DNA from: Deltaproteobacteria bacterium
GTDB lineage: Bacteria; Desulfobacterota; Binatia; Binatales; Binataceae
DNA: 40,720 nt
Reading direction: 5' to 3'
Assembly: GCA_021817345.1 (NCBI GenBank)
Contig: JAKAVC010000075.1
Location: forward strand, 1 to 40,720
In this document: positions 1-40,720 of the stretch, piece by piece
Position numbering within the stretch: position 1 is the first letter of the stretch
Layout of the letters: each line of letters starts with the position of its first letter
Translations under genes and position numbers: made by a program
Notes under the pieces: model-generated
Databases searched by the model: none
The model's input: only the letters and a program-made list of their open reading frames with translations
What the model was told of the DNA's origin: nothing

Positions 1-96
1 CCATTCCCACAACCCCCTGAGCCGCCCGCCGCCCTCGCGCCGCATCTCTTCCAGAAAAACCTTGGCTTCACTCAAATCGATCGCTACAGTCACCAT
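1..96 (-). CDS. Partial hypothetical protein, N-terminus only
   Basis: A reading frame on the minus strand starts with ATG at 96 and runs off the left edge after 32 codons, beginning MVTVAIDLSEAKVFLEEM and continuing into an Arg/Gly-rich stretch. A good ribosome binding site (GGGAGGT) lies about 8 bases before the ATG, which is the main support for a real start. I do not recognise the family. It lies downstream of an insertion sequence in the same orientation, so it may belong to a disturbed accessory region. The remaining sequence lies outside the window. Confidence 0.45.
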   Translation of the reverse strand, partial: MVTVAIDLSEAKVFLEEMRREGGGRLRGLWEW

Positions 97-279
97 CGCG
101 ACGTACCTCCCGCGCCCTGCCAGGCGCTGTTCTATGGTTCCTAACCAAAGAGGAGTACGTCGCCTTTCCCTTTTCCCCTCAACCCCGCCTTACACACTTA
201 TTGCCGCACAACCATCATAGCAGGCTTGCAGTGAATCCGAAGCTTTTGAGCTCTGCCGACACTCCAAGGATCGCCCTCG

Positions 280-306
280 GGTGGTGTCTGTCAATTGGTG
301 GAAAAG
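280..306 (+). repeat. Left terminal inverted repeat of the IS256-type element
   Basis: This end reads GGTGGTGTC at its tip and TTGGTGGAAAAG at its inner end, matching the right end of the element in inverse orientation. It lies 55 bp beyond the transposase stop codon. Confidence 0.75.
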
Positions 307-360
307 CAGTAGGCATCGGATCTTCGCGGCAGGCTGAGCAGTTGAAGCATCATGTTGGTA

Positions 361-1558
361 TTACGCTGCCTCCGGTTGTTGGTTGACGGGGTTCAGGTCG
401 TGCCAGCCGACCAGGCGGCGCAGGGTTACCTGGCCGCCGCGCAGTAGTCCGAAGAGCAGGAAGAGGACCGCCTCCTCGCCGGGGAGCGACGCCTGGGTCT
501 TGGTTCGCCGGCGAAACTCCTCGTTGATTCGTTCCAGCGCGTTGGTGGTCCGCAGCGCCTTCCACCGCGAAATCGGGAAAGCGGTGAAGGTAAAAAGCTC
601 GTCGCCGGCCTCATCGAAGCTGGCAAACACCGCCTGCGAGCGCAGTTTCCATTTGCGCGCAAAGCCGGCGCGCGCCTGCTCCACGGCGGCCCGGCTCTCC
701 GCGTAGATCATGCGCCGATAATCCTCGGCCAGCTCCTCGCGCAGATGGGCCGGGGCCTTGGCGAGCAGATTCCAGAGCTTATGGTTGGTACAGCGTTGCA
801 GCGCGAGCTTCGGCCATTGCGCTTTAAGCGCCGCGGCCAGACCCGGGTTGCCGTCGATCACCGCCAGCAGCGGAGCGCCGAGGTTGCGGATGACCAGCGA
901 GTGGACCGCATCGAGCCAGGCGCGCTCGCTTTCCACTCCCGCCAGCCTGAGGTCCAAGATCACCCTGCGCCCGTCCGCGCACACGCCCAGGGTGACCAGC
1001 ACCGGCACTCGCACGCGCTTTTTACCGATCCGCACCCGGCGGATACCAGCCGTCGAGAAACAGGTAGCGGACTTTCAGCTCGGCGAGATCTCGCTTCGCC
1101 CATGCTGCGAAGTCCTCGCGCAGCCGCCCGACCAGGCGCGACACCGCGTCTTTCGACAACGGCGCACCGCGCGGCAGCGGGGAGAGCGCGCCACGCAGGC
1201 GGCGGGTGTTGGTGCCGCTCAAATAGACCCCGAGGATCGCCTCGTCCACCCGTTCGGTGCGCCGTTGGTAGCGCGCAATGATCGCACTGCGCCACTCGCG
1301 CCTTCGGCCGTCGTCATCCGCGATCCGAGCTCGCGGCATCATGATCGTGGTCGCGCCCAGACTGGTGCTCAGGCTTCGCGCGCGTTTGCCATGCCGATAG
1401 CCGACGCGATTGGCGCCGACTCGCTGCGACCGCGCGGCGCCCAAGGCTGCCTCCAGCTCCTCCTCGACGATCGCCTCGATCGTCCCGCGAATCCGCTCCC
1501 GCATCGGCTCCTCAAGCGCGCCTTTTCCTGCCAAGTGACTCCTGCTATCCCTCTCCAT
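361..1558 (-). pseudogene. IS256-family transposase, frameshifted
   Basis: Two consecutive minus-strand frames together give about 402 residues, the normal length for an IS256 transposase. The first part (1558 to 1022) starts at an ATG with GGAGG about 9 bases upstream and contains the first catalytic Asp in 'YLFLDGWY'. The second part (from about 1035 to 361) continues 'VRIGKKRVRVPVLVTLG', then carries the second Asp in 'AVIDGNPGL' and the catalytic Glu in 'TTNALERINEEFRRR'. The switch occurs at a GGG run at 1035-1037: removing one G restores a single frame. All three DDE residues survive, so the gene is either recently inactivated or affected by a base-calling error. IS256 elements are not known to need frameshifting. 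Confidence 0.85.
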
Positions 1559-1633
1559 GGCGTCATCCTCCGAAACCCGCTCATCGGCGGGCCCGAGTTG
1601 TGGCTCAACTCGCCGGATCTTGACGCCTTTTTA

Positions 1634-1660
1634 CTTTTCCACCAACCCCGCGACACTACC
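1634..1660 (-). repeat. Right terminal inverted repeat of the IS256-type element
   Basis: Read on the minus strand this end begins GGTAGTGTC and closes with TTGGTGGAAAAG. It lies about 75 bp upstream of the transposase start. Its tip falls at codon 29 of the interrupted antitoxin gene. Confidence 0.75.
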
Positions 1661-1746
1661 TCTTTGCCGCGTTCTACCAAGTCGATGATCTCTGAAAGGC
1701 GCGTTCTGGCTTCTGAGATACTGGCGACATTCTTCAGTTTGTCCAT
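1660..1746 (-). pseudogene. Phd/YefM-type antitoxin gene, truncated by the IS
   Basis: From the ATG at 1746 the frame encodes MDKLKNVASISEARTRLSEI, then IDLVERGKEVV. The 'SISEARxxLSEIIDxVE.GKEV' pattern is the N-terminal DNA-binding half of Phd/YefM antitoxins, which repress their own operon and neutralise a partner toxin. After codon 29 the reading frame enters the IS terminal repeat, so the rest of the antitoxin (usually about 80-90 residues in all) is lost. I do not find the missing C-terminal part or a toxin gene on the far side of the IS (97-279), so a deletion probably accompanied or followed insertion. Confidence 0.7.
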
Positions 1747-1858
1747 CGATTGCTAGCCACAAGCTATCGTTCGTTGACAGTTTCAAAAGATGCAACACGC
1801 CATCGCGCGTGGCAAGCGTCCGCGCGCGAGCGGTGACCTTGTGGAGAATTCTCTTGCG

Positions 1859-1908
1859 GTCCCTCACCCGGCGCTGCGCGCCGCCGTCTCCCGACATGGG
1901 CGAGGGAC
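1859..1908. repeat. Intergenic palindromic repeat, unit 1
   Basis: Arms at 1859-1869 and 1898-1908 are complementary over 10 of 11 positions (GTCCCTCaCCC against GGGcGAGGGAC), around a GC-rich centre. The CTCACCCGGCGCT wording resembles dispersed intergenic palindromes common in GC-rich genomes. No gene is seen between 1747 and 2008. Confidence 0.4.
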
Positions 1909-1961
1909 GGAACGGCGGCAGAGATCGCCTGGGCATCGCGACGGCACCCTGACCCAGGGCA

Positions 1962-1987
1962 CTCTCCCATGTCGAAAAATGGGAGAG
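1962..1987. repeat. Intergenic hairpin downstream of the MFS gene, unit 2
   Basis: A perfect 9-bp stem, CTCTCCCAT at 1962-1970 and ATGGGAGAG at 1979-1987, encloses an 8-base loop. It lies 22 bp beyond the stop of the minus-strand transporter gene and could end its transcript or stabilise its 3' end. There is no clear T-run on the minus strand, so a dispersed REP-like repeat is as likely. Confidence 0.45.
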
Positions 1988-2008
1988 GGAAAAGATCAGA
2001 ATGAGAGT

Positions 2009-3805
2009 TCAGTCGCCGTTCAGGTGGATGCGGATTATGTCCGGTGAGACGAGGCCCGCGGCGAGAGCGCGGGCCGGCCGAAGGCGCATCATGTGGAACA
2101 GGAAAATCGTGAATGCGAAGCCCGCCGCCACCACGCACAGCGAAACCATCGCACCCGGATCGCTGCGCAACGAAGACACCCGCGCGAATACGTACCAGGC
2201 CGAGAGTCCGCACACCACGAGCGAAAGCGCAGCGGCGCGCCATACGTCGCGCACCGGCGAGGCCGCTCCGCACGCGAGATAGCGATTCAGTTCGCCGCGG
2301 GAGAAGTAGTCGAGGAACCATCCGGTCTCCTCGTCGACGCCGTTGCTGTGTGGCGGCGCGACCATCCTGTTCGTCAACGGATCGAGCGCCGGGAGGCCCT
2401 GGTTGTGTAGCGCGATACCTTCGAGAATCGCGCGATGCGTCCGCTCGTCGATGGGATAGGTGCGCGCGATCATGAAGGAGAGCGTCGCGAAGATCGCCGG
2501 GCCGAGCGCGAAGATTCCTTTTATTGCGAGTATTACCGGCGGCGATTGAACGGCATTCGGCACGTAGCCGAGCGAGGCAAGGATCGCGATCGGGATCGCA
2601 GCGCTCGGGATCGCGACGAACTTGGGCAGGATCGCCCAGAACGCGCCGTACTGCGCCTCGCGCCGCTTGCCGGTGTGGAACTCGTCGTAATCGATAACGT
2701 CGGCCTGCATCGCGGGCGTAAGGAAGAGTCCCGCGCCGAAACCGCATCCCGCCCACGAGATCAGCACGAGCAGCGGATAGATGTCTCCCTTGCCGAGGAA
2801 GAACATCGCGCCGCCCCCGGTGATCCCGGCGATGAAACTGGCGAGCCACGCTGGAAGCTTGCCGAAGCGCCGCGCCGCGGCAAGCCATAGCGGCAGCGAG
2901 AGAAAACCGAAGCCGAAATAGCAGAGCAGCTCGATCGAGAGCCAAAGTTCCGGATTCGGCGGACGGATTACGTAGGCGTTGAAGAACGGGAGCATCGTGG
3001 CTGGAATCGCGCCGGTTATGCTGCCGACCACGTAACTGGCGAGGAGGATCGCGAACGGGCGGTTTTTCAGCGCGCGGCGAATTCCGGGAACCAGCGGGTT
3101 CGATTTGCGCTCGACAAAATCGCGCCGCTCCCTCACCCCAAACGCCAGCATCCAGTAGAGAACGGTGAGCAGGACGCCGAACGCGATCCCGAGCAGGAAG
3201 AAGACGCGCCGTTCGGGTATTCCGGCCTTCATCATGAAGCCCGGCGCGGCCGAGGCGGCGATGGTGCCGAGGATCGTGAAGGATTCGCGCACCGCGAACA
3301 GCGTGGAACGTTCGTGGTAATCGAGCGTCAGCTCCGGCCCGAGCGCGTAATGCGAAAGCCCGTAGATGGTGCTGAACAGGAAGTAGAGGATGAAGGTGGT
3401 CCCGAACCATAGCGCGGCGATTCCGCCCGAGAGGCCCCACGGCGGATTGAGCAGCGCGAAGAACGCGAGCGCGCATAAAGGCGCTCCGACGACGATATAC
3501 GGCCGCCGCCGGCCCCATCGCGTCTGCGTGCGATCGGAGATCCATCCGAGGAACGGATCGCTGAGCGCGTCGAGTGAGCGTGCAATCGCAATCGCAATCG
3601 CGAGGTAGCCGAGCGGCACCAGCACCACGTCGGCATAGAACTTCGGCATCAGGACGAAGATCGGGATGACCATCGCGGCGCCGGCGAAGTTGGGCGCACC
3701 GTAGAGCAACCTGATGTTCCATGGCAGATGCTCCGGGAGCGGGTTCGGCGCGTTGCGGCCGACGCCCGGCGTGCTCTCGCTGGTAACAGTTGCCTTCGAA
3801 CTCAT
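2009..3805 (-). CDS. MFS transporter, GPH (MelB-like) sugar:cation symporter family
   Basis: A 598-residue integral membrane protein with about twelve hydrophobic segments, predicted to import a glycoside, pentose, hexuronate or related compound with H+ or Na+. The loop 'GWISDRTQTRWGRRRP' at residues 87-102 is the hallmark of the glycoside-pentoside-hexuronide (GPH, MFS_2) family. Arg76, Asp79 and Asp83 have the same spacing as the R-x2-D-x3-D cation-site residues of MelB. It is longer than the usual 450-500 residues, with a long inter-helical or cytoplasmic stretch near residues 480-510. I chose the ATG at 3805; a TTG farther upstream would add 30 polar residues with no better ribosome site. 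It lies 188 bp downstream of, and in the same direction as, the kinase-isomerase and aldolase genes, so it is the likely entry route for their substrate. Confidence 0.85.
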   Translation of the reverse strand: MSSKATVTSESTPGVGRNAPNPLPEHLPWNIRLLYGAPNFAGAAMVIPIFVLMPKFYADVVLVPLGYLAIAIAIARSLDALSDPFLGWISDRTQTRWGRRRPYIVVGAPLCALAFFALLNPPWGLSGGIAALWFGTTFILYFLFSTIYGLSHYALGPELTLDYHERSTLFAVRESFTILGTIAASAAPGFMMKAGIPERRVFFLLGIAFGVLLTVLYWMLAFGVRERRDFVERKSNPLVPGIRRALKNRPFAILLASYVVGSITGAIPATMLPFFNAYVIRPPNPELWLSIELLCYFGFGFLSLPLWLAAARRFGKLPAWLASFIAGITGGGAMFFLGKGDIYPLLVLISWAGCGFGAGLFLTPAMQADVIDYDEFHTGKRREAQYGAFWAILPKFVAIPSAAIPIAILASLGYVPNAVQSPPVILAIKGIFALGPAIFATLSFMIARTYPIDERTHRAILEGIALHNQGLPALDPLTNRMVAPPHSNGVDEETGWFLDYFSRGELNRYLACGAASPVRDVWRAAALSLVVCGLSAWYVFARVSSLRSDPGAMVSLCVVAAGFAFTIFLFHMMRLRPARALAAGLVSPDIIRIHLNGD

Positions 3806-3993
3806 TTGCCCCCGAGCCCCAATTCCATCCCGGCGCGCTCGCCCCACGCGTGTCTGGCGATCCGGATCAACAGGCAGGATATATCCTTTTAGCAAGAGCG
3901 CGGCGTGTAAGGAACGCTGGAATATGTCCGCGGGAGGCGAGGGTTCAAGCGCCCGACCTTATGGTCCTGCGCCGGGGTGATGCTTGGACGCGC

Positions 3994-5667
3994 CTAAAGC
4001 GCTTTCAGCCGACCGCTCGCGAGACGCCCGACCATGCGGCGCGCAGCCTCGCCGAGCGCGCCCGCGCGATGCCATCGGCTGTACTCCTCGATAGTCAGCC
4101 CGCGCGCGGCCTCCAACGCGACGGAAAGAGCCGCGAGCACATAGACCTGCGCGAGCACGCTGATTCGTGGGGCAAGGCCGAGGACGCCGCCCTCGCGCTT
4201 GACCGGCAGATGGAGCACCAGATCGGCAAGCTGTCCCAGTTCGGACTGCGGATTTCCGGTGACCGCGATCACGTGCGCGCCGTGGTCCCGTATCGCCATC
4301 GCGGCCTGGCATAATTCGCTCGTGTTGCCGCTGTTGGAAATCGCGATCACGACGTCCTTGGGATGGACCTGGCCGAGGCTGCCATGGAGCGTCTCAGTCG
4401 CGTGGAGAAATGTTGCGGGTGTTCCGACAGAGCAAAGCAGGCTCGCGGCGTAGCGCGCGACGTGCTCGGGCTTGCCGACGCCGGTCACGTGGACGCGTCC
4501 GCCGCGGGCAAGCGTGGCCTGGACCATGTCGACCGCCCGCGAGATTGCGCCGATATCGAGCTCCTGCCGGAGCGCGGACATCTCCTCGATTGCGACATCG
4601 AGGAAACGGCTGACCTCGGTCTTGAGGTCGAAAGCCCCCGCGTTTCCGCGCGCGACCTTTTTCCTGGGCGCGGGAGCGGCCGGCAGCGGACGTCCGTAAA
4701 GTTTCAGGATCTTGTCGCGAAGCTCGAAGCCCGAAGGGAATGCGCCCAGGCGCTGGACGCACACCGCCGCGGCGGCATTGGCAAGGCGTCCGATCTCGGG
4801 CCACTTGAGGCCCCATCTGAGACCCGCCATCACGCCGCCCAGAAACGCGTCGCCCGCGCCGGTCGTGTCCACGGCCTTTACCTTGAAAGCCGGGACGCGA
4901 AGCGCGGTGTCTTTGGCCGAGATGGCGCATCCGTCGGCGCCGTGCGTGATAATAACCGCGGCATTGCCGTAGCGGCGGCGAATCTCCTCGCCGATACGGA
5001 GCGGGTCGTCGTCAACGCCGGCCAGTTCGCGCGCCGCGCGCTTGGCGGGCTTGAGATAGGTTGCAAGGCGAAGCGCCTGTTCCAGCTCGGCGCGGGTGCC
5101 GAGTGTACTCAGTGCGTCGGAGGGTGGAACGTCAAGGTCGAGCACGCTCGGGATCGAGTTCTCGCGCGCGTACTTCAGAATCGCGATTACGGTCTTGAGC
5201 GGGACCTGCGAAATTTCCGTCGAGACCATGCGGGCCCGGCGGATAAACGAACCGTGGCGCCGGCGCACTTCCGAAGGCGTCAGTTCGGCGGTGGCGCCGC
5301 GAACCATGTAGATGGCGCGGTTGCCCGCGGGATCGACGAACACGGTCGCGTAGGAGCTAGCCGAACCGTCGAGCGTGAGATGGCGATGGATGCCGAGACT
5401 TTCCATCCCTTCGCGCAGGAATTCGCCGTTGCGATCATCGCCCATCTTGCCGAACACGCCGGTTTCAAGCCCGAACACCCGCGCCCATCCGAGATGGTTC
5501 AGCACCACGCCGCCGACCAGACGCTGCTCCATCGCAAGACCGGCGGGTCCGTGCCCGTTGGCGTCTAGGATTATCTTTTCGTCGGCGCTGATGATCCGGG
5601 GAGTGCGGTAGAACAGGTCAACGACCATGCTTCCGCATCCGGCGACGTCGAGCTTCGGTTCAGCCAT
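3994..5667 (-). CDS. Fused PfkB-family sugar kinase and SIS-domain sugar-phosphate isomerase
   Basis: A 557-residue cytoplasmic two-domain enzyme. Residues 1 to about 325 form a PfkB/ribokinase fold; 'DTTGAGDAF' at 267-275 carries the anion hole and the catalytic base Asp273. A Pro/Ala/Lys-rich linker (about 326-345) joins it to a SIS domain (about 350-545) of the arabinose-5-phosphate isomerase (KdsD/GutQ) kind. The SIS part has 'GVGK' at 396-399, 'ETLHGSLG' at 425-432, 'ISNSGNTSE' at 443-451 and 'HRAGALG' at 533-539, which match the KdsD sites for catalytic Lys, Glu and His. KdsD's CBS tail is absent. The start overlaps the aldolase stop by 8 bp, implying translational coupling. The predicted job is phosphorylation and aldose-ketose isomerisation in one polypeptide; the substrate is unknown. 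HldE/GmhA in heptose synthesis is a precedent for paired PfkB and SIS steps, but not as this fusion. Confidence 0.88.
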   Translation of the reverse strand: MAEPKLDVAGCGSMVVDLFYRTPRIISADEKIILDANGHGPAGLAMEQRLVGGVVLNHLGWARVFGLETGVFGKMGDDRNGEFLREGMESLGIHRHLTLDGSASSYATVFVDPAGNRAIYMVRGATAELTPSEVRRRHGSFIRRARMVSTEISQVPLKTVIAILKYARENSIPSVLDLDVPPSDALSTLGTRAELEQALRLATYLKPAKRAARELAGVDDDPLRIGEEIRRRYGNAAVIITHGADGCAISAKDTALRVPAFKVKAVDTTGAGDAFLGGVMAGLRWGLKWPEIGRLANAAAAVCVQRLGAFPSGFELRDKILKLYGRPLPAAPAPRKKVARGNAGAFDLKTEVSRFLDVAIEEMSALRQELDIGAISRAVDMVQATLARGGRVHVTGVGKPEHVARYAASLLCSVGTPATFLHATETLHGSLGQVHPKDVVIAISNSGNTSELCQAAMAIRDHGAHVIAVTGNPQSELGQLADLVLHLPVKREGGVLGLAPRISVLAQVYVLAALSVALEAARGLTIEEYSRWHRAGALGEAARRMVGRLASGRLKAL

Positions 5668-6796
5668 GTTGATGCGTCACGGTGCGGGCCGCCGGCAAGT
5701 CGGTCCGACTCACCCAGCCCGGCTCAAGGCTCAAGGCGCTTCGCTCCCTAAGTGCGGCAAAGCGCCGGGCGAATTCGCGCCGCTCGGTCTCGTTGAGGGA
5801 CGGCGTGCCGCGGGCGACCGCGTCGCTCTGGATAACGCCGAGTTCGGCGAGCGCCGCCTTAAGGCATGCGATCGCGGGCTGATAGCGGCCCGCAGCGCGC
5901 GCGAACAGGCACGCGTCGCGAAAGCCCTCGAGCACCGAGCGGTATCGTTCCATCAGCGCGGCGTCCTGCGCGCGGCATACCTGCCACGCGCGTTGCCATT
6001 CGCGCGGCATCGGATTGGCCGGTCCCGCGACGATTCCATAGGGGAGAGCGCGCCGCGTCAGGTAGCGGTTCCAATAATGGCGCGCGCGCCCGGCAAAACC
6101 GGCGGCGGGCGCGAACAAATCGAAGATTAGCAGCGGGTTTCCCGCATAGATTGCGAACTCGTGCGCAAGCTTGAAGTTCGAGGCGGCGCGCGTGTAGTTG
6201 CCGAGCACCGACTTGTTGGCCGTCACCTTGATGCCGCGGATGTAATCGAGCCGGCTCATCCGCTTGACGTCGCGGGTATGGAGATGGAGCGCCTGGCCGG
6301 GCGCGTGAATCTCGGAGTTATCGTAGAGGAAGACCGGGATCGCGCGGCCCGCGCGCTCAAACACGCCGCCCAATTCGCGCGTTACAAGATCGACCGGATC
6401 CTCGAGGTCGCGAACCGAGAGCGGTGCGATAACCGCCGCATCGGCACCGAACTCAAGCGCGAAGACGAGGTTTTCGGCCGTCTCGCGCCGGGTATGGGCG
6501 GTAATGCCGAACCATACTTCGACTGGGCGTTCGCGCGTGGCGCATCGGCGGCATTCCTCAAGCACGATACGGGAGACTTCCTGGCGGCGCGGGTTGTCCA
6601 TCCGGTCCCATTCGCCGGTCGTTCCCGCAGAGAACAGGATGTCGGCGCCGGCGCCTTCCTGGACGGCGAAACGGACGAGCGCGCGCTGCTCCGCCTCGAT
6701 AATGCGTCCGTCCGTATCGAGAACCGTGATGAGCGGGATCGAGAGTCCCGGCCGGGGCGCATAGCTTTCCAGACTGTGTGACGGACCTGTTTCCAT
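5660..6796 (-). CDS. DapA/NanA-family class I aldolase (DHDPS-like)
   Basis: This 378-residue protein belongs to the dihydrodipicolinate synthase/N-acetylneuraminate lyase superfamily, TIM-barrel enzymes that make or break C-C bonds next to a keto acid through a Schiff base. 'GTTGE' at 58-62 is the carboxylate-binding loop, Tyr158 in 'FLYDN' is the proton-relay tyrosine and Lys190 in 'GIKVTANK' is the Schiff-base lysine. Family members usually have about 290-310 residues; this one has 70-80 extra, mainly at the C-terminus (from about residue 300), of unknown role. The ATG at 6796 has AAGGTG upstream; a GTG two codons earlier is possible. Coupling to the kinase-isomerase and proximity to a GPH transporter argue for sugar or sugar-acid catabolism rather than lysine synthesis. 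Confidence 0.82.
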   Translation of the reverse strand: METGPSHSLESYAPRPGLSIPLITVLDTDGRIIEAEQRALVRFAVQEGAGADILFSAGTTGEWDRMDNPRRQEVSRIVLEECRRCATRERPVEVWFGITAHTRRETAENLVFALEFGADAAVIAPLSVRDLEDPVDLVTRELGGVFERAGRAIPVFLYDNSEIHAPGQALHLHTRDVKRMSRLDYIRGIKVTANKSVLGNYTRAASNFKLAHEFAIYAGNPLLIFDLFAPAAGFAGRARHYWNRYLTRRALPYGIVAGPANPMPREWQRAWQVCRAQDAALMERYRSVLEGFRDACLFARAAGRYQPAIACLKAALAELGVIQSDAVARGTPSLNETERREFARRFAALRERSALSLEPGWVSRTDLPAARTVTHQHG

Positions 6797-6845
6797 CAGC
6801 ACCTTGCGCCCATCATCCGCGCATCACCCACGGCAGCGCAATATC

Positions 6846-7568
6846 CTACAGCAGCGCAATCCCCAGGTAGGTCTTGAAAGTCCAAACCTGACCCTGCGAA
6901 GCATAGTTCTTGATGAAGGCGCTGAGCCGCACTCGATAGTTGCCGTCCTTGGCGCGCGCTTCGGGTGGGGGGTTGTGCGCGTAAAGGCCCTGCTTGCACG
7001 CCGCGATCACCATCTTGTCGAGATCAGCCACGCCGGAATGTTGTTCGAGAACGATCTCCTTCAACTGGCCGTTGGCGTTCATCGTTGCGGTTAGTATTAC
7101 CGGCTTGGTTTCCCTGGGCAGTTGGAGCCGGTCAATGGGATCCTCGCGTTCCAGCGTTTGCATCGCTTCGAACACCTGGTCCATAAGGCGCCCGGAAAAA
7201 TTGCTGAACTGGGCGGCCTTCGCATTGAGCAGTCGTTCCTGGCCGGGGCGCTTCCCCGAGCCCACGTAGCGAACCGAACCCGAGGACTCGAGGCCGCCGC
7301 TTATCTCGTTCGGCTTGACGTTGCCGGCGACCGCCTTGACCGCCGCCGACGGCATCGTCAACGCGGTGGCGCCCGCGTCCGAGGTCGTGAGCGTGTTCAG
7401 GTCGGTGATGACGTGTGGTTCGCCCGGGACCAACGGTGTCGAAGGCGGCGGCGGTGGCGGCGGTGGCGGCGCGGGCGCCGGTTTCCGGAAGAGGCTGCAT
7501 CCGGCAATCCCCCATCCGAGCGCGATTGCAAAAGCGGTAAGACCGAGGCGTCCAGATTTTCCCTTCAT
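6846..7568 (-). CDS. Lipoprotein with proline-rich linker and TonB-C-like domain
   Basis: A 240-residue predicted lipoprotein. Residues 1-24 form a type II signal ending in the lipobox 'GIAGC', with Cys24 as lipidation site. A linker with nine consecutive prolines (about residues 34-42) follows, as in periplasm-spanning proteins. The C-terminal third (about 145-232) resembles a TonB C-terminal fold, with the pattern 'LTATMNANGQLKEIVLEQHS' followed by a conserved small-helix stretch and a final strand. Its role is unknown; envelope linkage or assembly is an inference. Its ATG overlaps the TGA of the upstream exported-protein gene (ATGA), so the two are almost certainly co-translated. The aldolase gene begins 49 bp downstream. 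Confidence 0.7.
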   Translation of the reverse strand: MKGKSGRLGLTAFAIALGWGIAGCSLFRKPAPAPPPPPPPPPSTPLVPGEPHVITDLNTLTTSDAGATALTMPSAAVKAVAGNVKPNEISGGLESSGSVRYVGSGKRPGQERLLNAKAAQFSNFSGRLMDQVFEAMQTLEREDPIDRLQLPRETKPVILTATMNANGQLKEIVLEQHSGVADLDKMVIAACKQGLYAHNPPPEARAKDGNYRVRLSAFIKNYASQGQVWTFKTYLGIALL

Positions 7569-9091
7569 CGCATCAAGCCGGAATCCCTGTCGAGAGCGAG
7601 AATTTTAGGTCGCGCGTTATTGTAGTCCTTGAGGAACGCGTCGAACAGTTCCTCGCCGAGCCTTCTCTCGTCGGCGCGCACCGCGGCGTTGTCGGCCTCC
7701 GCGATAGCGTCGCCGATCCGGGCCAGGAATTCGAGTGCCGGCGAATAGAGAAATTCCGCTGTGAAAACCGCCCGATAGTCGAAGACTCCGCCGGACTCGG
7801 CGCGCGAGGAAAACCGCACCTGAAGCCCGCCGTTGCCCTCAGCGACCGTGCGCAGAAAGTCCCCCGCGATCAACCGCCCCATCTGATGGACTACCGGCGG
7901 CGCGATAAGTCTCGGCACCGCGTTCATCCGGCTCTCCATACCGACCGCGCCGTCGCGGCGCGTGTAATCGGCCGTGAACGCGATGTCGTCCAGGCCGAAG
8001 TCCATCCCGAGCCGTCTGACACGGAGCGAGGTGCGCGCGTAATGCGTCCCGCTTTCGATTTTGTCGATCGCGATCGGCGTCCCCGCCGGCCGATACGACG
8101 CGTCGAACGGCGTCAGCATCCCGTCGCGCACCATCATCACGAGCCATATCGTGCCGCGATCGAATCCCGCGCGCATCCAATAATTTCCATGCGAGTCGGT
8201 GAAGTCGCTCTCGACGGTGACCGTGGTCATCACGCGGTTGTAGAAGCGCTCGAGATGGACGAAGCGCTTAAGCGCCTCGGGGCGCACCTCGGCCTTGAAA
8301 TTGACCAGCACGTAAGGTCCGCCGGGCTGGTCGAATTCGTCTAGGACGTTTCCAATCTTCAAGTAATGGTTTAATTTTATCCAAAGCGTTGGCAGGTCGC
8401 GGCTGAAGCGCTCCTCCGCGGCGACATCATGGTGGTTGAACGCGCCGGGCTCGGTGTCCCAGGGCGGCTTGAGATCGCCGTAGGTCTCGCGCAGGACAGC
8501 GGCGCCCGCGTCCACCAGCGCCCCCGCACCGAAAGTGTTGGTTTGAATTTCGCCGCCGAGCTTGCCGACTACCGACGAGATGTCGCCATCCTTCGCCGCT
8601 TCGGGCGAGGGTTTGAGCGTGAAATACGCGGCCATCTGAAACGGCGCGGTCGGAGGCTCGAATTTGGGCGCTGACGTGTAGAGATAATCGTGCTCGAGCG
8701 GCCGGCCCGTCACATAAATTGCGTGCTCGCCGTCGGGCAAGCGTATCCACGGCACGTTGTCGTCGGAATAGAGCGCCGCGGCCCGAATCAGGGTCGATTG
8801 GCGTGGCGGCAACTCGTCGAGGACTTGGTCCAGCGAGGCGGTCCATGCGGGATGGAAGGCTATCTTGCGTTGGAAGGCGAGCTGGCGCTCCAAGAGCACA
8901 AGCGCACGCGCGGCGCGCTCCGGTCCCGGCGGCGCAAGTTCCACGACGGGCGCAAAAAGCGTGCGGTCGGGGGGCGCAAAGCCGGATACCGGCGCCGGCG
9001 TCTGGGGCGCAATCGGAGTCGGCGGTCTGAGCGCTTGCGACCCAGCCCAAACCGGCGCGCCAAGAAGCAGAATCAGGGCAGTGGCGGCCAT
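7565..9091 (-). CDS. Exported protein of unknown function
   Basis: A protein of about 508 residues starting near '[18 protein letters not shown]', a typical Sec signal peptide with cleavage after AWAG or nearby. A Pro-rich segment follows, then a long mixed-structure domain with many aromatic residues and phrases such as '[19 protein letters not shown]'. I do not recognise the family. The ATG at 9091 was chosen because anything upstream would encode arginine-rich sequence and run into the divergent rpmE promoter and gene; a TTG one codon earlier is equally possible. It is translationally coupled to the TonB-C-like lipoprotein gene, so the two probably work together in the periplasm or outer membrane. 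Confidence 0.65.
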
Positions 9092-9123
9092 CAACAGGGT
9101 TCGCGTGAGGCTCCCCGGGTGAA

Positions 9124-9152
9124 TTGTATGCCGCGGCTCGGGATGGTATCCT
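9124..9152 (+). promoter_or_regulatory. Candidate sigma-70 promoter for rpmE
   Basis: TTGTAT at 9124-9129 and TATCCT at 9147-9152 are separated by 17 bases. A start near 9159 would leave a leader of about 25 bases before the rpmE ATG. It lies in the 93-bp gap between divergent genes. Both boxes deviate from consensus. Confidence 0.4.
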
Positions 9153-9184
9153 CGTTTACAGTAACAAGAAGCCGAGTTTGCCAG

Positions 9185-9394
9185 ATGAAACCTGGAATTC
9201 ATCCCGAATACCGCCGCTGCGTGGTGACGTGCGCGTGTGGGAACACATTCGAGACGCGTGCGACCGTGCATGAGCTGCAGGTCGAAGTATGTTCGCGGTG
9301 CCATCCGTTTTATACCGGACAGCAGCGTCTGGTCGATACTGCGGGCCGCGTCGAACGTTTCAAGCGCAAGTACAGCAAGTTCAGCCTAAGTTAG
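9185..9394 (+). CDS. rpmE: 50S ribosomal protein L31 (bL31), zinc-binding form
   Basis: A 69-residue basic protein beginning [20 protein letters not shown]. Cys16, Cys18, Cys36 and Cys39 form the CxC...CxxC zinc site of the C+ type of bL31, and the C-terminal 'RKYSK' region is typical. It binds the large ribosomal subunit at the central protuberance and helps bridge the subunits. It heads a block continuing with prfA, prmC and murA, a widespread order. A pyrimidine-rich gap with a hairpin separates it from prfA, so it may also be transcribed alone. Confidence 0.95.
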
Positions 9395-9460
9395 CATATG
9401 AGCTCCCGCCACCTCGGACGCTGAGACGCGTCCGGGTGCGCGGGGGATTTGGTTCTTTCC

Positions 9461-9500
9461 GGGAGACTGGAAGCGCCGCCGCGCGCCGTCTCCCAATTTT
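9461..9500 (+). terminator. Candidate terminator or attenuator between rpmE and prfA
   Basis: GGGAGAC (9461-9467) pairs perfectly with GTCTCCC (9488-9494) across a GC-rich 20-base loop and is followed by AATTTT. It lies about 70 bp after the rpmE stop and 30 bp before the prfA start, so it could end the short rpmE message while letting some transcription continue. A smaller hairpin, CGGACGC paired with GCGTCCG, lies at 9415-9434. Confidence 0.45.
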
Positions 9501-9529
9501 ATGCCCGCGGCCAACTCTTCCCAGGGGAA

Positions 9530-10591
9530 ATGCTCGACAAACTTAAGGGAATCGAGGACCGCTTCGCCGAAATCGAGAAGCGGCTTAGCGACCCCGCGGT
9601 ACACGCCAATCAACGCGAATACGCGGCTCTCGCCAAGGAGCGCTCGCAACTTGCGGATGTGGCGCGATGCGCCGGCGAGTATCGCCGCCTGACGGACGAG
9701 ATCGCCGAGCATAGGGCGCTCGCCGAGGGCGACGACGCCGAGCTTCGCGAGCTGGCGCGCTCGGAGTTGCCCGCGATGTTGGAACGGCAGCGCAAGCTCG
9801 AAGAAGAGCTGAAGCGGCTGCTCATCCCGCGCGACCCCAACGACGAAAAGAACGTGATCCTCGAGATCCGCGCGGGGACCGGCGGCGCCGAGGCTTCGCT
9901 GTTCGCGGCGGAACTCTTCAGGATGTACACCCGCTACGCCGAGCATCACGGATGGAAGGTCGAAGTGCTGAGCCTTTCCGAAACCGGCCTTGGCGGAATC
10001 AAGGAAGTCGTCGCCAGTATCAACGGGCGCGGAACCTATTCGCGCCTGAAGTACGAAGGCGGCGTGCATCGCGTTCAGCGCGTTCCCGAAACCGAGGCGT
10101 CGGGCCGAATCCACACCTCGGCGGTCACGGTTGCCGTGATGCCTGAGGCGGACGAGGTCGATGTCAGCATCAACGAGGAAAAGGACCTCCGGATCGACGT
10201 GATGCGCGCGTCGGGGCCCGGCGGCCAGAGCGTCAATACCACGGACTCCGCGGTCCGTATCACGCATCTGCCGACCGGGATGGTGATTGTGTGCCGCGAC
10301 GAGAAATCGCAGCACAAGAACAAGGCCCGCGCGCTCAAAATCCTGCGCGCCCGGCTGCTCGAACAGGCGCGCCAGGAGCAGGAAGCCAAAATTGCCGAGG
10401 CGCGGCGCTCGATGGTCGGCACGGGCGACCGTTCCGAGCGTATCCGCACCTACAACTTTCCGCAGTCGCGTGTCACCGACCATCGCGTCAACCTGACGCT
10501 CCATCAGCTCGACCTCGTGCTTGACGGGCAACTCGATCCGATTATCGACGCGCTCGCGACCCAGGACCAGGCGCAGGCGCTCGGCGCCTGA
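9530..10591 (+). CDS. prfA: Peptide chain release factor 1
   Basis: A 353-residue class I release factor that recognises UAA and UAG and triggers peptidyl-tRNA hydrolysis. The catalytic GGQ is at 231-233 in '[13 protein letters not shown]'. The codon-recognition tripeptide is PET at 186-188 in '[15 protein letters not shown]', the P-x-T form of RF1 rather than the SPF of RF2. The ATG at 9530 was chosen for its AGGGGAA ribosome site and the standard MLDKL start; an upstream GTG would add 27 residues without family support. The adjacent prmC encodes the enzyme that methylates the GGQ glutamine. Confidence 0.96.
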
Positions 10592-10600
10592 GCAACGGCG

Positions 10601-11467
10601 ATGGAACCGGGAGAGCTTCAAGGCGAGCCTCGGTCTTTGCCCGAGGTCCTCGCGCAGGCAACCGCGCGCCTTAAGCGGGCCGGCGTGCAAACGCCGCGGC
10701 TTGACGCGGAGCTCCTGCTCGCCGAGGCGTGCCGCCTCTCCCGCGCGGAACTTCTCACGCGGCGCGAGCCGCTGAGCGAATCCGAGTCGGAGCGGTTCGA
10801 CGCGATGCTCTCGCGACGCGGGAGGCGCGAGCCGCTTGCCTATATCCTCGGGCGCAAGGAATTCTTCTCGCTCGATTTCGAAGTAAATCCGCAGGTCCTG
10901 ATTCCGCGTCCTGAGACCGAGACGCTTGCCGCCGCCGCGCTCGATTTTCTGAAGGCGCGAGGCGAAGCGCGCGTGCTCGATATCGGAACCGGCTCGGGAA
11001 TTCTCGCCGTAACGCTTGCGGTGAGCGAGCCGCGTGCGCGAATCGTCGCGACCGACGTCTCAAGCGGCGCGCTCAAAGTCGCGCGGCGAAACGCGCGGCG
11101 TAATCGATGCGCCGAGCGAATCGAATTTCTCCGGGCCGACCTGTTTCCGCCCGGCGCCGAGCGCTTCGACTTGGTCGTGTCGAATCCGCCGTATATAGAG
11201 GATCAATTAATCGACGCTCTTGCGCCCGAGGTCGCGCGTTTCGAGCCGCGCACGGCGCTCGCGGGCGGCGCGGACGGGCTTGATTTTTATCGGCGGATTG
11301 GAGCGCGCGCTCGAACGAGGCTCAATCCCGACGGCGCGCTGATGGTGGAGATTGGAGCGGGGCAGGGTGCAAAGGTTGGCGAAATTTTCGAGCGCTCCGG
11401 ATTGAAAGTTGTCGCGGTGCTCCGCGACCTGGCCGGAATCGAGCGAGTGGTTCACGCTCGGGCGTGA
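10601..11467 (+). CDS. prmC: Release factor glutamine N5-methyltransferase
   Basis: A 288-residue SAM-dependent methyltransferase that modifies the GGQ glutamine of release factors. An N-terminal helical substrate-binding domain (about 15-100) precedes the Rossmann domain. 'DIGTGSG' at 127-133 binds SAM and 'NPPY' at 195-198 is the amide-methylating active-site motif. 'IPRPETE' at 101-107 is also typical of HemK/PrmC. It starts 9 bp after prfA and ends 16 bp before murA, so all are likely in one transcript. The ribosome site is weak, suggesting translational coupling. Confidence 0.95.
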   Translation: MEPGELQGEPRSLPEVLAQATARLKRAGVQTPRLDAELLLAEACRLSRAELLTRREPLSESESERFDAMLSRRGRREPLAYILGRKEFFSLDFEVNPQVLIPRPETETLAAAALDFLKARGEARVLDIGTGSGILAVTLAVSEPRARIVATDVSSGALKVARRNARRNRCAERIEFLRADLFPPGAERFDLVVSNPPYIEDQLIDALAPEVARFEPRTALAGGADGLDFYRRIGARARTRLNPDGALMVEIGAGQGAKVGEIFERSGLKVVAVLRDLAGIERVVHARA

Positions 11468-11483
11468 CCCGTCGGAGGCGGCG

Positions 11484-12743
11484 ATGGACAAGATGATCAT
11501 CAGGGGAGGCGTGAGACTGGCGGGCGAGGTCTCCGTCAGCGGCAGCAAAAACGCGAGCCTGCCGATCCTGATGGCGGCGTTGCTGACTGACGAGCCGGTT
11601 GTGATTCGCAACGTTCCCCGCCTTCGCGACGTCGCAACCGCGCTCGCGCTGCTCCGGGGACTCGGCGTCGAGAGCCGATGGACCGGCGAGCATGAGATCG
11701 AACTGTGCGCCGCGCGCGTGACTTCGCATGAAGCGCCCTACGAGATGGTCAAGACGATGCGAGCGTCGTTCGTCGTGCTCGGACCGCTGCTCGCCCGCAC
11801 GGGACGCGCGCGGGTTTCGACGCCCGGCGGATGCGCGATCGGCGCGCGCCCGGTGAATCTCCATATCAGCGGAATCCGCTCGCTCGGCGCTCGCGTCCAG
11901 CTTCGCCACGGCTACGTCGAGGCGCACGCCGAGCGTCTTTCGGGCGCCCGAATCTGGCTCGACACGCCCTCGGTCGGCGCCACGGAAAACATCATGATGG
12001 CCGCGGTGCGCGCTCGCGGACGGACTCAGATCGAGAACGCGGCTCGCGAACCCGAGGTGCAGGACCTGGCCAGGTTTCTTGCCGCGATGGGCGCGAAGAT
12101 AGAGGGCGCGGGCAGCCACGTGATCGAGATCGAAGGCGTCGAGCGCCTGCGCGGCGCGGAGCATGCGGTTATCGCCGACAGAATCGAGGCCGGCTCGCTT
12201 GCGATCGCCGCCGCGATAACCGGCGGCGACGTCACGATTCGCCACGCGCCCAACGAGCAACTGGACGCCGTTCTCACCAAGCTTCGCGAGATGGGAGTCG
12301 CGCTCGCGGTCGAGGACGATACGCTTCGGGTCAGCGCCGGCGCGCCCGCGCTTCGTCCGGTTGAGCTTCGCACCCTGCCGTATCCCGGTTTTCCGACCGA
12401 TCTTCAGGCGCAGATGATGGCGCTGGTGACGCAGGCCGCCGGCACTTCGGTTATCACCGAAACGATTTTCGAAAACCGGTTCATGCACGCGCTGGAACTG
12501 ATGCGCATGGGCGCGGATATCGTAATGAAGGGTCCCACCGCGGTCGTGCGCGGCGGCGCGCGGCTTCAGGGCGCGCCCGTGATGGCGACCGATCTGCGCG
12601 CGAGCATGAGCCTCATCCTGGCTGGTCTCGCCGCCGAAAACACCACCGAGATAAGCCGCGTGTACCATCTGGACCGCGGTTACGAGGCGCTCGACAGCAA
12701 ACTCGCCTCGCTTGGCGCGCGGATTGAACGGGTCAATGAATAG
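11484..12743 (+). CDS. murA: UDP-N-acetylglucosamine 1-carboxyvinyltransferase
   Basis: A 419-residue enzyme that transfers enolpyruvate from PEP to UDP-GlcNAc, the first committed step of peptidoglycan synthesis, in the cytoplasm. Lys22 in 'SGSKNASLPI' and the active-site Cys117 in 'TPGGCAIGARPVNLH' are present; having Cys rather than Asp there predicts fosfomycin sensitivity. The ATG at 11484 follows GGAGGCG. An in-frame ATG 75 bases upstream lies within prmC and is not supported. Its end overlaps the likely hisD start. Confidence 0.96.
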   Translation: MDKMIIRGGVRLAGEVSVSGSKNASLPILMAALLTDEPVVIRNVPRLRDVATALALLRGLGVESRWTGEHEIELCAARVTSHEAPYEMVKTMRASFVVLGPLLARTGRARVSTPGGCAIGARPVNLHISGIRSLGARVQLRHGYVEAHAERLSGARIWLDTPSVGATENIMMAAVRARGRTQIENAAREPEVQDLARFLAAMGAKIEGAGSHVIEIEGVERLRGAEHAVIADRIEAGSLAIAAAITGGDVTIRHAPNEQLDAVLTKLREMGVALAVEDDTLRVSAGAPALRPVELRTLPYPGFPTDLQAQMMALVTQAAGTSVITETIFENRFMHALELMRMGADIVMKGPTAVVRGGARLQGAPVMATDLRASMSLILAGLAAENTTEISRVYHLDRGYEALDSKLASLGARIERVNE

Positions 12744-14067
12744 GTCCGTCGCGATGAAGGTAAGGATTCTGAAATCGGGAACGCCCGCGCTCAAGCGGTT
12801 TCTCGCCGCGATGCTCGCGCGGCGCGGCGGTTCCGGCGGCGCAGAGACGGATGCCGCGGTTGCGGACATCATCACGGGCGTCCGCACGCGCGGAGACCGC
12901 GCGCTTATCGAATACACCGAACGCTTCGACCGCGTGAAGCTCACCCCGAAGCGGCTTCGGGCGACCGCCGACGAATTGAAGCAGGCGCTCGCCGCGCTCG
13001 CGCGCGAGGAGCGCGCGGCGCTGGAACTCGCCGCGCGCCGAATCACCGCGTTTCATCGCCGCACGCTGGAGAAGCCGTTCATCTATCGCGACGAACTTGG
13101 CGTCCGGCTCGGACAGACGGTCCGTCCGCTCGACCGGGTCGGAATCTATGTGCCGGGCGGGATGGGCGCGTATCCCTCGAGCGTGCTGATGAACGCGCTC
13201 CCCGCAAAAGTTGCGGGCGTGCGCGAGATCGTGATGGTCACGCCGCCGTCGGAGCATGGAGAGCGGCCGGCGCTGTTGGCGGCCGCGGCTATCGCCGGAG
13301 TCGATGAAGTTTACCGCGTGGGCGGAGCGCAGGCCGTCGCCGCGCTCGCCTACGGCACCGCGACGATTCGCCCGGTGGACAAGATCGCCGGTCCCGGCAA
13401 CGCCTGGGTGCAGGCGGCCAAACGGATGGTTTACGGCGCGTGCGATATCGACAAGATCGCCGGGCCAAGCGAGGTGCTTGTGGTGGCCGACGATTCGGCG
13501 CGCCCCGACTGGGTCGCCGCCGACCTGATCGCGCAGGCCGAGCACGGCTCCGGCGACGAGGCGGCCGTGATGGTCACGACCTCGGAGCGAGTCGCGGACG
13601 CGGTCATGCGTGAACTCACTCTCGCGCTTCGAGATTTGCCGCGCGCCGAATCGGTCAGGACCGTGCTCGCGCGCCGCGGCGCGTTTGTCGTTGTCAACGA
13701 TCTCGAAGAGGCCTTCGATATCGTGAACCTCATCGGACCCGAGCACCTGGAACTGGAGATACGAAATCCCGCGCGATGGGTCTCACACGTCAGGGCCGCA
13801 GGCGCGGTATTCCTCGGCGGCGAGAGCCCCGCGGCGTTCGGCGACTACCTTGCCGGCCCGAACCACGTCCTTCCCACGGGCGGCTCGGCGCGATTCGCCT
13901 CTCCGCTCGGCGCGTACGATTTCCTGAAGCGAACCAGTATAATCCAGTGCTCGGGCAAGGCCCTTTCGAAACTCGGACCGGCGGTTGCGCGGCTTGCCCG
14001 GATGGAGGGATTCGAAGGTCACGCGCGCGCGATGGAAGTGCGCCAACGCCCGCGCGGGAAGAACTGA
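12736..14067 (+). CDS. hisD: Histidinol dehydrogenase
   Basis: A 443-residue zinc- and NAD-dependent enzyme for the last two steps of histidine synthesis, L-histidinol to L-histidine. It shows 'VGIYVPGGMGAYPSS', 'PGNAWVQAAKR', the Gln/His zinc and catalytic region 'QAEHGSGDEA', the Asp ligand region 'FGDYLAGPNHVLPTGG' and the C-terminal His in 'EGFEGHARAM'. The start at 12736 overlaps the murA stop by 8 bp; an alternative ATG at 12754 has AGGT at a suitable distance. It is followed after 2 bp by hisB. In many relatives hisG lies between murA and hisD; it is absent here. Confidence 0.96.
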   Translation: MNRSVAMKVRILKSGTPALKRFLAAMLARRGGSGGAETDAAVADIITGVRTRGDRALIEYTERFDRVKLTPKRLRATADELKQALAALAREERAALELAARRITAFHRRTLEKPFIYRDELGVRLGQTVRPLDRVGIYVPGGMGAYPSSVLMNALPAKVAGVREIVMVTPPSEHGERPALLAAAAIAGVDEVYRVGGAQAVAALAYGTATIRPVDKIAGPGNAWVQAAKRMVYGACDIDKIAGPSEVLVVADDSARPDWVAADLIAQAEHGSGDEAAVMVTTSERVADAVMRELTLALRDLPRAESVRTVLARRGAFVVVNDLEEAFDIVNLIGPEHLELEIRNPARWVSHVRAAGAVFLGGESPAAFGDYLAGPNHVLPTGGSARFASPLGAYDFLKRTSIIQCSGKALSKLGPAVARLARMEGFEGHARAMEVRQRPRGKN

Positions 14068-14069
14068 CT

Positions 14070-14741
14070 ATGGCGACCAAGCATAGCGAAAAGAGAGGCG
14101 CGCTCGCGGCGGCAAACGCCGAGGCAAAGACCGGGGCCGGTTCGCGACCGCCCAGAATTGCAAGCCTCAAACGCAAGACCCGCGAGACCGACGTAACCGT
14201 CAATCTCGCCCTCGACGGCTCGGGCAAAGCGGCGGTTTCGACCGGCGTCCCGTTTCTCGATCATATGCTCGACAGCTTCGCCCGCCACGGGTTCTTCGAC
14301 CTGGAGATCGCCGCGAGCGGCGATCTTGCCGTCGATGAGCATCACACGGTCGAGGACGTCGGTATCGTGCTCGGAAAAGCGTTCGCCACGGCGCTCGGCG
14401 ATCGCTCGGGAATCCGGCGCTTCGGAGAGGCGATGGTGCCGCTCGACGAGGCGCTGTGCTCGGTCGTCGTCGATATAAGCGGACGCTCCTACCTTGCCTA
14501 CAACGTTTCGATTCCGCAGGAGCGGGTCGGCAGCTTCCAGACCGAACTGGTGCAGGACTTCATGAAGGCGCTCGCCGACAATGTCGGGATGAACCTTCAT
14601 CTGAATCTGGTGGCCGGACGCAATCCGCATCACATAATCGAAGCGGCTTTCAAGGCGCTGGCGCGCGCGATGGATCAGGCGACCTCGATCGAACCTCGGG
14701 TTTCAGGCGCGCTCTCGACCAAGGGAACTCTATCCGCGTGA
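14070..14741 (+). CDS. hisB: Imidazoleglycerol-phosphate dehydratase
   Basis: A 223-residue monofunctional HisB that dehydrates imidazole glycerol phosphate to imidazole acetol phosphate, the sixth step of histidine synthesis. The manganese-binding His/Glu clusters 'DEHHTVEDVG' and 'HHIIEAAFKALA' and the 'FLDHML' motif are intact. Compared with most bacterial HisB there are about 25-30 extra residues at the N-terminus, rich in Ala, Lys and Glu and probably disordered. The ATG two bases after the hisD stop fits operon structure, but a later start is not excluded. There is no fused phosphatase domain, so histidinol phosphatase must be encoded elsewhere. Confidence 0.95.
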   Translation: MATKHSEKRGALAAANAEAKTGAGSRPPRIASLKRKTRETDVTVNLALDGSGKAAVSTGVPFLDHMLDSFARHGFFDLEIAASGDLAVDEHHTVEDVGIVLGKAFATALGDRSGIRRFGEAMVPLDEALCSVVVDISGRSYLAYNVSIPQERVGSFQTELVQDFMKALADNVGMNLHLNLVAGRNPHHIIEAAFKALARAMDQATSIEPRVSGALSTKGTLSA

Positions 14742-14781
14742 GCGGATCGCAACGGCCGCCTGGCCCGAAACGGAATCCGCG

Positions 14782-15519
14782 GTGTTCGAGTCATTCACGG
14801 TAATCCCCGCTATCGATCTGAAGGGCGCCCAGGTGGTGCGCCTGCTCAAGGGCGAGATGGATCGCGCGACGGTTTACGGCTCCGATCCTGCGGCGGTGGC
14901 GCGCCGGTTCGAGAGCGAAGGCGCGCGGATGCTCCATGTCGTCGATCTGGACGGCGCGGTTGCGGGCGAGCCGAAAAATCTCGACGCGGTGCGCGCGATA
15001 CGCGGCGCGGTCCGATGCGCGCTCGACGTGAGCGGCGGGCTTCGCACGATGGAATCGATCGAAAGCGTCATTGCGGCCGGCGCGGACCGCGTCTCGCTCG
15101 GTTCGGCCGCATTCCTGAATCCGCAACTGCTCAAAGACGCGTGCAAGGCTCATCCCGGCAAGGTCTTCGGCTCGCTCGATCTGCGCGACGGCAGGCTCGC
15201 GATCAAAGGATGGGTCGAAACGAGCACGCTCACGGTTGAAGAAGCGGCGCGGCGGTTTCGCGACGCGGGAGTTGCCGCGCTGATCGTGACCGATATTGCG
15301 CGCGACGGGACCGAGAGCGGAGCCAACGTTGAGTCACCGGCGCGTACCGCCAAAACTTCCGGTCTTCCCGTGATCGCGTCGGGCGGCGTGGCGGCCCTCG
15401 ACGACGTGCGCCGTCTCGCGCGGCTTTTCAATGAAGGAATCGTCGGCGTGATCGTCGGGCGCGCCATTTACGAGGCGCGCTTCACGGTAGCCGAAGCGCT
15501 CGCCGCTGCGCGCGCTTGA
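14782..15519 (+). CDS. hisA: ProFAR isomerase (HisA)
   Basis: A 245-residue TIM-barrel enzyme that isomerises ProFAR to PRFAR, the Amadori rearrangement of histidine synthesis. The two catalytic Asp residues lie in 'IPAIDLKGAQVVRL' and 'VTDIARDGT'. Phosphate-binding loops 'DVSGGLRT' and 'IASGGV', then 'VIVGRAIYE', are present. The 'VIPAID' opening marks it as HisA rather than HisF. The start is a GTG preceded by GGAA. The expected partners hisH and hisF are not beside it; an LLM oxidoreductase gene follows after 32 bp. Confidence 0.93.
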   Translation: MFESFTVIPAIDLKGAQVVRLLKGEMDRATVYGSDPAAVARRFESEGARMLHVVDLDGAVAGEPKNLDAVRAIRGAVRCALDVSGGLRTMESIESVIAAGADRVSLGSAAFLNPQLLKDACKAHPGKVFGSLDLRDGRLAIKGWVETSTLTVEEAARRFRDAGVAALIVTDIARDGTESGANVESPARTAKTSGLPVIASGGVAALDDVRRLARLFNEGIVGVIVGRAIYEARFTVAEALAAARA

Positions 15520-15551
15520 CATCGCGGGCGCCCTGACGCGATAACCGCGCC

Positions 15552-16634
15552 ATGGCGCGAATCAAAATCGAACGATTGCTCAATCTCGGCGCTCCCTACA
15601 CGCCCGAGATGCAGCAGGGCGGAAAACGGCCCGAGCCGACCTGGACCACGCTCGCAAGCCAGGTGGCGGAGGCCGAGGCGCTCGGCTTCGATACCGTCAT
15701 GGCGGTCGAAACCCAGCACGACCCATATCTAATCCTGGCGATCGCGGCGCAGCATCCCGCGCGCGTCGAGCTTGCCACCGGGATCGCGCTCGCCTTTACC
15801 AAAAGCCCGGTCGCAACCGCCTACACCGCCTGGGATATTCAGCGCATGAGCGGCGGACGCCTCGTGCTCGGCCTGGGTTCGCAGGTCAAAGGCCATGTGA
15901 CGCGGCGCTTCGGGATGCCGTGGAGCAAGCCCGCGCAACGGATGAAGGATTACGTCGGCGCGATGCGCGCGTGCTGGAAGACGTGGCAGACGGGCGAGCC
16001 GCTCAACTTCCGAAGCGAACACTATAATCTCTCGCTGATGACGCCGAATTTCGCGCCGACGCCGGTGACGAATCCGCACATCCCGGTCCTGATCGCCGCG
16101 GTGCAGGAGCGGATGCTGCAGGTAGCGGGCGAAGTGTGCGACGGCGTGCGCCTGCACGGAATCGTCACGCGCAAATATCTCGACGAGATCGCGTTCCCGA
16201 ACCTGAAAAAAGGTTTTCAGAAAGCGGGGCGGCCGGAATCCGAATGGGCTAATTTCCAGATCGGCGGCGGCGGGTTTCTCTGCGTCGCGTCCGACAAGGA
16301 CTCGCTTGCGCGTGCGGTCGAAGGCCTGAAATCCACGATCGCCTTCTATGGCTCGACGCGTTCGTACCGTTCGAGCTTTGAACTCGACGGATGGGGCGAC
16401 ACGGCGGAGCAGTTGCATCGGCTGTCGGTCCAGCAGAAATGGCGCGAGATGCCGGCGCTGGTAACCGAGGAGATGGTGCACGCGTTTGCGGCGGTCGGCA
16501 CCTACGCGGATATCGCCTCGGCGATGAAGAAGCGGTTCGCCGGCGTCAATCGGCTGAGTTTCGATATCCCGGTTCGCAACGATCACGATCGCGGAGTGTT
16601 GAAGGAAATCCTGCAGGACCTCCGCCGCGAATAA
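15552..16634 (+). CDS. LLM-class flavin/F420-dependent oxidoreductase
   Basis: A 360-residue member of the luciferase-like monooxygenase (LLM) superfamily, TIM-barrel enzymes using F420 or FMN. Family features are 'VAEAEALGFDTVMAVE', 'VELATGIALAFTKSP', 'WDIQRMSGGRLVLGLGSQV' and the late 'HGIVTRKYLDEI'. Overall length and wording match F420-dependent members more than two-component FMN monooxygenases, so F420 use is likely but not proven. The substrate is unknown. It follows hisA closely and may be co-transcribed, yet has no known role in histidine synthesis. Transcription probably ends at the hairpin at 16655-16686. Confidence 0.85.
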   Translation: MARIKIERLLNLGAPYTPEMQQGGKRPEPTWTTLASQVAEAEALGFDTVMAVETQHDPYLILAIAAQHPARVELATGIALAFTKSPVATAYTAWDIQRMSGGRLVLGLGSQVKGHVTRRFGMPWSKPAQRMKDYVGAMRACWKTWQTGEPLNFRSEHYNLSLMTPNFAPTPVTNPHIPVLIAAVQERMLQVAGEVCDGVRLHGIVTRKYLDEIAFPNLKKGFQKAGRPESEWANFQIGGGGFLCVASDKDSLARAVEGLKSTIAFYGSTRSYRSSFELDGWGDTAEQLHRLSVQQKWREMPALVTEEMVHAFAAVGTYADIASAMKKRFAGVNRLSFDIPVRNDHDRGVLKEILQDLRRE

Positions 16635-16654
16635 GCGCAATTGCGATAAACGAC

Positions 16655-16686
16655 GGGCGCCGAGGGTCGCAAGATCGCGGGCGCCC
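16655..16686. terminator. Bidirectional terminator candidate between convergent genes
   Basis: GGGCGCC at 16655-16661 pairs with GGCGCCC at 16680-16686, followed by TTCGCTTT on the plus strand. It lies in the 88-bp gap between the LLM gene and the convergent ferritin-like gene. Confidence 0.45.
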
Positions 16687-16722
16687 TTCGCTTTGTGGTG
16701 ACTTGACGGCGAAGTCCGCCCG

Positions 16723-17577
16723 TCAGATCGATACCGGCATCGGACGCCCGATGAGTTGTTCCACGCTCGGGCAGGAAGCGCGCATATGGCGCTCGAACTC
16801 GCCGCGTTCCATCCGCGGCGCAAGAAAACGATCGCGTCCCCAGTTGGTGAGCATGTAGTAGCGTTCAATCGCCGCTTCGCCGCGCGGCACGACACCCTTG
16901 TGGAACAGGTATCTCCAGGTGAGAACGTGGCGCGCCTCTTCCGGTTTGACGATTTTGTTCACCTGCTCGGCAAGCTGAGCGGCTAGCGGATGACGCCATT
17001 CGGCGCACGCCCTCAACACCAGCGGAAACGCGCGTTCCAGCGCGAGCGTTTCCACTCCACCAAGGACCGCCATGATGTCCAGCACCTTTTGCGTGTTGAC
17101 GGCTGGATCGTCCGTGGGATCGAGGAAATTCGCTCCCTGCTGGAATCCGTCCTCCGCGACCGGCTCGGCGGCGATTCCACCCATCTCATAGTAAGCCGCG
17201 CCGAAGATTTTGTCGCCGTGGCCGGCTTCCTCGGCTGACTGCTGGTTAAGGGCGACGAAGGCCGCGTCACGCACCTCGGGCGCGAGCTCCGACCTGATGG
17301 CGCATCGCGCGGCCCGATACGTCGGGTCCTGACCGGCCTTTTCGGTCACCGCATACCCGCGCAGCATCATGTAGAAGTCCGCCACCGTCATCGGCTTACC
17401 CTCGTAATCGGTGGCGACCAGCGGGTCCGGGTCGATTCCCCGCTCGGAGAGCCGTGCGCGCGCGCCAGGCAATTGCGCACGCATCTTTTCGAGCAAGAGC
17501 TGGTTCTGGCGTTCGCGCTCGGCGCGAATCGCGGCCGGATCGAAGACGCTTTGAGCGGCGGTGTCACGATCAGCCAT
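16723..17577 (-). CDS. Ferritin-like superfamily protein, putative diiron
   Basis: A 284-residue mostly helical protein with no signal peptide. It has two ExxH motifs, 'EEAGH' at 116-120 and 'EEARH' at 213-217. Glu79 (in 'AVTEK') and Glu176 (in 'GGVETLALE') could be the remaining carboxylate ligands. The E...ExxH...E...ExxH order is that of ferritin-like four-helix bundles holding two irons, found in oxygenases and oxidases as well as stores; 284 residues is too long for a storage ferritin. I cannot assign a substrate. The ATG at 17577 has GGAG about 13 bases upstream. It is divergent from an O-methyltransferase, with a palindrome 29 bases upstream of its start that could control both. Confidence 0.7.
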   Translation of the reverse strand: MADRDTAAQSVFDPAAIRAERERQNQLLLEKMRAQLPGARARLSERGIDPDPLVATDYEGKPMTVADFYMMLRGYAVTEKAGQDPTYRAARCAIRSELAPEVRDAAFVALNQQSAEEAGHGDKIFGAAYYEMGGIAAEPVAEDGFQQGANFLDPTDDPAVNTQKVLDIMAVLGGVETLALERAFPLVLRACAEWRHPLAAQLAEQVNKIVKPEEARHVLTWRYLFHKGVVPRGEAAIERYYMLTNWGRDRFLAPRMERGEFERHMRASCPSVEQLIGRPMPVSI

Positions 17578-17605
17578 GATGCGACTCGATCTCCTTCAAA
17601 TTGAA

Positions 17606-17621
17606 CCTAACAATCGTTAGG
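17606..17621. promoter_or_regulatory. Perfect palindrome, candidate TetR operator
   Basis: CCTAACAATCGTTAGG is a perfect 6+4+6 inverted repeat in the 171-bp region between two divergent genes. TAAC-N4-GTTA half-sites of this size are common TetR-family operators, and a TetR gene lies just beyond the methyltransferase. Its position close to the ferritin-like gene's start suits repression. Confidence 0.5.
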
Positions 17622-17703
17622 AACACTAGCGAACCGCTGCCGCGCGGGCAAGATGTCAAACGCGTGAGGGTGGCGCGGGAGCGGCAGTTCTGCTAGGCAG
17701 CGG

Positions 17704-17739
17704 ATGATTGTCTTTTTCAAGATGATTGTCTTTTTCAAG
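17704..17739 (+). repeat. Two tandem copies of an 18-bp unit upstream of the methyltransferase
   Basis: The unit ATGATTGTCTTTTTCAAG occurs at 17704-17721 and again, exactly, at 17722-17739. The last bases of copy two, with the next GAG, form the AAGGAG ribosome site of the methyltransferase. Each copy starts with an in-frame ATG, so upstream initiation would add six or twelve residues, but neither ATG has a good ribosome site. Confidence 0.85.
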
Positions 17740-17748
17740 GAGAATGCG

Positions 17749-18789
17749 ATGCCCGCGAATCGCCGCCCCACCAGATTAAAATCAAGACCGCCAGTGCCGA
17801 TCCGAAAGCTCACCGAGGAAATGATGTGGTCGCTGTGGCGCGCCTTCGCGCTGGTCGCGGCGATCGAACTGGACGTCTTCACCCGTATCGACGCGGGAAA
17901 GACCACGGCGCGCGAAATCGCCGAGGACGCGGGCGCAGATGAAGCCGCGATGCGCCGCCTGCTCGACGCCCTGGTGGCGCTCGGATACCTGAGACGCGTG
18001 AAGGATCGCTATGCGCTGGAGGCGCTCGCGAAAACATGCCTGGTGCGCGGCGGCGATCTGTACATGGAAGGCGCGGCGATGATCGCGCGCGGACTCACGA
18101 TGGGTTGGATGCAGCTTGCGGAAGTGGTGCGCACCGGCAAACCCGCCGTCCAGGAAAATTCCGAGGCTCGCGCGCGCCAGTTCTTCCCGGTGCTGGTGAG
18201 AAGCCTGTTTCCCGCCAACTATACCGCCGCGCGGGCCGCCGCGGCGTCGCTCGCTCGCGACCGCCGTCATCCGATCGCGAGCATCCTCGATGTCGCCGCG
18301 GGCTCGGGCGCGTGGTCGATTCCATTTGCCGAACGGTTTCCCAAGGCCCGTGTCACCGTGCTCGATTTTCCCGAGGTGACGCCGATCGCCCGCGAATACG
18401 CCACGGCGCACGGCGTCGCGGAGCGCTACGAATTCCTGGAGGGCAATCTCCGCGAGACGGACTTCGGGCGCGACTGCCGCGACCTCGTGATCCTCGGGCA
18501 CATCGTGCATAGCGAAGGCCCGGAGTGGGGCCGGCGGCTCATCGAAAAATCCGCCGCCGCGCTGCGCAAGGGCGGAACGCTCATGATTGCCGAGATGGTT
18601 CCGAACGATGCGCGCACCGGGCCCGCGCCTGAGATGCTGTTCAGCCTGAACATGCTGATCCATACGGGCGAGGGCGACGTGTTCACGATGGCCGATTATC
18701 GCAAATGGCTTCGTGCGGCGGGCCTCGGCAACGTGAGGACGCTGAAGACGGCAGCGGCGCCGTCGCCGCTCATTTTCGCGACCAAGTGA
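17749..18789 (+). CDS. SAM-dependent O-methyltransferase, Methyltransf_2 type
   Basis: A 346-residue protein with an N-terminal winged-helix dimerisation domain (about 20-95) and a C-terminal Rossmann SAM-binding domain. 'DVAAGSGAW' at about 181-189 is motif I, and 'ILGHIVHSEG' near 250 holds the His position used as general base in this family. The family O-methylates small aromatic or isoprenoid-like compounds; the substrate here is unknown. The ATG at 17749 was chosen for its ideal AAGGAG ribosome site six bases upstream. It is divergent from the ferritin-like gene and ends at a strong hairpin before the convergent TetR gene. Confidence 0.85.
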   Translation: MPANRRPTRLKSRPPVPIRKLTEEMMWSLWRAFALVAAIELDVFTRIDAGKTTAREIAEDAGADEAAMRRLLDALVALGYLRRVKDRYALEALAKTCLVRGGDLYMEGAAMIARGLTMGWMQLAEVVRTGKPAVQENSEARARQFFPVLVRSLFPANYTAARAAAASLARDRRHPIASILDVAAGSGAWSIPFAERFPKARVTVLDFPEVTPIAREYATAHGVAERYEFLEGNLRETDFGRDCRDLVILGHIVHSEGPEWGRRLIEKSAAALRKGGTLMIAEMVPNDARTGPAPEMLFSLNMLIHTGEGDVFTMADYRKWLRAAGLGNVRTLKTAAAPSPLIFATK

Positions 18790-18792
18790 CGA

Positions 18793-18816
18793 ATGCGGGC
18801 GCGCTTGCGCCCGCAT
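18793..18816. terminator. Bidirectional hairpin terminator
   Basis: A perfect 10-bp GC-rich stem (ATGCGGGCGC and GCGCCCGCAT) with a GCTT tetraloop lies 3 bp after the methyltransferase stop and 24 bp beyond the TetR stop on the other strand. There is no T-run. Confidence 0.6.
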
Positions 18817-18839
18817 CGCGGCGGCGCGCGCGCAGTCGC

Positions 18840-19532
18840 CTAGCGCGACATCAACCCTGCCGTAACCATCCGGTAAACCTCGTCGGTTATGCGCAGGCGT
18901 TGCTCGTCGTAGCGCGGCGGCTCGTCCCAGTTGCAGAACCAGTTCATCGCTCCGAACATCAGCGAGGCGATTATCTGCGAGTCTTCGCGCTCGAGCGTCT
19001 TACCGTATTTTTCGGCGACCCGTTCGACGATCCTGCGGCAGACGCGCGAGTACTCGCGCTTGAAGCGCGCGATTTGCGTCGCATGACGGCCCGAGAGCGA
19101 ATCGGCCTCGCGCACCAGGACCTTCATCTCGGGTAGGTTGTTCATGTGGTATTCGAGATGGCCCTGGATGAACAGGCGTAGCGCCTCCTCGGGATCGGCG
19201 GCCTGTTCGGCGCGTTCCCGTGCGCCTTTCAGCAACTGCTCGAAGGCCCGCCTGGAGATGAGGTAGAGCAGTTCTTCCTTGTTGCGCAGATAGTAGTAGA
19301 TGCGCGGAAAGGAGATTTGCGCATGCGCGGCGATGTCGCGAATGGACGCGATGCCGAAGCTTTTTTCCGCAAATACCGCGGCGGCCGCCTGCAATATGTG
19401 TTCTATATTGGCGTCATAGCGTTCTTCGGGGCCGAGCGTGCGCCGGTTGCTCCTGGCCGCGGCGGCGCGTCTGGACGACGAAGCGGGATGTGATCGTTTC
19501 ACCCAATCCTCCCTGCGCGGCGTGTCGATCAT
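18840..19532 (-). CDS. TetR-family transcriptional regulator
   Basis: A 230-residue regulator. A basic tail of about 40 residues precedes the TetR helix-turn-helix: 'ILQAAAAVFAEKSFGIASIR' then 'DIAAHAQISFPRIYYYLRNK' covers the two DNA-binding helices (about 46-92). The C-terminal ligand-binding domain is helical and resembles regulators of lipid or aromatic acyl-CoA catabolism. It presumably binds a small effector and releases its operators. Nearby palindrome CCTAACAATCGTTAGG at 17606-17621 is a candidate site. Two SDR genes lie upstream in the same orientation. A start farther downstream is possible given the disordered N-terminus. Confidence 0.88.
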   Translation of the reverse strand: MIDTPRREDWVKRSHPASSSRRAAAARSNRRTLGPEERYDANIEHILQAAAAVFAEKSFGIASIRDIAAHAQISFPRIYYYLRNKEELLYLISRRAFEQLLKGARERAEQAADPEEALRLFIQGHLEYHMNNLPEMKVLVREADSLSGRHATQIARFKREYSRVCRRIVERVAEKYGKTLEREDSQIIASLMFGAMNWFCNWDEPPRYDEQRLRITDEVYRMVTAGLMSR

Positions 19533-19658
19533 TCCGATCCGGTTTCCTTGTGATTGTCGGCAGGCGCCCGCGGCCAGGGCGCCACAACCGATTTGGCGGC
19601 ACTATCGCCTTGAACGCCGGTTCAACCAACCCCCGGTGGCGTCGCGGTAAAACCATTC

Positions 19659-20429
19659 CTAACCCGCCATCGTAAGGCCGCCGCTCACACTGAGCACCTG
19701 CCCGGTGACGAAATCGGCGTCGGACGACGCGAAGAAAGCGACCGCGCCGGCGAGATCCTCCGGCTTGCCGAGCCGCCGAAACGGGATCGCGCGCGCCATC
19801 GCCGTAAGCACGCCCTCGCGCCCCTCCATCGCGTCGCGCAGGAGCGCGGTCTCGGTCGGGCCCGGGCACACCACGTTAACGTTGATGCCGTAACGGGCGA
19901 GTTCACGCGCGAGCGTCTTGGAAAACGCGATTATCGCGCCCTTGCACCCGGCGTAAACCGCCTCGCCGGTCGAGCCAACGCGTCCGGCGTCGGATGAAAT
20001 GGAGACTATCTTGCCGGCCTTGCGCGACTGCATCCGAGGCGCGATCGCCTTGCAGCAGTTGAGCACGCCGCGATAGTTGATCGCGATTACCCGGTCCCAC
20101 GTTTCGGGGGTGCTGTCGAGGAACGGCTCGACCCGGTCCCATCCCGCGTTATTGACGAGGACGTCGATCGGGCCAAGCTCGCGCTCGACGCGATCGGCGG
20201 CGGCGAGCGCCTGGTCGAGCCGGGTCACGTCGAGTTCGACGGCGAGCGCGTGGCCAGCCGCGGCGCGGATTTCTTCGGCGGTCGCATTGGCGGCGGCGGT
20301 CTGAATGTCCGCGACGGCAACCTTCGCGCCCTCGGCCGCAAGCCGAAATGCGATCGCGCGTCCGATACCCTGCGCGGCGCCGGTTACAATAGCCACTTTT
20401 CCCTTCAGCCTGATGCTCGAAGTTTCCAT
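19659..20429 (-). CDS. SDR dehydrogenase, BadH-like (2-hydroxycyclohexanecarboxyl-CoA dehydrogenase-like)
   Basis: A 256-residue classical short-chain dehydrogenase/reductase with cofactor motif 'TGAAQGIG' (16-23), 'NNAGWD' (93-98) and catalytic Ser146, Tyr159 and Lys163. Several stretches, 'VGSTGEAVYAGCKGA', 'VVCPGPTETALL' and the C-terminal 'GQVLSVSGGLTMAG', closely recall BadH, which oxidises 2-hydroxycyclohexane-1-carboxyl-CoA to the keto thioester in alicyclic-acid and some benzoate pathways. I recognise this by wording, not alignment. No other bad genes are visible in the window, so the substrate may differ. The ATG at 20429 was preferred to an upstream TTG. It lies 62 bp after a second SDR. 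Confidence 0.85.
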   Translation of the reverse strand: METSSIRLKGKVAIVTGAAQGIGRAIAFRLAAEGAKVAVADIQTAAANATAEEIRAAAGHALAVELDVTRLDQALAAADRVERELGPIDVLVNNAGWDRVEPFLDSTPETWDRVIAINYRGVLNCCKAIAPRMQSRKAGKIVSISSDAGRVGSTGEAVYAGCKGAIIAFSKTLARELARYGINVNVVCPGPTETALLRDAMEGREGVLTAMARAIPFRRLGKPEDLAGAVAFFASSDADFVTGQVLSVSGGLTMAG

Positions 20430-20490
20430 GTTTCTCACAATCGCCTTTTCAAACAAGGATGCTACGCGAACGGGCGCGACAGGAGGATTG

Positions 20491-21246
20491 TTAGGTCACG
20501 GTCCATCCGCCGTCGATAATAAACGGGGCTCCGGTTGCAAACGAAGAGTCGTCGCTGGCCAGGAAGAGCGCGGTTCTGGCGATCTCCTGCGCAACGCCCA
20601 CCCGCCCGAGGACCGAGAGCCTCGCGGTCTGCTGCTGGTTCATCCCGCCGCTCGCATGAAGCCGCTCGACCATCGGCGTATCGATCGCGCCCGGACAGAT
20701 ACAGTTGACGCGGATATTGTAGCGTCCGTACTCGGCGGCGCCGACGCGCGTAAGCGCGATCACGCCGGCCTTCGCCGCGCAGTACGCCGCCGAGCCGCGA
20801 ATCGCGACGAGCCCCGCAATCGATGCGGTGTTGATAATCGAGCCGCCGCCGTTGCGGATCATGTGGGGCAGTGCGTGTTTCATCCCGAGCCATACGCCGC
20901 GAAGGTTGATCGCGATGACGCGATCGAATCCTTCTTCGCTCAGTTGGGCGAGGAATCCACCTTCGCCTTCAATACCAGCGTTATTGAAAAGCACGTCGGG
21001 CGGTCCGAAGTTCTTGACCGTCGCCGCGACCATCGCCTCGGCGTCCTCGCCGCGCGACACGTCGGCGCGAAAGGCGAATGCGTGTCCGCCCTCCGCCTTG
21101 ATCCGCTGCACGGTCTGGGCGGCGGAAGCCTCATTGATATCGGTTACGGCGACGCTGGCGCCCTCCCTGGCGAATAGAAGCGCGGTCGCCCGGCCCATCC
21201 CCGAGCCGCCACCGGTTATAAGTGCCGTCTTTCCGGCAAGCTTCAT
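20491..21246 (-). CDS. SDR-family oxidoreductase
   Basis: A 250-residue classical SDR with 'TGGGSGMG' (11-18) for NAD(P) binding, 'NNAG' (88-91) and catalytic Ser142, Tyr155 and Lys159. Asp36 in 'VAVTDINE' after the second strand suggests NAD(H) preference. The ATG at 21246 is preceded by an excellent GGAGGAG site. Its substrate cannot be named. It is the first gene of a probable minus-strand unit with the BadH-like SDR and possibly the TetR regulator. Confidence 0.88.
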   Translation of the reverse strand: MKLAGKTALITGGGSGMGRATALLFAREGASVAVTDINEASAAQTVQRIKAEGGHAFAFRADVSRGEDAEAMVAATVKNFGPPDVLFNNAGIEGEGGFLAQLSEEGFDRVIAINLRGVWLGMKHALPHMIRNGGGSIINTASIAGLVAIRGSAAYCAAKAGVIALTRVGAAEYGRYNIRVNCICPGAIDTPMVERLHASGGMNQQQTARLSVLGRVGVAQEIARTALFLASDDSSFATGAPFIIDGGWTVT

Positions 21247-21367
21247 CCCCAATCTCCTCCGCGAGAAGTCGGTTTTGCGTTTCGCACAATAGCGCATTGC
21301 TTCGCGATCGGGTTAACCGTGAGTGGTTGCGGTGAAGCGCGGCGCGGTGTGCCGTCGCGCCCGCGGG

Positions 21368-22726
21368 TTATCGAGGCGGCTCCATTATGGTTAGGACGCC
21401 TTGTTCGCTGCCGTCGTCGACCAGCGCGAGATATTTTCCCGCCGGCGACCAGCTCATCTCGACCAGGCCGCGCGCCGGCCCGTAGGCCAGGACGAAGGCC
21501 GACCGGGTCGCGAGCGAGTAGGCGATTATTCTTCGCAATACGCCCGACGTTGTCGGCAAAAACGTGTCCATCGCGGCGTGATCCGATCGCTGCGAATAGG
21601 CCATCGTGCTCCGCGCGAGCAGGGCGGGGGTAGTATTAAAACCGAGAGAAACCACTTCGAGTTCGCGTTTGCTGGCGCGCGACAACGCGAGCTGCGCGAG
21701 AATCGGCCGGTTGGGAAAGCGGCTTGCCCCGCGAAAGGTGAGAGCGCTGTTGCCCAGGGCGAGCACGTCACCCGCCGAGGTGAACGCCGCCGCCTGCGAA
21801 GAAACCACGGTGAGCGCGGGGGCCACGGTTTTGCCGACCCAGTAACGGTAAGTCGAAACGACTCCGTCGACGCCTCGTTGCGCATAGAGAAAGGAGCTCT
21901 CGTCGGGAGACCATGCAATCACCCGCATCGGTCCCGGAGCAAAGAGAGGTTTGCATGACGGCCCCTCGCGAGTCAGCAGGACGGGTGGCACGTTTGCTTC
22001 GCCCTGGGCGACGGCGTGGTTGCGGCGCGGTCCCCATACCAGCGCCGAAAGCGGGCACTTGACGGCTTCGAATTCCGCGGTGACCATCCCGTTGATTCCA
22101 ATCACGTAGAGGCCGGCTTTGCCGCGCTTCGGCTTTTTGTCCCGCGATTTCGCCTGCCGCGCTCCGGCCACGGCCGGTTTGTCGCGAAGCGCTAGTGCGA
22201 TCGTAACCGGATCGAGCCATGCGACGCTTGCGCTCGCAAAATCGCCATCGAAGGTTGCCGCGGGATGGCCCCCGCCGGTGGCGATAAGGTCGCGGACCAC
22301 GATTTCGAGCCGTTTTTTGCTGGGGTTGTAAACCGCGTAGGCGAGCGACATCCCGTTCTGATTCGCCGCCACGTCGACTATCACGCCGTCCCTTGCGCCT
22401 GGACCTCCATCGGCCGCGATAAGGCGCCGCTTCCTCCATCCCGCTCCGCTATAGCCGTAGATCTCGGTTCTTCCACGCTCGGCGCCGACGACTGCGACCT
22501 CGGTTCCGTTCTGAAGCCACATCGGCTCGCGTGCCGGGTTCGGCACGAATCCCGCCGGCAGCTTCAGGTTCGCCATTACCTTGACTCCCGGCGTAACGTC
22601 CATCGTCGCGGTGTGGACCGTGACGACCGGCAGCATCGCTTTCGGCGGAGTGCGCCTGAAAAACGAACATGCGCCGAGCGAGAGCGCGGCGCAGAGCGCG
22701 ATGAGAACAAGAAAAGACCTGGCCAT
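21368..22726 (-). CDS. Lipoprotein with beta-propeller-like repeats
   Basis: A 452-residue protein with a type II signal peptide ending in 'LGAC' (17-20), so Cys20 is lipidated. The rest is beta-rich with recurring blade-like phrases, for example 'MRVIAWSPDESSFLYAQRG' and 'GLVEMSWSPAGKYLALVDDG', the 'WSPDG' style of TolB/WD40-like propellers. A Lys-rich insert ('KSRDKKPKRGK') lies about midway. No enzyme motif is seen; a structural or binding role in the envelope is inferred. It is divergent from sppA across 53 bp. On its own strand, TTGCGA (22762-22767) and TACACT (22738-22743) with 18-bp spacing are a weak promoter candidate. Confidence 0.65.
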   Translation of the reverse strand: MARSFLVLIALCAALSLGACSFFRRTPPKAMLPVVTVHTATMDVTPGVKVMANLKLPAGFVPNPAREPMWLQNGTEVAVVGAERGRTEIYGYSGAGWRKRRLIAADGGPGARDGVIVDVAANQNGMSLAYAVYNPSKKRLEIVVRDLIATGGGHPAATFDGDFASASVAWLDPVTIALALRDKPAVAGARQAKSRDKKPKRGKAGLYVIGINGMVTAEFEAVKCPLSALVWGPRRNHAVAQGEANVPPVLLTREGPSCKPLFAPGPMRVIAWSPDESSFLYAQRGVDGVVSTYRYWVGKTVAPALTVVSSQAAAFTSAGDVLALGNSALTFRGASRFPNRPILAQLALSRASKRELEVVSLGFNTTPALLARSTMAYSQRSDHAAMDTFLPTTSGVLRRIIAYSLATRSAFVLAYGPARGLVEMSWSPAGKYLALVDDGSEQGVLTIMEPPR

Positions 22727-22779
22727 CGAAAACCGCTAGTGTAGAAGGGCTATCACTATGATCGCAATCGGAGCTTCTG

Positions 22780-24597
22780 ATGGACAGCCCTCGGCGTAGG
22801 CCTTTCACTATGGGGCGCGAGACACGGATCGCGATCCTGTTTGGTGTTTTGATCGCGTTCGCCGCCGTTGCAATACACGATCGCAGCTACGAAGCCGGCC
22901 TGCTGTGGGCGAGCACCGCCGCCGCGCTCGTCGCGGGCTTCTATTTTCTCGTGTTCAGGCCCGCCCGCATCCCGCGCGACGCCGTCGTGATGGTCAAGCT
23001 TTCGGGTTTGCTGCATGAGGAAACCGGCCATTCGCCGCTCGAGCAGCTCCTCGGGCGCGGATTCCCCTCGCTTGCCCATCTGCGCCACGCGCTCGACGCC
23101 GCCGCTGCCGATCCGCGGGTGCGGGCGATCGTGGTCGAGGTCGCGGGTGTGCAAAACGGCCTTGCGGTAGCCGAGGAACTCCATGACATGCTGCGCGCCT
23201 CGCGGGACGCGGGCAAGCGGGTTATCGCGGTGATACGCGACGATCTTGCCTCGGTGCGCGATTATCTGATCGCGTCGGGAGCGGGCGAGGTCGTGATCAA
23301 CCCGGACACGATGGTGGCGATGACGGGCGTCGCGGCGGGAAGCTTCTTCGTCAAGCGCGCGCTCGATCGCTTCCAGGTCCGGGTGCAGACCCTGCAATGG
23401 AAGGAATACAAGGGCGCGGCGGAAACCCTGAGCCGCGAGAGCATGTCGCCCGAGCTTCGCGAATCGCTCGAAGCGGTGATCCACGACTGGCGCGAAGTGC
23501 TGGTGAACCGGGTCGCGGCGGCGCGAAAGCTCCCGCCCGAGCGCGCCCGGGAACTGACCGGCGCCGGATTCATGAGCGCGCGGGCGGCGCGGATGGCGGG
23601 ATTGGCCGATCGCGAAGGCTACGTCGAGGATATCCGGGCCGAGTTCGACCCGACCGGCAAGCGCAAGCCGTTCGTCAGCCTCGCGCGCTACCTGCGCCAT
23701 GCGTACTACGTAAGCGGGCGCGGCAAGCGCGCCCGTATCGGCGTCGTTTACGCGACCGGGCCCGTAATCACCGGCGCCCCGCCGGCGGCCGGCGAGTTTA
23801 TCAGCGGTGAGGCCACCGCGGCCCAGATTGAGCGCGCCTCGCGGGATCCGCAGGTTGCGGCGATCGTGCTCCGGGTCAATTCTCCGGGCGGTTCGGCGGT
23901 CGGCTCGGATCTCGTATGGCGCGCGGTGCGCGAAGCGCAGGGGCGCGGCAAACCTGTGGTGGTCTCGATGGGCGACGTGGCGGCCTCGGGCGGCTATTAC
24001 GTCGCCGCGGCGGCCGACGCGATCGTGGCCGAGCCGTCTTCGCTGACCGGTTCGATCGGCGTGGTCTATGCGAAGTTCGACCTGTCGGAGGTGCTGGCAA
24101 AAGTCGGCGTTGGTCTCGAGTTCGTGAAGAGCGACCCGCACGGCGACGCGCTCTCGATTGCTCGCTCGATGACCGACGCGGAGCTTGGCCAGTTGAATGA
24201 AGCGATCGGAAACCTCTACGCGAATTTCACCGCCAAGGTCGCGCAGGGACGAAAGCTCGACGCCGAAGCGACCGAGGAAGTCGCGCGGGGCAGGGTGTGG
24301 ACGGGAGCCGCGGCCAAGGCTCGAAACCTGATCGACGAGACGGGCGGGATGGCGCGCGCGATTCAACTCGCCCGCGAAAAAGCCGGAATCGGGCGTGATG
24401 AGCCGCATGAACTGGTTTCTTTCAGCGCCCCGCGTTTTTCGGCCGCGCTCAGGCTCGCCATTTCGGGCGAGGAACCGGCGACGTGGGCCGAGCCGGTCGC
24501 GCGTGCGCTCGGAGTGCCGGCCGGGTGGATGCCGGCGATGACACGAATCCTGTCGCGCGGCGGCACGATGCTGCTCGCCCCGCCGATAGACTTCTGA
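22780..24597 (+). CDS. sppA: Signal peptide peptidase SppA, long (67K) type
   Basis: A 605-residue membrane-anchored serine protease of family S49 that degrades cleaved signal peptides in the cytoplasmic membrane. Two transmembrane helices lie within residues 15-60. The protein has two tandem ClpP-like domains: Lys211 in 'WKEYKGAAE' (first half) and Ser403 in 'GDVAASGGYYVAAAAD' (second half) form the Ser-Lys dyad, at nearly the same positions as in E. coli SppA. The ATG at 22780 follows GGAG at a good distance. Its stop lies 31 bp from that of the convergent DUF2333-like gene, with no clear terminator between. Confidence 0.93.
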   Translation: MDSPRRRPFTMGRETRIAILFGVLIAFAAVAIHDRSYEAGLLWASTAAALVAGFYFLVFRPARIPRDAVVMVKLSGLLHEETGHSPLEQLLGRGFPSLAHLRHALDAAAADPRVRAIVVEVAGVQNGLAVAEELHDMLRASRDAGKRVIAVIRDDLASVRDYLIASGAGEVVINPDTMVAMTGVAAGSFFVKRALDRFQVRVQTLQWKEYKGAAETLSRESMSPELRESLEAVIHDWREVLVNRVAAARKLPPERARELTGAGFMSARAARMAGLADREGYVEDIRAEFDPTGKRKPFVSLARYLRHAYYVSGRGKRARIGVVYATGPVITGAPPAAGEFISGEATAAQIERASRDPQVAAIVLRVNSPGGSAVGSDLVWRAVREAQGRGKPVVVSMGDVAASGGYYVAAAADAIVAEPSSLTGSIGVVYAKFDLSEVLAKVGVGLEFVKSDPHGDALSIARSMTDAELGQLNEAIGNLYANFTAKVAQGRKLDAEATEEVARGRVWTGAAAKARNLIDETGGMARAIQLAREKAGIGRDEPHELVSFSAPRFSAALRLAISGEEPATWAEPVARALGVPAGWMPAMTRILSRGGTMLLAPPIDF

Positions 24598-24628
24598 TTG
24601 CCGCGGCCGACGCGGAACGAATCGCAAG

Positions 24629-25555
24629 TCAGAGCGGCGAGCGTTCCAGCTCTTCCCGTATCGAATACATCTTCTGGCGCGCCTCGGTGATATAGGCGTC
24701 GAGGTTGCGGCGATGGTTGGCGAAGATGCCGTCGGGCGAGCCGTTCAGGACGACTACCGGAGTCATCACGGCGGCTTTGCCGAGCGCGACGGTCGCCTCG
24801 TCGAAAAGTTTTGCCAGAACCGGGTCGGCCTTTATCTGTACTGCATACTCGCGTTTGACGGCCTTCATCATGTGGTAGATGACGTACGCATAGCCCTGCG
24901 ATCGGTAGAACAGATGGTCGCAGTCCCACCATCTGATGGGGCTGCCGTCGGTGCGCGTGTCGCGATAAAGGCGCGCATGGGCGTCGCCGAGCAGATCGGT
25001 CCAGGTCTGGAACAGGCGCACGAGTTCGACGCTTCGCTGATTCAGCTCGGCTGAACTTTCTGGTGTCGCGTGCAGCCCGGCCACGTAAAGCCTGAGATGC
25101 TTGATGCCGTCCTCGTATTTCGATTCGGAAGACGGGAAGAGCCAGCGTTGCGGGTCGTAATGGAAATCGAGGTCGGCGGCCACCAGGTTGGGATCGTATT
25201 CGTTGGACGAAACCTTGGTCAGATGGTCCTTGAAGACGCGGGTGGTCTCACGCACGGCCATGATGATGCCGATCTGGCGATCGGCGTTGTTGTCGGCGGC
25301 CACCTTGGGTCCCCACAGGAAAAAATCGTTCGGACGCCATCCGAAGCCGGTATGAAGCTCGTGATCCATGATGGCGGCCAGCGTCGAGGCGAAAATCTCA
25401 CCCGGTTTGAACGGCTTGCCGGGCGGAAAATGGGCCTCGATATCGTAGCCGAGATGGTCATGGCGGATCTGTCCGAAGTGAAGCGCGAGACCGCCTCCGA
25501 TCCAGAGCACAAGAGCCGCCGAGCCGAGGACTATCGCAAGCCGTTTGCGTGACAT
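24629..25555 (-). CDS. DUF2333-like membrane-anchored protein
   Basis: A 308-residue protein with one N-terminal transmembrane helix (about 7-27) and a large probably periplasmic domain. Wording such as 'GFGWRPNDFFLWGPKVAADN' and 'RQIGIIMAVRE' followed by a helical Tyr/Trp-rich C-terminal half recalls DUF2333 proteins of Gram-negative bacteria, whose function is unknown. Assignment rests on recall of family wording. Its ATG at 25555 lies at the edge of a 450-bp gene-free stretch that must contain its promoter. Confidence 0.6.
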   Translation of the reverse strand: MSRKRLAIVLGSAALVLWIGGGLALHFGQIRHDHLGYDIEAHFPPGKPFKPGEIFASTLAAIMDHELHTGFGWRPNDFFLWGPKVAADNNADRQIGIIMAVRETTRVFKDHLTKVSSNEYDPNLVAADLDFHYDPQRWLFPSSESKYEDGIKHLRLYVAGLHATPESSAELNQRSVELVRLFQTWTDLLGDAHARLYRDTRTDGSPIRWWDCDHLFYRSQGYAYVIYHMMKAVKREYAVQIKADPVLAKLFDEATVALGKAAVMTPVVVLNGSPDGIFANHRRNLDAYITEARQKMYSIREELERSPL

Positions 25556-26005
25556 TGCAGGTTATTTTGTCGATCTCACTGCGTGGGAGTAAACGCCATC
25601 GCGGCACTGCACCCGCGCCCTACTTCGCGCGCCGCCGTACCTTCCAGTCGCGGTGTCCCGCGAATAAGTCGATGAGACTGTCGCTCTCTGCAGCAGGATT
25701 CTTCGTTTCGCTCGGTACGACGGGCCGCGCGGTTCGGTGCGCTTGGTTGTGTGGCGCCTGCTCGGATGAAGGCGCATTCTCTTCTGCCGCCTTCCTTGCG
25801 CTTTAGGTCGAGGGACCGGGGGTTGGATTGTCAGTTCTCGCCAGGCGAAGAATTTTTCTTTCGCTGATCCTCACCCCCGCCATCGGCATCCCGCGAAGCA
25901 GGTTTCGCCCAGGATCCGCTTCGACACGGCCTCTTTCCGGCGCGCGAGGAGGCAGCGACGCGCGTCAATAACTATCGTCGCTGAGCTGGTTGTCGCGCCG
26001 TTGCA
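25556..26005. other. 450-bp region without a convincing gene
   Basis: No frame here has family wording, a ribosome site and sensible composition together. At 25691-25721 the stretch CAGCAGGATTCTTCGTTTCG and the next 11 bases resembles a dispersed element I have seen between genes in many GC-rich genomes; this is pattern recognition only. The right part contains CTCACCCC wording like the repeat at 1859. The region may be decayed sequence plus the promoter of the DUF2333-like gene. Confidence 0.4.
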
Positions 26006-27346
26006 TCAGTGATACGAACTCTGCAATCGTTGCGGGACGAAGAACGAGTTGTCCACGACGCCCATGTCGATATACCAACACTCACGATCCGGCGCGTTCG
26101 GTCCCGGCATATAGATGATCGAACTCGTGTAGCTGGTCACGTCCACGTCCGCGAGCGCAAGCTGGAACATCCGCTTGTAAGGATAGACGGCAACCAGCGC
26201 TCCGGCCACCGGACGATCGCGATAGGTGTTGTAGGCGACGATCGTTTTCCATAGCTTTCCCTGACGGTCATACTGATCGGACGCCGTGATAAACCATCCT
26301 TCCGAGTCGATATAGAAGATGCGCCTTGAGATGACGAAGTTGGCGCCCGGCTTCGCGTTCGCCTCGATTATGTACAGATGGCGCATCTCCCAGTTCTCCG
26401 GGCATCCCGTAAGCCCGCCGTCCGAAGGGCAGGCCTGCTCGGGCGATCTGCGCGCGTCGACGCAGGCGAGCATATTTTTCTCGCCGAGAAACTTGTACGT
26501 GTAGTCGCCGATTCTGCCGGAGAAGCCAAAGTAGGAATCCGGATCGAGGGTCGTCACAAGCGAGGCGCTGTTCGCTGCGCTGACCCCGCCGTACGACGCG
26601 CCGCCTCCGCCGCTGAATCCCGGCAGCATCCCGATCGAGTCCGTCAGGACCGCGGGCGACTCGCGGCGCAGCCGCCGCGTCATCGGATTGAACACCCACG
26701 TGTCATCTGCGAGGTTCGGATCGATATGGCGATAGCGGATGAGTCCGAAACCGCGCATCGTGGACGGGCTCAGGAACGGATAGAAACCGAAGCGGTAGCG
26801 GATGCCGCTTGCCGCCGCGTCGGGATCGGTCGGTACCGGCGGGACCTCGATTCGGCCGATGTTGTTATAAAAGGCGAAGTGTTTGACCGTGAAGAAACTG
26901 AGCGTCCGGCCCTTCGAGGCGGCGGAATGGCTGGCCACTTCCGGGTAGCGCAGGTCAACGTCGTCGCTGTAGAGCGGGCGGAACTCGTAGTTCCACATCA
27001 CCTTGAGCGCGACCTGCGGATCGTTCGGGTCGAGCAGCGGAAACGGCAATCCCGCGGTGTAGTTGCGCAGTGAACCGTTCGGCAGGAGCCTGACCTGCGC
27101 GTGATATTTCTCGGTCGCGGCCTTGTAAGGCGGCGGCCATTCGAGCTTCTCGGTCGGCACGATGTCCAGCGTCATCCCGTGCTCGACCAGCAGGTAGTTG
27201 CCGGGGCTTAGGAGCCTCTTCACCAGCACCGCGTTGGTCATCGTGACGACGTCGCCGGGTTTGACCTGGGCGCGGACGGGGCCGCTCGTGAGAATCGCAA
27301 TGGTAAGAACGAGGATCGTGAGCACGGGGATTCGTATTACCCGCAC
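26006..27346 (-). CDS. DUF1329 family exported protein
   Basis: A 446-residue protein with a Sec signal peptide (about 1-27, ending 'GPVRAQ'). Family wording includes 'FPLLDPNDPQVALKVMWNYE', 'WVFNPMTRRLRRESPA' and 'EMRHLYIIEANAK', typical of DUF1329 proteins, outer-membrane-associated and often encoded near lipid, sterol or hydrocarbon uptake genes. The precise function is unknown. The start is a GTG at 27346 because AAGGAGG lies 5 bases upstream and the signal peptide then begins directly; the ATG 28 codons earlier would bury the signal. The usual DUF1302 partner is not seen beside it. Confidence 0.85.
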   Translation of the reverse strand: MRVIRIPVLTILVLTIAILTSGPVRAQVKPGDVVTMTNAVLVKRLLSPGNYLLVEHGMTLDIVPTEKLEWPPPYKAATEKYHAQVRLLPNGSLRNYTAGLPFPLLDPNDPQVALKVMWNYEFRPLYSDDVDLRYPEVASHSAASKGRTLSFFTVKHFAFYNNIGRIEVPPVPTDPDAAASGIRYRFGFYPFLSPSTMRGFGLIRYRHIDPNLADDTWVFNPMTRRLRRESPAVLTDSIGMLPGFSGGGGASYGGVSAANSASLVTTLDPDSYFGFSGRIGDYTYKFLGEKNMLACVDARRSPEQACPSDGGLTGCPENWEMRHLYIIEANAKPGANFVISRRIFYIDSEGWFITASDQYDRQGKLWKTIVAYNTYRDRPVAGALVAVYPYKRMFQLALADVDVTSYTSSIIYMPGPNAPDRECWYIDMGVVDNSFFVPQRLQSSYH

Positions 27347-27375
27347 GAGAGCCTCCTTATCGGCGCCGGAAAGCT

Positions 27376-27388
27376 GTTGCGGCGCAAC
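27376..27388. promoter_or_regulatory. Perfect palindrome in the DUF1329 gene leader
   Basis: GTTGCGGCGCAAC is a perfect 6+1+6 inverted repeat between the candidate promoter and the ribosome site of the DUF1329 gene. It could be an operator placed as a roadblock, or chance in GC-rich DNA. Confidence 0.3.
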
Positions 27389-27400
27389 GCAACTCGAATC

Positions 27401-27430
27401 CGTATCCAATATCATTAGTATGCTTGTCAA
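27401..27430 (-). promoter_or_regulatory. Candidate sigma-70 promoter for the DUF1329 gene
   Basis: On the minus strand a perfect TTGACA (27425-27430) is followed after 18 bases by GATACG (27401-27406). The resulting leader is about 48 bases. The -10 box is poor. Confidence 0.4.
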
Positions 27431-27533
27431 ATCCGGCCGCGCGGGCTAATGGCTTGCCCGCGCCCAATTAAATCTCCCTCGATTCGCTGGTTCGAGATAC
27501 GCAACCGGCTTATGCTCTCCGGTGGGGCCACTG

Positions 27534-27803
27534 ATGGGATCACGGATCGTAGCGATAGTTTCGCTCGCGACGGCGCCTGGCGCGTCGATTGCCAGTGCGG
27601 CCGCAAAACCGGACGGCGGCGCGCAAGCGGATAGTTCCGCCGCGCCCGAGCCTGCTTGCCCGACGCGCCGCGCGGGCCGATTCGGCGTTCCCGATGCGAC
27701 GATGACCGCGACGCATGGTCTGCCGATGGCGGCACATCGTGTCGGCTGGATGGTCCACGTGCATCCGTGGGCGAAGACTCCCGCGCAAACCTTGGCGCAC
27801 TGA
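27534..27803 (+). CDS. Possible small exported protein, doubtful
   Basis: An 89-residue frame starting MGSRIVAIVSLATAPGASIA, which looks like a Sec signal peptide with cleavage around residue 23. A GGTGGGG stretch lies about six bases before the ATG. The mature part is Ala/Pro-rich and ends in a His-rich tail, 'AAHRVGWMVHVHPWAKTP'; I do not recognise it. It lies 45 bp upstream of the ABC ATPase gene and on the same strand. The region 27347-27533 otherwise holds only the divergent DUF1329 promoter. In such GC-rich DNA a frame of this size can arise by chance. Confidence 0.28.
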   Translation: MGSRIVAIVSLATAPGASIASAAAKPDGGAQADSSAAPEPACPTRRAGRFGVPDATMTATHGLPMAAHRVGWMVHVHPWAKTPAQTLAH

Positions 27804-27848
27804 GGAACCCGACTGGCTGCGAATCTCCAGAGCGCGGCGAAGCCCGCG

Positions 27849-28790
27849 ATGACGAATGCGCATGCGGCCTTGGCGCCCGCGGCGGTCGAACTCGTCTCGG
27901 TCAGCAAATCCTACGACGCTGTCGCCGCGGTAAAGGAGCTTTCCTTCGCGATCGCGCGCGGACAGATTTTCGGACTGCTCGGGCCCAACGGCGCGGGCAA
28001 GACCAGCACGCTTCGGATGATGGTCGGAATAACCATGCCCGACGGCGGGGAAGTGCGGCTCTTCGGCGAGCCTTTCGACCGGCGCAATCTCGCGCGGGTC
28101 GGCTATCTGCCCGAGGAGCGCGGCCTTTACCGCCGGATGACGGCGCTCGCCAACCTGGTTTTCCTCGGACAACTGAACGGGCTTGGCGCGCGCGAGGCCC
28201 GCTCCCGCGCGAGGGCGTGGGCCGAGAGGCTCGGACTGGCGGACTGGATGGAACGCAAGGTCGAAGAACTGTCCAAGGGGATGCAGCAGAAGGTGCAGTT
28301 TATCGCCGCAGTGCTCCATGAGCCCGACCTGCTCATCATGGACGAGCCGTTCGCCGGGCTCGACCCGGTCAACACCGTGCAACTCAAGGACGTGCTGCTC
28401 GAACTCAAGAACTCAGGCCGCGCGATCCTCTTCTCGACCCATCGGATGGAGCAGGTCGAGAAGCTCTCGGACGCGATCTGCCTGCTCGACCGCGGACGCG
28501 CGGTGCTGTCGGGAAGCCTGCGCGAGATCAAGGCGCGCTACGGCAAGCGCTTCGTGCAAATCGAGTACGAGGGCGACGGACGCCTGCTTGTAGCGCATCC
28601 GATGGTCGAATCGGCGGCGGACTACGGAAATTACGCCGAGGTTCGCCTCAAGCCGGGCGCCGACTCGCAGGAGCTGCTGCGCGAAATTGCGGCGCGGCTT
28701 CGGATCTCGCGGTTCGAGGTGATGGAGCCGTCACTTGAACATATTTTCATCGACGCAGTGACGAAAGGCGATGGCAACGCACGGGCTTAG
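27849..28790 (+). CDS. ABC transporter ATP-binding protein, NatA-like
   Basis: A 313-residue ATPase with Walker A 'GPNGAGKT' (45-52), signature 'LSKGMQQK' (141-148), Walker B and D-loop 'LLIMDEPFAGLDP' (161-173) and the H-loop 'FSTHRMEQ'. A C-terminal domain after about residue 220 resembles the DUF4162 tail of ABC-2 exporter ATPases. It energises the permease encoded by the next gene, whose start it overlaps by 20 bp. The cargo is unknown; NatA-type systems export Na+, drugs or other compounds. Confidence 0.92.
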   Translation: MTNAHAALAPAAVELVSVSKSYDAVAAVKELSFAIARGQIFGLLGPNGAGKTSTLRMMVGITMPDGGEVRLFGEPFDRRNLARVGYLPEERGLYRRMTALANLVFLGQLNGLGAREARSRARAWAERLGLADWMERKVEELSKGMQQKVQFIAAVLHEPDLLIMDEPFAGLDPVNTVQLKDVLLELKNSGRAILFSTHRMEQVEKLSDAICLLDRGRAVLSGSLREIKARYGKRFVQIEYEGDGRLLVAHPMVESAADYGNYAEVRLKPGADSQELLREIAARLRISRFEVMEPSLEHIFIDAVTKGDGNARA

Positions 28791-30024
28791 AAACACCTGG
28801 CTCGTGCTGAGGCGCGAGTACCTGGAGCGCGTCTGCTCGCGCTCCTTCGTCCTGACGACACTCCTGATGCCGGCGTTCCTGCTGGGAACGATCCTGCTGC
28901 CGGCGGTCCTGTCCGGGCAGAGCGGCTCGCAGGCGCGCAGAGTGGCGATTGTTTCGCCCGACGAGGCGTTCGGAAAATCGGTGCGCGATCGGCTCTGGCT
29001 GGAGAGCAACGGAACCTACCTCGGGCGGGTCGAAACCGATACCTCGGCCGCCGAGCGCGCGCGGCTCACCGGCGAACTGCGCGCCGGAAAGCTCGACGCC
29101 TACGTGTGGCTCGGCCCCGAGGCGCTTGAGCACGGCGATATCGGCTATTTCACCAACAGCCCGAGCGATTTTATCGGCGCGGGCCTGATGCGCGACGCGG
29201 TTACCTACGCGATTCGGCGCCGCCGTCTTATCGCGCGCGGAGTTTCGCCCGAGCAGGCCGACTCGATGCTGGCGACGGTCAGGCTGCGCACGGTCAATGT
29301 CGGCGCGTCGGGCGGCGCCCAGAGCGACGTGCTGGGCGGGATGATTGCCGCGTTCGGGCTCGTGTTCCTGATGTTCATCACGCTGCTCTCGTACGGCGTG
29401 ATGGTGATGCGGTCGGTGATGGAGGAAAAAGGCTCGCGCATCGTCGAAGTGCTGCTGTGCTCGCTCACGTCGAACGAGTTGATGGCTGGAAAGATAATCG
29501 GGACGGGCGCGGTCGGGCTTACCCAGGCCGCCGTGTGGACGGTGATGATCGTGGTGGCGATGCCGTTCCTTGCGGCGGCGCTCCACGTCGGCGCGGTGCA
29601 TCTGGCGACCTCGTGGTTCGTGTACTTCGCGGTGTTCTATGTGCTGGGCTTTCTGCTTTACGCCGCGATGTTTGCCGCGGTGGGAGCCGCGTTCGAGTCG
29701 ATGGAGGACGCGCAGCAGTGGAACATGGTGATCATTTCGCCGCTTATCGCCGCGACCGTCCTGATGGGACCGGGGGTGACCTCGCCGGATACGCCGGTGA
29801 CGGTCGCGGCCTCGATGGTGCCGTTGTGCTCGCCGCTGCTGATGTACACGAGGATCGTCTCGGGAAATCCGCCGGCGTGGCAGATAGGGCTTTCGATCGC
29901 GATCCTGGTGGGAACGATCTGGTTCGCGATGCGGCTTTGCGGGCGAATCTACCGGGTCGGTATATTGATGTACGGCAAGCGGGTCCGGTTCGGCGAAATC
30001 GTCAAGTGGCTGCGCTACACCTGA
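28771..30024 (+). CDS. ABC-2 type permease, NatB-like
   Basis: A 417-residue membrane protein with one N-terminal helix (about 28-48), an extracytoplasmic domain of about 130 residues, and five helices in the C-terminal half (from about 188). This layout is that of NatB/ABC-2 (CcmB-distant) permeases. The motif 'VMEEKGSRIVEVLLCSLTS', followed by 'ELMAGKIIG', is the conserved cytoplasmic coupling segment of the family. It overlaps the ATPase gene, so a two-gene exporter operon is likely. A GC-rich hairpin lies 116 bp after its stop. Confidence 0.9.
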   Translation: MATHGLRNTWLVLRREYLERVCSRSFVLTTLLMPAFLLGTILLPAVLSGQSGSQARRVAIVSPDEAFGKSVRDRLWLESNGTYLGRVETDTSAAERARLTGELRAGKLDAYVWLGPEALEHGDIGYFTNSPSDFIGAGLMRDAVTYAIRRRRLIARGVSPEQADSMLATVRLRTVNVGASGGAQSDVLGGMIAAFGLVFLMFITLLSYGVMVMRSVMEEKGSRIVEVLLCSLTSNELMAGKIIGTGAVGLTQAAVWTVMIVVAMPFLAAALHVGAVHLATSWFVYFAVFYVLGFLLYAAMFAAVGAAFESMEDAQQWNMVIISPLIAATVLMGPGVTSPDTPVTVAASMVPLCSPLLMYTRIVSGNPPAWQIGLSIAILVGTIWFAMRLCGRIYRVGILMYGKRVRFGEIVKWLRYT

Positions 30025-30140
30025 ACGGGGCGCGCCGCGGCGAGCCTTATGGCGGATGGCTCGAACGCTGCGAGGCGAGCGGTGCAAAGAAAACGAGGCG
30101 AAACTTCACATCGCGAAAAATCGTTGCTATTTAAACCACG

Positions 30141-30165
30141 CCGGGCGACGACGGTCGCCGCCCGG
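30141..30165 (+). terminator. Hairpin after the ABC exporter operon
   Basis: CCGGGCG (30141-30147) pairs with CGCCCGG (30159-30165); the interior can extend pairing in an alternative register. No T-run follows, so it may be a factor-dependent end or pause. It separates the exporter operon from the TCA operon promoter. Confidence 0.35.
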
Positions 30166-30183
30166 AGACCTTGGCAGTTAAGA

Positions 30184-30213
30184 TTGCCTGATTAGCTGGC
30201 TTTCGATTATAAG
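30184..30213 (+). promoter_or_regulatory. Candidate sigma-70 promoter of the TCA operon
   Basis: TTGCCT (30184-30189) and TATAAG (30208-30213) are spaced 18 bases apart in an AT-richer patch, giving a leader of about 37 bases before the mdh GTG. Confidence 0.45.
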
Positions 30214-30256
30214 CTAGACTTCAAGATCGCCGCGATCCTGAAGGCCGGAGAGTACC

Positions 30257-31195
30257 GTGGCAAGGAAAAAGATCGCATTTATTGGTTCGGGTAATGTGGG
30301 CGCGACCTGCGCCCATCTGTGTTTTCTAAACGGCCTTGGCGACATCGTCCTGTACGACATTATCGACGGCCTGCCCCAGGGCAAGGCGCTCGACATGCTG
30401 GAGTCCGCGCCGGTCGTGAGTATCGACGCCAGCGTCGTCGGCACCACGGATATCCGCGGGATCGAAGGCGCCGACTGCTGCGTGGTTACCTCGGGCTCGC
30501 CGCGAAAGCCCGGGATGAGCCGCGACGACCTGCTGAAGATCAACGCGAAGGTGATGAACGACGTGGGCACCGCAATCAAGAACCACGCGCCCAACGCCTT
30601 CGTGATCGTCGTGACGAATCCGCTCGACGCGATGGTGACGCAGATGAAGCGCGTCACCGGATTTCCCAAGAATCGCGTGGCCGGCCAGGCCGGAGTGCTC
30701 GACTCCGCGCGCTATCGCACTTTTCTCGCCGCCGAGCTTGGAGTTTCGGTCCAGAGCGTGCAGGCTATGGTGCTCGGCGGGCACGGCGACGACATGGTGC
30801 CGGTGCGCAGCTACACGACGGTCGCGGGAGTCCCGATCGAGCGTTTTGTCGCGCCCGCGCGGCTTGACGAGATCGAGGATCGGACCCGCAAGGGTGGCGG
30901 CGAGATCGTCAACCTGATGAAGACCTCGTCCTATTACGCGGCCGGCACTGCGGCGTATAAGATGGTCGAGGCTTACATGCGCGACAGCAAGGAAGTGCTG
31001 CCGTGCGCCGCCTACCTCGAGGGCGAGTACGGAGTGAGCGGGCTTTATGCCGGAGTGCCGGTGATTGTCGGCTCGGGAGGGGTCGAGCGGATCGTCGAGA
31101 TCGCGCTCACCGAGGCGGAAAAAAAGGCTTTCGCTAGTTCGGTCGCACACGTGCGCGAACTGGTCGAGGCGATGGACAAGGTTCTCGCGGCTTAG
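30257..31195 (+). CDS. mdh: Malate dehydrogenase, LDH-like type
   Basis: A 312-residue NAD-dependent enzyme interconverting malate and oxaloacetate. It has the Rossmann motif 'GSGNVG' (10-15), Asp34 for NAD preference, the mobile-loop Arg83 and Arg89 in '[11 protein letters not shown]' (Arg at the specificity position marks malate rather than lactate), Arg152, and the catalytic His176 in 'GGHGDD'. The start is a GTG after GGAGAG. It heads the block mdh-sdhCAB-sucCD-ndk, so oxaloacetate formation is co-expressed with succinate oxidation and succinyl-CoA synthesis. Confidence 0.95.
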
Positions 31196-31224
31196 AACCA
31201 AAGGCGAAAGGCTGGGAACAGGCT

Positions 31225-31890
31225 ATGGCTGACGAATATGCGGCGGCGGTCGCGGCGCCGCGGTTAACGGCCGCGGACGAGCGCCACTGGCTGTTGCGCC
31301 GGATTCATTCGCTGAGCGGGATCGTCCCGATCGGCGGCTTCTTGTTCTTCCATCTGTTCGAGAATTCGTACGTGCTGCGCGGCGGCGCGCTCTGGTGGAA
31401 GGAAACCGAGTTCACGCGCACGCTGCCGCTGGAGATTGTGATTGAGGCGGTCGTGCTGTGGATTCCGATCCTTTACCACGCGATCTACGGCCTGGTGATT
31501 ACCGTCACCTCCGAGCCGAACGTGACAGCCTATCCTTACCCGCGCAACCTGCAGTACACGCTGCAGAGGATCACGGGCGCGCTCGCGCTGCTGTTCATCC
31601 TGTTTCACGTGCTGACGACGCGGGCCTGGTTCTACATGACCGGGATCGAGACCAACTACGCGCGGATGCACGCCTTCATGATGAATCCCGTCATCCTGAC
31701 GGTCTATATCGTCGGCGTGCTGGCCTGCGTTTACCATCTGTGCAACGGCATATTCACGTTCTGCATCACCTGGGGCCTTACGGTCGGACCGCGGTCGCAG
31801 GCGATGGTAAACCGGGCGTGCATGGCGCTGTTCGTTATACTGGCGATTGTGAGCGTGGCGACGCTGATCGCGTTCCGCGCGCCTGCGTAG
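31225..31890 (+). CDS. sdhC: Succinate dehydrogenase cytochrome b subunit, diheme B-type
   Basis: A 221-residue membrane protein with five hydrophobic helices, the Bacillus/Wolinella-type single-subunit anchor rather than the E. coli SdhC/SdhD pair. His residues at helix positions, His28 in 'RRIHSLSG', His43 in 'FFHLFENS', and later ones in 'ILYHAIYGL', 'LFHVLTTRAW', 'MHAFMM' and 'VYHLCNG', are enough to ligate two b hemes. It anchors SdhAB to the membrane and passes electrons to quinone. B-type anchors can make succinate oxidation by menaquinone depend on membrane potential. It is 9 bp before sdhA. Confidence 0.93.
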   Translation: MADEYAAAVAAPRLTAADERHWLLRRIHSLSGIVPIGGFLFFHLFENSYVLRGGALWWKETEFTRTLPLEIVIEAVVLWIPILYHAIYGLVITVTSEPNVTAYPYPRNLQYTLQRITGALALLFILFHVLTTRAWFYMTGIETNYARMHAFMMNPVILTVYIVGVLACVYHLCNGIFTFCITWGLTVGPRSQAMVNRACMALFVILAIVSVATLIAFRAPA

Positions 31891-31899
31891 GAGAGGATC

Positions 31900-33657
31900 A
31901 TGCCGGGACATCATATCGTCGTTGGCGGCGGACTCGCGGGACTGATGACCGCGATGAAGCTGGCCGAGCAGGGGGAACATGTGGACCTCTTCTCGATCGT
32001 GCCGGTCAAGCGCTCGCATTCGGTGTGCGCGCAGGGCGGTATCAATGGTGCGGTCAACACCAAGGGCGAAGGCGATTCGCCCTGGATTCATTTCGACGAC
32101 ACCATCTACGGCGGCGACTTTTTGGCCCATCAGCCGCCCGTCAAGGGGATGTGCGAGGCCGCGCCGGGGATCATCTACCTGTTCGATCGAATGGGCGTGA
32201 TGTTCAATCGCACGCCCGAAGGACTGATCGACTTCCGCCGTTTCGGCGGCACCAAGCATCATCGCACCGCCTTTGCCGGCGCGACCACCGGACAGCAGCT
32301 CCTGTACGCGCTCGACGAGCAGGTGCGCCGCTATGAAGTCGACGGCCTGGTCAGGAAGTTCGAGGCCTGGGAGATGCTGAGCATCGTCCAGGACGAATCG
32401 GGCGACTGCAAGGGCATCTGCGCGATCGACACGCGCTCGCTTGAGATTCGCGCTTTTCCCGCAGACAGCGTGATGATCGCGAGCGGCGGGCCGGGGCTGG
32501 TCTTCGGACGCTCGACCCAGTCTCTGGTCAACACCGGCTCGGCGGCGAGCGCCTGCTATCAGCAGGGCGCAACCTACGCCAACGGCGAGTTCATCCAGGT
32601 GCATCCGACCGCGGTGCCGGGCGAGGACAAGAACCGGCTGATTTCCGAATCGATTCGCGGCGAAGGCGGGCGCGTGTGGACCTATCGCGACGGCAAGCCC
32701 TGGTACTTCCTCGAGGAGATGTATCCGGCCTACGGAAACCTGGTCCCGCGCGATATCGCAACTCGCGCCATCCACAAGGTCGTCTATGAGATGGGCCTTG
32801 GCGTGGACGGCCAGCCGCTCGTCTATCTTGACGTAAGCCATCTCGATCCCGAGCTGCTCAATCGCAAGGTCGCGGGCGTGCTCGAGATCTACGAGAAGTT
32901 CGTCGGCCAGGACCCGCGCAAGGTGCCGATGAAAATCTTCCCGTCGATGCACTACTCGATGGGCGGGCTGTGGGTCGATTACACCCAGCACACCACTATC
33001 AAGGGGCTGTTCGCCGCGGGCGAATGCGAATTCCAGTATCACGGGGCGAACCGCCTCGGCGCGAACTCGCTGCTCTCGTGCATCTACGGCGGGATGATCG
33101 GCGCGCCGAACATGATCGAGTACGCCAAGGCGCATCCGAGCGGCGCCGCGTCGCGTATCTACGACCAGGAAGTCCAGCGCCAGCGCGAGATGTTCGACAA
33201 GATTTTCCGCATGGACGGCCCGGAGAACGTCTTCGGCATCTGGCGCGAGCTTGGCGACACGATGACCGAGAACGTGACGGTCGTGCGTTACAACGACAAG
33301 TTGAAGGCGACCGACAACAAGCTGCTCGAATTCAAGGACCGATGGGCGCGAATCGGGCTGAGCGACCGCGGCAAATGGGCCAACCAGGAGGCGCTGTTCG
33401 TGCGCCAGCTCTGGAACATGCTCGAAATCGCCCGCCCGATCACGCTCGGCGCGCTCAATCGCAACGAGTCGCGCGGCGCGCATTACAAGCCCGAGTTTCC
33501 CAACCGCGACGACGAGAACTTCCTTAAATCCACGCTCGCGCATTGGTCGTCCGACGGGCCGCGCTTCAGCTTCGAGCCGATCGATGTGAGCCTGATGAAA
33601 CCGCGCCCGCGCCGCTACGACGTGGACAGCCATGCAACCCAAAGCAAGGCCGCCTAG
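31900..33657 (+). CDS. sdhA: Succinate dehydrogenase/fumarate reductase flavoprotein subunit
   Basis: A 585-residue FAD enzyme oxidising succinate to fumarate. The N-terminal FAD-binding 'VVGGGLAGLMTA', the 'HSVCAQGGINGA' region with the flavin-adjacent site, 'FRRFGGTKHHRTAFAGATTG' and the late 'GLFAAGECEFQYHGANRLGA' are all present. The short C-terminal part and the wording match the B-type enzymes that partner with a five-helix SdhC. The start has GGAGAGGA just upstream. It lies between sdhC and sdhB. Confidence 0.96.
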   Translation: MPGHHIVVGGGLAGLMTAMKLAEQGEHVDLFSIVPVKRSHSVCAQGGINGAVNTKGEGDSPWIHFDDTIYGGDFLAHQPPVKGMCEAAPGIIYLFDRMGVMFNRTPEGLIDFRRFGGTKHHRTAFAGATTGQQLLYALDEQVRRYEVDGLVRKFEAWEMLSIVQDESGDCKGICAIDTRSLEIRAFPADSVMIASGGPGLVFGRSTQSLVNTGSAASACYQQGATYANGEFIQVHPTAVPGEDKNRLISESIRGEGGRVWTYRDGKPWYFLEEMYPAYGNLVPRDIATRAIHKVVYEMGLGVDGQPLVYLDVSHLDPELLNRKVAGVLEIYEKFVGQDPRKVPMKIFPSMHYSMGGLWVDYTQHTTIKGLFAAGECEFQYHGANRLGANSLLSCIYGGMIGAPNMIEYAKAHPSGAASRIYDQEVQRQREMFDKIFRMDGPENVFGIWRELGDTMTENVTVVRYNDKLKATDNKLLEFKDRWARIGLSDRGKWANQEALFVRQLWNMLEIARPITLGALNRNESRGAHYKPEFPNRDDENFLKSTLAHWSSDGPRFSFEPIDVSLMKPRPRRYDVDSHATQSKAA

Positions 33658-33675
33658 TAAAGGGAGAGGATTTCC

Positions 33676-34425
33676 GTGGCCGAACGCACAATCGTTCTGA
33701 GAGTAAAGCGCCAGGAGAATCCCCAGTCGCGCAGCTACTGGGAGGAATTCGAGCTTCCATTCCTGCCCCATCACAATATCGTTTCCATGCTGATGGAGAT
33801 TCGCCGCAATCCGGTCAATCGCCAGGGCAAGACGGTCGCTCCGGTCGTGTTTCACGCCAACTGCCTCGAAGAGGTGTGCGGCGCGTGTACGATGGTTATC
33901 AACGGGCATGTGCGGCAGGCCTGCACCGCGCTTGCCGAGCAATTGCCCAACCCGACCACGGTTGAGCCGATGACGAAGTTCCCTGTCATCCGCGATCTGT
34001 GGGTGGACCGCTCGGCAATGTTCGAGCATCTGAAGAAGGTCCATTCGTGGATTCCCATCGACGGCACCTACGACCTCGGGCCGGGGCCGCGAATCAGCTC
34101 CGACGTCCAGCAGTTCGCCTACCTGTTCTCGCGATGCATGACGTGCGGCTGCTGCCTGGAGGCGTGCCCGCAGGTCAACAGCCATTCGAAATTCATGGGG
34201 CCGGCGATTCTCGGACAGACTTTCCTGATGAGCCAGCACCCGACCGGCGAGATGCATGAGGACGAGCGTATCGAGGCGCTGATGGGCGAGGGTGGCGTAG
34301 CCGATTGCGGCAACGCTCAGAACTGCGTCGAGGTCTGCCCCAAGGGGATACCGCTTACGACCGCGATCGCATGGGTGGGCCAGAGGGCCTCGCTCAAGTG
34401 GTTGCGTAACCTGTTTCAGCGATAG
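33676..34425 (+). CDS. sdhB: Succinate dehydrogenase iron-sulfur subunit
   Basis: A 249-residue electron-transfer subunit. Cys63, Cys68, Cys71 and Cys83 bind the [2Fe-2S] cluster; 'CMTCGCCLEACP' (154-165; Cys154, 157, 160, 164) binds the [4Fe-4S] cluster; Cys211, Cys217 and Cys221 in 'CGNAQNCVEVCPKG' belong to the remaining cluster region. It carries electrons from SdhA to the hemes and quinone at SdhC. The start is a GTG after AGGGAGAGGA. A 77-bp gap separates it from sucC. Confidence 0.95.
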   Translation: MAERTIVLRVKRQENPQSRSYWEEFELPFLPHHNIVSMLMEIRRNPVNRQGKTVAPVVFHANCLEEVCGACTMVINGHVRQACTALAEQLPNPTTVEPMTKFPVIRDLWVDRSAMFEHLKKVHSWIPIDGTYDLGPGPRISSDVQQFAYLFSRCMTCGCCLEACPQVNSHSKFMGPAILGQTFLMSQHPTGEMHEDERIEALMGEGGVADCGNAQNCVEVCPKGIPLTTAIAWVGQRASLKWLRNLFQR

Positions 34426-34502
34426 GCCGGCGCCCTGTCGCGCGTTCGGATGGCGCCGCGCGGATGGCGTTTGCGCCCGCGCCGTGACCATAAGAGGTTG
34501 AA

Positions 34503-35663
34503 ATGAACATTCACGAGTTCCAGGCCAAGCAGATTCTCGGCCGTTTCGGCGCGCCTGTCCCGAAGGGGCAGCCCGCGGCGACGCCCGAGGAAGCCGCGGC
34601 CGCATTCAAGGCGCTTGGCCAGCCCAGGGCCGTCGTCAAAGCCCAGATTCACGCTGGTGGACGCGGCAAGGCGGGCGGCGTCAAGCTGCTTTCCAGCGCC
34701 GACGAGGCGCGCGAGTTCGCCGCAAAGCTGCTCGGCAAGCCGCTCGTCACCCATCAGACGGGGCCGCAGGGCAGGGTGGTAAGGCGCGTCTACGTCGAAG
34801 AGGCGAGCAACGTCGCGCGCGAGCTTTATCTCGGCCTTCTTGTCGATCGCAAGGCGCAGGCCGTGTCGGTGATCGCGAGCACCGAAGGCGGCATGGATAT
34901 CGAAGAGGTCGCCGCGAAGACCCCCGAAAAGATCATCACCGAGACAATCGATCCGCTGCTCGGTATCTCGGGGTTTCTCGGGCGCAAGGTCGCCTTCGGG
35001 CTCGGGCTGAAGGACAAGCAGGTCAACCAGTTCGTCGGCCTGCTGGCTTCGCTCTATCGCGCGTTCCTCGAGACCGACGCTTCGCTTATCGAGATAAATC
35101 CGCTGGTTGTCACGGCTGACGGGCGCGTGGTGTGCCTCGACGCGAAGATGTCGTTCGACGACAACGGGCTTTTTCGTCATCCCGATATCCGCGAACTTCG
35201 CGACGCTAACGAAGAGGATCCCGCCGAGACCGAGGCCGCCAAATACGACCTCAGCTACATCCATCTCGACGGCAATATCGGATGCATGGTCAACGGCGCG
35301 GGGCTCGCGATGGCGACGATGGACATCGTGAAGTACTACGGCGCCGAGCCCGCCAATTTCCTCGACGTCGGCGGTGGAGCGAACGCCGAGAAGGTTTCCG
35401 CCGCGTTTCGAATCCTGCTTTCCGACCCGCGCGTCAAGGCCGTTCTAATCAATATCTTCGGCGGCATCATGCGATGCGACGTGCTGGCCGAGGGCGTCGT
35501 CAAGGCGGCGAGGGAAGTGAACCTGAGCGTTCCGCTGGTGGTCCGGATGGAAGGCACCAACGTCGAACAGGGCAAACAGATCCTCAAGGATTCGGGAATC
35601 AAGGTTATTGCCGCAGCCGACATGGCCGACGCCGCGCGCCGCGTGGTCGAAGCCATCAGTTGA
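34503..35663 (+). CDS. sucC: Succinyl-CoA ligase (ADP/GDP-forming) beta subunit
   Basis: A 386-residue ATP-grasp subunit that binds nucleotide and succinate; with SucD it interconverts succinyl-CoA and succinate with substrate-level phosphorylation. '[12 protein letters not shown]' at the start, '[17 protein letters not shown]', 'LIEINPLVV' and '[15 protein letters not shown]' are standard. GAGGTTGAA before the ATG is the ribosome site. sucD follows closely. Confidence 0.97.
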
Positions 35664-35675
35664 TGGGACTTGCTG

Positions 35676-36560
<885 letters not shown>

Positions 36561-36561
36561 C

Positions 36562-36978
36562 ATGGAACGCACTCTCGCCATAGTGAAGCCCGACGCCGTG
36601 CGGCGCGGTTTTATCGGCGACATCATCAAGCGTATCGAGGCTTCGGGCCTCAAGCTTCGCGCGCTCAAGCTGATGCGTCTCACGCGCGCGCAGGCCGAGG
36701 CTTTTTACGAGGTGCACAAGGAGCGCCCGTTCTACGGCTCGCTCTGTGACTACATGTCGTCGGGGCCGGTCGTAATCGCGGTGCTCGAAGCCGACAACGC
36801 GATCCTCCGATGGCGTGAACTGATGGGCGCGACCGATCCGAAAAAGGCCAACCCGGGCACGCTCCGCAAAGACTTCGGCATCGACGTCGAGCAAAACGCC
36901 GTGCACGGCTCGGACGCTCCCGAAACGGCCGCGCGCGAAGTTGCCTTTTTCTTCAGTACGCTCGACATCGTTTCATAG
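36562..36978 (+). CDS. ndk: Nucleoside diphosphate kinase
   Basis: A 138-residue enzyme that passes the gamma phosphate from ATP to other nucleoside diphosphates through the phospho-His115 in 'NAVHGSDAPE'. 'RTLAIVKPDAV' and 'RPFYGSLCDYM' are family signatures. Placement directly after sucCD is common and may balance nucleotide products of succinyl-CoA ligase with the GTP/ATP pool. Transcription likely ends at the hairpin beyond its stop. Confidence 0.97.
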   Translation: MERTLAIVKPDAVRRGFIGDIIKRIEASGLKLRALKLMRLTRAQAEAFYEVHKERPFYGSLCDYMSSGPVVIAVLEADNAILRWRELMGATDPKKANPGTLRKDFGIDVEQNAVHGSDAPETAAREVAFFFSTLDIVS

Positions 36979-37006
36979 TTCAGCCACGCCGGCTCACGCG
37001 AGATAA

Positions 37007-37040
37007 GCGGCGGCGGATGCGATTGCGTCTGCCGCCGTTT
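37007..37040 (+). terminator. Strong hairpin terminator after ndk
   Basis: A 14-bp stem (37007-37020 with 37025-37038, three positions as G-U pairs in RNA) with a GATT loop is followed by TT. It lies 28 bp after the ndk stop and closes the TCA operon. Confidence 0.65.
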
Positions 37041-37138
37041 CATTCGACAGGCTCGCCCTCGCACAACCCAGATCTGGCGGTCGTAATCGCTGGCGCGCCC
37101 GCCTTCCTGGCGGCGGGTTTTCGGATAAAATACCGGCT

Positions 37139-38227
37139 GTGAATCAAGCCCGAAATTGCGCCGAAGCCGCGCCCAAAAGGGCTCCCGTGGATATTCGCGG
37201 GCTCACGCTCGAGGAGCTCGAGCAACTCGTGGCCGCAGCGGGCGAGAAGCGGTTTCGCGCCGAGCAGCTCGCGAGATGGATTTACGGACGGGCGGCGGAA
37301 TCGTTCGACCAGATGCTGGAGCTGCCGCGCGAGTTTCGTGAAAAGCTAAAGTATCAGTTTAAGATTGGCTCGGCCGCGACTGCTTCCGCGGCGCGCTCGA
37401 GCGACGGGACCCGTAAACTGCTCGTCGCGCTTGCCGACGGCGAGAAAATCGAGACCGTGATTATCCCGGGGCGCGACCGGCTGACACTATGCATCTCCAG
37501 CCAGGCCGGATGCGCGATGGGCTGCGCGTTCTGCGCGACGGCACGGATGGGTCTTCGGCGCAATCTCGATACCGGCGAAATCCTCTCACAGCTCTTTCTG
37601 GCGCGGCGCGAACTCGATGCAGGCGAGGAAATTACCAACTACGTCTTTATGGGCATGGGCGAGCCGCTGGCGAATTATCCGCGGCTCTTGAAGGCGCTCA
37701 AAATCATGACCTCGCGATGGGGGATGGGAATCTCGGCGCGCCGTATCACCGTGTCCACGGTCGGGCTGGCGCCCGGGATGGAGCGGCTGCTTGCCGAAAT
37801 TCCGGTGCGCCTTGCGGTCTCGCTGCACGCGACCACCGACGAACTCCGCGACCGTATCGCCCCGCTCAACCGTCGTTATCCGCTCAAGACGCTGCTTGAG
37901 ACGTGCAAGCGCGTCCCGCTCAAGCATCGCGACCGGATCACTTTCGAATACGTGATGCTGCGCGGGGTCAATGACTCCGCCGACGACGCGCGCCGCCTGG
38001 TTCGGCTGCTCGGGCCTCTGCGGGCAAAAGTTAACCTGATCTTCTTCAACCCGTTTGCGGGTGCCGGCTTCGAACCGGCCTCGCGGGCTGCGGTCGAGGA
38101 CTTTCAAGCGATATTGCAGCGGGGTAACCTGACCGCGACGATCCGCGAGAGCCGGGGCGCCGATATTGCCGCCGCATGTGGCCAGCTCTACGCCGAACAA
38201 GGCGCTTCCCACGCCGACAGCCTCTAG
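37139..38227 (+). CDS. rlmN: Dual-specificity RNA methyltransferase RlmN
   Basis: A 362-residue radical SAM enzyme that methylates C2 of A2503 in 23S rRNA and A37 of some tRNAs. The [4Fe-4S]-binding CxxxCxxC is Cys125, Cys129 and Cys132 in 'CAMGCAFC'. Cys347 in 'RGADIAAACGQL' is the conserved methyl-carrying/resolving cysteine near the C-terminus. 'YVFMGMGEPLANY' is a radical SAM motif. The GTG at 37139 is the likely start; the first 20 residues are not conserved and a later start is possible. Confidence 0.95.
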   Translation: MNQARNCAEAAPKRAPVDIRGLTLEELEQLVAAAGEKRFRAEQLARWIYGRAAESFDQMLELPREFREKLKYQFKIGSAATASAARSSDGTRKLLVALADGEKIETVIIPGRDRLTLCISSQAGCAMGCAFCATARMGLRRNLDTGEILSQLFLARRELDAGEEITNYVFMGMGEPLANYPRLLKALKIMTSRWGMGISARRITVSTVGLAPGMERLLAEIPVRLAVSLHATTDELRDRIAPLNRRYPLKTLLETCKRVPLKHRDRITFEYVMLRGVNDSADDARRLVRLLGPLRAKVNLIFFNPFAGAGFEPASRAAVEDFQAILQRGNLTATIRESRGADIAAACGQLYAEQGASHADSL

Positions 38228-38353
38228 ATATTTTCTCCGGGATGGTCCGGATTCCGGGCCGTGTCCTTTAAGGCGGATGTCGGCGCGGAAAATCCCATGT
38301 GAGCGCGGGGGGACGGCTTGATTTCGGCCAGGGAGGGCGGTTCAGGCAGGCAG

Positions 38354-39217
38354 ATGGCGAAACAAATACTTGGAATTATCGGCGGAAGCGGATTCTACGA
38401 TATCGAGGGACTGGAGGATGTCGAAGAGATCGACCTCGACACGCCCTTCGGAAAACCCTCCGGACCCTATTATCGCGGAAAGTTCGGCGATGCGGTGGCC
38501 GTTTTCCTCGCCCGCCACGGCAAGGGCCATCGGATACTGCCCAGTGAGCTGAACTTCCGGGCGAATATCTACGGGATGAAACAGCTCGGCGTCGAATGCC
38601 TGGTATCGGTAAGCACCGCCGGCAGCATGAAGGAGCATATCAAGCCCGGCGACCTCGTGGTGCCGGACCAGTTTATCGATCGCACCTTCAAACGGCCGCA
38701 AACCTTCTTCGGCGACGGCGTGGTCGCACACGTTTCGCTCGCCGACCCGGTCTGTCCGATACTTGCGCGCGACCTGGCCGCGGCGGGGCGAAGCGTCGGC
38801 GCCACGATTCACGAGGGCGGGACGTACCTGTGTATCGAAGGTCCGCAGTTTTCCACGCGCGCCGAATCGAATCTGTACCGGAGCTGGGGCGTTGACGTGA
38901 TCAGCATGACCGCGATGCAGGAGGCGCGGCTCGCGCGCGAGGCCGAGCTTTGCTACGCGACGATGGTGCTCGTGACCGACTACGACTGCTGGCACGAAAG
39001 CGTGAGCGCGGTCGATATCGGAGAAATTCTTCGCGTGATGAGGCTCAACGTCGCGGCCGCTCAGAAAGCCGTCGCGGCTCTGTCCCAATCGCTCGGCGTC
39101 CGGGGCGGAGGATGCGCCTGCGCGAGCGCGCTGAAAGACGCGATTATCACCGATCGCGCGATGATCCCGCCCGCGCGCATGGCTCAACTGAAGCTCCTGA
39201 TAGGAAAATACCTGTAG
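38354..39217 (+). CDS. mtnP: S-methyl-5'-thioadenosine phosphorylase
   Basis: A 287-residue phosphorylase that splits methylthioadenosine, a by-product of polyamine and related synthesis, into adenine and methylthioribose-1-phosphate. 'GIIGGSGFYD', the phosphate-site 'ARHGKGHRI', 'EGPQFSTRAE' and 'MTAMQEARLAREAELCYA' are those of the MTAP branch rather than purine nucleoside phosphorylase. The ATG at 38354 follows AGGCAGG. A sugar kinase gene follows after 31 bp. No mtnA is present in the window. Confidence 0.92.
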   Translation: MAKQILGIIGGSGFYDIEGLEDVEEIDLDTPFGKPSGPYYRGKFGDAVAVFLARHGKGHRILPSELNFRANIYGMKQLGVECLVSVSTAGSMKEHIKPGDLVVPDQFIDRTFKRPQTFFGDGVVAHVSLADPVCPILARDLAAAGRSVGATIHEGGTYLCIEGPQFSTRAESNLYRSWGVDVISMTAMQEARLAREAELCYATMVLVTDYDCWHESVSAVDIGEILRVMRLNVAAAQKAVAALSQSLGVRGGGCACASALKDAIITDRAMIPPARMAQLKLLIGKYL

Positions 39218-39248
39218 GCCGCGCGATGCGGAGAGAGAGGTGGTTTGA

Positions 39249-40175
39249 ATGAGTATCGTTGTGGTTGGATCGGTTGCCTACGACACGGTCGAAACCGATC
39301 ACGGCGGAGTCACCGAAGCGCTGGGCGGCGCGGCCAGCTACTTCGCTATCGCCGCGCGGTTCTTCGCCCCGGTCAGCGTGGTTGCGGTGGTCGGCTCGGA
39401 CTTCAAGCCCGAGCACGAGCGCCTGTTCACCGAACGCAACATCGATATCCGGGGACTCGAGCGCCGGGAGGGCGAAACCTTCCGCTGGCACGGCCGCTAT
39501 CACGAGGACATGAACAAACGCGACACGGTCGCGCTCGCGCTCAACGTTTTCCAGGGTTTCCAGCCCAAACTGCTTCCCGACCAGCGCACCTGCGATTTCC
39601 TGTTCCTTGCCAATATCGCGCCCGAGCTTCAATCGTGGGTGCTCTCGCAGGTCAAAAGTCCCAAGGTCGTCGCCGCGGACACGATGGACCATTGGATCGC
39701 GAACGAACGGCCCGCGCTCGACAAGCTGCTCCCGAAACTCGACATCCTGACGATCAACGACGAAGAGGCGCGGCTCTTGAGTGGCGAGCACAACCTGGTC
39801 AAGGCCGGCCGCGCGATCCTCGCGATGGGTCCGAAGTCGGTGCTGGTCAAGCGCGGCGAGTACGGCGTGCTTCAGTTCAGCCGCGAGGGGATGTTCGCGG
39901 TGCCGGCGTACCCGCTCGAGGAGGTTGTCGATCCGACCGGCGCGGGCGACACGTTCGCGGGCGCGACGATGGGGTTTCTCGCGCGCAACGGACGACTCAA
40001 CGAAAGCGTGCTGCGCACGGGTGTAGTCTACGGCACGGTGGTCGCCTCGTTTGTCGTCGAACGGTTCTCGCTGGAACGGATAACGCAACTGACCTGGGAG
40101 GAGATCGACCAACGCTATCGCGCCTTCATCGAACTTACGGACTCCCATCATTCGCGATGGACCTCTCGGTCGTGA
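39249..40175 (+). CDS. PfkB-family carbohydrate/nucleoside kinase
   Basis: A 308-residue ribokinase-like kinase. The glycine-rich substrate lid region 'ALGGAASYFAIAA' near the start and the C-terminal 'DPTGAGDTFAGA' with the catalytic Asp are intact. It is distinct from the PfkB domain encoded at 3994-5667. The substrate cannot be named: adenosine, ribose and methylthioribose-derived sugars are possible given mtnP next door. Its last 19 bases overlap the glycosyltransferase start. Confidence 0.88.
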   Translation: MSIVVVGSVAYDTVETDHGGVTEALGGAASYFAIAARFFAPVSVVAVVGSDFKPEHERLFTERNIDIRGLERREGETFRWHGRYHEDMNKRDTVALALNVFQGFQPKLLPDQRTCDFLFLANIAPELQSWVLSQVKSPKVVAADTMDHWIANERPALDKLLPKLDILTINDEEARLLSGEHNLVKAGRAILAMGPKSVLVKRGEYGVLQFSREGMFAVPAYPLEEVVDPTGAGDTFAGATMGFLARNGRLNESVLRTGVVYGTVVASFVVERFSLERITQLTWEEIDQRYRAFIELTDSHHSRWTSRS

Positions 40176-40720
40176 TCCCGCTCTTCAACGAGCGGGACAA
40201 TCTCGAACCGCTCCACCGGGAGCTCGATCGGGTGCTGAACTCGATCGGCCGCTCCTACGAGATCCTGTTCGTGGACGACGGCAGTATCGACGGAAGCGAC
40301 GCCGTGCTGCGCCGAATTAAGGACGCCGACCCGCACGTCCGGGTGATACGCCTTGCACGCAACACCGGGCAGACCGCCGCGCTACAGTGCGGGCTTGAGC
40401 ATTCGACCGGCGAGACGGTTATCGCGATGGACGGCGACGGCGAAAACGATCCCCACGATATTCCGAAGCTTCTCGCCAAGCTCGACGAAGGATACGACCT
40501 CGCAAGCGGATGGCGCACCGAGCGATGGAAGGATTCGGCGCTGTCGCGGCGGATGCCGTCGATAGCGGCCAACGCGCTCATCTCGCGGATTACTGGCGTC
40601 AGGCTCCACGACTACGGATGCACGTTCAAGGCTTACCGCGGCGAGCTCGCGCGAAGCCTCAGGCTTTACGGCGAAATGCATCGCTTTGTCCCCGCTATAG
40701 CGGCGGAGCAGGGCGCGAGG
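40157..40720 (+). CDS. Glycosyltransferase family 2, partial at window end
   Basis: The first 188 residues of a GT-A glycosyltransferase beginning MDLSVVIPLFNERDNLEPLH. 'LFVDDGSIDGSD' is the nucleotide-sugar binding region, 'MDGDGENDP' takes the place of the usual DxD/'MDADLQDPP' metal site, and 'HDYGCTFKAYRGE' is the loop seen in polyprenyl-phosphate mannose/glucose transferases (DPM1/GtrB-like). It probably transfers a sugar to a polyprenyl phosphate at the membrane. Any C-terminal helices lie outside the window. The start overlaps the PfkB gene by 19 bp. Confidence 0.9.
   Translation, partial: MDLSVVIPLFNERDNLEPLHRELDRVLNSIGRSYEILFVDDGSIDGSDAVLRRIKDADPHVRVIRLARNTGQTAALQCGLEHSTGETVIAMDGDGENDPHDIPKLLAKLDEGYDLASGWRTERWKDSALSRRMPSIAANALISRITGVRLHDYGCTFKAYRGELARSLRLYGEMHRFVPAIAAEQGAR

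Follow-up and report, generated by a model that had tools for sequence, protein, structure and literature searches.

A predicted diiron-type protein at a locus where relatives carry diiron-type oxidases of other kinds and a ligase

The window, a stretch of 40,720 nucleotides from a Deltaproteobacteria bacterium of the Binataceae (contig JAKAVC010000075.1), encodes an orphan protein of 284 amino acids, P0001, with a predicted diiron ligand set. What kind of protein this is, and which step it may catalyse at its locus, is the question addressed here. The gene lies on the minus strand at 16723..17577, with an ATG at 17577 and a stop codon at 16725-16723. A sister copy from the same genus, 86% identical and the sole other full-length copy found, is in L003 (the MAG Deltaproteobacteria bacterium DBS2-4.bin15, apparently one and the same as genome G318). 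P0001 is a genuine gene, and purifying selection acts on it. The two copies differ at 143 nucleotides, of which 21, 20 and 102 fall on the first, second and third codon positions, and pN/pS is 0.16 in frame; the four other frames give 2.0 to 3.0, and a single antisense frame gives 0.28. The coordinates and residue positions given in a preliminary description of this DNA are confirmed. Forty amino acids differ between the copies, none of them at E79, E117, H120, E176, E214 or H217.

These six residues were the ones that the preliminary description had assigned to a four-helix diiron site. They are in place in the order E79, E117..H120, E176, E214..H217 and are all invariant in the sister copy; the diiron-type pattern as such is supported. 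The same order Glu, ExxH, Glu, ExxH characterizes the ferritin-like diiron oxygenases (FDO superfamily: ADO, AurF, PaaA and desaturases), whose ligand sets range from four carboxylates and two histidines upward (PMC13108848). In P0001, the helix-3 ligand would be either E176 or E181; the latter and a third ExxH motif (E193..H196) were missing from the preliminary description, and its choice of E176 is doubtful, E181 being an equal candidate (decoy fractions of 0.21 and 0.063 for E176 and E181, respectively, in the comparison below). Five histidines are conserved between the two copies (H120, H196, H217, H226, and H264). The E-to-E spacing is 38 in the first hairpin and 38 (E176) or 33 (E181) in the second, in contrast to 29-34 in AurF-like and PaaA-type templates and to the ADO motif EX28-29EX2H (PMC4286721). 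Over the whole protein, ligand spacing amounts to 38/59/38 with E176, which would give EX37EX2H in both hairpins, or to 38/64/33 with E181, compared to 38/53/33 in plant PF03405 members. Among 20,000 shuffles of P0001, 0.475% held two ExxH motifs 80-115 residues apart and both preceded, at a distance of 27-40 residues, by a Glu, these ranges having been chosen post hoc with P0001 already known. P0001 does exceed ferritins in length by far, but this is nothing unusual, given diiron proteins of 246 aa (PaaA-like) and 357 aa (AurF-like).

The earlier statement that P0001 is not a recognised oxygenase also held. No match was obtained in Pfam (E<=10), NCBIfam (E<=1) or PHROGs (E<=10), and a PDB sequence search gave nothing meaningful (best E 0.28). 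P0001 thus differs from the FDO families in lacking any family HMM match: the PF03405 profile had no match to it at E<=10, and a class-wide PF03405 search at E<=0.01 listed another place in the window's genome but not the P0001 locus; PF11583 (AurF) listed five other places in its own genome at E<=1 but not P0001, and gave none in the Pfam scan; PF05138 (PaaA_PaaC) had no Pfam match, nor was an HMM of the cluster members described below significant. Comparison of P0001 with desaturase, PF03405-like, PaaA-like and CADD-like profiles by hmmsearch and hhalign gave no significant result. AlphaFold predictions on the two-row alignment were too poor to be used (pLDDT 48.8 and pTM 0.35 for the full length; pLDDT 46.9 and pTM 0.45 for residues 58-254), most likely because there are few relatives. 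Foldseek searches with these models had no match at E<=0.001; for residues 58-254, the 50 rows listed were mostly ferritins, but with E values of at least 0.85, query TM of 0.14-0.21 and rmsd of 12-20 A they carry no weight. Of 690 chains, VIA-align scored 43 at Z>=2, with a top Z of 3.2 over 73 residues at an rmsd of 3.9, and many of the listed rows were globins. Titles and abstract openings of the papers listed held nothing on P0001 or the cluster, which is no proof of absence from print. The window's genome encodes a PF03405-like protein elsewhere (G000:C50; L057, L046), of a type matched in 24 genomes of the family, and the same contig encodes another PaaA-like protein, as judged by eye.

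We then compared P0001 with FDO ligand helices by ungapped scoring around each proposed ligand, excluding the ligand residues themselves, against ten FDO proteins, in which the ligands had been picked out by eye on the basis of motifs and of what is known about the families. A four-helix test used nine templates; L045, L046, L047 and most PF03405-like sequences were left out. Decoys were windows of natural proteins holding Glu (4,000 sampled of 8,949) or ExxH (all 274) from 497 ORFs, from which ORFs with family motifs were dropped before counting (six motifs in the ligand-anchored test, the P0001 or DEAAH motif in the four-helix test). Summed over templates, the fraction of decoys that reached or exceeded the score of P0001 was 0.0255 at E79, 0.058 at E117, 0.21 at E176, 0.063 at E181, and 0.0255 at E214. 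The best single matches were the desaturase 2uw1 for helix 1 (0 of 4,000 decoys as high), PaaA for helix 2 (0 of 274) and an AurF-like protein for helix 4 (0 of 274), while helix 3 fitted PaaA at E176 (0.0045) and 1afr at E181 (0.0177). The strongest single matches thus stem from different FDO families. At the level of sequence, this helix-local resemblance modestly favours FDO membership of P0001, with no one family singled out.

The plant acyl-ACP desaturases (1afr and 2uw1; PF03405) share with P0001 the 38-residue first hairpin, the ligand register and an AEExxHGD motif. If E181 is the ligand, both hairpin spacings (38 and 33) match, and in the four-helix register 2 of 37,209 decoy windows scored as high against 1afr and none of 37,209 against 2uw1. 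An HMM of two plant desaturases placed P0001, with E79 and E117 in register, 4th in a set of 1,003 sequences that included 1,000 shuffles. P0001 could be a distant homologue of the soluble, plant-type desaturases acting on an acyl carrier substrate. We regard this as unlikely, since the two-desaturase HMM scored P0001 at just 3.9 bits, which is not significant, the middle segment of P0001 would be 11 residues longer, and the plant comparison was selected post hoc, after the motif resemblance had been noticed. The seven other, bacterial PF03405-type templates showed no resemblance (5-40% of decoys scored at least as high as P0001), a mixed plant and bacterial desaturase HMM ranked P0001 247th of 673 listed, and the PF03405 searches had missed both protein and locus. 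Membership of P0001 in the PF03405 acyl-ACP desaturases is thus unsupported by the mixed-family HMM and by the bacterial templates.

If P0001 were a helical protein lacking a diiron site, with ExxH motifs that arose by coincidence, this would account for the missing family match and for the poor structure predictions, but it sits badly with a ligand pattern found in 0.5% of shuffles, with the invariance of the ligands and with their ligand-anchored resemblance to FDO helices; we hold it to be decidedly unlikely.

The surroundings of P0001 provide context. In line with the regulated placement given in the preliminary description, a TetR-family regulator lies close by (18840..19532, minus strand; PF00440 and TetR_C_24), and it shares 61-70% identity with the TetR found in a gene cluster of relatives. 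Upstream of it on the same strand are two short-chain dehydrogenases, SDR1 (19659..20456; top NCBIfam match BadH, under the model cut-off) and SDR2 (20491..21297), which are 74-79% (87.5% for one contig-end fragment) and 69-72% identical to their cluster counterparts, respectively. The minus strand thus reads SDR2, SDR1, TetR and P0001, with a methyltransferase on the opposite strand between the last two, and is followed by a convergent LLM-class oxidoreductase (15552..16634, plus strand; TIGR03617 over cut-off). Gene order in L003 is identical. In the relatives, the cluster runs on one strand in the order SDR2, SDR1, PaaA-like protein, TetR, AMP ligase, and CADD-like oxidase (for example L091 1940-8611, with equivalents in L090, L092 and L138-L143). 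This order was recovered from nine of 41 family genomes, in seven of them whole on one contig (G313, G315, G325, G326, G344, G346, and G347) and in two consistent but cut by contig ends (the G343 contig begins inside SDR1; the G314 cluster is split inside the ligase over two contigs). The PaaA-like protein (P0004) matches PF05138 over cut-off, the oxidase (P0005) matches PF14518 over and TIGR04305 below cut-off, and the aryl-acid-type AMP ligase stays under the cut-offs of the EntE-type models that it matches. PaaA-like orthologues (at least 78% identity) are present in nine of the 41 genomes and CADD-like orthologues (at least 74%) in ten, i.e., the same nine and G340. Orthologues of the LLM protein (74-100% identity to that of L003) occur in 21 of 41, and the gene is convergent with that of the CADD-like oxidase on all four contigs holding both (G314, G325, G326, and G346). 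The relatives' cluster looks like an uncharacterised aryl-acid pathway.

The window and the sister locus keep SDR2, SDR1, TetR and LLM, and carry P0001 and the methyltransferase instead of the other three genes. No PaaA-like, ligase or CADD-like gene is present at the locus in either P0001 genome, neither genome has a match to the PaaA-like or CADD-like protein at E<=1e-20, and conversely none of the 12 stretches checked has a P0001 relative at E<=1e-5. This is a locus swap: P0001 stands where relatives have the ligase and two diiron-type oxidases of other kinds. Lying next to the convergent LLM gene, P0001 occupies the slot and strand of the CADD-like oxidase, while the PaaA-like gene lies on the other, upstream side of TetR and away from the terminal slot. 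Among the scanned neighbours of P0001, none was recognised as a reductase partner. Position at the locus is no proof of function; P0001 is probably a replacement oxidation enzyme.

The shared slot, strand and convergence with LLM would fit a haem-oxygenase-like diiron oxidase (HDO), in which case P0001 would be a diverged equivalent of the cluster's CADD-like enzyme. Its E117..H120, E176, E214..H217 spacing also speaks for this, being UndA-like. The ligands argue otherwise: P0001 lacks the HxxxD/ExxH motif, has V210 at the position expected for His and has five conserved histidines in all, while P0005 has a ligand set of HxxxDxxH (by eye) and no sequence similarity to P0001. HDO ligands are mostly three His and three carboxylates, and there is also a mononuclear variant with two of the ligands lost, which would favour this assignment (PMC13108848). 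With a 25-sequence profile of the CADD-like oxidase and its paralogues, P0002 ranked 961st and P0001 was unlisted among 2,003 sequences. An HDO identity, prompted by slot and spacing, thus failed on ligands and profile and is quite improbable. Very improbable, finally, is a descent of P0001, by divergence, from the same stock as the PaaA-like FDO of the cluster, in place of an unrelated replacement: its helix-2 segment APEVRDAAFVALNQQSAEEAGHG resembles APTLRRKAILLAKVQDEAGHG of PaaA, as in the decoy comparison above, and the PaaA-like gene is missing where P0001 occurs, but P0004, which shares the locus and like P0001 is a predicted FDO, has no detectable homology to it (0.06 to 0.88 of decoys as high in the ligand-anchored test), hhalign and HMM searches with PaaA-like proteins gave nothing (P0001 307th of 1,239 listed), and the PaaA-like gene lies across TetR from the P0001 slot.

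We therefore return to P0001 as a highly diverged, stand-alone FDO that likely performs the O2-dependent step of the locus pathway, which is the best explanation overall and one we consider reasonably probable. Fold, metal, chemistry and substrate are inferred here, the chemistry by analogy with FDOs, which carry out many hard C-H and N oxidations. Four helices of P0001 would supply a site of four carboxylates and two histidines (E79; E117 and H120; E176 or E181; E214 and H217), whose diferrous form would, on reaction with O2, give a peroxo-diferric species, and this would hydroxylate or otherwise oxidise a small molecule, perhaps an aromatic or alicyclic acid. This would likely be the O2-dependent step of the same pathway as in the relatives' cluster or of a sister pathway, and the methyltransferase could possibly cap the new hydroxyl. 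More tentatively, P0001 may found a new FDO family whose site would be symmetric and elongated (EX37EX2H twice, E79/E117 and E176/E214), in a non-homologous scaffold swap in which P0001 and the methyltransferase displaced the PaaA-like FDO, the EntE-like ligase and the CADD-like oxidase on a TetR-SDR-SDR-LLM chassis. An FDO-type protein that is missed by the searched family libraries and stands at a locus where related bacteria use other diiron scaffolds would mark a defined place for new chemistry, and the same dehydrogenases and regulator combined with two oxygenase sets offer a natural comparison that could reveal a shared substrate.

P0001 has a narrow distribution. With a two-row profile, full-length copies were found in two of 148 class genomes, both of one genus. 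At E<=0.1, 13 of the 148 genomes had matches, comprising the two full-length copies, one relic, and ten that were judged chance (seven from their tblastn alignment, three without a tblastn alignment at E<=5). Two draws from the phylum, which may overlap, yielded no further full-length copy among the matches inspected: 297 genomes gave two matches at E<=0.001 (its own genome and the relic) and 395 genomes gave three at E<=0.01 (the relic, G018, and G042, the last being L049). A search of genome_contigs with exact peptide patterns, the sole scan of other phyla, returned one locus. There was no relative in viral_contigs and none in plasmids at E<=0.01; three plasmid records and five phage records at E<=10 were judged chance, and in two Acetobacter chance records the match lies antisense to an annotated gene. 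The relic is in G221, a genome of another genus in the family, where a stretch of 24 residues (L004 ~1501-1572, minus strand) is 79% identical to P0001 residues 178-201. It adjoins an ORF that by eye resembles a serine hydrolase, the rest of the P0001 gene is not recognisable, and it looks like a remnant of the gene, as judged by this short alignment.

The O-methyltransferase that is divergent from P0001 (17749..18789, plus strand; PF00891, Methyltransf_2, and PF08100, Dimerisation) had been paired with it in the preliminary description. The divergent neighbour is indeed present, but the link is weaker than claimed: relatives of the methyltransferase occur in 28 of 57 genomes (E<=1e-30), none of 14 stretches around them holds a P0001 relative at E<=1e-3, and their neighbours vary by genome in the stretches scanned. 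A survey of gene neighbourhoods, as proposed in the preliminary description, shows the pair within the window's genus only, and the firmer association of P0001 is with SDR2, SDR1, TetR and LLM. The window is not alone in having a methyltransferase beside LLM, as G315 has an orthologue (48.6%) directly after LLM. The longest ORF of the gene starts at 17704, but a tandem repeat of the 18-bp ATGATTGTCTTTTTCAAG (17704-17748) comes just before 17749; the sister protein aligns from the Met equivalent to 17749, and 17749, after AAGGAG, is more likely the true start.

The intergenic region that separates P0001 from the methyltransferase gene holds a perfect 16-bp palindrome, CCTAACAATCGTTAGG (17606-17621). 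It is located 28 bp upstream of the ATG of P0001 and is a candidate TetR operator. The sister locus keeps the half-sites CTAA-N6-TTAG at the aligned place. As the search pattern was derived from the site itself, what speaks for it is exactness and conservation: with up to two mismatches the pattern matched in 40 of 100 window shuffles, with a chance expectation of 0.51 per window and 0.15 in L003, and the palindrome was not found in ten loci of relatives. We infer that the TetR regulator may bind here.

Further variation was observed around the shared genes. The cluster of G326 (L092 3695-6585) also holds an AurF-like gene (PF11583, E 3e-22) and two PhyH genes. In relatives, an extra SDR gene, 44-46% identical to SDR2, is divergent beside SDR2 (L090 9474-10280, L091 1037-1801, L139 6440-7273, and others); it was not seen beside SDR2 in the window. 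In genus g2 (L093, with L095 and L098 similar by eye), another type of methyltransferase and an amidohydrolase come after SDR2-SDR1 or SDR1. Near the start of the window, at 361-1558 on the minus strand, two adjacent ORFs resemble by eye a split mutator-type transposase.
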